64,000 bases of DNA from Candolleomyces eurysporus (Eukaryota > Basidiomycota > Agaricomycetes > Agaricales > Psathyrellaceae): the NCBI GenBank assembly GCA_027579435.1, contig JANBPK010000751.1, positions 62,001 through 126,000 of the forward strand, in the 5' to 3' direction. Positions 1-64,000 of the stretch are shown in pieces. The stretch's first letter is position 1. Each line of letters opens with the position of its first letter. The position numbers were made by a program, and so were the translations under genes. A model generated the notes under the pieces. That model had not been told where the DNA came from, did not search any database, and saw only the letters and a program-made list of their open reading frames with translations.

Positions 1-56
1 AAAATAGTTTATGATACGTTTACCTGATCAAGCGTTCGCCCTTCGTGCCTTGGTAT

Positions 57-1124
57 TCATACGCCGGGGGTACCGTCTTGAGCGACTGATTCTTTCCATT
101 CTTTCCTCAAGATTGCGGCTCTATCCGTATAGACCTGGGTGATGGAAGAAGAAGAAAAGTGAATAGTCAGTCACGGGAGAGGACACGAACAGACGGCACG
201 ACGATGATATTCACCTGTCTCTCGGCGTCGCTCAAACCCCTCCATTGAGCTGCTCCTAGTCTCACGAGCTCGATCATTCGCTCGGTTCCGGTGAGGTTAG
301 CATCCAGTGGGGGTGGTGATGCCTTGAAATCGCGCAAGAATCTGTGGGGCAGAGCATAAGTATGAGTAAAACGCACCTCACCTCTCGACGTCTACTAGAG
401 AATACTCACAGGAAGTACGAAGTAACGGGGGCTTTACGAGTCCGAGTATTGAGAGGTTTCAAGCCCTTGGCTTTTCTCTTCTTGTTGATTTCCTTGAGAA
501 TCTTAGGAGGTACAGTCTCCTTCCACTCGACCGTACGCCGGTGGTACTCTTCCCATTCTTCGGTGGTTGCTTCGTATTTCTGAATATCGGAACGGTATCA
601 GAACAGGTCAAAAAAATCGAAGGACAGGATCGTTCTGTCCAAGATTACTCGCCTTCTTCTCCTGGCCAGACAGCTGGTTCCATTGCTCCGCAAGTGCTTT
701 GGTAGCTTCTCCTACACTTGGCTTCTGCAGGAAAGCTGCACGATTCTCCATTATATACTTAGCAAACCCGCTAGGTGGTTTCGTCGGAGGAAGCTGCTCC
801 TTTCCGACCTCTGTTTGAGGTGAAATACGGTATATGAGCTTTGTTATCAGAGGTTCCATTGGGGGAGGTTGACATACTAATCGGCTTTGGCTTTGGCTTC
901 GCCTCTTTCTTGGGCTTCGCTTTAGCCTTCTTGGGTTTCGCTGCAGCCTTCTTGGGCTTCTCTGTACCCTTCTCCTTCTTCTCCTTAGCAGGCTTCGACT
1001 CTGACGCGGCTTTGGTCGCGAGACAGCGCGTCGACGATAGACCAAGGGTCGTCACTACTGGCGCGACTCTCGGTGTCGAGCGCACAGCGAACCTCGCGAC
1101 TTGGCGGAAATACAAGGACAACAT
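57..1124 (-). CDS. Mitochondrial HMG-box DNA-binding protein
   Basis: Spliced model of five exons (1124-878, 810-653, 579-410, 341-215, 134-57), about 259 residues. The N-terminus (MLSLYFRQVARFAVRSTPR) looks like a mitochondrial presequence: Arg/Ser-rich with no acidic residues. A Lys/Pro/Ala-rich linker follows, then one HMG box (PPTKPPSGFAKYIMENR... ending EEWEEYH) and a second, weaker HMG-like segment (RDFKAS...AAQWRGLSDAER...LRKEWKES). Two HMG boxes behind a targeting peptide is the architecture of Abf2/TFAM-type mtDNA packaging proteins, so a role in compacting or transcribing mitochondrial DNA is inferred from the family. Exon 2 joins exon 3 in frame only with a GC donor (AAG|GCGAGT). 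The start is the first ATG of the presequence. Compartment is fairly sure, exact role less so. Confidence 0.75.
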
Positions 1125-2340
1125 TCAACAAGGAGGTTCCTCGGTACTGGAGCAAGGGAAGGAAATAAGGAAAAAAAGGAAAACTGGTTGGTTGAGGCGC
1201 TGGGAAAGGACCTCAACGACGACTGTCAACGACCCCGGACCACACATCCACAAACACAGCCTGGATTGCCGACCAGTCACCAAATGGGGAAGGCAAGCGC
1301 TTCATGTCGCGTGGAGTCGTCTATAGGCAGGGGCGACAAACACAGAATTGAGGCTGTAGATAAGGAGCCATGTTGCTCGTTTTTGATTGACACGACCAGA
1401 TGCCAGAGAGCAAAAACTATGTTGAGCACGGAAGTGGGAGATACAGGACTCATCGCCCTCGATTCCGCTTTCAGCAGACAGCTAAAATGCTCAAACAAGT
1501 TATCCGACCCAGGATCATGGCTGTGGCTAGCTTAACGCTTCAAGCTCAAGGAGACCGACTGAGTGAGCTCCTCGAGTTGGCAATGATTGCGGTTGAACAC
1601 TGAAAAGCAGAAAGAGGCTGAATCAATTGGACTCTGGAATTGGGCCGGGCCGGGCCGGATGGACAAAAGTTATATACGTCACCTCTACACGGCCACGACT
1701 CACCGGTCAATGCTCCCCTCAATTCACGGAATTTACCAACCACGAGCATGCCTCAGCTAACCCCTGCTAACCCCTGAAACCACTTCCTTCTCGGTCATCG
1801 AACTGTCGAGTCGAGCGGCCTTCAATTTACCCAATATCAGGCATCAGCGTGCTGAGTCCTCAATCTGCACAACCACGCCCAGCCCTGTCCAGCTTTATGA
1901 CAGCCTATGATGGGCGACGTCCGGGCATTAATATTGGGACGTTCCGAAGGTCGTTTTAGCAGCACCTTTGAGTTTGAATAGGCTTTGATTAGGTGGGTAT
2001 ACCGACTCACCAGCGAAACCATCTCGTCCAGTCCAAGACAGGTCAGTTCATCCCCGACTCATTGTGGGTCGGACCAGCTAGCTTTCTTTCTTTTCCGCTT
2101 CCTTCTGGACATGGATAGCACGCATGCAATGATTGCCTGATCCCGTCAGTCAGTCCAAATGCAGTGTGAGCGTCCATCACATGTTCCAGTTGCTTCCGGA
2201 TGGCGATCACGGTGGGTACTATAAGGACATAGAGCCTGAGAGTACATATATCTACCTGACCATGGTCCTGATATAGGTTTGCCTGACTTCGTCACAGGCC
2301 CACTGCAGCTGGCTTGCAACTGTGGGCACACGCTACCGCC
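1125..2340. other. Intergenic, no gene recognised
   Basis: No open frame here has family resemblance or plausible splice structure. There is a short GGGCC tandem near 1643-1660 and a GCTAACCCCT doublet near 1756-1776. It presumably contains the promoters of the flanking divergent genes. Confidence 0.5.
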
Positions 2341-3722
2341 ATGTCGTCGAGTGCGACCGTGACAGACAGCTACTTCTGGAGGGTGCTGGACGGTCTGCCT
2401 GACAATGATCTGGTCCTCGATATGGTGCTTGGTATCATCCTTTCTGTATCAACAGGTCAGTTCTTCTCTGCGAGCATGAATCGAAATTCGGAGACACCTC
2501 ACCTCTTTTTCTCGCAGTGATTTTAGCTGCAACGTCTTACCGAATGATGAGGCTGGTCCTCCTTCAAAAGGCTTGCGAGGCGGGTCCTTCAAGTTCGATC
2601 AGCGCTCCCACGGCCTCAGTCAAGGGCAGCGGTCGTCGTCCTAGTCTCTACGTAATGGCCAGCTTCGTTATGTTCTTCCTTTTCTTGGCTGCTACCATCA
2701 TATACTGGACGAAAGCCTTCCTTTCTATGAAAGAGACGCTTTGTCTGCTGCGGCATCTCCCCTTTGATCGGGACATTGCAAGGGTTGCGCTGCAGCATGA
2801 TTCGGAGGAAACGCGACTCCTAGTTTCTGGGTGCAGGACTACCCTCTGGAAGGGCAGAATTATCAACGACCTTGATAACGCTCTATGTTTAGCTTTCGCG
2901 ATCCTGGCACAGCTGTTTTTGTTCATCGCAGATGGTCTTCTGGTGCGTCGACTTCACTCATCACCTTTCATAACAACGTACATCTAGTAACGCGTCTTTA
3001 GGTATACCGATGCTACCAAGTTTTCGTCAATGTGCGATTGGTCTACATACCCGTCATAGTGATTTACGCCGTCTATTTCGGTAAGCATCGCACACTTATA
3101 TCCCTAACACATTGGTCGACCCCGGTCATCCATTTCGCAGGTGTCTCGATGCTCCAACTCTATCCACCCATGAAGGCAACAAGCGAAGTGGTAAATCTCA
3201 AATCAGGCCCTTTCTACGCTGTGTGGCTCGCCACCTCGATTACGATTAACATCGTCGTCACAGCGGCCATCACTACCCAAATCTTACTGGTACGCCGGAG
3301 TTGTGCAAAGGCTGGCGCATGCGTGGTGGGAGATGAGGACCTTCCAACCCCGCAAGACTCTCTATACAAGAAAATCGCCACTCTGCTCGTGCAGTCTGCA
3401 TTGTTTCCTGCCGTGTTTGGGCTCGCGATGATGGTGGCGTATTATGCTCCGCCGGTGACACCGAGGTCAAATATCATTGCGTTTCGGATATTTGATTTTC
3501 TTTGGCTGGGCACGAGTGTGAGTTCCCATTACTTTTTCGAGCTCATGACATTTATATCCCCCACCCAAGGTCCTGGCCCCTCAACTCATCGCTATACAAA
3601 CACTGAAACGTCGAGGCGCTGCCAGACGATGCCCGGGATTTGATTGTGTTCGGGATCACGATTCTTCATTGGACGCTCTTCAGTTCAAGAATTCACAGAG
3701 GGACTCTTTCGCTTCGGGTTGA
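2341..3722 (+). CDS. Seven-transmembrane protein, paralogue A
   Basis: Five exons (2341-2455, 2518-2942, 3002-3080, 3141-3517, 3570-3722) give 382 residues. The start at 2341 has a good context (CCGCCATG) and aligns with the starts of the two paralogues at 6.6 and 12.75 kb. Seven hydrophobic segments are visible, among them LDMVLGIILSVST, YVMASFVMFFLFLAA, CLAFAILAQLFLFIADGLL, VYIPVIVIYAVYF, ATSITINIVVTAAITTQIL, SALFPAVFGLAMMVAYY and FDFLWLGTSVLAPQLIAIQ. Conserved landmarks shared with the paralogues are a Lys-x4-Leu-Cys pair after TM2 and the VLAPQLIAIQ end of TM7. Both flank a soluble loop and a short polar tail. I do not recognise a characterised family. A receptor-like or other membrane role is possible but unproven. 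Confidence 0.8.
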
Positions 3723-3999
3723 CCATGGACAGTCGGGAAATAGATAATTTGTCACCAAGTGTGCCAGATCACACTTTGTAGTTCTAGATTCTGCAAATCT
3801 TTCTCTCTCCTTCATGGTTCTTGGCTATACTCAGCCTGAATTATTGCGCCAGAGTCGCGTGATTTTGAGGCTGAGATTGTAAGTAGCTTGCCGTCGTCGC
3901 CTATCAGCTATCAACCATCAGAGGAAGACAATGTATAAAAANGGCACTGGGCTATTTTCCATTTGCAGTTCCGCATCCCCTCCTCCAGTGTCCGCCGCA

Positions 4000-5430
4000 A
4001 TGACAGAGCGATCAACGTCCAGCGGCGCTTCCTGTCTGTCCTTCCCCTTCCCCCAGGAGCTCATCGACAGCATCATCGACGAATCCCAAGACGATGAACA
4101 AAATTTGAGGGCACTCTCTCTAGTCGATAGGAGATGGTACAAACGCACCAGGAAGCACCTTTTCCGCTCCATCGGACTGCATGATCCAACTACGAAATTT
4201 CCTGGTCAAAAACAGCGAGAACAGGACGCAGAGGCACCCTGCCACCGGCTTCTCGAAATCCTCGAATCAAGGCCCCTCCTGCGCCGTTCGATCAAAGAGT
4301 TCAGCATCGTTTCAAAGACAGATTCACAGACCGGGCTATGTGGGTGGAGCCAGCCCTGCCCTACGGTCATCAACATCCTCCCCCTACTCCCCGCCGTCCG
4401 CAGCTTCATCCTCGTGGATTGCTCATATTTCCTTCGCCTTGCAAACCTCCACCCAGCTTTGAGGCACGCGGTGTTTAATTTCATGTCGCGGCCTTCTGTC
4501 ACCGCTATTTGGCTGCGAGATATCGCCGACGTCGATATCCTCCCCATTATACAAAAATCGCATCTCAAAACGCTGTATCTGGGGAACGTCCACTTTGGAA
4601 CCGAGTTCGATCCTCCCCTACCGCCAAGTGTCCATCATGAGGCCGCCTCCGGTCAAGATTCATCCTCTCAAAGCTCGGAACTAATTTCTGCTACCGGTCC
4701 AGCCTTCCTACAGATTTTGGATATATGGGGCTCTGGAGATGTTTTCAAGAACATTCTACAACTTACCAACAACCCGGATACTCGCATCTCGCTTACCCGC
4801 CTAAGGGAACTTCGTATGGGCGTATTGTTTTTCGACGAAGCCATGGAAGAGTCGTGGAACACGTTTCTCGATACATGTGCCGAGCACGTCGAGAAATACG
4901 TTGTCTACGATGGCGGCCATCTCAGGACGCCTGATCTCCCTGAAGATGTGGATCCCTTTCCTCGTTCCGTCTTCGCTTTTACACGATTCCCCCAGTTGAA
5001 GGATCTCAAGGTTGTCATCCCCACTCGCTACTTCCAGTGGTTTGACGAGCACAATGTCACCCCTATTCTCCTCGAAGCACTCGAGCAGCTGTCTCAATCA
5101 TCTCGCTCCTCATCATCCTGCTTTCTGGAAACATTGAAGATCGAATTTACGCTTTACAACTCAATGTGCGAATGGGTCGGCGAACCTGTCAGTCTTTCCG
5201 ATATTGTTATCAGATTTTCACAAGACGGAACGCTGTGGAAGGGGTTGGATAGGGTACTGGGCAACAGCGAGAGCGGCTCACTTTCCGCCTTGGAAGACGT
5301 TACCATTACTCTCGACCTCGCCTCCAGCGACCCTCCTGTCGAAGAAGAGGTCTGGGAGAGAGCCAAGGGCGCTATTTTGGATCGTATGCCCAGTATAGGG
5401 GATCGAATCAACCTTCGGGCGCTTTTTTGA
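4000..5430 (+). CDS. F-box domain protein
   Basis: A single open exon of 476 residues. Residues about 15-60 (FPFPQELIDSIIDES, then LRALSLVDRRWYKRTRK) match an F-box: Leu-Pro-like entry, two short helices, and the Leu-x3-Cys/Ser-Leu-Val-x3-Trp ending. The remainder has irregular leucine-rich segments but no clear repeat. Fungal F-box proteins of this kind dock substrates to SCF ubiquitin ligases through Skp1. Substrate is unknown and belongs to a fast-evolving family. I chose the ATG at 4000 because it sits just before the F-box. An upstream in-frame ATG at 3931 would add 23 residues interrupted by an N at 3942. A TATA-like GTATAAAA lies at about 3934. Confidence 0.8.
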   Translation: MTERSTSSGASCLSFPFPQELIDSIIDESQDDEQNLRALSLVDRRWYKRTRKHLFRSIGLHDPTTKFPGQKQREQDAEAPCHRLLEILESRPLLRRSIKEFSIVSKTDSQTGLCGWSQPCPTVINILPLLPAVRSFILVDCSYFLRLANLHPALRHAVFNFMSRPSVTAIWLRDIADVDILPIIQKSHLKTLYLGNVHFGTEFDPPLPPSVHHEAASGQDSSSQSSELISATGPAFLQILDIWGSGDVFKNILQLTNNPDTRISLTRLRELRMGVLFFDEAMEESWNTFLDTCAEHVEKYVVYDGGHLRTPDLPEDVDPFPRSVFAFTRFPQLKDLKVVIPTRYFQWFDEHNVTPILLEALEQLSQSSRSSSSCFLETLKIEFTLYNSMCEWVGEPVSLSDIVIRFSQDGTLWKGLDRVLGNSESGSLSALEDVTITLDLASSDPPVEEEVWERAKGAILDRMPSIGDRINLRALF

Positions 5431-5598
5431 ATTTGGTAAGTTTTCCTCCTTGGTCTTTCCATAGGTTTGTTTGTAATCACTCACTTTTGACGCAGTTTTT
5501 ACTAGACTGTATTACAGAACAATAATCTCGTATAATGCTGTTCAAAAGTCTTGCTTGGAAAGGCAGTGTCACCAGTACCTCCTTGCACTGCCAAATCA

Positions 5599-5870
5599 CA
5601 GCTAACTGCAAAACGATAGACCAGATCACACTTTCTTCCGTTTTTGATATTTGTTTAGTTGCAGAGCAGTGGCGCATCCAACCAAACACTCAAATAGGGT
5701 GTAGAGAATGTGGAATGGCTGTCTGTTGACCTGGTCATTGGAATGTTGAACGGTCAGTTCGCCAAATTCGGTAAGGCACGCGGACCATGTTTGTTTGTAC
5801 AGCTCCAAAACTAAACAAATATCAAAAGCGAAAGAAAATGAGATCTGGTCTATCGTTTTGCAGTTAGCTG
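5599..5870. repeat. Hairpin (MITE-like) element
   Basis: Arms 5599-5660 and 5809-5870 are reverse complements of one another over 62 bp with only a few mismatches, starting CAGCTAACTGCAAAACGATA. They enclose about 148 bp with no coding potential. A short, AT-balanced fold-back like this is typical of a non-autonomous DNA element. I could not identify a target-site duplication, so the superfamily is unassigned. Confidence 0.7.
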
Positions 5871-5877
5871 CAATACT

Positions 5878-6203
5878 AGGACCTGTGGGAAGCGGCCGAT
5901 ACTGCGCCCGGCAGGTGCCAAGGCATTTTGGCAGGCAGGAAAGAGAGACGGGAAGAATCAGAATGAAGTGGAGCTACGAAAGGCACTAGTAAGTAACGGA
6001 AACAGCTGAATGACGGAAGAAAGCCGGTGGCATGACCAGCGATGGTATTGAGGGGGGTTGAGCGTGGACCATGGTGGCGAACGACAACCATAGAATGCTG
6101 AGCTTTGGTACAGCTAAAAAGGCTTGCAGCTTGCATGATGAAACTCGGTCTTGGTCCCCAACCAGCCCCTTGAGTACCCTCGGCGAAATGCCTCGGCAAT
6201 CTT
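5878..6203. repeat. Possible short non-autonomous element, copy 1
   Basis: The left end (AGGACCTGTG...GGCCGAT...AAGGCATTTT) and right end (GAAATGCCTCGGCAATCTT) resemble those of the insertion at 28313-28739. Within each copy the two ends are partly inverted (AAGGCATTT against AAATGCCT). The interior is not conserved enough for me to align by eye. Boundaries are approximate. Confidence 0.4.
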
Positions 6204-6565
6204 CTCGAGTGTGGTCCCAGACCCACGGGTAACTGAGAATATTATACCCAAGTCGGATTTTAAGTGGCAGTAAGCTCTTACTTGGCTCTTACAGCTTTTC
6301 TTGTACCATCATGGACTCCCCACTTGAACCTTGTTAGGCGGTGCGAGCATATCTTCCAATCCTCCGCAGCTACTAAAAACCCCGACCTCGACAGCTTTGA
6401 TGCTTCTGGGCGCCCACGGACTCAACATCAACGTAGTACCAACTTATCAGCTTGACAACTTCTCAATCATGGAGGGCTCCGCTAATAACGGAATCTTGTG
6501 GCTTAAATGCATTCAAGTTGAACACAGAAAAAACTGTCGGTATCAGTGCACCTCACTCTCTCATC

Positions 6566-7863
6566 ATGTCTCTGTCTCTGTTCTTCTGGTCGTGGAATAC
6601 CCACACCAACTGGCTGGATTTCATGTATAGCGACAATCCGGGTGGCTTTATTTTGAAAGACCTCGGAATCAGCGCTCTCTTTTTGATGTTGGCAGGTGAG
6701 TATCACCAAACAGGGGCTCGGGTCCCGGTGAAAGTTGGGCTAATGATCTCTAATAATGGACTTCCTGACAGTGGCAGTAATGGGCACATCAATTGCAATA
6801 GCCAAGGCTCATCTTCGCCGAAGACGTTTCCAGCCGGACAGAACCCCAGCTCAGAAAGGGAAGGGTAGGCCTAGCGTTTTTGTGGCTGCTAGTGCACTAC
6901 TGTCCCTTTTATTCATTGTTGGGGCGGTGCTTTACTCTGCGAAGACCTTCCATACCCTGAAAGAGGCGCTATGTGCAACGCAACGACGTGTAGATCAAGG
7001 AATGATTTCTCCGGCTCTGAAGTGTAGGAGTCTTGAACAAGGAGGATTCATTGAAGACACAGTGGACCGGAACCTTTCTTTGGCTTTCGCTCTGGTGGCT
7101 CAGGTAGTACTCTTAATTGCGAACGCTGTCTTGGTAAGCGTCTTCGAATCCTTTCATCGGGGGGNAATATACTTGTTAAACAAGATTTGCCAGATTTACC
7201 AATGCTCCTTCTTCTCCCACATATACATCCTCGTCGCCATAGTCTACGTCGCTTGGATAGGTGAGCCTGGGATATCTCGCGGGAATATTCCAACTCACCC
7301 TGACTCTCTACATTTTTCAATGTTTTAAAGTGATATCATTCCTGGAGATACACCAAGCTCTACGCATCCATTTCCCACTTGGACCGGGAGGAAGCTCCTC
7401 CCTCTCCGATTTGACACGGCACAAAGGTCACTTGCTCAACGCGTGGTTTGCAATCTCGGTTCTGATCAACGTACTGGTGACCGCCATCGTCGCTGTGAAG
7501 CGGATCCTCAAGCTTCGCAAGGCCAGCGGAAAAAATGGGCTCGGTAACGTTTCTCGGCCGCCATTAGCTAGGATCCTCCTGGTGGAGGCTGCGCTCCCTC
7601 CGGCCATCTGCGTTTTTGCAGTTGCTATCGCGTACGCTGCGCAAAGTAATGAGTACGACCTGTCTGCAATGCTGGCGTGTAGGATTTTTGCCGCTCTTTG
7701 GCTTGCATCCAGCGTACGTTATATTTCTCTTCAACTTGAGTTTTTTTTAGATGGTGGTCTCTGATTGTGGTGCTTGATGACGCAGGTCTTGGCGGTTCAC
7801 TTACTTGCCATCCAGTCGTTGCGCGACCGGCATGTAACTCATGAAGATGGTCAAAGCTCGTAG
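6566..7863 (+). CDS. Seven-transmembrane protein, paralogue B
   Basis: Five exons (6566-6695, 6772-7133, 7194-7260, 7331-7713, 7786-7863) give 339 residues. Every intron sits at the same position and phase as in the paralogue at 2.3 kb, which is strong support for both models. Seven hydrophobic segments are present, and the K-x-ALC motif after TM2 and the VLAVHLLAIQSL end of TM7 are conserved. The loop between TM4 and TM5 and the C-tail are shorter than in paralogue A. An N at 7165 falls inside intron 2 and does not affect the protein. Function unknown; the family appears locally expanded. Confidence 0.8.
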
Positions 7864-8009
7864 AGAATGGTTCATTGAATGTGGTTTCTTTCAAATGTCT
7901 TTGGTTATGCTCCCTTCATGACACAAACAAGCCAGATCAATTAAGTGGCGTTTGATGCTCGATTTCTACACTTCTACATTAATTATGACCGCCTTTAACT
8001 CAATAAGAT

Positions 8010-8485
8010 CTATCGCCCCTCCTCCACATAAGTGTATCTCAACTCATATTCTGACCGTTCACCTGACTCCAGCATCCCGTATCCGAAAACAAAGACGGTG
8101 CGGCAGGGAGAATGATACCGTATGTACCCCCTGTTGCTATCATAAATCCTCGTGTTGTCGGGCAATTTGTAGTAGATGCTACCATTTCTATAAAAGCAGA
8201 CGTTAAAATAGTTCATGCTGATTTTGAGCGCGGCTAATGTAGCAACAGATTTAACTTACTGGTTGTGGTAGTGGTAGCCGCTTCCCTGCTCAGTCACGAA
8301 CTTGCAGTAGTGATTGCCCTACACAGAGGTCTATCTTGATTTTTGTGGATAATAGGAGCGAAAGAGGTGGGGCTTACCTGCATGTTATTATCATTGCGAA
8401 TGCAGACCGGTTCACAGCTCGGCAAACCGTCGAAAATATCAGAGAACTCGGAATGGTCGCAATGGCATGACGGCCTATGCCACAT
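8010..8485 (-). CDS. Small Tyr/Gly-rich protein, paralogue 1
   Basis: Three exons (8485-8378, 8318-8260, 8187-8010) give 114 residues. The core is GNHYCKF...GSGYHYHNQNGSIYYK, which parallels GNHWCSR...GSSGYHYSNS...GSYYYQN in the 16.1 kb gene. Intron 1 lies immediately before the GNHxC motif and intron 2 just after YHYxN in both. The N-terminus is different from that paralogue: a Cys/His-rich stretch (HRPSCHCDH...LPSCEPVC). The C-terminus extends past the usual end. I recall uncharacterised small fungal proteins with this GNHYC...YHYSNSDGSYYYSNPNGS layout, but know of no function. There is no signal peptide or membrane segment. Confidence 0.65.
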
Positions 8486-9580
8486 GATGTTTGTAAGGTG
8501 GATAGGCCCGAACTGAACGAGCTCTTTCCTCGTAAGTCACGGGTGAATCGCCAGAGTGATTCAGCAGCCCGGGCGGGAAGATTACAGCGGGATGACACTG
8601 AGAGCTCAGCTAATGCGTGAGGTTGAGGACTAGGTGGAAGAATGGAGGAGTTCAAAGGGCTTTCATGGCCCAATTTATAGGAACCGCCGGCCTATAGGGA
8701 CTGGCCATGATCCGGGCGAGTGCCTAGACGACGGATAAGGTATCGCCGGGACGGCCAAGGCAAGCCTTTGATACACCTGATCCCACCGTGCACGTCTCAG
8801 AGCGGAAGTCGAAAGCTAATGGGTGTTTATCCGACTTTCTCTTAGACCTATGCGGTCTCTTGGAGTCGTTTTTGCACAATAAGACTCTTGTTTCACTCGA
8901 CAACTCAACATTGTAGTCTGACGTTCGCGTCAGTCGGCTGATCTGCAATCATGCAAGAATTGATCTCAGCCTTGCGCCGCCATCACGCCATCGTGGTTGC
9001 AATGTTCAACCATTTTTCACTCTTCCACAGTACTTCGCTCTCTGCCCACGTCCAATATTTGGACAAAGAATATCTTCAACATCTAGAAAAAANGCGAATA
9101 CAAGTATACGTTCTTCAAATCACCGCTCCCGCCATCCAGAGGTTAGCTTCATGACGATTAATTTCCCTAGGACCGCTGAGGGCACGATTGGACCACCTGA
9201 ACTACTCCGCTAGAAAACCGGTATTATCTTGGCTTTCCCGCACCAGCACTTTGGCAACCTTTCCCGTCCGACTATCGTGCGATATTTCGAGTTTTGACCA
9301 TGCTCATTCTGCGTTCCTCGTGCTACCCTGACCAGGATCGAGATCGGTTCGACCGCTCTGTGTTTCAGGTCTTTTAGAGAGCCAGGAGCTGTGCACTGCC
9401 AGGGGTAACAACCCATTCCGATAGCGATAGTATGAAGTTCTAACCCTTATCTTTAACCTCTTCACTCAAGGCACATTCGAGGGGATTTATCCAAATTGGT
9501 TTTCCAATAAAAGGTGTGTACGTTATGTACTTGGACATGTGGCGCCGATAAATGACTTATCGCAGCAGCATTCGGTCATG
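8486..9580. other. Intergenic, no gene recognised
   Basis: Only short frames are present, none with family resemblance or splice structure. It contains an ambiguous base at 9093. Confidence 0.4.
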
Positions 9581-10014
9581 TTACAGAGTCAGACAATACT
9601 CGGATGGTGCCGGCAATTGTGACTCACCCTCAAGATTGACGCTCAACTTCCCCTCAAGATCTGGCCACTGGGGGAGGTGTACGAGCGAACCAGACCTGTT
9701 TTCAAAGTGTCGAGAGCCATCGCAATTCTGGTAGTAAACGCTGTCATCTCTAGAGCCTGATGTTCAAACCGAGGCCTCAAGTTTAGGGTCTTGACGCGGG
9801 CGACTTACAGGTTGTAATAATGGTAGCCAGTCCTACCATTCTGGTCTCTGAATGAGCACCAGTGGTTCCCCTTGCATGGCCGACATGAGATGGCAGAATG
9901 AAGAGATCGAAGAAGGAGCAGCGTACCATCAGGTTCGTACCTCCCCATACAGACGGGGAATGGGCTAGCGGTGGAGAGATCGGTGGGGTGGTTATGTTGG
10001 CAGCGACAATCCAT
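9581..10014 (-). pseudogene. Small Tyr-rich paralogue 2, frame-damaged
   Basis: The family core GNHWCSFRDQNGRTGYHYYN is intact, followed by an intron and DDSVYYQNCDGSRHFEN. Exon 1 starts at an ATG at 10014 (MDCRCQHNHPTDL), recalling the Cys/His-rich start of the 8.0 kb gene. Compared with the sister sequence at 15.7 kb, it is 2 bp shorter just before the donor. That shifts exon 1 out of phase with exon 2. The alternative frame that does join exon 2 has an ATG only at 10103, upstream of a TATA-like TTAAATAC. So the copy is either damaged or uses a new N-terminus. Confidence 0.5.
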
Positions 10015-10268
10015 GTATGTGCGGATATTTGAGAAAGCGTTTGTCTGGGTCGACGTTGGCTTAAATACACATGAATAGACTCTTGCCACGCCTTTGACAC
10101 CAATGATAGCTAGCTAATGAGGCCATCCCTCTATTCGGTAAGATCTAGAAGGATCCAGCTTCAAAGGCGCCTGAGGAAGAACGCTGGCGCCAATGTGCGC
10201 CAATTTCGTCTCATGAGCCTGAGCTCAACAACACGTCAACCTATGGCGTGCCTAACACGAAGGAACCT
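9917..10268. repeat. Dispersed direct repeat, copy 1
   Basis: This stretch and 15661-15976 are clearly homologous in the same orientation, with short indels. It covers exon 1 and the upstream region of the small Tyr-rich gene, and ends at the shared string CGTGCCTAACACGAAGGAAC. It shows that a 5' gene fragment was duplicated about 5.7 kb away. Confidence 0.8.
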
Positions 10269-11080
10269 CCTGTGAACCTCGAAATATGCCCTTATGCACC
10301 GAGTAATCAAAGCACACGACAATCTGGATGCGCTCCTTCTGCGGCCCCTCGAAGTCGACGTTCCGAACGAACGTCTCCCGCCATTGACTGCTACCCCACG
10401 CCTGAAGGGAGGCTGTCAGTACCCAAATTCGAAACAAAACCCGTGATCTGAGTTTCGGAGGTACTATGGAGGTTCGTTCGTTTAGTAGCGCTCTTGATTT
10501 CCCTCTGATTCCAGCTCACCAACTTCCAGGAAGCGTTCCGTAAGTCAAGGTCTATTATGCCAACGCCAAGCAGACCGCTCAGTCGAGGTACTCACGTGAA
10601 GTCCTCTCCACCCGGTGCCCTTCGCTTTGCATCAAAAAAAGCTGAGGACCAAAATCCATGTCGCTGCGCTTCCTCTCGATACCGTCGAGAGCCTTTCGCG
10701 TACCGGCCATGGCGGATCGACATCATTGTGGAGGATCCGGAGTTGTGAGCTATCTGCATCTACTCGGAAACCTCGGAGCAGTGGCCTCTAAAGTGGACCG
10801 CGTCTAGCCATACTCACCTGGCACCGATTTGACAGAAGTCTGGGAAATACCTGTAGATGGCTTTTGGGGGAGCGTAACTGCTACACTCCAATGTAGCTAA
10901 ATCGGTATTCGCGACCCGTCTATGGATGAGCTGCATACAGTAAACTCAAGAAGATTGGAAAGTCTCAAGGCAAATATTATAATACCCACAGACAACGAAA
11001 AAAANTCGAACATGTTCTTTCATAAGTGCTATCTTCGATCTCCATAATTTCTACATGATTACCAATTGGGCTCCAATGAT
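10269..11080. other. Intergenic with a coding-looking scrap
   Basis: No intact gene. On the minus strand near 10250-10440 a frame reads WRETFVRNVDFEG...IQIVVCFDY. This is vaguely like a beta-strand lectin domain, but it is interrupted and unsupported. Confidence 0.3.
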
Positions 11081-12754
11081 TCAAAGACGCTCTTCCCCTC
11101 GTCTGGAAATGCCCGAAGATTCGATATTGATGATAAACTCCTCTTCGTTTGTTGCTTGTGTCTCAATGTCATGTCTGTTTCTGGACGCAATAGGCTCTAG
11201 CAGAAGCCCCTCTTTCACCCCCTCACTATGATTGAATGATGCAACTTCGAGCATCGAGTATTGCCTTCTCTGTAATGCGTGAATAGCAATGAGTTGCGGG
11301 GCCAGAACCTTCAGAATATAAACATAAATGAGATCAGTACCGGTCTACGCACAAGGCCACACATGATGAAAAGTGACGTACACTAGTCCCAAGCCAAAGC
11401 GTCAGGAAAAGACGCAACACCATCTGCCTACCTAAACCAAACAGCGGAACGTAGAACACGATCACCCCAGCGATGCCACACAGTGCAGGGGGTAAGGCAG
11501 CTTCAACTAGTATGATGATGATACTGGTGTACACCGACTCCCAGTGCCACCTATGCATAAAATCTCTGCCTTTGCGCCAAAGTCGGAGATTCCAAGTTGG
11601 CATCGTCAACTGTCGTCTGACCCCCCCGTCATCTTCCCCAGCACCACTTCCGTCACAGTCTTGTGGGACTTGCCGATTGCTGTCGAGGGGCTGCCTGGAA
11701 GTTGACTCAGTGAACTGGCCACCAAAGCCGAATTTAACCTACGTGGCGCGAGAGAAGCTAGCAGCTGGGGACAATTGACGGAGAATACGGGAAACGATGA
11801 AGGCAGTGACGAGAATATTCGTAATGAGAGACGTGGCGAACCATAATATGAGCAGATGAAACCCTGCTGCCTCTCGAAGCGAGGTGTGAATGGTGCTCAT
11901 TCGGCCGTCCGTGTATTTGTCCTGGAATCCTAAATTAGGATATAATTCTATCACTGAGGTTACTTAATTATTGAATATGTGCGTGACTGCCCAGGATAAT
12001 ATGATTCATACTCACTGACGCAGAAGGCATAGTTAACCATAACAGGTATATGAACTGCTCGTCTATCAATGAAGATGAGATAGCATCGGTACACCTAAAT
12101 CGTAGAAAGAAAGAAAGACAGGGAGTCAACCTCTGGGCTATTATGGCATGAAGAAAGCCTTACCAAAAGACCATCTGCAATAAAGAAGACAAGCTGAGCT
12201 ATGAGACCAAACGCAAAAGACAGCGCATTGTCAAGCTCCGGGGAGCTAATCTGAACGAATGCGCTCTTCCCATTACACCGTAGACCCCTCACAGGAAATC
12301 CATCACCATTCACCTCAAGGGTTCTAGCGAAGCACAGCAGCTCCTTTACTGACAGGATCATCTTTGCGCAATAGGTCATGGTTCCAGCAGCAAATAGCAA
12401 GAACAAGACGAGGCCTCCGACAGCATAAGCGCTTGTTCTATGTTTTGCGGGAGGAACATTTCGACAAATCCGATCTTGTCGAGCAATCAATTTGATGAGC
12501 ATGACTGATGTTCCTGCGAGTATCCCTAGAGAGAGGGTGGAAGGGGTCAGCAAAGGGTGGACGACCAGACTCATAAAGAGGGCGATACCTGTCATAACTG
12601 AGAGGGATATGCATGCCACTGTATCATCCAGTAGCCTATCACTAGCAATTGGTAACCAAATGGGGCCGTCATCGCCGGGAGCAGGTATCGACCAAAGGTA
12701 CTCACCGAAATAGTCGACCAAATTATACGACCAGAATTGTGGGAGAAGAGACAT
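11081..12754 (-). CDS. Seven-transmembrane protein, paralogue C
   Basis: Minus-strand paralogue of the genes at 2.3 and 6.6 kb. Introns after the first helix, after ADGLL, after YAFCV and before VLAPQLIAIHAL are at the family positions. One extra intron (donor GTAGGT, acceptor GACAG) sits in the loop after VSRILRQ and removes an apparent stop. The start at 12754 (MSLLPQFWSY) is preferred over an upstream ATG at 12799 because it matches the paralogues. The C-terminal tail is longer, about 60 residues, and acidic. Intron 1 is 63 bp and stop-free, so retaining it would add 21 residues. I rely on the paralogues in calling it an intron. Function unknown. Confidence 0.75.
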
Positions 12755-13740
12755 TGGGGTCGCTTGGCGCTTTCCGAGGTAGACGGGTGGGAGGAACAAG
12801 GCTTTAAGGATATGTCCCTTCCTTGCAGCCTTTCATCTACCATAAATAGGTAGCTTCGGGGTATGGTGCCATTATTCAGTCCCGCGGAGTAAGTTCACTC
12901 AGCAATCGGTAGATGATCACGGTGAAAGAGCAGAAATGGAAGTGGAAGGACAGAAGCGAAAGAATGGAAGATTAGTGACAACATATGCACCTCGACGATG
13001 AAGATCATGATGAGCATCATTGGTTCTGCATACTATTGTCATTGAAGTTCGGTTTTGACCGAGCGCATGTGTGATGCTGCGTGGAAAATGAGAAACTATA
13101 AAGACATGCAATTCAGGAGCTCTGCAGCTACGTTGGACCAAAAATTCGATCTCATAGCCCAGACCAACCGTTGCAGGGACCTATATAGGTGTTCAAACAA
13201 GGTGGAGCTTGGACATCTCGAAAAAAGACAACGACGGGTTGTCATCATCGAAGCTCGATGGGTTGTGGACGAATCCGTAGTGCTGCACGGGAAGTACAAG
13301 AAATGTCCTCCGCGGGTGAGGTTTGCATTGCAACATGGGCGCCATTGAACCTCCGAAGTAAGTTCGGTATCAATGATAGATTTGGCTGAACCGACTTCGA
13401 AAGACGGAGACCAGTATGGCGCCCAGAGGAATGTATAAGGTTTGCTCGCATCTCCCGAGCCAAGAACGCCTCTCTTCCATGCCGTTCAGCGCCAAACCGG
13501 GAACGGGATGAACAGGGGCAGGTGATGACGATGAAACGCAAACACACGAGACAGAGGAGTACGATTCCACACCTAGTGCGAAATTGGGTCTTGTGATTCG
13601 AGACTTCGAACGCCGCGTTAAATTTACTATGATGCAGCAGGGAAGCCGGCCAATGCGTACATCCCGTCGGCGTGAAGGTTCGGAGGAAGCAGGCAATGGG
13701 TAATGTGCAGTGCAGTCTATTGGCCTCTCCGGGGGTGTCT
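12755..13740. other. Intergenic, no gene recognised
   Basis: Long overlapping frames exist on the minus strand near 13245-13757, but they have no family resemblance, no splice structure, and compete with each other in different frames. Confidence 0.4.
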
Positions 13741-14170
13741 CTACTTCTTGTATACACCGAGCAAGTGAGCTAATTCCGATTCTACCTCTGCCGAGGAAAG
13801 ATCATCGAACTCTACGGATTTCTCGACGCCCCGTTCTAGGAATCTGTTAGCACATTGAACCGACAACTCACCCAACCTCGCGAAAGCGCGTGCAGGTACA
13901 CCCTCTACCTCCCGGATGACCACTGGCTGCGTTTCTTGATGGCAGGGTGGTTGGCCAGGACGAAATTCCTGTGTCTGGGGAGGTAGTTTGAGCCCTCAAA
14001 CACGAGCTAGCTGGCAGATGAAAAACTCGTTGTGTGCCGGAGGATGCAGGACTGCAACAAGAAGTAATTTCCGGATAGCTGGTGAGAGGACTCCTGCGAA
14101 GATCTTCCTTATCGTGATCGACAATGAGGAGGCAAAGGCAAGACAGAGGTGCTGAAGAGAGATAGGGGTA
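13741..14170 (-). other. Possible gene 3' end, unrecognised
   Basis: The terminal frame has protein-like composition (REVEGVPARAFARLGELS, then FDDLSSAEVESELAHLLG, ending YKK at a TAG at 13741-13743). Upstream pieces near 13950-14130 look coding (IRKIFAGVLSPAIRKLLLV), but no convincing splice links them and I find no start. It could be a decayed gene. Family unknown. Confidence 0.25.
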
Positions 14171-14391
14171 ACCTAATATTGATCAACGGCGAACTCGTTC
14201 GCTGTCAGCTACCCACGCTTTGCTTTCGTTTGACAGTGACGACGACGAGCAGGCCCTCTCCCTCTCCCTCATCCCTCAAGCTGAATTACCATAGATGAAG
14301 AGAAGAGCCAGCAGTGGCAACACTGACTGGGCAAGCAGCCGCACGAACAGGCTGCCCTTTCAGGAAGGTCCTGTCTAGGACACGACCGCCA

Positions 14392-14399
14392 GTCGTCAT
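14392..14399. repeat. Target-site duplication, left copy
   Basis: GTCGTCAT directly abuts the left inverted repeat. The identical 8 bp at 15201-15208 abuts the right one. Confidence 0.85.
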
Positions 14400-15200
14400 A
14401 GGACCCCCGACAACCACCTATAAGGCCACTTCCAAAATCGCCAAAATTTGGCAATTTTTNATCCGAACCCATTTGGGCGGTTTTTATCCAAACTTTTGCC
14501 AGTGGCCTTCCAGGACCCCAATTTTTATCCGAATTTCGGGAAGTGGCCTATTTCGGCCCAAATTTTCCTTCCCGCTTCGCGGGGAAGCGCTTTTTCGCAT
14601 TCTCGCAAAGGAACAACACATATAGCATTGGTTTTGGGATGGACAACATCTGGTAGCTGCTTACTCGTCGTTATCATCAACATCTTCCAATTCACCACTC
14701 CTTCCTTTCTTGGTCAGCGCCTGCACGAACTGCTTTACACGGACGATGTTCAATTGGAGATTCTGATTAAGCACTGGAGAGAAACCTGCATCTTCAACAT
14801 CTGAGCTCAGAGCAATTTTCTTAGTTGTATTCCGCCGGGTAGTTAATTTCTGTTGGCATTGTTAGATCCTGCCAGTGTTGATGATACCTGTGATGCAGTG
14901 ATTTGTGCAAATTCTTTTTACAGTACACCGTTTTTGGTTGGATAATGATTAGCTGCCCCACTACCAACTGACTCGCCCTCGGCGGGGGACCGCCCCCTGA
15001 GGGAGGCTCCAAATTTCCCTCGATTTTATCCGAACTGGGAACAGGCATCCGCCAGGTCCCCACTTTTTATCCGAACTTTGCGCATGGCCTACCTGAAAAT
15101 TTGGGCGATTTTTATCCAAATTTCGCGAAAGGCCTCGCCATTTTTGGCTGATTTTTATCCGAACGGTACAGTGGCCTTACAGGTGGTTGTCGGGGGTCCT
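14400..15200. mobile_element. hAT-like non-autonomous DNA transposon
   Basis: The 801 bp element has 31 bp terminal inverted repeats, AGGACCCCCGACAACCACCT then R-TAAGGCCACT, with one mismatch. It is flanked by a perfect 8 bp direct repeat GTCGTCAT (14392-14399 and 15201-15208). An 8 bp target duplication is typical of hAT elements, and also of P elements. Inside both ends lie repeated copies of a motif close to TTTTTATCCGAA followed by a GGCC box, all in one orientation, three on the left and four on the right. There is no transposase frame, so it would depend on one supplied elsewhere. One N at 14460. Confidence 0.85.
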
Positions 15201-15208
15201 GTCGTCAT
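15201..15208. repeat. Target-site duplication, right copy
   Basis: GTCGTCAT directly abuts the right inverted repeat and matches 14392-14399 exactly. Confidence 0.85.
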
Positions 15209-15660
15209 TAATCATTCCTGAAGATGGGGATTATGTAACGAGCTCACTATTTGACAGTCGATTTCTGCACAGATAGGGCGCAGAAGGCATCCTATACTCT
15301 TGGCTGGACTACAGCAACACGAGAATCTCCGCCGGGCCTATTTCGAGGAGGGTCCGCAATTCGGGGTGCAGCATCAAGGACTGGCACTGGGATGATGCCC
15401 GTCGACGCGGCTCTGTCGACGGCACTTCGGCCTCAACCCAGGACATCACCACCAAGCGCGTCACTCAGAGCACAGGAGAACTCATCTCGGATCACGACAA
15501 GCGAAACTACCCCGATCAGCTCCCATCACCTGAATAAATTGTATCTGCGGAGCGTATCTTCCACCAGTACTTCTCCAACACAGGCAGCAACATCCATTCT
15601 CTCGAGAACCATGGAATTTACCTACCGCTTGGCCTCTGCATCCATAGCTTCCCCCTGCGC

Positions 15661-15976
15661 AGCAGCGTACCATCAGGTTTGTACCATTCCCCGTACAGAC
15701 GGGCAATGTGCTACCGGTGGAGAGATCGGTGGGGTGGTTGTGTTGGCAGCGACGATCCCGTTTGTCTGGGTCGACGTTGGCTTAAATAGACTCTTGCCAC
15801 GCCTTTGACACCAATGGTAGCTAATGAGGTCATCCCTCTATTCCGTAAGATCTAGAAGGATCCGAGCTTCAAAGGCGCCTCAGGAAGAACGCTGGCGCCA
15901 ACGTGCGCCAACTCTGTCTCATGAGCCTGAGCTCAACAACACGTCAACCTATGGCGTGCCTAACACGAAGGAACCT
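15661..15976. repeat. Dispersed direct repeat, copy 2 (dead 5' gene fragment)
   Basis: Homologous to 9917-10268. Minus-strand exon 1 of the small Tyr-rich gene is readable up to a donor (ending TGNGTNLM, comparable to TGTGTNNS in the 16.1 kb gene). However, the ATG has mutated, and downstream of the donor the GNHWC exon is replaced by unrelated sequence. So only a promoter plus first-exon fragment remains. Confidence 0.75.
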
Positions 15977-16107
15977 TGCGACGTTCAATCACTGCACGGA
16001 ATTTCTTATCATTGTATATCTACAGTATTGACAAACGCGATCCCTGTGAAACATGCCTTCAAGGCGGATCTTGAAGGGGTTGAGCTCGTTAGGGCTTGTG
16101 CCCGGGC

Positions 16108-16484
16108 TCAAGACCTCTTGGAGTAGCTCTTGCCGCTGGAAGACGTGTATCGAGAGTAGCCGTCGCCGCTGTTATAGTACTTGGAGCCATCGAAGTTCTG
16201 ATAGTAATAGCTCCCATCGCTGAAAGGGATCCAGGTACTGTCAGTACAGTTCGGACGGCGTGGCATCGCGAGCCAGGACATACGAGTTAGAGTAGTGGTA
16301 TCCGCTGCTTCCGCTGTCGCTGACGCGAGAGCACCAGTGGTTTCCCTACATAGTTGCGTCGCGGTCAGAATATGAAAGGATGAAAGGCGTGGTCGACAAT
16401 GAGACATACACTGTTGTTGGTACCAGTACCGGAGTAGCTGTATCCGTTACTGTTGGAAGATCCGGAGTTGGTGTTGCTGGACAT
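16108..16484 (-). CDS. Small Tyr/Gly/Ser-rich protein, paralogue 3
   Basis: Three exons (16484-16410, 16345-16284, 16237-16108) give 88 residues with clean GT-AG junctions. The protein is almost entirely Ser, Gly, Tyr and Asn: an N-terminal SNSNGYSYSGTGTNNS, then GNHWCSR, then GYHYSNS, and a C-terminal run containing DGSYYYQNFDGSKYYNSG and YTSSSGKSYSKRS. It has no signal peptide, no membrane segment and one cysteine. This is the least degraded member of the local family and fits the uncharacterised fungal family with GNHYC and SYYYSNPNGS motifs. The low-complexity aromatic composition suggests a disordered or assembling protein, which is inference only. Confidence 0.75.
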
Positions 16485-17336
16485 ATCTGCTGGTTGTTGG
16501 GAGTCGATAGTGGTGGGTCGAGGTGAAGATGGTCGGGCTGGAACTGCTTACATAAATACCAGGAATAGGCTCACCTGACTTCCGCGTGCTCGTCATCTAG
16601 CGCGATTTGTGACTCAGCAGATACCGTTTTAGGAACCTAAACACCTCTTCCGTAGCCATTTGGGTCTTCCAGATCACAATTTTCAATTAGAACAGAAGAG
16701 AATTGTTGATATCACCGCTGCAAGGCACCAGAATGCCCTTTTCTTCACACTTCTCTCTCACTTGCCAGGGATCCTACTATGGATAGCGCTTATGGTAGGA
16801 TCGCAGATCCAATGAACGTGAGGAAGCAACGTCGACAGACGCGTAGTCTTTAATTAAAACAGTTTCGTGAGCTTGAAACTGCGACTGGCATCTTTCCTTC
16901 CCAAAACGAGGGCGGGAACCTGATCAGCGCCGAAGCAAGGGGTGAGGAGCCTGTGGATGTCATCACGCAAGCCATAGTTCAACCGTGTTCTCCGGGGAGA
17001 CTGGGACGATTTGTTGTATCTCTGTAAACAAAGATGTGCTATTGGAACGGCCCCACTGCTTCTGGATTCGTCACAATCAGGGGAACTAATACTAAGGGGG
17101 ACTTCGCTGGTATGTTGACGGGAGCACTTTGTCCCCGACCCAATCGAATCCCAATCAATGCCATTGGCCGTCATATCTAAGTGAGTGCACATGTGCTCTA
17201 CGTTTTTGATCCAATATCAATGGATCCCCTGGGATCGATTTAATCAAGTTAGATTTCCACTGTGACCCAGACCACCTTCCGAAGGAAGAGTGGGAGAAGA
17301 TAGCGACGATGACTCGAGATGGAAGCTCTGAGCAAC
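16485..17336. other. Intergenic with degenerate NLR tail copy
   Basis: Mostly featureless. Around 16860-16900 the minus strand (GKDAS-like, SRSFKL) resembles the last coding exon of the adjacent NLR-like gene, both at DNA level (TGAAACTGCGACTGGCATC against TGAAAATTGCAACTAGCATC) and in protein. That suggests an old partial duplication. Confidence 0.35.
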
Positions 17337-20124
17337 CTAGACAGAGAGAATGAGTGTGACAGACATGCAGTTTCTATCTTCAATGGCTTGTCGACAATTG
17401 GTGATCATGACTTGAAAATTGCAACTAGCATCCGAACCCATAATAACCCCTTCCACGCGAAGGCGGACACTAATCCATTCATAAACCTGAGAAGCCCCTA
17501 GTATTAGCCTTTGGCGTACGAGCGAGAGAACCCAGCCCACACGCACTTTATATACCGTCCTGGCTGTCCATTGAGCTGCTGGCTGTGAAATTCAAGCAAG
17601 GGTTAGAAATCCATCGTCAATTCGGGAGACATCAGAATGTACGTACTACGGAAAGGTGTATTTCGCTGGAGCTCGAGTCCAAGACTGGCGCTCTTCCGTA
17701 CCATGAAGACTGGGTAGTGCGATCTGAATTAATGATATACTCAGGGAAAAAACCTGATATTGAACAAACCTTGCTCTCAAGAGCAGCAGTTGCGCGAAGT
17801 AAATAGGAATGCAAAACTGGGATTTCGTCTTGCGGAATATCGAAAACGAGTTCGTCGACCATTGGCCCGATTATCCCTAGATTGGAGAAGGGTTCATTCA
17901 GCCACGTATCTGGAAGCGAATCCCATTCCAACGCCAGGGTTAGATGTCGCATTAAAAGCATAAAATCCCGTTTCTGAGCACGAAGTGCAAGGTTAGTGAA
18001 AACACCGCTATAGGATGATAACACAAAGAACGAGAACAATTGATGATTTGACCAGCCCATGCTGGATTGCTCGAGCTCTGTGGCTGGGTTTGAACAAGTC
18101 TTGTAGAACGAGGTCCAATGGGTGCTGAAGTTGACCCTGCTGTACAATGTGGCCTCCGACTCCGCCGACTCCGCCGCCACGCCACGTTTGTAGTCAAGTA
18201 CAAGAGTGAAGCACCGACGGGACAAGTGAAGGTGATGCGAGGGCGGTACGAAGAAACGCCTGGATCGACTTTCAGTGGTGAGAAAGTCGTGAAGGGAAGT
18301 GTGGCGCCATGTAACAGGTAGCCGATCGTGCTCGGACTGTTCTGGCATGGAAATAATGAGTTTTAGATTATCCAGGACGCGAACGATGTCGTGAGTTTTG
18401 GTGCCAATAATCTCTGCTATACTGGTAAGGGGTAGTGGTTCAAACAGTAGCGCGATGGTCGAAATGATGTCAGAGAAATTGGGGAGGTGTTCAGACCGAT
18501 CAAGTATTTGAGCGTAGATTGGATCGAACGCGCATCCAGGATCTAGGTTTGGGGTAAGAAGGAGGTAATGACGATAGAATGGCTCCACGAGCCTGGAAGG
18601 CAGAAGAGCACACTGCGCTACATGGTCTCCGAAATGGCCCACGCTATACGAAGAAGCGACTGTACTTTCTCCAGTGGACAATAGGCTGATCCACAAGATG
18701 AGACAGCGGAAGGACAAATGCAGGTGGTATGAACGTGGGGCGACGAAAAGCCCAGATCGATGTTCGTCTGTGAGGAAGTCTCGAAGGGACGTATGACAAA
18801 GGGTGACAGGCAGCTCATCGGTCCCGGGAATGTGGATGATTGCTTGAAGATTGACCAGGACGCGGATGACTTCAAAGGGCTCAATGCCAAGAAGTTCTGC
18901 GATCCCGGTGATGGGGAGTGGCTTGAACAGCATCGCAATGGCTGAGATGATGTCCGAAAAATGGGGGAGATCCTTGGATCGGGATAATGTTTGGGCGTAG
19001 AGGGTATCCAGGCCGGGGTTCATGTTCAGAGTGTGTGGGAGGCGATCCATTGGAGTCGAAAGCTCTTCAACGGGGTCCACAATGTACCTGAACAGAGCAG
19101 ATGCGAATATGAATGACCCGTCGATGTGATCCACCAACGTGTCAAGGTCAGCCTTAACCGGCCATTCCCCTGAACTTTCAATGAATGCCTTGATTATGGG
19201 ATTGCGTAATCTCTCGGTGTCGAAGCAGGTGCGTAGGAAGGTAAGGATGTCGTCGCGAGAGCTATAGTTGATGAGGTTTTCCAAGCGGACTTGCTTGTTC
19301 ATAAGGCGACTCTGGATGTGCTGCTCTACACGGCTGGTGATCAGGAACCGCAGGGGGACGAGGGGGTTCTTCTTGAAAAAGTCGAGCATTTCATCGATAA
19401 AAGTTGCGACGTCCTGCCGATCTTCGCACTCGTCAAGTCCATCAATTACAACGAGGAAGGGTCCCTTGAGCAGGGTCGCCGCGAGGAGATGACCACGCTT
19501 GGCTGCGGCTTTGAAAGGCTCAAAGACTAGGCGACGAAGTTGGGCGGCCAACCCCGATTGAAGCAGACCCGGCTCTACCTTGACAGCATTTTCGATGAAT
19601 GGCGCTGCCCCAGGGATGGCAGCTGCCAGCTGGCAGGCCAATGTCGTTGCAAACTTGGTCATCCTACTCCGATTACCGGCATTGCGAAAGAAGAAAAAAC
19701 TTCCGACCAAGCGCCCTCTCTTCTCGAACTTAACCGCAACTGAAAGGGCGAGAGCCGATTTCCCGGACCCCACGTACCCATAGAGCCAAAGGACGTGCGG
19801 ATTGAGCAGGAGGCTGCTATCTACCCATGACACTATTCTGCGGATTACATTAATCCGTGTGCCGGGGAAGCAGGCTGAGTTTGGTGGGGNAGGTCTCTCG
19901 ATTTCGGGTGTGAGACGCATCGAGAATCGGTTGCAGCAGTTGGACGAGATCTGGAAAGCATAAGTATTATTGAGGTGAACTGGCGCGCTCATCTTGAGAA
20001 ACAGCTCACCTATCTTGGGGATGGAGACGTACTGGCCCCCAGCAACGAAGTGCAAAGTGGAATCGTGTATTTCAAGGTTTTGCGCCCTTGAGAAAGCCTC
20101 AATATGGCCGTTGGTATAAGCCAT
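17337..20124 (-). CDS. NACHT NLR-like STAND protein with 2 repeated post-NACHT modules
   Basis: Exon 1 is 20124-20010 and exon 2 starts at 19950. Two small 3' introns lead to a last exon ending at 17337. The N-terminal segment (FSRAQNLEIHDSTLHF) is the short leader common on basidiomycete NACHT proteins. The NACHT domain carries a P-loop GYVGSGKSA (about residue 95-103), Walker B FLVVIDGLDECED and sensor LRFLITSRVE. Next come two tandem modules of about 150-160 residues, each beginning with a LYAQTL/IYAQIL helix and containing DIIS-IALLF-PLP---IAE-(L/I)(L/I)G and HTSL-DFLT. The first spans about 19030-18560 and the second about 18550-18090. A conserved tail follows. An N at 19890 must be dropped for the spliced frame to stay open. 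The family senses non-self or triggers programmed cell death in fungi; that role is inferred here. Confidence 0.8.
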
Positions 20125-20747
20125 TCAGGCGACAGTTGCGGAAGATTCGACGGAGAGTAGTAGTGGTGGTGGTCGGGACGAAGAGATGAAAGACGGAGGA
20201 ACGAGTGGAAGAACCAGAGATATAGCTGAAACAACACAGCATCCGGTGGTAAGGGGTAAGTACGGCCAGTCATCACGGCGCGCGAGTTTCAACCTCGAAA
20301 CTGAGGTAATTCGCGATCAGGATTGCCCCTGAGGCCCGTCAACGACATTGTTGTTGGATCATACGAGAAAAATGACCCACCGACGACTGAAAGGCGAACC
20401 GGGGCATATTGTAGCTGTTGCTGTCGGCTCATTGGACGAAGCCGGTTCATTCTGCAGCAAGGCTATCTGGCCTTATCTCAAAATTTCTGTGGGGAGGGAG
20501 AGCTGAAAAGTCACTGAGAAGGCATTCACCAAGAGCAGGATTCGTCCGTCGCTGAAGGTCGTCGTAAAAAATGCATTAATGTCGTACAATACAATGATTC
20601 GTGATCCAAAACTATCTGCAGATTTGTGGTACATAACATCAGCTTGAATGAACGAGANCATTCGAGCAGGATGAACCGCACCTCTAGAAAGTCCAACACT
20701 TGACNCGGAAAACCTGCCAAGATCACAAGGAGCAGAAAGAGAGCCTA
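20125..20747. other. Intergenic between NLR-like gene 1 and GLE1
   Basis: No gene recognised. It includes the 5' region of the NLR-like gene and the 3' flank of GLE1. Ambiguous bases occur at 20658 and 20705. Confidence 0.4.
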
Positions 20748-22979
20748 TCACGACTTCTTCTGCCCAGTCACGATCCGTTCCACCTCCATCCGCACCCTGG
20801 CTTTGGCAGCTTTTCCTTCGGCGCTGTCGCCACCAATGAACTTGTTCTCTTGACCGAAAATTCCAACCGTTGTACCGTCATAGATGAGTCGGAGNAGTTT
20901 GATCCATTGAAGGCCCCATATATCCGCTGCCTCTGCACCCATAACTTCCAGGGCAGCTAAACGTAAAAGATAGTAAGCTTCAACAACAGGCGGTAAAGAA
21001 NAATGAACGACTTACTATATATCAACTCGGCACCCACAGCCGTCTCCAACAGCGGACGCTCCTCCAAAAGGCGCGTAAACCACATCCAATACCGAGGAAC
21101 GGTAAAGGGACCATCTGATGGCGCACGGTTAGGGAACATNAGCTGNACTTTCATGAGCTCCCAATACACCCTCATGATCCCCGAGACNCGCGTCGAGTAC
21201 TCTGCCTGAGTCTCAAACTCTCCGTTTCCGGAGCTCTGGCCGAACCGGTAACCCATGATCCTCCACTTTTCTTTCTCCCCTCCCCTCCCCGACTTTTTCT
21301 CGCCAGTACCCCAAGCCCGGCCGTCNAAATCGACNTCAGGGATGATGCAGGGTATGGCCCAGCCACCAACCCGCTGNACGATTTTCGTCCATAGCATATT
21401 GGGGAACACGTCGACGAGCGTTGTCAACAGGTTGAATGTAACACGGGCNAGTGGGATAGCCGATCGCTTCTCCGCCGTAACCTCTGTTTCGGCNTGTAGG
21501 AGAATCGCTTTGGCGAGAGAATAGCACAGAGCCGAGTACACCGGATGTGGATGCGGGGGATTAGGTTTGAGCAGTTGAACAAGTTCGGTAGACTATGAAA
21601 GAAAGAAATGAGGCGGCGCTANGAAAAGGCAATTTTGNTACTTACAACTCGTTCTATCGAGGCTTCGTCATTCGTNACCTGTCCGACCTTTGGGGTAATT
21701 TGGCGTCGGTATTTATTCCACTCGGACTTGAGCTCCTTGACGGCTTTCACACCAGCAATGAGGTTGGTTTTCACTCCCTGAAAAATTCGTCAGGGCGTGN
21801 NNNAAGATAGNAATGACGAGAATCCTACCAGTATGCCTTCCCGTGCATCCGCCCAATCCTGTGATGCTGTCCGGAAACCGAGTTTGCTCCTGGCATCGGC
21901 CTCTGCGCTCANCTTCTCATTCTTGATTCTCTCTTGCTCTTGCTTCCTCTTTACNTCCTCNTCCTCCCGCTTTCTTTTCTCCTCCTCATCCTTTCTCTTC
22001 TTCTCTTCCTCCGCTTTCCGCTTTTCCTCCTCCGCCTTTTTGCGTTCCTCTTCCAACCTGCGTTTCATCTCTTCCTCACGTTTCTTCNTTTCTTCTGCCT
22101 CTCTCTTCTGCCTCTCCGCCTCCAGACGCGCTGCGACCTTTCCCTCCTCCAGTCGAATCACGGATTCGATTCGGTCCCATAGAGCCTTTTCCCGGGCTTT
22201 CCACCTCTCGCGGAGAACCGCCTCCTCTTTATCTTGCGCGAGACGAAACGATGAAAGCTGAGACTCAATTTCAGACATTTGTCTTGCGTGGGTTGCGGCA
22301 AGCGTCTGGTCCTGGACCGAATTGTTCTTGGTCCGTGCGTCAAGGAGCAATGATTGTGTGGTTGACAGCTCCTTTCGCGCCGTTTTCTACATATTTGTGT
22401 CAGAACACGCCATGTCAAAGGTTGGCGGAATACTTACAAAGGCGTCTTTGCGAGTTTTCTTCTCCCATTCTTCGTATGGATCGCGGTGTCGTGCCCAAAG
22501 GCGGATAGTAGCCACGGTGTCTTCGAGTTGTTTCGTTCGGGCGTCATCTTTCGTGTCCANNGCCCTGNGTTGTCAGANAATTAATTAGCTGNTTGCGAAT
22601 NATGAGGAAACCGGGTAACTTTCGTCAAAAGACGAGTTCAGAAGAGACGGCGTCACTGTAACAAGGAAAATTATGACATACCTTGTTTCGGATCGTCTCA
22701 GTGGTGAGCCCAAGTCGTCAATAATGGTTTTATGACGCCCAGGAGCGAGATGCGGCGATGATGTGGANGATGAGGANGATGAGCTGGAGCTCGAGTCTGA
22801 TTCATAGTCGTATGCATTGTATTCTTCCTCCGAGTCTGAATGAAGGCCGAATGTCGTGGCCCTTCGCGTCCTGCCATCCAAACAAAACATTAGATCGCTT
22901 ATACGTGCACATCAGTCGGGTTCGAGGCTTACCGCCTTACAGGGGACGGGGAGGGTGATCTAGGAAGACCAAATCGCAT
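20748..22979 (-). CDS. GLE1: GLE1-like nuclear pore mRNA export factor
   Basis: Multi-exon gene starting MRFGLPRSPSPSPVRR and ending VERIVTGQKKS. The order is an acidic, Ser-rich N-terminus (DSEEEYNAYDYESDSSSS), then a long charged coiled coil rich in EEEKRK (about 21900-22250), then the globular GLE1 domain. Within that domain, HPHPVYSALCYSLAKAILLQ-like, VFPNMLWTKI, GGWAIPCIIP and GTTVGIFGQENKF are diagnostic. GLE1 binds inositol hexakisphosphate and activates the DEAD-box helicase Dbp5 on the cytoplasmic face of the nuclear pore to release mRNPs. The sequence here is peppered with single Ns (over 25), so exon frames are partly uncertain. The intron before the last exon (GTAAGT...TTTAG) is clear. 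Confidence 0.9.
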
Positions 22980-23621
22980 TGTCGTGCCTCGTGTCGGTTC
23001 AAAATTTATTTGGTCTCTTTCATACACTATTCACTATTTAACGACGAGGTTTGTAAGTATCGATAGCTAGTATTTAACGCCTCACTTACCTGAACTTCAA
23101 ATTCCCTGCGACGAACAATAGACCATGGAGGATCGAGGTCAACCACGGTGGTCCCGCCCAAGTGCNAGTAAAGAGGACCGCCTGCCAAATTGGGATATAA
23201 CAACGTCACATGATTCTACCGCGTGACCGTGGAGCCCAGCCGCCAGCTCGTCGGTTCGAATCCCGGTCATGCATCCTCGACGTCAAGGGAGCACCCTCGT
23301 TCTTCAAATCGGAAGCTCTCACGAAAATCGGACAATCATCGATTCCGCAGTTCAAGGCCGACCAATTACTCGGAGATGTGGAACGAGGTAAGAATCAAAA
23401 GTCTGGAGGGCCTGGACGGAACAAAAATATCCTGGCCGAAGTTCTCATATATCAAGGAACGACACCCTGTGGGACGGAAAACTCACAGGCCACAAGGCTT
23501 CGACTCCAAACCACACGGCTTCGACTGGTTTCTTCGACCATACTGGTCCCGACATAGCGACATGGCCGCTACTCGACCCACTTAAAAAGGGTCTAGCGTA
23601 CACAACTCTGCCTCAGCAAGC
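22980..23621. other. Intergenic, no gene recognised
   Basis: Divergent promoter region between GLE1 (-) and the first FAD oxidase (+). A GGTTCGAATCC string near 23253 resembles a tRNA T-loop, but no tRNA folds around it. Confidence 0.4.
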
Positions 23622-25566
23622 ATGAAGTCACTGGCTCTTTTCTCCATCTTTCTCTTTCCANGCTTTTGCAGCTCAAACTTTGGATGGCAGGAATTGTCGT
23701 TGCTTGTACGGTCAAGGCTGTTGGCCCTCTGCAGCCGCGTTCGATGCACTCGCACCCCAGCTCTCACAGCCGCTTCTTCGGCCCCTCCCCGCAGCACTGC
23801 CATGCTATAGGGACGGTGCGACATCTGAGGCTTGTACCATCGTCCGGAACAGTTTCAGCAATGCTACCTGGAGAGCTGATCTTCCTGGGGTGATGCAATT
23901 CATCAACTTTGAAACATATGTTCTCCCCAACAGCACTGTTTCCCGGTGCCCCTTAAACCCAACTGCGGGGCAATCCTGCGAACAAGGGTCCATCCCGCCG
24001 ATTGGTGTTGATGCACGAACACCAGAGGACATACAGAGGGCAATTCGCTTTGGCCGCCAGCACAATCTCAAGATTGTCGTCCATAACACCGGCCATGACT
24101 TTCTCGGAAGGAGTGCTGGCAACGGGGGCTTTTTGATATGGACTCATCGAATGAAAGATATCACATTTCATCATACGTTCGTCCCCCAGAACGGCCCCAG
24201 GAGCTCCTCGCGTGAAGGTACGGCTTTGTATTGGTTCCACGGCCAATTGCTTACAATCGACTGGATCATAGCCATGACACTGGGAGCAGGCGTTCAATGG
24301 GCCGAGGCGTATTCTGCAGCCCATGCCCGAAATCGGTTGATTGTTGGGGGCGTATCTCCAGGTGGAACCGTCGGTGCTGCCGGCGGCTGGATCCTCGGAG
24401 GCGGACACAGCGCTTTGACCGCAGCGTTCGGCTTTGGTGAGCACTCCTTTGCTAAATTTCTTCACAGTCTAATTTTGTTTCGAGGCGTGGACAACGTTTT
24501 GGAATTCAAGATTGTCACTGCGGACGCCAAGTATTTGACTGTCAACGATTACACCAACCGCTCGCTTTTCTGGGCTCTCAGAGGCGGCGGAGGTGGAACT
24601 TTCGGGGTTGTCACCTCTGTTACCTATAGGGTTCACCCAAACATTCCCATTGTCGGCTCTTTCGTAACTGCGAACTTTTCCTCCCCGGACATTGCCCAGG
24701 CAGTTATAACCGAATTCATCAATATCCAACCAAAGCTGACCGATAACCACTGGGGAGGATATTCGTCTTTCAACAACGGGGGCATACAGCTACTCTACAT
24801 CGCACCGAACGTTTCGCTGTCTACTGCACAGGAAATCATCAACCCATTTGTCGATTTCGTGACCAACGTCACTCAAAGTGACGTGCTGTCCTCCAGTTTA
24901 CCTTTCGACAGTTTCCTTGACTGGATGAATTTCATTTTCGGCCTCGGCCAGCTTAGCGGGGTTGGGTTTATTGCAGAGGTATCATCTCGATTGCTCCCAC
25001 GAGATGCAGCTTTAGCTCGTCCTGCAGAGATTGCCAAGACTTTATTGGCCATGCCTTATGGTGTCGGCTTCAAGTGAGTTCGTTCCCGCTCCCGAAAGCT
25101 GTATACTCCTTACCACGGTTTACAGCTGTGTTGCCGGTGGGGCCTCTTCCCAGATTGATCCAGACTCTGTCGCTTTCCATCCATCCTGGCGCAATGCTCT
25201 CGCAACGATCGCTATTGCAGAATCCTGGAGCGAGAATGCCCTAGTCGACGAGATACGTGCCGCTCAACAGCGACTCATAGACAGCACTAGGATCTTGGAT
25301 ACGATTTCAACAGACTCCGCGACGTATTACAATGAGGTCAGTAAATGGGCGGCGTTCTAGCGATCTTTACCATTTCGCGTGTATCTCATTTAAATTGGGT
25401 TTAGGCCACCCTGCATGAAGTGGATTTCCAGAAATCGTTCTGGGGACGACACTATCCGAGATTGAAGGAGATCAAGCGTCAGGTTGACCCCACGTCCCTA
25501 TTCGTCGTCCCTCGTGGAGTCGGTTCTGAGGATTGGGATGCTGATGTTAATTGCAGGTTGGGATAG
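23622..25566 (+). CDS. Secreted FAD-linked oxidase 1 (isoamyl alcohol oxidase / BBE type)
   Basis: Starts MKSLALFSIFLFP; with the N at 23661 dropped, a signal peptide runs into AAQTLDGRNCRCLYGQGCWP. Five exons are joined by GT-AG introns. The Cys-rich start (C-CLYG--CWPS) is typical of fungal isoamyl-alcohol-oxidase-like proteins. The FAD-binding part shows GVDARTPEDIQRAIRF, then NTGHDFLGRS, whose His is the likely covalent flavin site, and VSPGGTVGAAGGWILGGGHS. The second covalent Cys found in gluco-oligosaccharide oxidases (GTCP) is Ser-Pro here, so single attachment is expected. The C-terminal berberine-bridge segment has DFQKSFWG-HY-RLK and DP-SLFVV--GVGSEDW. It should oxidise an alcohol or sugar with O2 outside the cell; substrate unknown. 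Confidence 0.85.
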
Positions 25567-25903
25567 ATATGTACCAGTCTTAGTCGCACTGCGCACCTTC
25601 TGATAGTATTTTTCTCACACCTTCGTGCAAGCTGTATAGGGATCGCAGTCAATTACTGAATTGTAACGTCATCGAGGAAATCACTTGAGCGCCACCTGCA
25701 CTGTAAGTGTACAATGCGCAGTTCCATTCATGGGAGCTACTCTGACGATGACTATCAACCTCGAGGAACTCGGCGACCGAATAGTGAAGACCATCGCTCT
25801 CCAGCATCTCCACAACGCACGTTCTCTACAGCGAATGCAGGGTATATAAAGCCAAATGTAAACGTTATGCCATTACGCAGCCCCGGCGCTCTCAAGCACC
25901 AAT
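25567..25903 (+). promoter_or_regulatory. Promoter region of FAD oxidase 2
   Basis: Contains a TATA box TATATAAA at 25843-25850, 54 bp before the ATG. This interval recurs at about 29000-29336 upstream of oxidase 3. Confidence 0.6.
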
Positions 25904-27878
25904 ATGAAGTCATCGTTGGCAGCGGCGCTCTTCTCGACCATCTTGTGCCTTTCATCTACCTCCCTTGTCGAAGGCAACAATAACTGCAAGTGTTTGTATG
26001 GTCAACCTTGCTGGCCATCTACACAAGCCTTCGACACTCTCGCGTCTCAGCTCTCTCAGCCTCTACTCCAACCTTTACCTCCCGCTCTACCTTGCTACAC
26101 CGATCCTAGCGGAGCAGAATGCGCAGACGTGCAAGCCAACACGGCCAACGGCACTTGGCGCGCTAACATTCCGGGAGCGTTGCAGAACCTCTTTTTCGAA
26201 GATTACATCTTCCCCAACAACACAATCTCTGCGTGTTACCTGAACACCACCCTTGGAATCCCTTGCGAACAGGGTTCTATCCCTCCTATTGGTGTTGATG
26301 CTCGTTCACCAGAGGACATTCAAGCTGCGGTTCGCTTCGCGAAGGAGCACAACTTGAAGGTTGTCGTGCAGAATACCGGACACGACTATCTTGGACGTAG
26401 CACTGGCCGCAACGGGTTCATGATTTGGACGCACCTTATGAAGAATATTGAGTTCCATGATGCCTTTGCTCCTGAAGGCGGAGATGGCTCTGAGCAGTTC
26501 GAAGGTTGGTTTCTTACGGTTCTCTATACAAGGATTTTATGTTGACCAGGCATTTGTCTGTTAGCTGTAACCCTCGGGGCGGGCGTCCAATGGATCGAAG
26601 CATACACTGCCGTCGGCGCACGCAATAGATTCATTGTTGGGGGTATTTCTCAAGATGGCAGTGTAGGCGCCGCAGGTGGTTGGGTACTTGGTGGTGGCCA
26701 CAGTGCTTTCTCCGGAAAATTTGGTCTCGGTGAATCACGATTCTTCCCTTCGGTCTCTGGTTGCAGAGTTTGACATTCCGTTTGCTGCCTTGTAGGTGTC
26801 GATAACGTTCTTCAATTTACCTTGGTCAAAGCCGACGGAAGCCATGTCACCGTCAATGCTCACACTAACCCCACATTGTTCTGGGCTCTTCGCGGAGGTG
26901 GAGGAGGAACATTTGGGATCGTCACTTCCGTAACCTACAAAATTCACCCACTTGTCCCTGTCACCGGAGCCCTGGCCTCCGTTAACTTCACCTCCCCGGA
27001 CAACGCACAACGAGCAATCACAGAGTACATCCGGCTCCATGCCACCCTCTCCGACAACGAATGGGGCGGGTACTCGTTCTTCAGCAACTATACCATGTTT
27101 TTCATCTATCTCGCCCCTAACATCTCCCTCCCCGAAGCCAATGCTACTATTGGACCCTTGTTCAACCTGCTGCATGAGGTTGGAGATACTGGCCTTATCA
27201 CTGAGGTCGTTCCCTTTGACTCGTTCAACGCCTTGGCGAACTTTTCTGTTCCTGGTGCTCAGGACAGCCAAGTTGGGAATAGGCCAGAAATTTCTTCGAG
27301 GCTTTTGTCGAGGGATACCGCTCTTAACAAGGCCGAAGAGACCGCTAGGACTTTGTTGTCTCTTGAATTCGTTGCCATCAAGTACGTCTAACACTCTTAT
27401 CTTCACTTGAAGCCTTTGGACCGTGACAGTGGCTCATGTTTCGTGTCTCTAGCTATATAGCAGGAGGAGCCGTCCTCCGGGTAGACCCTGAATCCACAGG
27501 TCTTAACCCTGCGTGGAGGAACGCTGTTGCCCAGGTCTATATTGGCGAAAGTCACGAAGAAGGCGCCTCGGCTGAAACTATTCGCGCCACGCAACAACGT
27601 CTGGTAGAGGGTACAGCGATCCTGGACACCATCACGACGGATTCCGCTGCATATCTCAACGAGGTAAAGCTTGTCTTCATCTGCAATCAAAGGTGCTAGA
27701 AATTGAACGGTTTTTTCAGGCGTCTTTGCATGAGGTCGACTTCAAGAAGTCCTTCTGGGGAACCCACTACGATAGGTTGAAGCAGATCAAGTACGAAGTA
27801 GACCCGACAGGACTCTTTGTCGTGCCTCGTGGCGTTAGCTCCGAAGATTGGGACAAGGACGTCGTCTGTCGTGTCTAG
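25904..27878 (+). CDS. Secreted FAD-linked oxidase 2
   Basis: Starts MKSSLAAALFSTILCLSSTS, a signal peptide, followed by NCKCLYGQPCWPS. Exon structure and all motifs match the neighbour at 23.6 kb: NTGHDYLGRS with the flavin-linking His, ISQDGSVGAAGGWVLGGGHS, WALRGGGGGTFGIVTSV, and the C-terminal FKKSFWGTHYDRLK, ending DVVCRV. Introns lie after EQFE, after FGLG, inside VAIN|YIAGG and before ASLHEVDF. Several N-glycosylation sequons (NGT, NNT, NTT, NFT) fit a secreted protein. It is far closer to oxidase 3 than to oxidase 1, because 2 and 3 are products of a recent tandem duplication. Confidence 0.88.
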
Positions 27879-28011
27879 TCCTAGGTTCCCTTTGCCATTC
27901 TACATTTCTTTAATATGCGCATGGTTTCGAACTCTTTTCTTTCAGACATTGTACTGTATCCCTTCCCAATTGTTGTCACATATTTCCATATAATACATTT
28001 GCATATAATTT

Positions 28012-28270
28012 CAAAAGAGATCGACCCCAGAGACAAACGAAAATCCGACTGCAAGGACACCCAGAAGACCAACTCAGGCCAATCGTCTTCCTATTTCCTT
28101 TACCTGAATCTGTACGGCTCCTCGAGCTCCCGCGCCGTCTATTACTTTGACCTCCTCATCCGAGAGCTCTATTCCCATCAGTCAGAACATGATCAAGCAC
28201 CGTAGTAGAATAGAAGCGGGAAGCACGCACTGATGTCGCCAGCGTCCAAGTACCCTTCCAACCTTTTGTT
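28012..28270 (-). pseudogene. Fragment of aldo/keto reductase 3' exons
   Basis: Nearly identical to 31454-31715, the last two exons of the intact reductase. It carries the -ELSDEE- and membrane-tail coding region. A G-to-A change turns the Trp of RLAWVGLL into a stop, and no upstream exons exist. It ends abruptly at about 28270, where sequence homologous to oxidase 1 begins. It is a duplication by-product. Confidence 0.85.
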
Positions 28271-29000
28271 CTCGAGATACGTGCCGCTCAACAGTGACTC
28301 ATAGACAACACCAGGACCTGTGCTAAGTGGGCCGATGCTTCGCACGGCATGTACCGAGGCATTTATTGGTTCACTATTAACCTTTCACCAGCGAGGATGA
28401 CATTCTTGTGAACCCGGGTACATTGCTCTGTGATGATATCCGTCATTTTTTATACTAGGCATGTACAAGTTGCTATCCTCATTGAGACCATCCCCGCCTT
28501 CCTCATTCCTCCCCCCGTCGCGTCGCCCCTCCTGGTCGGCGTAGCTACCGTAGATACACAAATATGGGTCGGGATTTTCCTCCAACGCTATGTGCGGATC
28601 AATCCTCATTAGCGTGGGGGGAATGAATGATCGCAAAAAGCCGGCCGGATGAAGCTGGAGATGCCGTGTGCATAGTCTTGGCGCTTTTCCAAGAGGTCTT
28701 TAGCTCGGCTAAAATCGGCTAAAATGCCTCGGTAATCTTGGATACAATTTCAACCGACTCCGCCACGTACTTATTACAACGAGGTCAGTAAATGGGCGGC
28801 GTTCTAGCGATCCTTATCCTTACCATTTCGCATGTATCTCATTTGAATTGGGTTTAGGCCACCCTGCATGAAGCGGACTTCCAGAAATCGTTCTGGACGT
28901 CACTATCCGAGATTGAAGCGTCAGCTCCCTGTTCGTCGTTCCTCGTGGAGTCGGTTCTGAGGATTGGGATGCCGATGTCAATTGCAGATTGAGATGATAT
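28271..29000 (+). pseudogene. Fragment of FAD oxidase 1 3' end, interrupted by an insertion
   Basis: 28272-28312 and 28740-29000 match the 3' exons of oxidase 1 (from its EIRAAQQ codons near 25250 to its end). The fragment has small deletions and an insertion between the two parts. The intron before ATLHE is recognisable. It lacks all upstream exons, so it is a dead duplicate piece. Confidence 0.85.
28313..28739. repeat. Possible short non-autonomous element, copy 2
   Basis: About 425 bp that split the oxidase 1 fragment. The ends AGGACCTGTG...TACCGAGGCATTTA and AAAATGCCTCGGTAATCTT are partly inverted relative to each other and resemble the ends of 5878-6203. Because the host sequence is known from oxidase 1, the insertion itself is certain. 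Its exact edges are not. Confidence 0.6.
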
Positions 29001-29264
29001 GTACCGGTCTTGGTCGCACTGTGTACCTTCTGATAGTATTTCCCTCACACCTTTGCACAAGCTGTATAGGGATCGCAGTCAACCACTGAATTGTATCGTC
29101 ATCGGGGAAATCACTTGAGCGCCATCTGCACCGCAAATGTGCAATGCGCAGTTCCATTCATGCGAGACTGCTCTGACGATGACTATCAACCTCGAGGAAC
29201 TCGGCGACCGAATAGTGAAGACCATTGCCCTCAAGCATCTCCACAACCCACGTTCTCCCCAATG

Positions 29265-29282
29265 TATATAAGGTATATAAGG
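29265..29282 (+). promoter_or_regulatory. Tandem TATA boxes of FAD oxidase 3
   Basis: TATATAAGG occurs twice in a row, about 55-70 bp before the ATG at 29337. The duplicate promoter of oxidase 2 has only one. Confidence 0.6.
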
Positions 29283-29336
29283 CGGAATGGAAACGTTGTG
29301 ACATAGTACGCAACCCCGGCGCTCTCAAGCACCAGT

Positions 29337-31307
29337 ATGAAGTCATCATTGGCAGCGGCGTTCTTCTCGACCATCTTGTGTCTTTCATCGACCTCTCTTG
29401 TTGAAGGCAACACCAACTGCAAGTGTTTGTATGGTCAACCCTGCTGGCCATCTACACAAGCATTCGACACTCTCGCGTCTCAGCTCTCTCAGCCTCTTCT
29501 CCAACCTTCACCTCCTGCTCTACCTTGCTACACCGATCCTAGCGGAGCAGAATGCGCAGACGTGCAAGCCAACACGGCCAACGGCACTTGGCGCGCTAAT
29601 ATTCCTGGAGCGTTGCAGAACCTTTTTTTCGAAGATTACATCTTCCCCAACAACACGATCTCTGCGTGTTACCTAAACACCACCCTTGGAATTCCTTGCG
29701 AACAGGGTTCTATCCCTCCTATTGGTGTTGACGCTCGTTCGCCAGAGGACATTCAAGCTGCGGTTCGGTTCGCGAAGGAGCACAACTTGAAGCTTGTCGT
29801 GAAGAATACTGGGCATGATTACCTTGGACGTAGCACTGGCCGCAACTCGTTTATGATTTGGACGCACCTTATGAAGGATATCGAATTCAATGATGCCTTT
29901 GTTGCTGAAGGCGGAGATGGCTCAGAGCAGCACGAAGGTTTGTTTCCTTCCAGCTCTCTATACAAGGATTTTATGTTGACCAGGTATTTGTCTATCAGCT
30001 GTGACCCTGGGAGCGGGCGTTCAATGGATCGAAGCATACGCTGCCGTCGGTGCTCGCGACAGACTCATTGTTGGGGGTATTTCTCCAGATGGCAGCGTAG
30101 GCGCCGCAGGTGGTTGGGTTTTGGGTGGTGGTCACAGCCCTTTCGCCGGACAGTTCGGCCTCGGTAAATTACCACTCTTCCCTTCGCCTTCTGGTTGCGG
30201 ACTCTGACATTCCTTTCGCTACCTTGCAGGCGTTGATAACGCCCTTCAATTCACCTTGGTCAAAGCCGACGGAAGCCATGTCATCGTCAACGCTCATACC
30301 GACCCCTCATTGTTCTGGGCTCTTCGCGGAGGAGGTGGAGGGACCTTCGGCATCGTCACTTCTGTAACCTACAAAATTCACCCACTCGTCCCTCTCACGG
30401 GAGTCCTGGCCTCCGTTAACTTCACTTCCCCGGACAACGCCCAACGAGCAATCACAGAATACATCCGGCTCCATGGCACCCTCTCTGACAACCAATGGGG
30501 CGGGTACTCGTTCTTCAACAACTTTACCCTGTTTTTCTTCTATCTTGCGCCTGACATGTCTGTTCCCGAAGCCAATGCGACTATTGGACCCTTGTTTAAC
30601 CTGTTGCACGAGGTTGGAGACACGGGTCTTATCACTGAGGTAGCTCCCTTTGAATCGTTCGAGGCCTCAGGGGCGGGCTTTTCTTCCCCTGGTTCTGGCC
30701 AAGTTGGGAATAGACCAGAAATTTCTTCAAGGCTTCTGTCGAGGGATACGGCTGTTAACAAGGCCGAAGAGACCGCTAGGACTCTGCTGTCTCTTGATTT
30801 CGTTGCCGTCAAGTACGTCTAATACTTTCCTTCTCAGCTTCACTTGAAGCCTTTGGACGCTAGCTCATCCCTCGTGTTTCTAGCTTTGTAGCAGGAGGAG
30901 CCGTTCTCCGTGTAGACCCCGAATCCACAGGTCTTAACCCTGCGTGGAGGAACACTGTTGCCCATATCTATATCGGCGAGGATCACGAAGAAGGCGCCTC
31001 GGCTGAAACCATACGCGCCAAGCAACAGCGTCTGGTGGAAAACACAGCGATCCTCGACACCATCACGACGGATTCCGCTTCTTATCTCAACGAGGTAAGA
31101 CTTGTCTTCATTTTCAATCCGAGGCATTAGAAATTCAACTGTTTCAAGGCGTCTTTGCATGAGGTCGACTTTAGGAAGTCCTTCTGGGGCACCCACTACG
31201 ATAGGTTGAAGCAGATCAAGTACGAAGTGGACCCGACCGGACTCTTCGTCGTGCCTCGTGGGGTTAGCTCTGAAGATTGGGACGAGAACGTCGTCTGTCG
31301 TGTCTAG
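29337..31307 (+). CDS. Secreted FAD-linked oxidase 3
   Basis: Tandem duplicate of oxidase 2. It has the same signal peptide, the same C-CLYGQPCWPS start and the same intron positions. The flavin motif NTGHDYLGRS and the WALRGGGGGTFGIVTSV motif are retained, and the ending DVVCRV is shared. Differences from oxidase 2 are scattered substitutions (for example APDMSVPEANATIG against APNISLPEANATIG) and a variable segment before QVGNRPEISSR. No stop or frameshift is visible, so both copies look functional. Substrate unknown; the isoamyl-alcohol-oxidase-like group oxidises small alcohols, others in the superfamily oxidise sugars or alkaloids. Confidence 0.88.
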
Positions 31308-31453
31308 TAGTCTGGCTCCTAAGCTCTCTTCGGCATCCCCCATTTCTTTAACAGTCGCATTGCTTCATATTGTTTCCTTTCACAGACATTATAGTGTATG
31401 ATCTCCAGATGTTGTTACATATTTCCACGCACAGAATGCATTTACACATACAA

Positions 31454-32976
31454 TCAAAATAGATCGACCCCAGAGACAAACGAAAATCCGACTGCAAGGA
31501 CGCCCAGAAGACCAACCCAGGCCAATCGCCTTCCTATTTCCTTTACCCGAATCTGTGCGGCTCCTCTAGCTCCCGCATCGTCGATCGCTTTGATCTCCTC
31601 ATCCGAGAGCTCTGTTTCCATCAATCAGGACATGATCAGGCACCGTGGTAGAATAGAAGCGGGAAGCACGCACTGATGTCGCCAGCATCCAAGTACCCTT
31701 CCAACCTTTTCTTCTTTGCACTGGTTCTGTCCGATCAACATGAGTGCCTCTACTCAAATCCTCTTGAGTTGAGGGAAACATACGTTACGACCACCGCACC
31801 CTTCGCTTTGGTCCAAGCGAGCAGGATCTGCTCCGGGGCAACACCTTTGCTATCAGCAATCTTCTTGAGCGGTTTGTCCAATGGACCACCAGGTGACGTT
31901 GTGAGTGGGCTAAGCACCAAGCAGGTCAGCTCATCTTTCAAGCTCGACATTTCGATGGGGGAAATGTACCTCAGCGCACTGTACGCTTCAATGACAATCC
32001 CATGCTCCTTTGCGAACTCGAGAATTGGTTTCTGTCTCTCGTACACGTAAGGGTGAAGAAGGATCTGCAAGGAATTGACATGATCAGTAAACCAACCCGA
32101 TTGCCAGTGACGTCGGTGACAGCGCCGATCCCCAATGCCAGCGCGAATCCTCGCAGAAGCAGTGGTACTTACCTGGTTAACTGCAGGCTTGATCTTGGCA
32201 GATGCTAAGAGGGTCTTGAGATCTTCAACCCCAAAGTTACTAACTCCGATACTCCTAGATGAATGTCGTATTGTATCAGGACGACTTCGAAGAAGGGCGG
32301 GCGATGAGAGACCCACTTTGCCACACCCGCACCCTTCAGCCCCTCAAATTGCTCCCAAGCAATTGAGATACTTGGTACAGCGATCCGAGGGTGGTGGATA
32401 AGATACAAGTTGACGTAGCTCACGCCTAGCTAAGAATGATTGGCTCCACTTGTCAAAATCGATGCAGCACGCGAAAGGTGAGGCTGAAGTTGACATACAT
32501 TTCCCAAGCTATCTCGAATAGAGTTTTCAATATTCCTTCCGTTCGTGCCGGAGTATTTGGTCGTAATGAATACTTCTTTTCGAGCGAGCCCGCTCTCCCG
32601 AATAGCAATACCCGCTTCCTGTTCGTTTCGATAGGCTTGGGCGGTGTCTATTGTTGTAGATAAGCTTGTTAGACCCTGCCAGAAAGGCAGTTGGGCGAAA
32701 CTGGACGAACCGACATGACTGAATCCCACAGAGAGAGCTTGTTCGACCTGCTCTGTTGGTTTCTCCCCNGTTACCCAGTTTCCAGGTACCAAAGCTAGGT
32801 TGAAGGACCAGAGCGTTGAGCACGCTCCCATCTGGCAATCAGTGCAGAAGGAAGCTTCTCCCTACCCGATGCTCGGTATGTGGTGGCCTATAATCGGCGT
32901 CAATAGCTGGTCCACGAGCCCTTCATAATGCCATCCATGGCTCACCATCGTTGAGCTTTATCGAATCCCAGGTCAT
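31454..32976 (-). CDS. Aldo/keto reductase with C-terminal membrane tail
   Basis: Multi-exon gene starting [11 protein letters not shown] and ending [10 protein letters not shown]. With the N at 32769 dropped, it reads [19 protein letters not shown]. Then come DTAQAYRNE (catalytic Asp and Tyr), TTKYSG (the catalytic Lys), [14 protein letters not shown] (catalytic His), [20 protein letters not shown] and the NADPH-binding [15 protein letters not shown]. These define the AKR fold and catalytic tetrad, reducing carbonyls with NADPH. Unusually, after [11 protein letters not shown] the protein ends in a hydrophobic segment, [17 protein letters not shown], suggesting tail anchoring. It converges with FAD oxidase 3, and a fragment of its 3' end was carried along in the oxidase duplication. 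Confidence 0.9.
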
Positions 32977-33618
32977 GGCGACAGTGGGGGGTACAGAAGG
33001 TGGTGGTTGACAAGCAGAAGGTAGCTGCGTGTGACCTTGGCTATTTATGACCCGGGAAGTCTGGATTGAAGACCAAACATACTATGTATAATCCCGCCTC
33101 ATGTCGCAATCGAGAGGCGACATGCTGAGAAGCGTCCGCTAGCCCTGTCACTGTGAGGGTATACGAGAAAGCCTCCGAGATTGCTGACGGCCGGAACGAC
33201 CCCGATGTCGTCATTTTTCCCGAAGTTATAAGGGTGCATTGCCGAATGGGGTGAAACAAAGACATCGCTTCCAAGCCTCGAGAGGCGGACGATATACGGG
33301 ATCGGATGCACGTAAGGAGATTGGTTGTCGTAGAGTGCGACGAGAGTGCCCAATGGCCAGTGTACGTAGGGGATCGGTGACTCAGGACGACAAAGGCCAC
33401 TGTTACCAACCCAGCAATAAGCTGAATAACAATAGATCGATTTAGATGCATCAGATAATGGGCGATTCAAGAGAATCAGAAAAACAATGTAGAAAGAGAG
33501 CAATACGTATTTAGAGTTTCAGACTACTTCTTCAAAAGGCACACACAATTATAAACGGAAATCCTAGAGCACCGCACAACTAAGCACGGGCTCGAAAAGA
33601 TGGAAAGAAGGCAGTAGC
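32977..33618. other. Intergenic, no convincing gene
   Basis: Two overlapping minus-strand frames span about 33041-33503 in different phases. One has a hydrophobic start, but neither shows a recognisable domain, and I cannot choose a splice form. Treat as unassigned. Confidence 0.35.
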
Positions 33619-34198
33619 CTAATAGCCAACATTGATGAGATAGTCCGCGAGTGACTCGACGACAGGTGTAGCTTCTGGACCCTGGATAGGTGCCACATAT
33701 TCTGCCACGAGGATTGCTTGCTTTGTCTTGACGACAACAGCACCATCAGCCTGCGATGTATCCAGAGCATCAGCAATCATCGAAGGCCAAGGGCACAAAT
33801 GAGTAGCAACCCACCTGCTTCTTGACGTAGATGCTGCGTTCGTTGGCCTGTATGGTGAAGTACTTCTGCCCTGCCAGACGCAAGCCGGAGGCTTGGACAG
33901 CGCTGAGGTCCTTGTAAGCGTTGATCACGGCCTTCTGCTCTTCCGGCGACAACTGAAAGTATCCAGACGAGGGGTCTTCCGTCAGTGAGCCTCAACGTCG
34001 TTTGGCATGGAGCCTTACGCTGTATCCAGGAGACGATGCCCACACACCACCCTGCTGTCCCAGAATCGCAGCCCTCGACACCTTACCGGATCCAACGAGA
34101 TTGGTATCGACGTAGGCTGACGGTGTCAAGAAGAAGCACGGTCAACATTCATCTCTGGCTCATCCAAAGCGTCGATGATACTCACTTTGCCAGGACAT
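33619..34198 (-). CDS. Profilin
   Basis: Four exons; the protein of about 126 residues begins MSWQTYVDTNLVGSGKVS and ends VESLADYLINVGY. Both are profilin hallmarks, as are AAILGQQGGVWASSPGYSLSPEE and the YVKKQADGAVVVKTKQAILVAEY strand pair. The N- and C-terminal helices form the poly-proline binding face. Profilin binds actin monomers, promotes ADP-ATP exchange and feeds formin-driven filament growth at hyphal tips. The very short first exon of about 13 nt is a common feature of fungal profilin genes. Confidence 0.95.
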
Positions 34199-34490
34199 GA
34201 TGTCGAAAGGAAGGTATAGGCAATGTTACACAAGGATTGAATAGATGGAGGAGAGAGAGCAAGTGGAAGGAGAGCTGTTCAAGTACGGGCCAGACCTCTA
34301 CATTACCGGCGATCTCCCTCGATCTCCTTGCCGATAAGATAGCCCAACGTTCGATCCTTACGTAACGACGATTTGTCAAAGAGGCAGGGTCAGATTAGGG
34401 AAACAACACAGACAGTTAGTATGCGAATGAACGTGTTATAATACAGTGCGAAAGGTCCCTGGCAAGCATTAAGGCCATGGGCAAGTCGTG

Positions 34491-35915
34491 TCAATGAATC
34501 TTGGCGGCAAGGCTGGATATCGAAAGGAAAGCGTCTAAAAGACCAGGAATAATAAACGGCTCCTTCGCTTCTCTCCGTATATCGTCCAAGAACCTCTGAA
34601 GGTCCTGTCGCATCTTCCGCTCAGTAGCCAATTCATGATCTGCCATGTCCAGTTCACGCTTTGTCATCCCCAATTCGTGCTTTGCCGCATCCAGCTGAGC
34701 TCTCAACCCTGAAGAGAACAATGGGGTCAGCATCGCAGCAGGCAAGAATCGATCGGGACAACTCACTTGCAGGATCAGTTAGATTGGCATAAGGAGGTTC
34801 GGGTGGGTTGAAATCTGGTCGCAGTTGCTTGATTTCCGCAACGACGGCAGATTCTCTTGCAAGTGACGAAGAGATCCGGCTTTGGAGCTCGTCCAACTCC
34901 CTTAAGAGTCCCTGCAAAGTGGACGTACCGTTGGCCATCCTTTCAGGGACGGCGGCGGGGCGTCGAGGTAGGTCAGAGCTCGTTGATCGCTGGGATATGC
35001 TAGGAGGTGGGGGAGCGAAAGACTGTCTGGGCGGATACGATAACCTAGCCAGCTCCGACGGCTCCGAGGGTCCATTCCTACGCGCTTCTTGCCATACTCT
35101 AGGGCTCGGTGACCGCTTGGAACTAGCGAAAGGAGGGGATAAATCGGAACGCTTCTTGAACGGGTACGAAATGGACGCATTGTGCTTCGGAGGTTGTGGT
35201 TTCGATGGCAGTGGTGGCAGTGGCAGTTCAACGGGCTCAGTCTTGAGTTTTTTGAGGGTGTCGTTCAAGAACTGCTCCGCCGCAGTTGCCCCAGGTTGAG
35301 CTTGTCCCACCGCAACCTTCTTGTGAGGATGCTCAGCATTCGTCGTGTGATTGGGGTTTGGTCTTTTCTTCGCATTGTGAGAAATGGGAGGGCCAGAACT
35401 AGGGCCGGGTTAGCAACCGGGAAGATGCAGCCCTGCGAACCCTGAACCTACATTTCGCGAAATGTCGCACTCGTTCTATGGTGGCACCGTTCAGGTTGGT
35501 CTGGTCAACTGAAACAAGAGCAAAGACTGTACATTGATAGCTGCTTCAGCGTTTCTTGGAAGGCCTGCTGAGCTTCTGGGCTGCTCGGCCGAAGTTTAGA
35601 ATATAGGTTATTAAGCAATACCTGGGACTGTCGGAGCTGTTAGTACCTCGAAGTTTGTCTCAACGATTGAACTCGTACCTTCTTCTGTTCTATTCGAAAC
35701 CACGAGAATTCGACACAGCCATGAGACAGTAGAAGAATGTTCTCCGACTTTGGATGTGGGATTTTGAGAGCGAGCAGGTCCTGGCGTAGAACGTTTACGG
35801 ATTGGTCGTTGAACTTGGAGAAATATTGCGTTGCTTTCAGGCCATGATATCGTATAGTAACAGTCAAGTCCAATTCATGATAATTGGGTTTCTTGTAAGA
35901 GGTATGGTGGCTCAT
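34491..35915 (-). CDS. Unrecognised coiled-coil protein
   Basis: Model from MSHHTSYKKPNYHELDL to the TGA at 34491. The N-terminal 80 residues (TIRYHGLKATQYFSKF, NVLRQDLLALKIP) look globular. A middle Pro/Ser/Lys-rich region (KKRPNPNH, PVELPLPPLPSKPQPPK, SPSPRVWQ) looks disordered. The C-terminus is a coiled coil (LDELQSRISSSLARES, RAQLDAAKHELGMTKRELDMADHELATERK) and ends in a short hydrophobic helix. The introns at 34766 and near 35395-35450 are clean; the one near 35530 is not resolved. It might be a nuclear regulator from the basic Pro-rich middle, but I know no homologue. Confidence 0.6.
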
Positions 35916-36719
35916 GGTAGCCGAGACCGACCATTTGAGATGGAAGAACAGAGGAGGTCCCAGAGCAACGAGGCGCCATCATAACCAATATTTGCTGACG
36001 CCTCCAAGCACAAACATTGATGGTGATATTGAGCCACTGCTGCTCAGCATGGCCTCAACGACGACGACGAAAGCTCTCTCAACGTCGATTAAGATGTCTA
36101 TCAGGACAGACGGTCCAAACGCCCGAGTCCCCTTAACCAGATGCATCAATGGACCCGCCGTTCCTCCGGGCTATTGCCCGCTGCAAATTACCACGGTCAA
36201 CGATGAAATCCGGTATTGGTCCAATAGGGTTTGGGACCTCGAGGCTATACCCGTAAACTGACTATCTCCAGGGCGACCTTCAGTGAACAGTGATGTATCA
36301 TGGATAATCAAGTTTCCCATCTCCAAGCCCACCTTGTCTGCAGCGAGGATCCACAGCAGCTGTCATTGAGCTGTTTCAGGATCACCGTCCCAGTGAACCA
36401 TCGTCATCGCCAACTATAAAGTGACGAAACAATCATGTTGGTATGGAACAAAAGCTTAAACCAGTTGCCACGGACGGCTCGGTCGGACAAAGCCTGGGTG
36501 AAAGTGGCCAAAGCGGTGCGTGGCCCGGTGGCGGAATATTATAAAGGCCCTAGCGCAGTCCATTGTTCGCTTGGTTTCTTCCATCTCGTCTTCTTCCCTT
36601 TGAGCCGGCGCTCTCTTTCTCCTTCTTTTTTTCCGGGAAAGGCTTCCATAACATATAACACGCACTCAGGCTCAGTGCACCCACTTGACTTTCTAACGAC
36701 CATTCTTTAACTTTTCACC
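35916..36719. other. Intergenic, no convincing gene
   Basis: A plus-strand frame at about 36050-36261 could encode 71 residues but has no family resemblance. Upstream of the lactonase there is a TATA-like ATTATAAAG near 36538. Confidence 0.4.
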
Positions 36720-38380
36720 ATGGTGAACTTTACGATCCTTGCAGGAGGCTTTACAAGCTTCATTGCCACCTACGTCTTCGACTCCGATGCTGGCAGTCTT
36801 TCTTTGACAAAGCAAAATCCCACTGGGCAGAATCCGTCGTGGATCGCTCCCCACCGGCTCAACAGCAGTATCCTCTAGTACGTCGCTGCCAATCCATATT
36901 TCGAACATCATTAAACCTGTCATATAGTGCCGTCAACGAGATCGGCCCCGTTGGGAACCTCCAATCTTTCCTGGTTGACGAAGAAGGAGGCTTGTCTCTC
37001 GTCGACACCGTTGCAACTGGAGGCAACGGCCCAACGTACACAGAGGCTCTGTCTGGAGGCGAGGTTTCAGCTATGAACGTGAGTGTCAATACCCTAGTAA
37101 CAATGACAGCTCGCACTCATAATTTATCAGTTCGGCTCGCCAAACGCCTCATTCATTGCCACAGACCCCGAAGATCCCTCACGGTTTTTGCGTGACTCGC
37201 CTGCAGTCAATTTTCCCGTCGGCGATGGTCCCTCAAATCCTCACCAGTCGCTCGAATTCAACGGAGAGATTTTCGTACCGGACCTAGGCGCCGACAAGAT
37301 CTGGCGAATCGTGGCCGATGGTGAACCTGGGAACTTCAAGGTTCAGGGCCAAATTGACGTTGCTCCTGGAAATGGTCCGCGTCACATTGCCATTCGAGGT
37401 GAGACAGTCGTCATTCGAAGCCCTGGTGTGGTGCTGACCTCTCCACAGATAACATCCTCTTCATCCTACACGAGAAGACCTCCGTGTTGACTGCGCAGCC
37501 GATCCCAACTGCGCCGAATGGCACGACCCTACCTCTCCTCGCCAACGTGTCCATCGTGCCTCCCGAAGCTGCCAACCTCAATGGTTCCTTCTTCGCGGCG
37601 GAAATTGTGATCTCAGAACCTTCCGAGGCTTTCCCCGACCCCCTCATCTACGTGAGCAACCGCAACTTGGGACCGGAATTCGACGAGGCCGGCGACAGCA
37701 TCGCCATTTTCGAGTACACGGCGCTCACCGGGAACAGCACTGAAGAGGAACTTCCGTCACCTTCCACCACCTCCGTTTCAGAATCCGTATCCGTCACTGC
37801 CACGCCTACAGAGTCAGCCACTACAACCAGCGGCCTCGCTGGACCGGTCGTTGCCACCCTGACCGCTGCTGACCCGGGCTCCGTTGCAAAGCGTATGGTC
37901 AAGTACCACGCCCGACGAAGGCCTGTACACGAGAACGCCAGGAGGCAATACGGATATGACTATCCTGAACCCGCATCATCACCATCACCTTCGCCCGCAT
38001 CGGACTCGTCCAGTGCAGGCTCTGGTGCGACCATCACCCTCCTCTCGTCCTACACGCCTACCGCAGCCGCCCCTGCCGAAAGCGGAACTCAGACCGCAGC
38101 AGGATCAGCAAGTGGCACTGCTAATGGACCTGTGGTCCCTACTGCCACGCCCACTGCTGCCACCCTCCGACTGACAAACCAGGTCTTCACGGGTTTGCGT
38201 CAGATTAGGAGTTTCGCTATCGGGAAGGCGGATGAGAATGGTGGAGATGAGTTCTTGATCGCGGGTGCCAACTTGGACGGAGGTGTTGCCGTGTTCAGGA
38301 GGACAGAAGGCGGGAGGAATTTGGAGCTTGTGACTAGGAATACCGAGTTGCAGAGCAGGACGAGCTTTGTTTTCCTATGA
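36720..38380 (+). CDS. Lactonase-like seven-bladed beta-propeller protein
   Basis: Four exons (36720-36877, 36928-37078, 37131-37398, 37449-38380) give 502 residues. Diagnostic motifs of the 6-phosphogluconolactonase / carboxy-cis,cis-muconate cyclase family are YAVNEIG, PTYTEAL, HQSLEFNGEIFVPDLGADKIW, GNGPRHIAI and IYVSNRN near the middle, with FAIGKADENGGDEFLIAGANLDGGVAVF at the end. The family usually runs about 350-400 residues. The excess is a roughly 150-residue Ser/Thr/Pro/Ala-rich insertion, about residues 335-485 of the coding order, between IAIFEYTAL and RLTNQVFTGLRQIRSFAIG. Catalytic activity on a lactone is inferred from the family. No signal peptide is evident. Confidence 0.8.
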
Positions 38381-39230
38381 GCTGCTGTCATCATTTCTGG
38401 GCTTAGCGGGTGTTCCTGTGGGTTTTGTATCGATAGCTCTGTGAGCTAATCATGTTCTGAATGATTTCACTTTATTGTATTGCTGCTTCTGTTTACAAAT
38501 TTCATCAGGTCCGAAATTGCTGAAATTGCGAGAGTTCAAAGTCTCTTGGCGAAATGATGGATCCAGTAGGTATGCTTGAAGTTCTCCGAGTCCTTCTCAG
38601 ATTCTCTCAAGCGTCGTCAAGAATGTCACAGCCTCGCGTTATTATTATTTCCACCCTCAGTCCTCTGTTCAGCTAATTGTGCGTGTAATTATGTGACCGC
38701 ACCACGAGAATCCCGCACTCTCCGAGATATAAAGATGGGTTGAATCCGCCACCCTTTTCTTACTCTTTCTTTCCGCCCACTGCCCACTAATGACACCAAG
38801 ACCTCGCAAAACTTTTGTGCATCTCGTCACCGTGCGCTGTTTCCTCTTCGCCTTTGGCCACTCAAATGAGCCAATCGCTCCGGTAGACCAAACTTGGCTG
38901 CACCCAAGGCGGTGCGGGCGTAGGTCCGCAGCTGACCTTATCGGATGATTAGCTCCCAATTCAACAGCAGTTCCCTTCTGGTGTTAGGACCCGAACCCTG
39001 CCTTGTTTCCGCGCAGCCACCATCGCCTTGCCTGCTTTTTTACCCATCGCTGCTAGAACTTCCTCTCGTCCTCTGCGGACTGGAGATCGCCTGTCTGTCG
39101 AAATCCGTGCTCGACGAAGAGTCAGCTGCCGCGAGCTCTTTGCCGCTCATTCCTCAGGCTTCGCTCGAGTTATTAGGTGAAGCATCGCATTTCACCACCT
39201 CCCACTTCGAAGCAAACTACGGGCGGCAAT
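38381..39230. other. Intergenic, no gene recognised
   Basis: 3' flank of the lactonase and promoter of the WW-domain gene. Short frames on both strands overlap without any family signal. Confidence 0.4.
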
Positions 39231-42200
39231 ATGTCTGCCAGTCAGTCGTCAAAATTACCACGATTGAACCCTGACACACGCCCACTACCGCCTGGATGGA
39301 CCCAGCATTACATTTCGGAGTAAGTGTAGGCGCTTACACCCGTTCTTGAAACTCGTAGCTAAAATTCCCACCCATGTGTCTGCAGAAGGGAGGGATGGTA
39401 TGTGGTCCGCTTCTTTGGCATTGGTCCCATTTGACGTGTCTCCTAGGGTGTATTTTGATATGAATGTTGTGCCGCCTCGTATAAGTTCTACACACCCCCG
39501 CGGTCCACCTACCCAGACCCCCAGTCGACCAGTTGCAGCCGACGGCGTGACAAAGTCAACAGGATTTCCAGCCTCGTCTTCTGTCAGTACCCCTCACAGG
39601 AATGCACTTCAAGCCCACAGAGACAGACAGAACATGACCGCGGCGCAGCGGTTGTACTCAAGCGCCCTAACACCGTCTAATTGGGGAGGCTTTGATGAAT
39701 TCGGTGTCCCACTGAATTTTGGCGCTGATGAATTTCCTTATCCTGCTCCTTCGAACGCCTCTATTGACTCAACTGCATCGCCTGTGTCTAAAACTTCTAC
39801 CACTACCTCTTCTTCATCCTCCCCTGTTCCCCCAAACATACGTAGAAGATCAACGCGAAGGCCTCTTCCTAAACCTCCCACCTCAAATTTGACGACAACG
39901 ACAACGACAACGTCCCAACGTCATTCCCCGAGTCGACCCCCAGACGATCCAGCGTTAATTCAAGTTGAACAGACTCCGGTAGCGGCAACTTCGATCAAAG
40001 CAAACGAGAATGCGTTTTCTTATCAACAAGGAAAGCGTCAACAAGATGGATTGATCACTCTTGCAGTTGGCTNCCCCCCCACGATATAATAACGCATCAT
40101 CGAGATGGGTTGGACACTCTCGCAGGTGGCTTCCCCTACGATATAAAAACGCGTTGACAAGATGGACTGGACACTCTCACAGATGACTTTTATCCCTACA
40201 GTATACCCAATATACCCCATATACCCCAAACTGAGCACGACAAGTCGAGCCGACCGCCTACTAATGCAAGGAAAGCAGAGCCACTTCGTTACAAGTCATC
40301 GGATAGCGTACCCCATAGATCCATTCCCGTTTACCGTCATAGTCCCCCTTCATTATCCTTTACATTAACCGAGACTTCAAGTCGCCGTGACACTGGTCAG
40401 TCGGTGATTATTCCACTGGCAGGAAAGAACAAGACGAAAATCGGTTTACCCTCTGACACGGAATTACCACCAATCTACCCTTCCGCGAAGGCAAATTTTG
40501 CAAATCATGGCCCCACAGACTCGGCGGTGCCTCTGGCCCAGTCAACCACTTCTCCTCTACCTCCCTCTCTCAAACGCTGTGCTTCTATCCCGCCAACACC
40601 TGGACGAATGCAAGTTCGATTCCCCCCTAATCTCAGACCTGTAAGGGCCCAATTCCTTGATGGCCCTAGTCTTGGAATGCTGATTGACCGACTTTACAGC
40701 AGCCTCGCAATCCATCAGCATTTGCTCCTCCTGAGATAGTTGACATGTTGAACCGGGAAATGGCCTCAGATTTCAACAGCACTGGACCAGATGAGGACGA
40801 GGACGCTTTCGACCCAATGACACTGTACACTGATGCTTCACATTCGGCATCGCTGCATGTCTCGAGTCCATCTTCCCAATCTCATAAACAGGAATCCCTG
40901 TACACGGTCCACCAGAACCAATCTCAACCAGCCATACCGTGGACGTCGATATCATCTGTGTCTCCAATACCTCCAACTATGTTAGCCAAGTCCAGGACGC
41001 TCATTGTTCGCTCACAAACACGGCCGCTTGCCAAGAAGGCTGATCCTGACTTGGTCGAAACCTCCAGCTCCAACAACAACGCTGGAGCGGATGAGGACAA
41101 GGACGCTTTCGACCCAATGACGCTGTACAATGATGCTTCACATTCGGCATCGCTGCATGCCTCGAGTCCACCTCCCGAATCTCATGAACAGGAATCACTT
41201 GACACGGTCCACCAGACGCTATCTCAATCGACCTTATCACGGACATCGACATCGCCGATATCATCTGTATCTCCAATACCTTCAACTATTTCAGCGCCTG
41301 GACTCGGGGCGATCACTAAGCACTCACATACGCAACTGCTTGCCACGAATAATGANCCCGACTTGGTTGAAGCCTCCAGGTCCAACCAAGATAAGGCGAC
41401 GAAGGAGGGGAGGAACAAACTCAAGAAGTTGCGTCGTCGCCCAAGGTTATTGTCACCCCTAAATGAGGGCGAGCCTGGAAGTCCATCAAATGGCACCCCA
41501 GCTACTTGTCAGGTTGCCTACTTCGGAGCGACAGATGCTTTGGGGCACATCAGAGCACACAGGGATAATATCATCATGCACTTGGGTGTCCCTCAGTCAG
41601 AGGTATTTGTGCTGGCCGGTTTCGATGGAGACTATATTCGGGAAGGGGTAGGACTCCTTCAAGAAATCCACATTTTGCTGGGCACGGATGTGACCTTGGC
41701 CGAGCCTACATTGGCCAAAGTTGGCAAGGCATGCTCGCCGTTCTCCTCGGCGATTTTTATGCCGTCTGGAGCACGACTTCGGCCACCCTTGTATGATCGG
41801 AACCTGAAGCCAGTGCCCTCCTACACTTTGGCTAATTCTGTCTGCAAATTGCGATACGCCCTCGCCGCAGACAAAGGCCTCAGTCTGGCGGGAAGAACTG
41901 TGAAGCACAACGACGGATCCTCTCACCACACAACCACTGAGAATCAACTTGCTCCTGATGGAGGATCGTCCACATCGAGCCGTTCGGGTAGCTCCGACGA
42001 AAGCCCTAACACTAGTCGAGGAAGCGCTGGTAGTAGCCAAGGTACGAGTGACGAAGGAAGCATAGGAAAGACACCACCCGCACAGAACTCGTCGGGGAGT
42101 GATAAAGACAAACAAGATCTTCCGCGAGGGCGTAAAGATGCTCTCCCTCCAAATTACCCAGACCCCAGCGATGACTGCTCCACCAAACATTTACGTAGAG

Positions 42201-43195
42201 TTCGCCTGGCGCTTTCTGCCGCTATCAGTCACGCCCCTTACAATGGAGGTCCCATGCAGCAAATGCAGCTGCGAGCCGAATTTGGTTTCCAGGTGAATTC
42301 ATTGCCAATGCTTCCACTTAGCTCGTATATTCACCTTGTACTATGACCTTCAGTTAGAACCAGCGAAAAGTGCGACCGTGCGATTCACTAAGCTATCGTG
42401 CAGTGACACTCTGAGCAACTCAAAGGAACGCCAAAATCAGTATTCGCATCAGTACCTTAAGGTTCTTGTCGATGCCCAGTCCCCGAAGTGGATATCTTCC
42501 CATTGCACCCCCACACGCACACCAGCAGCTCAGCGCGAAGCCAAGCACATCAGCACAGNAAAAAAACAGCTNGCAAGGTGACTGTCAAGATTAAAGCGGG
42601 TCCGGCCCCTTCAGGAAACGTAGAGGGTAGCTACACCTCGGATAAGTCGAAGGCGACTGAGACGGTGCGATTTACCTCTGGTATCATGCAAAAGGAATGG
42701 CTTGGGGAGTGTACCTGGGGATTTACTGTTGACGACGAGAACGAGCGTCTGCAAGGCCTTCAGCTTAGCGATGACAGACTTCCCGACCTTTCTCTGATTT
42801 ACCTGCCAGATGCCAGACAGACGTCTGAATCTGACATGCCTCGAGAGTTGACGGTTGAGATATCCTCCTTCTGGTCCCTTGTTACGCAGGGCTCCTTTAG
42901 CTGGTTTTCAATCACAAAGCTGATATCTCAGGGCCAACGTCCACCAGAATATTCGAATTTTGTTCATTCGGTTCGCGTTGATTTGCCTGCGGATATGGAC
43001 TGCGATGGACATTACGTCGGGAAGCAAGACGTTGTCATTGGGGGTGGTATTCCTGAACGCCGGGAAATAGTCACCGAGTCCCAGGGCATGCTTGTTAATA
43101 GTGGTATACAATTGATTGGAAAGCGGCACCCAGAAGACGTTATGCGGTGGCTGCCTAAATTGAAGGTTAAGCCGAGTAGTGGTAGAACGCAGTAA
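39231..43195 (+). CDS. Large WW-domain protein with internal repeats
   Basis: The N-terminus (LPPGWTQHYIS...VYFDMNVVPPRISSTHPRGPP) is a WW domain split by two introns; it would bind Pro-rich peptides. A Ser/Thr/Pro-rich region follows, then three 57 bp repeats at about 40034-40204. A clean intron (40638-40698) links to a segment with two copies of a roughly 90-residue repeat (DAFDPMTLYTDASHSASLH, then DAFDPMTLYNDASHSASLH). Next comes a conserved-looking domain (VAYFGATDALGHIRAHRDNI, SEVFVLAGFDGDYIREGVG), a Ser/Gly/Asp linker and a C-terminal beta-rich domain (FRFTSGIMQKEWLGECTWGF-like). Continuity needs two Ns (42559, 42572) to be dropped, and a homopolymer and an in-frame TGA at 40155 to be explained. 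Function unknown. Confidence 0.6.
40034..40204 (+). repeat. 57 bp tandem repeat, three units
   Basis: Three consecutive units share the core AAGATGGaTTGgaCACTCTcgCAG followed by a TTCCC-ACGATATAA-like end. One unit encodes 19 residues (DGLDTLAGGFPYDI). Unit 1 carries an N beside a C7 run, and unit 3 carries a TGA. Confidence 0.75.
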
Positions 43196-43563
43196 TTATG
43201 GTCGATTGTATCCTGGGGCCACAGCTCGGAAGTCAAATAGTTCTTGCTGGGTAGAACTCATAAAGCAAGTGGTGGAAGAAAGACTCTGAGTTGTCCGGGC
43301 TGAGGTGCGTAAGTAACACGGTACTTAAATGGCGCCTGATTGCCGCGCTTCTTTCTTCTGGACTAGCCTTCTTCTGAGCTACCAATGCTTAGATTCCTGG
43401 GTGGCTTCAGTCATCAGGCGAGGAAATTTCATAGGCAAGGAATTAGCCCGCGCAACAGGAAGCAGGAGGTATCTCTGATACATGCGTAAATGCTCGATCT
43501 CCCATCTCTCTAGTGTACACTCGGAACAAATATCAATACAACGGGGCTGATCATGACCGAACA

Positions 43564-44435
43564 TTAGTCGAGTTCATCCAGTGCGCTCCCAGCTTCACGC
43601 TCGTACACCTCGAGCCCTTCATCAAAATCTCGGGATCGCAGTTTCGCTGCAACACTGAAGCGTACATCAACCACCAGTTCAATACAGCNAACGTTGTTGA
43701 AAACTCACCCCAACCCAAAGCCAGCAAGCCCCGCCGCAGGAACGACGTACTTGACGCCTCGACCAAGTGCCTTCCCGATCCTGAGGAGGCTTCCAGGGTT
43801 GATGGCACGTTCTTCAAGTTCGCCGAACTCCCGACCGTAAAATTCCTCGTCATCGAAATATCTCTCGAGCAAGTCCGAGTCGATTTCAAAGTCACGCTCG
43901 AAAAGGTCTTCATCAAAGTCTCGTTCAAAAATGTCTTCATCCTCGAAACCACGCTTATAAGTGGGGTTTTTGGGTCGCTTGAAGATAGGAGCAATCATGG
44001 TGCCAAAAGCTGCAGCCGCTGAACCAGCGAGGAAGGCCTTCTTGCCGAGCTCCCATCCTCGTCCGGGCTCACGAGCCTCGAGTCCCAAGTCCTCGAACTC
44101 TCGTGGTTGCTGCTGACCCTGGGGCTGAGAACGGAAAATGGACGCGATGCTGTAAGGATGCAAAGGATTGTGTAGGTACAAAGGCTTGTGAAGAGGAGTT
44201 TGAATCATGCTCACGTTGCGACTGTACCGACACGATCGAGAGCCTTGCCAGCTCCCCTACCGACACTCTTGAGTTTGCCGAGGTTGAGTCTCAAAGGCTC
44301 GCGAGCTTCGAATTGAGAGTCTTCGTACTCTCTGGTGTATTGCTCCTCGGATCCAGCAATATCGCTGACAGGTGCAGCAATGGCGGGGGCAATGATCAAG
44401 GCAGCGACGACGACTGGCTTGGAGACATAGACCAT
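43564..44435 (-). CDS. Small secreted acidic/Arg-rich protein
   Basis: Exon 1 begins MVYVSKPVVVAALIIAPAIA, a clear signal peptide, followed by a propeptide-like REYEDSQFEAREP. Intron 1 (GTGAGC...TTACAG) leads to exon 2 with a second copy of that motif, REFEDLGLEAREP. Exon 2 continues with a hydrophobic stretch (AFLAGSAAAAFGTMIAP) and repeated DIFERDFDEDLFERDF-type acidic units. The last exon probably ends SALDELD at 43564, but the donor at its start (TTGGGGTGAG) puts it one base out of phase. Either the G run is miscalled or the protein ends a few residues after the junction. Repeated acidic motifs ending in Arg could be Kex2-like cleavage boundaries (inference). Family unknown. Confidence 0.6.
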
Positions 44436-45996
44436 CTTGACTTCAAAGTAAGGGTAAGAGATTATAGAAGGGAAGTGGAGAGTGCGTTCAACGCTGTAGA
44501 GGTTGCAATGGAGACTTGTTGTGTTGAGACCAGCTCAATGAAGAAACTCCTACATCCGACAGCCATTCTTATATCGCCCTAGTGTCGGGATCACATGTGC
44601 AAATCCTTGCTTGAACAATTACCATCGGAGAACTGATTCGGGCGACCTGGCGATGCGACAGGATGCGACGGAGGGTGTAACAAGTCGGATCTGAAAATCT
44701 GGTCTTGGCCTGTTGAACTGAATGTACGTTACCATGGGTGAAGTAGAAGGTGGATCTTTGATTTATTATTCAAATAGGAAATCAGAGATGACAACTTGGC
44801 CAGTTCAAACTTCAAACACTCCTTGTGGTGGCTCACCAACTGACATGTGGAAACGTTTGCATCACCGGACAGTATCGAGAGTAACAGCCCGATGTAGACC
44901 CTATAAGAGGGGTCCCCAAGTCTTCAATAGGTCGGGAGACTACTTGCTGAGGATCTTTAGAAGCCAGGCCATCGGAACTCAGGTGTCGTCTCACCTAGAG
45001 TTCACCGTGGTCCGAATGCTGCCTTCGTTCAGATCCGTCGCTCTTTCCCCCGGAGTCCAATGTGCCAATGGCAGATTCTTGATGACATCCAGACGAGTTG
45101 AGGCTGCATCCGTGGCACACCTTGGTTACATGTTGCTGTGCACCCATCCCACTACGCCACCAGGGATAACACTTCAGCGCGAGTGCGAGGGAAATGCTCC
45201 CGCCGCCTCGTGTATGTGGTATCCGGTCTTTTTCAAGCCGAGCGCGATATCATCATCATTCCAGATCGTTCCCAAGTAGCACCTTTTTGAGGCCATCCAG
45301 AAATGTCGCTCCTTCAGTCAGCAGATGAAGCAGCCTCGTCCTCAGGAGCAAGAGAAAGTAGAAGATAAAAGTACGCGTGGTCGATTGTAGCGCCCACATT
45401 GATACATAGTTCTGGGATCAATGATGATCAAATCATTGCATGGGCGTACCGACGGCGATGTCGACAATGTCCCGGATCTGATGTCAATGTTATCAGCCAT
45501 CGAAACGATGACCTTGACCTGATACCAAGCATCAATGTCTGGATGGTTCATGCGAAATTTCTGCAGAAAATCTTCGCATTTGTTCGTAATATAGTACCTG
45601 TGCCAGTAAATGTCCGTAAATATTCTCGTAAATCCTTGACATCTCACACAAATCACCTTCAAGTCAACACATGTTTTTCACGTCCGCGAAACCCGTGAGC
45701 CTTCAAGTCGGAGACGACGCTGTCAACTTGCAGCAAAGGAAGCCTTGATGTGAATGTCTCCAGGGATAAGGCTGTGTTTGCCCGCACGTTGTGGGTACAG
45801 ACCCTTCTCAGACCAGATCGAATAAACGCCGACTGCACGAGGTCGCAGTTGTCAACAACTTACGGAGTAGTAGCGACGGACGACAGGCATCAGAGTACCA
45901 AGCCCAAATCCCACTTTCTCATTGCACCCAGCTCCGCGACCTATATCATGATGCAGAAACACCGCGATAGAGACACCGTCCGCGGCATACGAGCTC
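44436..45996. other. Intergenic, no gene recognised
   Basis: Overlapping frames of 100-185 codons lie on both strands, none with recognisable motifs or consistent splice sites. The minus strand near 45340-45660 has the most protein-like composition but no start or partner exons that I can support. Confidence 0.35.
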
Positions 45997-48900
45997 TTAC
46001 AACAGACTGACAAAATTATTGTTACAAAACAAACACTGGTGCACCGTCTCCAAGAGGTCCGCTACAACCCAACCCTGCGCCAAGGGTGGCAACTGCACCG
46101 CACCGGTGACCTTCAAAGACACAGAGGGCGGGAGGAACGCTTTCCGACTGCATCCGACACACGTTCGGACCCAAGGCGTCGACAAAATGAAAGTGGTGAT
46201 CGAGCAACGTTTCCAGCTGTGCCCGTTAGGACAAATAGCCGAATTGATGTCCTCGAGCTCCTTGAGTGGTATCGGGACATGACATGCAGGGCAGAGTTCC
46301 GAGAGTTCCCCTGATGAAACGCCGGGAGCAGGATCGGCCGATAAGAGGTGATGAGTGGCTATACGGAGAGCTTCGCCTTCGGCCTGAAGATCCAGAGGCG
46401 ATCTGGAAAACTTGGATTGGGCAATCAACCTCTGTACCAGTGGAACATCACTCGCTACAATGCATATTGCTCATTAGCCAAGGGAAAGGGGATCAAACGA
46501 GGGAGACGAACCAGCGAGAGAGCCAATAACGGCTGCGACATGGCGTATGAGCGTTCGAAGGGTCCTCTGCGAGATGACGTTAAGGATCCCCAGCGCAAAT
46601 TGACCGCATTCTACTTGTTGCAGCCCGTTCGACCATTTCTGGTTTGGACGCGGTCAGCCAGTATAAAAGAGTCGGCACACGGGATGACGTACCCAAATGA
46701 AATCAGCCAGAGAAAGACGCATCCGTAAGGAGGATATCTCTGGCCAGCCAAATAGGTGGGTGGCCAAACTGGTTCTAAAACTTTCCCGTAGCTCTTCTGA
46801 GATCGGGACCGTCAAGCGTGGAACAGCGATTTTGGTAGAATAGTCGTCGGACGGGATTTGAAGGATTTTAATTAGGTCAGGGCGGAGGCGTTCCAGACGT
46901 TGTTGGCTTCGGAGGCTGAAGAAGAATGGACGGAGGACTTGAAGCGATACTGGATGTTTTGCTATGGATGGCATTAGACTGTGTGCTCATTGGTTCGGTC
47001 CGGTACCTACCAGCGCTATGGACAAGGGCACCTAAAAGCCGATTCAAAAATTCGGAATCGTCGAATGCTTGCGCAAGACGGGCCACAACAATAGTGCTGC
47101 TGTGTTTCGCATCGTGCTTATAACTGAAATCTGACGGGACGGATGACCTGTCGCAGAGATTTAGCGAGGAAGGTATGACGCTGGCAGACAAACTTACTCA
47201 TGGGCCCATACGAAGGTAGAGCCTGAGCCATAAATAGAGAAACCATTGATACAGTTCATCACTTTGCTGTCAACGGGTCCACTTTCGACTCTCGTAAAGA
47301 TTATCCGACAACGTTGCGATAGAGTCTTCGAAAAGAAATCGCCATCTTCGATCGACGGTTTCCATTGAGGATCTTTGGTTAATTCGTGGATGACGTGAAT
47401 AGACCCATCGAAAAGGGTGATTAGAAGGCGATCATTGTGCTCAGTGTATGATACACCGGAGGCTGGGTGGAATGGAGAAGCCCCGCTTGATATTCTCTGG
47501 CGCTCGAGTATCAATGATCGTAAGCCAGACCAAGGCAATTTGCTGTCGGAGGACACCCAAAGTTTAACAACACCAGGCTTGCACACGACGAGAATATCCT
47601 GGGGGACGATCAGCTCCAGGAGAACAGAGAGTCCTAACATAACACTGACCGATCCACCTGCGGTATGAACCCACTCAAGAGCAGTGATTCCTGCTTTGTC
47701 CTGACTGAGTACGGGTTCGTCTATGTTTTCGACAGAAAGGACGATATTTGGCTTCTGAATAAACGCGAACGAGGGTTCCTCTGTGGCCAAGGTTTGGTTC
47801 AGCCGTGCAAGACCAACCCCTCCGTCCGAGGATCCAAACGCCAGGTAGCTAGTGCCTGGCCAACACATATTAGCAAAGACACAAAACGGGAGAAAGGAGC
47901 CGCAGACATTGTCCATTGGAAGCCGAAGTCCAAGGCGAGGCTGCAATGTGAGTAAGCCACGTCTGGGATAGTGAGACATTCGCTTCGATTTTGATTGTGT
48001 TGTCATGCGTTTGATATCTGGGAGCGAAGGCTAAGAACCACTACCGGAATGAGCACGGATAAAGACTGACCTGAGCAAAGACGCTGAACCGCCTCGATTG
48101 CCAATAATGAGCAAGGACCCAGGCAACGGAGGGTGAGGTAGAAGGCCAAAGTCCGGTTGGCTGGTCCAGCACAAACCTGACTTCCTGCAATGAGACCAGA
48201 AGTCATGGAAATAGGAACCAAATCATCGTACAGGTCGATTGTGACCGGAGAATGGAGGCTGTAGATGAATCCACACCCTCCATGGCAGTAAAGTGGTTGA
48301 GAAGGGACGGAGTTACGTCCACAATCTGGGGGCGATATCGAGCATCTAGTGGAGAGAGACATAGGATATAGTAACGGGCGTACCTTCTGCCACTCTCCCT
48401 TTAGATAATTCTTCCCTGCACTCCAGAGAGAGATATCCATGTTTGATGTCATTAGGGCAATAACAGATCTAAGTCCCAGGTCATCAACGCAGCGATGTGC
48501 GAGAAACTTTGCGTTCGTACCGTCCTGAGGTGGCTGTCGCGCTTGGAGAGCACGTAACGGACGTGATTGACGCGTCAATTGAACCCAGGGATACGGCACC
48601 CCAGGCTAAATAAACGATGAATTCATCAGCATGAAACGCATGAAATGGAACAACTCACCCTGCGAAAGATCAGGCCAACGGGTCCCCTCCATCAGTTTAC
48701 TATCGTGCACCATCGTTCTGAACCACCCGATGGCTGCCTGGTCCTCGAGCAGATCTTTCGGAACAGAAGACTTCACAAGGGATTCGGTATCGACATTAAT
48801 TCCATGTTCTGGAGTCTGGCCGTTCACAAACCCATGAGGATGCAGGGAAACTTGAGAGTTTGAAGTATAACTCACCAAAACATAGACCGCAGATTTCGTT

Positions 48901-49004
48901 ACAAAAGCGAGTTGCCCATCCGACGTCCATTGAAGACACCGAGGTGAGGGAAATGCGATGACAGTTGGAACATTGAGAATCGTGTAGACATTGACTTCAG
49001 ACAT
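45997..49004 (-). CDS. TFIIIC 90 kDa-like subunit of RNA polymerase III factor
   Basis: Starts MSEVNVYTILNVPTVIAFPSPRCLQWTSDGQLAFVTKSAVYVL, the first WD-type blade of the TFIIIC delta N-terminal propeller, and continues through blades such as ITALEWVHTAGG and FDGSIHVIHELTKDP. The C-terminus is the zinc-finger domain of this family: CPACHVPIPL, then CPNGHSWKRC, VRTCVGCSRKAF and CLFCNNNFVSLL. TFIIIC recognises A and B boxes of tRNA genes and recruits TFIIIB; this subunit lies in its tauA/tauB bridge region. Multi-exon, with introns at for example about 48600-48650 and 46430-46650; not all exon edges were resolved. It is divergent from CAX4, sharing a 414 bp promoter. Confidence 0.8.
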
Positions 49005-49418
49005 TTCTGCCTACAGGAGTCTTATGGATTTGCGAGGATCTGCCCTGGCCAACGCCTCCCTTCAAGATAAAGTTTTCGGCCTGGTTACCCTAGTATCACG
49101 ACCGTCTTCATATTTATCAGCGTGAAGGACATGTAAGAGATGTAGATTGAACCCTACAGGTATATTTTTACGCAGAATAACCGTGCTGGAGTCTTCGAGT
49201 GCGTCCGAAAACTGGGGCAGGATGGTGGGCAAAAGACAGAGGCGCCTAATGGCAGGTTTGGCCATTCTTGACCATGCCGGCAGCGGCCATCATCCATCTA
49301 TGATCCGTTCACATAGGCCAAAATCTAGGGAAGCGTGTATGGTCAACACTTCCTTTCTGCCTTGTTCTGAATTTCGACTACGGTCGAGGGCTCCATCCGC
49401 TGTTGAGGCCGTCTGTCG
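49005..49418. promoter_or_regulatory. Shared divergent promoter, TFIIIC90 / CAX4
   Basis: Head-to-head start codons at 49004 (-) and 49419 (+). I see no strong TATA box or other motif; shared regulation is inference from spacing only. Confidence 0.35.
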
Positions 49419-50359
49419 ATGTTCAAAGAGCCAGCATTCGAAGGCCCAAGGGCGTCTTTGGACCTGACTCATGTTCTTTGTGAGTTTCACCATCTCGCTA
49501 GACTTGACCAATTCATTCATAAACTAATAGGAAGGCAGACGATGATTCCTCAGTATTTTCCTTTTTACTGGCGTTAATAACGCTGACACCCATCTTATTG
49601 ATGGTGAGTCTCTCAGAACCTCGCGAAATAGTCCGTGCTCATGGTTGCCAAGGCGTCGTACGCCGCATTAGCTGTTCAGACGCGCGAATACCTCATACTG
49701 GTGATGTGGACAGGTCAATTCGCTGGAGAGGCGTTGAACCTGGTCATAAAGCATAACATAAAGCAAGAACGTCCTATAGGTATGTCGCTCACGCCTCTGA
49801 CGTTTTATTCTTCTCTGACGGCGTCCCAGAGAGCATTGGCAATGGATACGGCTTTCCATCCTCGCATAGCCAATACATGGCCTATTTCTGCACCTTCTTG
49901 ACGCTCCATCTCTACTTCCAACACCGGTTCTCGTCGACTGGCTACAGCATCTTGGACAAACTGTGGAGATTAGCAGTATATTCCGCACTGCTTGCCTGGA
50001 CGGGCTTAGTCGCGTACTCGAGGTGGGTCGTTGCTGCTTTATTTGATAAATTCGGCTAATTAAGGGAACGCAGATATTATCTTGGATATCACAACTACAA
50101 CCAAATATTCTGGGGCCTGGTCATCGGTTCTTCTCTCGGCGCCTTCGTATACTCATTCGCGCAACTTATTCCGACCTGGTATCCACACTCTCTGCTTGGG
50201 AGATTCAAACTCTGGATCCTCTCGAACCCGTTGTCCACTTGGGTGCAACTGCGCGATGGATGGGACGTTTGGCCTGATGCAGGCCGGGAAGCAGACTGGC
50301 TAAGATGGCGAGGAGAATGGGAAAAGAAACACGGACACGTCAAGGTAAAAACGGGGTAG
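49419..50359 (+). CDS. CAX4: Dolichyldiphosphatase
   Basis: Exons beginning MFKEPAFEGPRASLDLTHVL, then a short LLFSFLLALITLTPILLM exon and ASYAALAVQTRE, give an ER membrane protein. The PAP2-type phosphatase signature is complete: KHNIKQERP (K-x6-RP), FPSSHSQ (PSxH) and SRYYLGYHNYNQ (SR-x5-H). At least four hydrophobic helices surround it. CAX4/DOLPP1 hydrolyses dolichyl diphosphate on the lumenal side of the ER, recycling the lipid carrier for N-glycosylation. Introns follow ILLM, ERPI(E) and YS(R) with clean GT-AG ends. Confidence 0.92.
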
Positions 50360-51530
50360 TGTACATGTGCGTATCATTCGTTTTCAAGTAGAAATCGTTG
50401 CCCTGACGTTCACTTTTAGAACATTGGGATCATTCTGTTACCAAGTAATACAAAAGCCCCTTCCACCGCACCCATCCTGATATATAGCAAATCGCGAAGC
50501 CCGCAAAAGCAGTCAGCATTCATTCACATTCATTTTACAAATGAATACTGCGCTAGCTCACCTCCAACGGAAGAAGGCAATCACGTATCGAGTACAATTA
50601 TTCTCCAGTATTTTCCTTTTTCGTTGGCGTTAGTAGCACTGCCGCCCGACCTATTTTGCTGGTGGGTTGTTTCAGGCGTCGCTAGGAGCCCGCGCTAACG
50701 TTTTACCAGGGTCATCTTACTCTGCAGCTTCTCACAGTGGCCATGATCATCGCATCATAGCTATGAGGATAAATCGGAGAGAAAAAGGGTCTCTTGGTCT
50801 GGTGCAGAAGCCTCTACTGCTTCCGGAGGGCTCGGAAGGCTGGGTACCTTCCATTGTTTTCTAGAGAGGTTCCCTGATTGAGCCTGCTTCGAAAATGCAC
50901 AGAATGACTCCTGCAAAAAATTTAAAGAGCTGCGCAGGCACGCAGCTGAAGCTGACTTGCAGTGACGCATGTGCTACGGCGGACCGGAACTGGGTTTAGG
51001 GCGATTTCCCAGGTCCATATTAAGAAAGAGCGCCCATCTTCCCGAGGTCTCCCATCTTCCCCCATCTCCACGACACGTCATCAAAAATCGCGATTTGCAA
51101 ACAAGGTACGGTTTTCGAAAGCGATGAGACGGTTGCTTGCTGATACTATAATTACCAGAGGCTGGAAGCGGTGCACTATTCCTGAACCTAAAGACATCGA
51201 AAGGCTATCGCTTATCAGGGCAGAGAGATCCTTCTTCGTGCGAGTCTCTGCCGGTCACGCACTGCCTCCGTCTCCGTTGTCCGAAGCTTTAGGCGCCGCC
51301 ACTCCCATCAGCCTGCTAGAGCCTTGGCTTATAAGCTCGCTCTTTTCAAGCTACCGTGACAATCTGGTTATCCAAGCAACCAATTGTACTCATCCCTGTG
51401 CTTCAGAACAGCTTTCTCTTCCCAGAGTACTGGCTGAGAAATAAGCGCCGGGTAACCAGGGTTTTTGGCATAAAAGCTACAGTTTGTTACTCCGCTCACC
51501 AATTCTCCTCTCTTCCCAACCTCCATCATC
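50360..51530. other. Intergenic with a CAX4 exon fragment and DUF6699 promoter
   Basis: No intact gene. It holds the CAX4 exon copy at 50602-50683. A TATA-like CATAAAAG lies near 51471, about 60 bp before the next start. A 160-codon plus-strand frame at 50962-51444 has no family signal. Confidence 0.45.
50602..50683 (+). pseudogene. Duplicated exon fragment of CAX4
   Basis: TCCAGTATTTTCCTTTTTcgtTGGCGTTAgTA... closely matches the short second coding exon of CAX4 (49546-49605). It includes the acceptor before it and the donor GTG after it, then GCGTCG as at the start of exon 3. Nothing else of CAX4 is present. It is a decayed partial copy about 1 kb downstream. Confidence 0.7.
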
Positions 51531-52583
51531 ATGAGCAGCCCGTTCATTTACGTGCCAGAAGCCAACTATCAACAATCGGCCTACTATAACCAACCTTACT
51601 CGCCCTATGGCTCACCCTTCGTGCCCGATTTGTCCCTCGGTGGATCCCCCTATTCGACTGGAGGAGGTTCCCTTCCGGGGTCGCCTCACCTAGGTGGCGG
51701 GACACCTCTCCCAGCTGGTCCCGTCCCCTTCCCCGGCATGCTTGGTGTCCCTCCCGACCCAACATGGGATGCTCCGGTCTATGGGCGCCCACGACAGAAT
51801 TCATGGCACGGGACCAACCCCTACAATCCATCCGGCCTGCTTTTCGCACCCCCACGAGCCCATGTTCGTTCCAACTCGTTCGGTCAAAACACCGCACCAC
51901 CGCCTGTCGTCCCAGGGGGCCTTCCCCCATTCTACCCTCCCCCTCCCGCCAGCGCGCCCATCTATTCGAATTGGAATCCCAATTCCCATTCGCCTTGGTA
52001 CAGGCGCTTCATTGCCCTCCCCACCCATCGAGAATCGCAGGTCTACATCCATCCGTGGCTGAACGGAGAAGCTCCCCGCCCAGATTTTATCTTCAACTTG
52101 GCTTCCCCGACCTTTGCGCCCATGAGGATCGTGGGCCCGCGTGGGGAGACGGCGCTTCTCGGGCCTGAAGAACTCTCGCAGCCTGCGACGTACCCCTACA
52201 TCCACAAGCTCACCGTCACTCATGACAAGATTCCGCAGTGGCCCGTTGAGCTGGTGTATCATCCTCCCACACCCAACATGGCATTGACGACTTTTGATAA
52301 TATGCCCCCGATTTCGGTCGGGGATGTGTTGGTGGCGATCCATAAGGAGATGCAGAAGGGGATCACGCACCATGATTGGGCGGGGCTCTCGACGAGGGAG
52401 GAGACGGAGGTGGCGAGGGCCTTCCAGAGGAGGTGCAAGGCCGTGGGTCCCCAGGGACAGATGCAGCTTAGGAGCATGGGTGTGAAGAGGGTGGATTATT
52501 TGTTGGATAAGAAGATGTTCAGAGGCCTGGTTAGGACCGCGGAGGGACTGGAGCAGCTGAAGCTGATCACTTCGGCCCCGTGA
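51531..52583 (+). CDS. DUF6699-type protein with Pro-rich N-terminus
   Basis: Single exon of 350 residues starting MSSPFIYVPEANYQQ. Residues 1-155 are Pro/Gly/Ser/Tyr-rich and presumably disordered. From about residue 170 the globular part has VYIHPWLNG, FIFNLASP, ATYPYIHKLTVTHDKIPQWPVELV, then ISVGDVLVAIHKEMQKGITHHDW, ARAFQRRCKA, and GVKRVDYLLDKKMFRGL. That order and the GDVL-AIH and RVDYL motifs are those of the DUF6699 family, abundant in Agaricomycetes and of unknown function. A start in good context follows a TATA-like site at about -60. Confidence 0.85.
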   Translation: MSSPFIYVPEANYQQSAYYNQPYSPYGSPFVPDLSLGGSPYSTGGGSLPGSPHLGGGTPLPAGPVPFPGMLGVPPDPTWDAPVYGRPRQNSWHGTNPYNPSGLLFAPPRAHVRSNSFGQNTAPPPVVPGGLPPFYPPPPASAPIYSNWNPNSHSPWYRRFIALPTHRESQVYIHPWLNGEAPRPDFIFNLASPTFAPMRIVGPRGETALLGPEELSQPATYPYIHKLTVTHDKIPQWPVELVYHPPTPNMALTTFDNMPPISVGDVLVAIHKEMQKGITHHDWAGLSTREETEVARAFQRRCKAVGPQGQMQLRSMGVKRVDYLLDKKMFRGLVRTAEGLEQLKLITSAP

Positions 52584-52917
52584 GCGCTTGTTAGTGCTCA
52601 GTCCTGACCCTATACCCCGGTCCCGTACCTAGGACGCGGTCTTTATCTTGGAGATTCTTGATATGTATATGTATCTCTGTATGGACGATATGATGGTAGG
52701 ATACCCTTTTCGTCGTTACCATCGCGAGTGTATTTAGCCAGGATTAGATATCACATGGAATATGAACAATCTAAATGTAGGATTCGCAAAGCTCGTTTGG
52801 TGGGATCCCTAGAACAGATCCGTGCTCTCGTTAGTGAGACGAAGAACTAAGAAAGGCGGGGCGTTATCCAACGTGCACTGAACTCTCTTTGATTCCCTCA
52901 TCTTCCGCCGATGCCTT
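52584..52917. other. Convergent 3' intergenic region
   Basis: Lies between the ends of two convergent genes; AT-rich near 52660-52780, nothing else seen. Confidence 0.4.
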
Positions 52918-53858
52918 TCACTTCAACGAGAGTCGCATGGAAAATGCATCTTCGCCATCCGCGTCTTTAACCAGCAATCAGCAAACGATACAAGAAATGC
53001 CAAGCCAGCGACTTACAGTACTTCTTTTCCACTTTAGCAACCTTGAACCCCAAAGAGTCCCGATAGAGTCCGATCGCGGCTTGGTTGGACTTTCGGACAT
53101 GCAGAGTCACATAGGAAGCGTGATACACCGAGTGCATGGCTTCTTCTACAAGAGAGAGAACAAACCATCTCCTTCAGTTCGTGTTACCATGGATAGCGCC
53201 GGGGAGAGGGCACGTACGAGATAGCAACATAAGTTTCTTCGCGAGACCCAACCTTCGGTACGACCGGATGACTGAGATGGAGTTGACATGTCCATGGGGA
53301 ACTTCATTGTCGTCTTCAGGTTCCTCTCTAGAGGAACAGAGTTCATTGTCATTGGCAGGATCACAGAAAACGGCTGATACGAGCGCGGAATCATGCGTAC
53401 ACTTTCGCAAGTACGTAGCCCACGATGCGCCCTTTATGGTCTTCAGCGACGAATGAGATTTGCGGCCAAGTCATGGTGTGATATATCCCTGTCAATGGAA
53501 GAGATCAGGTATGTTATCAAAGGCCAAATTATCGAAACTTACAGAACCTCATCGCGTAGTTCTCAGGGAGATTCTGCAGGTTTGCAGCCTGCATCCCAGC
53601 AAGGTCTTCAACCTGTCGGATGAGATAAAGGCAAGCCAGACCGCGTAAGTTCCAAGTTATGACACGCTGATAGCCCATCGACTAGACTTTGTGGTAACAG
53701 AGGTCTATCGAGGGGCCTCAAGCCTCGCGATGGCTGCAGCACTGTTGCCTGTGAAGGCCAGAATGAGTTCTGAACGTACTCGATGGAACTCATCCACATT
53801 TCTGCTGCAACTGCTTGATTAAACGGAATGAACGCACTCGTGCGAGTCTAATGTTCAT
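52918..53858 (-). CDS. NAA10: N-terminal acetyltransferase NatA catalytic subunit
   Basis: First exon MNIRLAR, a long first intron, then [102 protein letters not shown] and a C-terminal [18 protein letters not shown]. These match ARD1/NAA10 almost motif for motif, including the acetyl-CoA loop R-RLGLA (Q/R-x2-G-x-G/A). NatA acetylates Ser/Ala/Thr/Gly N-termini co-translationally on the ribosome together with NAA15. The start is fixed by the conserved MNIR. The protein stops at the family's core; no long charged tail is present. Confidence 0.92.
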
Positions 53859-54644
53859 AGTTCTTCGTACGCGGAACGAGATTGCTCTGGAGAAATATGA
53901 TTGAGCGCCTCTGAGTCAGGGATTCCGGTTCAACAACCCGCTCAGCGTTTGATTTGATTACATCAGCGACAAACGGTCCCTTCCGGTCCGACATGCATCT
54001 GTTGTGGCACTGACCTCGTCGGTGACAAACCGCAAGTCATTTCTGAATCGGTGCGTCTTCTTCTGCTAAAGCTTTGGATCTTATTTGTCTCGCTGAAATG
54101 CTAATAATTCTGAGAATGAAAGCCACCCGGCTTACGATCAATCCCCTAGTTTTGCAAGATTTTGACGACTTCAGTGATTCCTCCTAGAAACAGCATCAGC
54201 TTGACACGAGAGCCACGTAATTTGAGAGTCCTTGGAAATGCGTACATGATGATAGAATTCTCATAGCTATATCCCAGCTTCGAGTGGATGAGGTCAAAAA
54301 CCTCGATTCCCTTAGTTCTGCAAAAATCTGTGCGATAACCAGTCTGGGACGCTTGGGCAAGTACATCTTTTGCAAGTTCTCGTAATCACTACTGGACTAC
54401 ATCTATCTTGATATTATCGGAATTTTCCAAGAATTTCTAGCAAAATATTCGGAAATTTGTAGGACCTGGGGAATTTGCATTACTAGGGGCCTGATAGTAT
54501 GTCCAACTGTATGGCATTTGTTCTCTCCTCGTGAGAGCCTTGTGCCGTCCGGCAAGGAGGTTCTCGAATCTGAGAACCCTGTGCTGCAATTCTTTCCTCC
54601 CGCCCACACCTCTGGGCCCAACCTAATTGCTCTCCACCTCGCCA
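53859..54644. other. Intergenic, no gene recognised
   Basis: Divergent spacer between NAA10 and NLR-like gene 2. Only short frames, no repeats found. Confidence 0.4.
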
Positions 54645-57600
54645 ATGGACGACACACACGGGGGAGAACACTCCGAAAATGTGTCTGGTGTCAGAAATGC
54701 TGAAGCACAAGCACATTATACGGCACTCATGATCAGGGACGTCGCTATACACAATGCACATTACCACGGACCCGTAAACATTGGGCACGCTGAGAACACC
54801 AATTTTGGCACCAACTCTGGTGAGCTTGTATTTGTTCCCTGAAGAATCTTCGGAGAATGATTTCCGACTTCCACCGGCTTTTTTTGTCTAGGTACTATCT
54901 CCCAAGCCACGGCTTCTCCACCAGCCGCTGGAAATTGGCAGTTCGTCTCTAACAAGGGTGAGCTACCCAACACCAGCATGTATGGACTGGCTCTTGCTAA
55001 TGCAGCTCATCAGAGCTCAACCAGCTACTTGATCCGATTCCTGATGCATCGTACACTCGAAATCGAAAGACGTCACCCCCTGACTCTGATTGCTTCCCTG
55101 GAACGAGGGAGGAGGTTATTCAGGATATCACTGACTGGGCTGATAGGCCTACTCTCTTCAGCTCTGACACTCCCCATGTCTATTGGACACATGGCTATGT
55201 GAGCTGTGGCAAGTCAGCCATTTCGCAGACGCTCTCGCGAAAATATGCGGAAAAGGGACGGCTACCGGCGAGCTTCTTCTTCTGTCGCAATTCGGGCGAT
55301 CGAAGCAAGATGACGAAATTTGCGGTTACCTTGGCCAGCCAAATGGTCGCTGCCATCCCTTCAACTCGACTATTCGTCAAAGCGGCCGTGAAGGCAGAGC
55401 CTGCGTTGGCGACGCGAGGGGTTTCTCTTGCCACCCAGCTCGAACGCTTGGTATACAAGCCTTTCCAAGCCGTTCTCAAACGCGGCCTCATACTCAAGAC
55501 CCTCCTCAAGGGTCCATTCCTAATCGTCATTGATGGACTTGACGAATGTGAGGACAAGGAAGAGGTGAAGGAATTTATCAACCATTTACTTGATTTCTTC
55601 AAGCGACATCCTTCCATTCCCCTGCGATTCTTCATCACCAGTCGAGTCGAACTGCATATTCAAGAATGTTTGAATACCGATGGAGTTCTATTGGATGATC
55701 TTGTCACCCGTGGTTCAGAAGGCGATATCCTTACCTTCCTGGGAACCTCGTTCCTAGTTCAAGCGAAAAAGGATCTTGTCATCGCGGCATATATTCGAGG
55801 TCATGGACAGTGGCCGACTCGAAAAGACATGAAGATGCTTGTGCACCACATCGGAGGATCCTTCATTTTTGCATCCATCGTGTTCAAATACATCATCGGA
55901 CCCTTGGACGATAGTTTAACCCCAATGACTCGCCTCCCTCTTGCGTTCAATATGAACCCAGGTCTCGATGGTCTTTACGCCCACACCCTCACCAGATCGC
56001 GGCATTTACTACACTTCACCGATGTGATTACAACCATCGCCTTGATTTTCGAACCGCTCCCAATCGCGGGAATTGCAGAACTCCTTGGCATCGAGACATT
56101 CGAGGTTCTTCACGTTCTTGTGAATTTGCAGGCCATCATTCATATCCCGCCGACCAACGATTTACCCATCACACTGTGCCACACTTCCCTTCGCGACTTT
56201 CTCACAACTGAACGCCGATCTCAATGTTTCTTCGTTCCTCCCTCTCATCATCTCCATTTGTTATACCGCTGCTCTGTGCTCCTTGATAACAGGCAATCCG
56301 GGACCGCGGCTACCTTGTATAGCATTAGCCACTTGCAAGACCATCTTGAGCGGTGCACTTGCCTACCCTCATGGCAGCAAGGACAGGTCTCTCGCGCTCC
56401 TCGAACGCTGGACGATTTCTATCGTCAAACCCTCGCAAATTCCCAAAATCTTCCCCCATTTCTCTGACATTATCTCAACCATTACTTTACTCTTTGATCC
56501 ACTCCCAATCGCCGGGATCGCAGAGCTTCTCGGCATCATGCCCGTTGAAGTTGTTCAGGTCCTAGATAATCTGCGAGCAATCCTGCATATCCCGGAAACC
56601 CGCAGCTCACCCGTCACCCCGCGCCACCCATCGCTACACGACTTCCTCACGACTCCAAGTCGTGCTGGACGCTTCTTTGCCCCTCCATCCTATCATCTTC
56701 ATCTTATATATCGCTGCTTCACCCTCAGAGATAGGCGGTGCTCTGGGACGGCCGCTGCTTTGTACAGCGATAGGTTTTTCGAACAGCATATTGAGCAGCT
56801 TACTTGTTTACCATCAATTGCGCAGGCAAAGCTTCCCCGTTTCCCTCACACCCTCGATACTCTCTACGCTCGAATCCTGGCCANGTCCCAAGATCTTCCC
56901 CATTTCCATGACATTATCTCGACCATCGTATTCCTTTTTGAACCCCTCCCAGCTAATGGAATAGCAGAGCTCCTTGGAATCACGACTGTTGAAGTCATCC
57001 AGGTCCTAGACAATCTGCAAGCGATCATCCACCTCCCCGAGACTAATGATGTCGACTTACCGGTCACATTGTGTCACACATCCCTCCGCGATTTCCTCAC
57101 CACTCAAAGTCGATCAGGAAGTTTCTTCGCCCCTCCTTCTTTCCATCTTCACCTATCATATCGCTGCGGGATTCTCTGGGATGAAAATCGTTCCGGCACA
57201 GCTGCTGCTTGGTACAGTATCGGTTGTACGGCACGGCATCTTGAGCAGTTCACTTCCCTACATCCATATGAGCAACGACCAATCTCACATTTCCCTCAAA
57301 CGCTCGATGTCTTCTACGCTCATATTCTCGCGAAATCCCAGCATCTCCCCCATTTCCGTGACATCATCTCAACGATCGCGTTACTTGAACGGCCACTTCC
57401 CATCGCAGAGATTGCGGAACTTCTTGGAATAGATGCTTCCAAAGCTTCTCAAGTATTTATCAATCTGCGAGCAATCATCCCTCTCATAGATCGGGGAGGC
57501 GGCGACACACCGATGGCCGTATGTTCGAGACCCCTCCACAACTTCCTTACAAACGAAGTCCGATCAGGACCCTTCTTTGTATCACCCTCCTGTCATCTCA

Positions 57601-58496
57601 AGTTAGCGAACCGCTACTTCGCCCTCTACCTTGAACGCTCGCTAGGTAGCGAACTGGGTTCGCACCCTGATAGTTGTGTGTTCCCATACCAGTGGAAAGA
57701 CCACTTAAAACGGTGTCTTCAAGAAATATCGGAACAAAGTGTCCTTGCCGAACTTGGGCAATTCACCCACCCAGCTTCCTCCGAAGTCCTCCCATCTCAT
57801 CACATCTTCTCATCCGCACTACTTTTCTCCTGGATATTCGACAGGGACATCCCCAGACCACAACAAATTTTGGAGATCCTCGCCAAATGTTCCGAATCCC
57901 TGTCCCTGGCGTTAGAAAATGACCCTAAACCAGACAGATGGCTGCATGGTACATTCGGAAATCTGCCGTGTCAAGGGCACTCGCCGATCGATACATTGAC
58001 GACGCGCGTACACCACCACGAGGTCAAGACGTTGCAACGATATTCCCAACGCGCAGAAACAATGATTCAAGCTAAGGTCGATCTGTATCTCTTTGGCATT
58101 CAGGCATTCCATTCTGATGCGGCTCCGCGCAGTGTCCCAATAGTCGTCTCCCAAACCGGCTCGATCCTAATCTCAACACAGTCCCTAAGGAGTTTGAGGT
58201 ATGTTGCTGCATCCTCGCCTTCGATCAACGGCCTTTTTCAAATCACATCCACAGTTGCTCCACCGATGGACGCTCTTGGAGGTTTACAGAGTAAGCTCGT
58301 GACTTATTCTTCTATAGTAATCTCTCTTAAGATCTCAAACGTCCACCAGTTAGTCGAATGGGTATCTGCCCGTGTACAGATCGAAGTAGCCCCTGCAGGA
58401 CCAAACGCTGCCTGTGATCTGGAGCTTCGCATCGCTCATGGAGACTTCCGGGATACTGTAACAATAGGCTGCTCCGCCCAACCGACTGCCGCTTGA
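54645..58496 (+). CDS. NACHT NLR-like STAND protein with 4 repeated post-NACHT modules
   Basis: Exons 54645-54819, 54892-54957 and 55014-58496. The N-terminal leader (MDDTHGGEHSENVSG...ALMIRDVAIHNAHYHG) is linked by two introns to the NACHT domain. The P-loop is GYVSCGKSA, Walker B is FLIVIDGLDECED, then RFFITSRVE. Four tandem modules of about 150 residues begin at about 55945, 56401, 56847 and 57298. Each has a L(Y/F)A or FYR helix, DII(S/T)TI, PLPIAGIAELLGI, HTSLRDFLT, FF-PPS-HLHL-YRC and, in the first three, SGTAA. A tail conserved with NLR-like gene 1 follows. The frame shifts inside module 2 at a C5 run (56453-56457) where sister modules have C4. This is either a miscall or a real lesion. 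An N at 56884 is an in-frame base. Non-self recognition or cell-death signalling is inferred from the family. Confidence 0.8.
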
Positions 58497-58929
58497 TTCG
58501 CTGTCATTCATGTACGAGTACATTCTGTTCAATAATATATTAACCTATTGTGCCCTTTGTAGTCGACCGACCGCGGTAGTCACGGATCGCTGAGCGTACA
58601 GACCAGCATGGGTGTGCACGGAACGGGGAGGACGAGCGTAAAGATACTGAAAATACATTATTGGACGACAAAGTTATACTTGACAAATACGACAATCTGG
58701 ATACTAGTCAGAAAAATCATACAAGCGGACGTGGACCAACCTGGGCCCTAATAAGAAGTGCGCGCACCGTGGAGATACCACCCCTGTGATACTCCTGCTC
58801 TATTCAACTTTCGAAGAATTCCATGAACGTAGCCTCTGGGTGGAGCTCTCAGAGCCTGGAATGGGTCNAAAAAACCAATAAATCCGAAGAAAAAAAAGAT
58901 AAACACGATCTCACTCCGTCGTCCTCTTC
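58497..58929. other. Convergent 3' intergenic region
   Basis: Nothing recognised; an N at 58868 sits by an A run. Confidence 0.4.
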
Positions 58930-61274
58930 TCAATCACGAGCTAGGACCCTCTCCAACTCCGTCAGCTCCTGAATAGCAATATGCAGTCGACGCTTGGCCT
59001 TGTGGCAAGCCTCAAGCACGCGAGAGACCGAGACCGTTTGCGTCTTCGTCACTGCCGTAGCCCCCGCATCGCACTCGAGCTCGCATACCGAGAACGTGGA
59101 GCAGGAAGGGGAAGGGGAAAACGACGGCTTGGAAGAGGAAAACTTAGAGTCACTCCCTTGTCGTCGGCGAGTTTTCGATTTCGACTTCGAGGAAGGTGAA
59201 GGTGATTTCCGTTGTTCGGGTTGGTCGTAACGACAAGGCCTCGGTCTCCGTCGGCCACTCTGGACCGTCCTCCTTGCTTTCCTTGACTCTATGAAGCTCC
59301 CTGAATCCTTTTCGTCTGCTGGGGTATTTTCGTACCGCGGCTTTTTGATTGTGCGGCGCGATACGTCCATCGACATCCTTGAGATTGCGGTAGGCGATGC
59401 CGGGGGAGCTTCTGGAGAGGGAGGCCTGGAACTGGAACAACTTGAGCTTGACGCCTGCCTTGAATGGCGACTCTGACCGAACGTCGACGGTTGGGGGTTT
59501 AGCCAAGAAGATACATATGCTGACTGGTCCTGGTCCTGGTCCTGGAAGTCAACCCGGGAGGACGACGGGAGACGGTTTGGTGGGACGGTAGGAAGAACCT
59601 GAGCTGGATGGTGGTCCTCGGTGCTACGGCCCGCATCATGCATGCCCTTTGCCCACTGCTTTCCAAAGTTCGATGACCTCTTGGACAGGATCGGCGGTGA
59701 GTCCTGCAAAATATCATCGATTTCAACTCCATTCCGAGCACTCGGATTTGGAAGTCTCTTTCCTGCATCGACGACATCGCTCGGCCGAATAGTCAGTTGG
59801 TCGAGTGACGATGTCGGCTTATAAGCAGGTGAAGAGAGCGAACGGGGAGGTGAGACAGGGAAATGGGGAGGTGAAGTTACGGCCTCTACCGAGCCGAAAC
59901 CTACTACATCGATCTTCGGAGTCGTCGGCTGGTAGGGAGGTGTTGAAGGAGCATAAAGGGGCGAGAAATGGATGAAGGGAGGCGAATCCACGACGATCTT
60001 AGAGTCGTCGCTGGTTCCTCCCACATTGTTTTCTACGCCCATCATTTCATCAGGATGATGATCGTGACGTGAGCCTGAGGGCTGGTCCATGAGAACATCG
60101 GAGTTGAAAGGCGGGGAAGTTGTCGGCGGATGGGAGGCACCATATCCGCACCATGTGTCCGAAGGGATGGACTGGGTGCGTGTCAACGGCAATGGGATGA
60201 CACCAGCGCTTGAAGGATGTGATGCAAGATGCATCGTGTCTGCGTTGCCGCAGTCAAATTCATCCGATCCACCCATGTTCAGATGAGCCAGGTTAGTCTG
60301 AGGTTGAGCGTGCTGGACGACTGGCCAAGGACCAGTCAGTAAGGGATGGCCAGGAGGTGAGGGGGAGAGAATCGGTCGACCTTGAGGGAGTGTGGCATCA
60401 CTCAAACCTTCTATTGCACCCGTGAGGCGCCCTTCTGACGCTGCGGAAGCGCCGGTAATACGTGTGGTAACCGTAGGCACAGTTAATAGCTCCGAACGCT
60501 CTGGCCTCGCTGAAAGTGATCCAGAGCAGATGCGCTCGATAGGATGATTCTCGGCGGATGGTCCAGAATCGTTGCTCTCTTTAAGCTGGATAGACAGGCT
60601 TTTGCATCCTTCAAGTTGAGAGGGGCGGTACTAACGACGCAAACTAGTGACTTACATTCCATTCTTTGCCCTAATCTCCGTAAGCCTGCCGTCATATAAG
60701 GCTTTTTTCAGCGTCTGAAAGTCTTTATAGAGTGGCTGGAGGACGGAAATCAACAAAGAGAGGGCTAACTCGAGGAAAGACGACTGACCGATTTGCGTTT
60801 GGCACGACATTGCACGAACACCAGCCTATCTCCCAGCTCCAGGTCGATTTTGCCCAGCACGCTCAAATTCGGGACCTTCAAAGCTTGAAAAAGCTTGTTC
60901 ATGTCGGCCTTAACCTTTGAATTATCCCAATTCAACATCTGCTCAGCTCTGGCTGCCTCGTATTCAATTTGGATTAGCAGGGTATGCATCTCGCCGGGCG
61001 TCTAACGGATCCCTTTGATCGAGAATGCTGTCAGTGCTTTGAAGGCAAGGGTGAACGGTTAACTCCCTACCTGGACTCCAGTTTCAGCGATTCTCCGACC
61101 CCGACCTACAAGTTGGGTTGAAAGTGAGCACTGGTGCGTGGTGGGTTTTGAATGGGGTGCTGTTTGCGAGCTGTGCATTCCAAGGTGAGGTACTCGTCCG
61201 GTCGGTTTCATTAAAGGGTTAACATGAACCATGTCACAGGTAGAGAGCAGGCGCGTGTTCTTCTCTGGGATCAT
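58930..61274 (-). CDS. Large disordered Ser/Pro-rich protein, unrecognised
   Basis: Model: a first exon from 61274 joins TPGEMHTLLIQIEYEAARAEQ at a clean intron (GTAGGG...GTTAG). It continues through a helical, conserved-looking N-domain (WDNSKVKADMNKLFQALKVP, GDRLVFVQCRAKRKS, PLYKDFQTLKKALYDGR) to a single long exon of over 500 codons. That exon is Pro/Ser-rich and disordered, with basic clusters (SGRRRPRPCRYDQ, SSKSKSKTRRRQGS). It ends in a predicted helix, EACHKAKRRLHIAIQELTELERVL. A small GTCCTG triplication encodes DFQDQDQDQ. The basic, disordered composition suggests a nuclear protein. The acceptor choice near 60618 is my inference. Confidence 0.6.
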
Positions 61275-63300
61275 GGCTACGGAAACTTTCCGGAGCTCTT
61301 CACTCTCTTGTTATGGCTCAATTAATTGGTCATCAAGAGGAGCTTTTACTCGTTAGTCCATCACCTTCGCTCATGCTGATCGTGAGAGCTCAAACGATGC
61401 CTATTGCCTGACGGCATTGACGTGTTATTCATGGACGGAGACAGCCTGACTCGTAATTGACGCCTGCACTCGGCGGCCACCGTGAGAGCGCGGCTGTATG
61501 CAGCTTGGCGCTGGGAGGACCCATCTAGCGCCTGCTGACAGGCGCCCACATCATGTCGGGCCCCGGTTCGCTTGATCGGTTTCGTTTCTTTGCCCCATCT
61601 AATATGAGGAGGCCCTGCGGCTCGTGTTCCAGCATGTTTCAATGACAAGACGCCTTCCAGCCCCATATCGAGGTCTTACCATCCGTTTGGGCCCTCCATC
61701 CGCCGCGGCTGAGTTCCAAGTTGAAACGTGAACCTATTCGGTTCTCAGGGCCATTAATTCGCAACTGACTGAGTGGCTTACATGAGGAAGGCAACGTGAA
61801 AAGCGCCTCGTCGCTTGGTACCTGGCAGCCGCCTGAAAAAGATGGGAATTGGGCGTCCAACTTTGAATGCTGGAAATGTCCAGCCTTGTACCTGACTCTT
61901 GAAGGTTGATTTTGGCCTCTGTCCAATCTCAGAGGGCGGATGCGCTGTCTTTACTATCAGGGGAAGCATTAGATCTCGTTTCCAACTGGGAAAGAGGTGA
62001 AGAGGAGGTCATTAGGCGATCCCTTCGTATCAACTATCCGAGTTCCCGGCCGGAGGCTCGTGGCCTCATGCGTTTCCTAGCAAATCGCACTTTTCTCCAC
62101 CCCAATTTGACATGAGGCAAAAATCGATGGGTGACTCTCCTATAGGTGGTCCTTCAATGCTATAAACAGTTAGCATGGACAGCAGGGCATTACCTGAATC
62201 CTGCGGATAACGTTCTGCCCGTGAACGAGATGAATTGCCTGTTCGATATGCATTTTCTTCGGCCCTTCAGGCTATAAGCTACCGTAGCACGCGCCAGTGG
62301 CATCGCTAGAAGATAGAGTTACTCGATATGTGTTAGCTGGCATTGGAGAAAAAGGGGAAGCATCTCCACTTTCGAAATACTCGCTCCTCAATAATGCAGC
62401 CCCAGCCTTGCTCCACAAAGAACGACTTCTGTGACTCGACTATCTGATCAACGAAGCTCCTTCCGATGTATCCAACTACGGAATGATGAAGAATCCTCGT
62501 GGTAGGCCCAGTTGTTCTTGTTTTGCGATTTCACTCGCCTGCTCTTACAGCCTCTAGCGTACCTCAGAGATCCAGGGCACCGAACTTTGACCCACGCGTT
62601 TTCAAATTCTCTGAATCCTCATTGACTTGAACATTCTGAAATTTGCAAGGTGCTTGAATGGAACGTTGTCCGCAAATTGTTGGAGAGGCGGCAACCCCCG
62701 GGACTCGAACTCTTATTTTTATCTGATGATTGACTCGCCTACAGGTTAATGGGACTCACATCACGGGAATTGGACCCGTAAAGGACAACAGGAGAGGCCC
62801 AATGTACTCTTTCTTCCCCCTCATTCGGCGTCTTTCCGAGTCTGAGGATAATAGAATGCACCAACCGTCTCCCCAGATATAGTATGCACGCATGATAAAC
62901 CTGCTGAGAACGTGTATATCTTTCGAAGTTACCGGAATGGGCTTTCAACCCACCGATTCCCGAGCAATTAAATTGGGAGAGAGATAATGTCTAGCCTTTA
63001 CTTGATTTTTTTAGTTGCATCCTGTTATTCAGGACGCAACTGGCCAAGGGAGTGGAGGACAACACATGTGCTCAGCGTGTTCAGCCTTCAAAGATGCTTG
63101 TGTTTAGCGGCCAGAGCTGCACGTCGCAGCAATAAGAGGGCCGTTTATTTCAAATACATCCTAATTTCTGCTAATTGCACTTGAAGAAGGTGAACGAAAG
63201 ACGTGAAGGAGTAGAACTGGGAAAGAAATAACACGGATGAGGATCGAACCTGAGGTGAGAGGGCGAGAAATCACGGGACGTGCAGTCACGGGTTGCGATG
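61275..63300. other. Intergenic, no gene recognised
   Basis: About 2 kb with only short, competing frames on both strands and no splice structure or family signal. No repeats were detected by eye. Confidence 0.4.
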
Positions 63301-63344
63301 TGCTCCCATGATTGGTTGCTCCAATCATCAAGATTGGAGTCCCA

Positions 63345-63810
63345 TCTCATCTAGAGTCTCGTTCACGAGAATCACATTCAAGGGCTCCATCCGTTTCTGT
63401 GTACTTGGGTTCCGCGACCACTCAGCCCAGGACACGAGCCACGTTACCAATTTCACAGCGGACGTCCCGCAGTTGGCCCAGAACCTGGCTAACCTGGCAT
63501 ACCTAATCGCTTCTGGGATGAACCAGAACCTCAGACTGCTGCACTCTCTGAAGCGCTGAATACCGAGTGGGCGGAGAACAGGGTCAAGATTGTTGTGTTG
63601 ATTATAGACGCCGGCGCCTGGTCTTGGTGAAGACGGGGATGGGTTCACCAAACCCTAGATTGTACGTGCTTTTCTCCCCGTTTCTCGACTCAACTCAACT
63701 CAAACCACCTTGACCCAGAACGACCCCCTTGAAATCGTCCGCCAAATGGCCGAACACGGTATGACCCTCTACGTCATCGCCTGCGAGCCCACCGTCTCCC
63801 ACTTCTCCAC
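63345..63810 (+). pseudogene. Decayed vWA-domain fragment
   Basis: Pieces of a fungal von Willebrand factor A-type domain are readable in order but in changing frames: RFCVLGFRDHSAQDTSHVT, LAQNLANL, then (shifted) EPQTAALSEALNTEWAENRVKIVVLIIDA, then (shifted) LGEDGDGFTKP, then NDPLEIVRQMAEHGMTLYVIACEPT. At least two frame changes occur (near 63520 and 63612). Neither the N-terminal half of the domain nor anything after ACEPT is recognisable. It is probably a truncated, dead copy, though one or both shifts could be base-calling errors. Confidence 0.65.
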
Positions 63811-64000
63811 ATTCGAAACCATCGAAAGCGCAAAGCTGAATTCCAAAGCGTCATTCTCGAAGACGCATATGGGCGAAAAAAACAAATTGAAAGGGTTGTG
63901 AATAACGTTTCAGGGGCAGTTGATTACAATGCAGATGTTCACAAACTTTACTGAGTGTAGGTGTAATTATACTCATCATTGCACCGTATCTGCTGTATGT

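Follow-up and report, generated by a model that had tools for sequence, protein, structure and literature searches.

We identified a gene of Candolleomyces eurysporus in which the segment directly downstream of the NACHT nucleotide-binding domain, predicted to be a winged-helix domain (WHD) with linker helices, is repeated four times in tandem, and arrays of two to seven such units recur in 64 of the 162 relatives that we retrieved. None of these 64 proteins contains a TPR domain in its precomputed Pfam list, whereas 54 of the 98 single-unit proteins do (Fisher 7e-16, a value that overstates independence since the retrieved proteins are related to each other); TPRs and multi-unit arrays are cleanly mutually exclusive among the retrieved proteins. 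Our best reading of the whole, which we hold with slightly more confidence than doubt, is that the first unit serves as the nucleotide switch, and that the other units together with the C-terminal domain form a sensor or scaffold arm that replaces the TPRs. The gene lies in a stretch of 64,000 nucleotides, hereafter the window, which corresponds to positions 62001-126000 of contig C1030 (197,430 bases) in a 65.9-Mb assembly.

Four tandem units downstream of a NACHT domain

The gene is encoded on the forward strand. Its script-fitted model starts at an ATG in predicted exon 1 (54645-54819), where a short N-terminus with a putative amyloid-like stretch is encoded and the reading continues into ELNQLLDPIPDASYTR, and proceeds through predicted exon 2 (54892-54957), with GT-AG introns at 54820-54891 and 54958-55013. 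The NACHT domain and HD1 extend from 55014 to 55963 and adopt a STAND fold in the predicted model of a paralogue. In the open reading frame at 55001-56464, the Pfam family NPHP3_N matched over its cut-off (E 6.7e-23) and the Pfam family NACHT under its cut-off (E 3.2e-4), and a P-loop (GYVSCGKS) as well as a Walker B motif (LIVIDGLDECED) were found. The gene has the attributes of a T-NACHT protein, namely a P-loop NACHT with a Walker B motif of the type D[GAS]hDE and, downstream of the P-loop, a first unit of the WHD/HETHS type with the motif CHTSLRDFL and not the NAIP-like WHD motif FhHxxhQE[YF]hxA, as the latter is given in the excerpted text of PMC12258605. The NLR definition in the same excerpt combines a nucleotide-binding domain with canonical TPR, ANK, WD40 or HEAT repeats. 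A Pfam scan up to E 1 gave no TPR, ANK, WD or HEAT match in 56451-58493, and we therefore refer to the window gene as NLR-like.

Unit 1, the proximal WHD with its linker helices, covers 55964-56407 (unit HMM score 209) and is followed by two internal WHDs, unit 2 at 56408-56852 (score 169 on 56436-56831) and unit 3 at 56853-57302 (score 202), and by a terminal WHD, unit 4 at 57303-57749 (score 151; terminal clade 99/94), in which Ser replaces the switch-type His in the alignment. At the protein level, the units start with the motif LD-x-x-Y and their starts are spaced by 444, 445 and 450 nt. The fourfold tandem repeat proposed in the earlier note is thereby borne out, with a period of 444-450 nt, although the unit starts given there were off by 5-19 nt. 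In a nucleotide repeat search, a 146-nt core occurs in register four times, at 56009, 56454, 56898 and 57348 (spacing 445, 444 and 450 nt), the copies sharing 68, 100, 75 and 64% of nucleotides with the reference; the four-unit array was not among the repeats called by Tandem Repeats Finder. Pairwise amino-acid identities among the four units range from 43 to 62%, with only the 132 residues downstream of a frame break used for unit 2, and the alignment scores of all six pairs lie 15-35 standard deviations over 200 shuffles, none of which reached the observed score. Contrary to the earlier note, the motifs differ between units: HTSLRDFLT is confined to units 1 and 3, with HPSLHDFLT in unit 2 and SRPLHNFLT in unit 4. 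Downstream of unit 4, the C-terminal region (57750-58493, about 248 codons) has no Pfam repeat, and the predicted structure of its counterpart in the homologue P0002, whose gene model starts within NACHT, is mainly helical.

The window copy has no single open frame across the array, a break that the earlier note had missed. The frame of unit 1 stops at 56467 and units 2-4 are read in a different frame, with the interruption at about 56436-56467, within the first part of unit 2; one ambiguous base (N) is located within unit 3. The two open reading frame pieces were analysed apart, and the interruption reflects either an error of sequencing or a true null allele. Contig C841 begins with a 9.5-kb stretch (C841:1-9500, locus L009) that is collinear with 51968-61563 of the window at about 94-96% nucleotide identity, including part of a flanking gene, and here all four units are located inside one open frame of 1159 codons. 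We read L009 as the other haplotype, and at this locus both haplotypes are apparently present in the assembly.

One explanation could be that the extra WHDs are functionless by-products of unequal crossing-over, or that the gene models wrongly fuse neighbours. The interrupted frame of the window copy would fit this explanation, as would the model of P0006, in which two NACHT modules are combined and one unit lies far from the others. However, open frames of up to 1159 codons are found at the DNA level in the allele and in other loci, the units are under constraint, the window units are directly consecutive with no NACHT remnant between them, and P0002, which is 75% identical over the query, shares the four-unit array. 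We consider a by-product highly improbable. A fusion of neighbouring genes was rejected on account of the open frame in the allele, and an assembly duplication on account of the divergence among the units and the agreement of the allele and P0002.

Structure models, together with weak sequence-profile matches, predict a STAND WHD plus linker helices for each unit. In the models of homologues, unit 1 falls within the part that, downstream of NBD-HD1, aligns with structures of Apaf-1, MalT, Avs3 and archaeal STAND proteins, and the predicted secondary structure agrees across all four units, in line with the earlier suggestion that the NACHT-adjacent winged-helix segment has itself been duplicated. 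For units 2-4, three helices and a two-strand wing are predicted in P0002 (unit 2 partly at low confidence), the unit 4 model of which matches winged-helix structures, and the sole PDB match of the four-unit model at E <= 0.001 is a STAND protein. HEAT-type importins and condensins in the same list, with TM-scores of 0.10-0.17, were judged to reflect a common helical arrangement. The His after the wing, which is present in window units 1, 2 and 3, presumably corresponds to the MHD-type His.

With single units as queries, no Pfam match over the cut-off was obtained, an NCBIfam search gave no match, and HTH_TANC1 (PF25521) matched one of 20 units under its cut-off (E 0.038). The unit profile gave two weak matches to transcription regulators among PDB sequences (E 0.21 and 0.31), and the piece from NACHT to unit 1 gave two weak unrelated matches. 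Since single units score under the Pfam cut-offs, the array is largely missed by standard annotation. No described repeat family of the tandem-WHD kind was met in Pfam. The weak Pfam matches are mostly to winged helix-turn-helix regulators (MarR, Crp, IclR), as would be expected if the winged helices formed an array that binds nucleic acid. However, the median net charges across the four position groups are -2 to -4 for the units, 0 to -1 for the recognition helix and -0.5 to -2 for the wing, and we rejected this extremely improbable role on the basis of the acidic surfaces.

Distribution of the arrays among retrieved relatives

The relatives were collected in three protein searches, which reach only relatives that share exact words; the first provided the best 120 of 174 matches, with 7992 candidates scored. 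Units were counted with HMMs of the unit classes at a lenient score of >15 bits, the members of the HMMs being among the counted proteins. One unit was counted in 98 proteins, two in 43, three in 14, four in 4, five in 2 and seven in 1. The segment is thus single in most of the retrieved relatives, as the earlier note had assumed, often in combination with TPRs, and the search for proteins with two or more copies that it had suggested yielded the 64 multi-unit proteins. At least two units are adjacent in 62 of these, with longest adjacent runs of two units in 45 proteins, three in 11, four in 3, five in 2 and seven in 1, and the remaining two have only distant units. The counts include fragment matches of 26-33 bits (the third and fourth units of P0020 and the third units of P0016 and P0039), second unit matches of 19 and 22 bits in P0143 and P0158, respectively, and the proteins P0006, P0047 and P0048, which contain two NACHT modules each.

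Adjacent units were found in C. eurysporus, C. aberdarensis and C. efflorescens and, more distantly, in Coprinellus, where the second unit match of P0136 scores 98 bits. Further proteins with adjacent units stem from metagenomes. In P0136, P0143 and P0158 from Coprinellus, and in P0138, two adjacent unit matches are followed by 177-192 match-free residues and a further match (some of them weak), which is a different arrangement outside Candolleomyces. The multi-unit NACHT model P0020 from C. efflorescens also contains a Costars domain (PF14705, best E 1.2e-18) and may be a fused gene model.

In the genome of C. eurysporus itself, we counted, at 40 fetched loci and in two window genes, 36 two-unit arrays, 3 three-unit arrays and 3 four-unit arrays, the four-unit ones including the window gene and L009. 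This count leaves out three fragments of adjacent genes at the edges of L016, L024 and L025. Because these loci were picked by similarity to a multi-unit query (65 of 545 candidates scored), the excess of two-unit arrays is biased and the share of single-unit genes is not inferable from it. The second NACHT gene of the family in the window is located on the reverse strand at 17635-20124, in a frame of 830 codons, and has one unit at 19011-18577 (unit HMM score 199) and a second at 18528-18070 (score 170). Contig C1030 contains, among the matches listed, nine places that match the family over about 110 kb (at about 80-191 kb), which represent a receptor gene cluster.

Duplication history and position-specific constraint

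A tree built from 86 units unites 25 last units in a single clade (99/94). Only two last-in-model units fall outside this clade, P0016_2of2, from a model with no more than a fragment of a third unit, and P0006_4of4, which belongs to the second NACHT module of its model. Most middle units cluster together with weak support (29 rows, 83/80), and the first units make up the remainder of the tree without forming a clade. Each window unit pairs with the unit at the same position in L009 and P0002 (100/97 to 100/99), which suggests that the window array is old and stable. Likewise, dS among the four units of the L009 allele is 1.3-3.0, near saturation, with dN/dS of 0.12-0.29; judged from these sequences the duplication in the window gene looks old, and a recent duplication was rejected on the basis of dS.

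Units of the same gene group together in P0001 (units 2-6, 100/99), P0003 (units 2-3, 100/100) and P0004 (units 1-4, 100/100, where the first-unit type is the one that is repeated), and the arrays of these three genes have thus been lengthened by within-gene duplication. Some pairs in P0001 and P0004 are 82-90% identical, as is one pair in P0003 at 85%, and P0004 has five units vs two in P0044 and P0045, with NACHT domains that are 94% identical. When unit number (one, two, or three and more) is mapped onto a 93-row NACHT tree, at least 11 changes are required, an approximate number obtained with only 14 single-unit proteins offered to the tree, with some rows from incomplete gene models, and with P0006, P0047 and P0048 labelled by their first module. 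The window row in this tree is the second NACHT gene, and the four-unit gene is represented by L009. We hypothesize that the WHD (WHD/HETHS/ARC2) after the nucleotide-binding domain was tandemly duplicated and could thereby have become the C-terminal repeat region of a NACHT-type STAND gene, in a family whose arrays of two to seven units have been lengthened repeatedly via within-gene duplication.

Signatures were counted over 105 single, 56 first, 24 middle and 56 last units, with gapped rows outside the denominators and some of the single rows stemming from proteins whose other units scored under the cut-off. The switch-type His occurs in 105/105 single, 55/56 first, 23/24 middle and 39/55 last units; for the wing Pro-Gly, the corresponding counts are 103/105, 55/56, 9/15 and 11/54. 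These counts indicate that the first unit is like an ordinary single WHD and that the other units are often released at the wing. Unit 1 would then work as any regular WHD does, closing over the nucleotide and changing position upon activation.

The earlier note proposed that copy number could tune the switch. Each unit would then be a regulatory or oligomerisation WHD, the extra copies acting as latches on their own or a neighbouring NACHT domain, with array length setting the activation threshold. The His retained by almost all middle units and the range of two to seven units among related genes are compatible with this proposal, as is Apaf-1, where the WHD touches the neighbouring protomer and His438 touches ADP (PMC4691890, in excerpt). 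However, the wing Pro-Gly is far less often kept in middle and last than in first units, the His is lost in 16/55 last units, the array length is identical in both alleles and P0002, and the arrays occupy the place of the TPRs. The signature of a single WHD is a regular feature of the first unit only, and a switch tuned by copy number is the less supported and, in our view, a clearly unlikely explanation. Because internal units keep the MHD-type His, it could also be imagined that they are spare latches docking on the nucleotide pocket, in cis or in a neighbouring protomer, and that array length sets how difficult the receptor is to trigger. This seems quite improbable to us; if true, the genus would have explored two to seven latches through repeated duplication.

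Selection was estimated for 14 own-genome paralogue pairs (28 of 34 open-frame loci), chosen greedily at a NACHT dS of 0.01-0.9, by counting differences between present-day genes with no ancestral sequence inferred, which has less power than a site-by-site test. Median dN/dS rises from 0.16 in NACHT to 0.27 in the first unit (12 pairs), 0.44 in the last unit (14) and 0.55 in the C-terminus (13). The value of the last unit exceeds that of NACHT in 13 of 14 pairs (Wilcoxon 0.0004), the first unit exceeds NACHT in 10 of 12 (0.026) and the last exceeds the first in 10 of 12 (0.027), all from rounded values. Some pairs may be alleles, recombination is visible in L034/L036 (NACHT dS 0.225 vs 0.091 in the first unit), and in L033/L044 the C-terminus, with an identity of just 43%, may be truncated or wrongly aligned. 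For the window gene, the comparison of its two alleles gives a dN/dS of 0.12 in NACHT, 0.97, 0.32, 0.15 and 0.33 in the units and 0.87 in the C-terminus, so that unit 1, with 18 differences, departs from the gradient. Relaxed constraint may be behind the rise in dN/dS. Values >1 in the last unit were obtained for two pairs, L037/L041 (2.3; Fisher 0.025, uncorrected across 14 pairs) and L019/L023 (3.2; Fisher 0.31). The NACHT domains of L037 and L041 are 98% identical and their last units only 75% (dN 0.146, dS 0.064).

The high dN/dS of the terminal unit and the C-terminus would also be expected if the units were a passive rigid spacer, similar to an extended HD2 stalk, and recognition were left to the terminal unit plus the C-terminal domain alone. 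Linker helices connect the WHDs in the predicted model, and the WHD-HD2-WD2 portion of Apaf-1 moves as a single rod, according to the excerpted text of PMC4691890. Yet a spacer of fixed length leaves the repeated growth of arrays in separate genes unexplained, and the arm is unevenly conserved: differences in the first unit amount to 1.56 per column in the linker-helix half vs 0.57 in the WHD half, and those in the last unit are spread out (2.41 vs 2.01; 11 pairs each). We consider a passive spacer rather unlikely.

We favor the hypothesis of a sensor or scaffold arm, which fits better than stacked switches given the loss of the wing Pro-Gly, the location of the array in the TPR position and the highest dN/dS at the terminal end. 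The internal and terminal WHDs with their linker helices would form an elongated arm, which together with the C-terminal domain might sense or scaffold an activating ligand, the job of TPR, ANK or WD40 repeats in other fungal NLRs. The activated oligomer could then template a cell-death partner through the short N-terminus. The window encodes at 54645-54957 a short N-terminus with a VNIGHAENTNFGTNSG stretch, similar to the short N-termini of several relatives. Short amyloid-like N-termini have been described in the Agaricomycetes (PMC9815663, in excerpt), and, judged by eye against the pattern of three hydrophobic residues plus G[DN], the short N-termini of the window gene and its relatives resemble these.

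Relation to known receptor systems

According to the excerpts used here, the sensors of fungal NLRs are ANK, TPR, WD40 or HEAT repeats (PMC12258605; PMC4986451), some of which change in repeat number and are under diversifying selection (PMC4986451; PMC12222747), and these excerpts of the NLR literature describe one WHD per protein or make no mention of the WHD. Among the papers listed in searches of an open-access library, none dealt with tandem WHD arrays, and a repeat family already described, the objection anticipated by the earlier note, was met neither there nor among the Pfam profiles. An NLR switch domain that is normally present once per protein has seemingly been turned into a repeat at the sensor position. 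The natural genes with two, three, four, five and seven copies would enable a direct test of array length against ligand specificity or activation threshold, and include genes with >90% identical NACHT domains (P0004 vs P0044 and P0045).

The T-NACHT (TLP1-like) fungal NLRs resemble the window gene in their NACHT with a DGLDE Walker B motif, a WHD/HETHS after the NACHT, clustered genes and a C-terminal repeat region (PMC12258605 and PMC4986451, in excerpt), but in the window gene the WHD itself is repeated and a canonical repeat is undetected, whereas many sister genes have a single WHD with TPRs. In the WD40 NLRs het-d and het-e of Podospora, which show high internal conservation, the repeat number also differs between related genes (PMC12222747, in excerpt), and some repeats in P0001 and P0004 reach a similar identity of 82-90%. 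The fold is different, however, the units comprise about 145-150 residues, and those in the window are old and divergent, their identities of 43-62% lying below the >85% that defines high internal conservation, a level attained by some pairs in P0001 and P0004.

HTH_TANC1 is likewise a winged-helix family, the cut-off of which was passed in P0001 as a whole-protein sum, whereas single units of the window type stay under it. TANC1 is a STAND-type protein. Apaf-1 (NBD-HD1-WHD-HD2-WD40; PDB 3sfz, 3shf and 1z6t) is similar in that HD1 and unit 1 in the model of a homologue overlay its residues 284-499, but it has one WHD, followed by HD2 and beta-propellers (PMC4691890, in excerpt), vs up to seven WHDs in the family of the window gene. 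A known switch domain thus seems to be used as a repeat inside a known receptor class.
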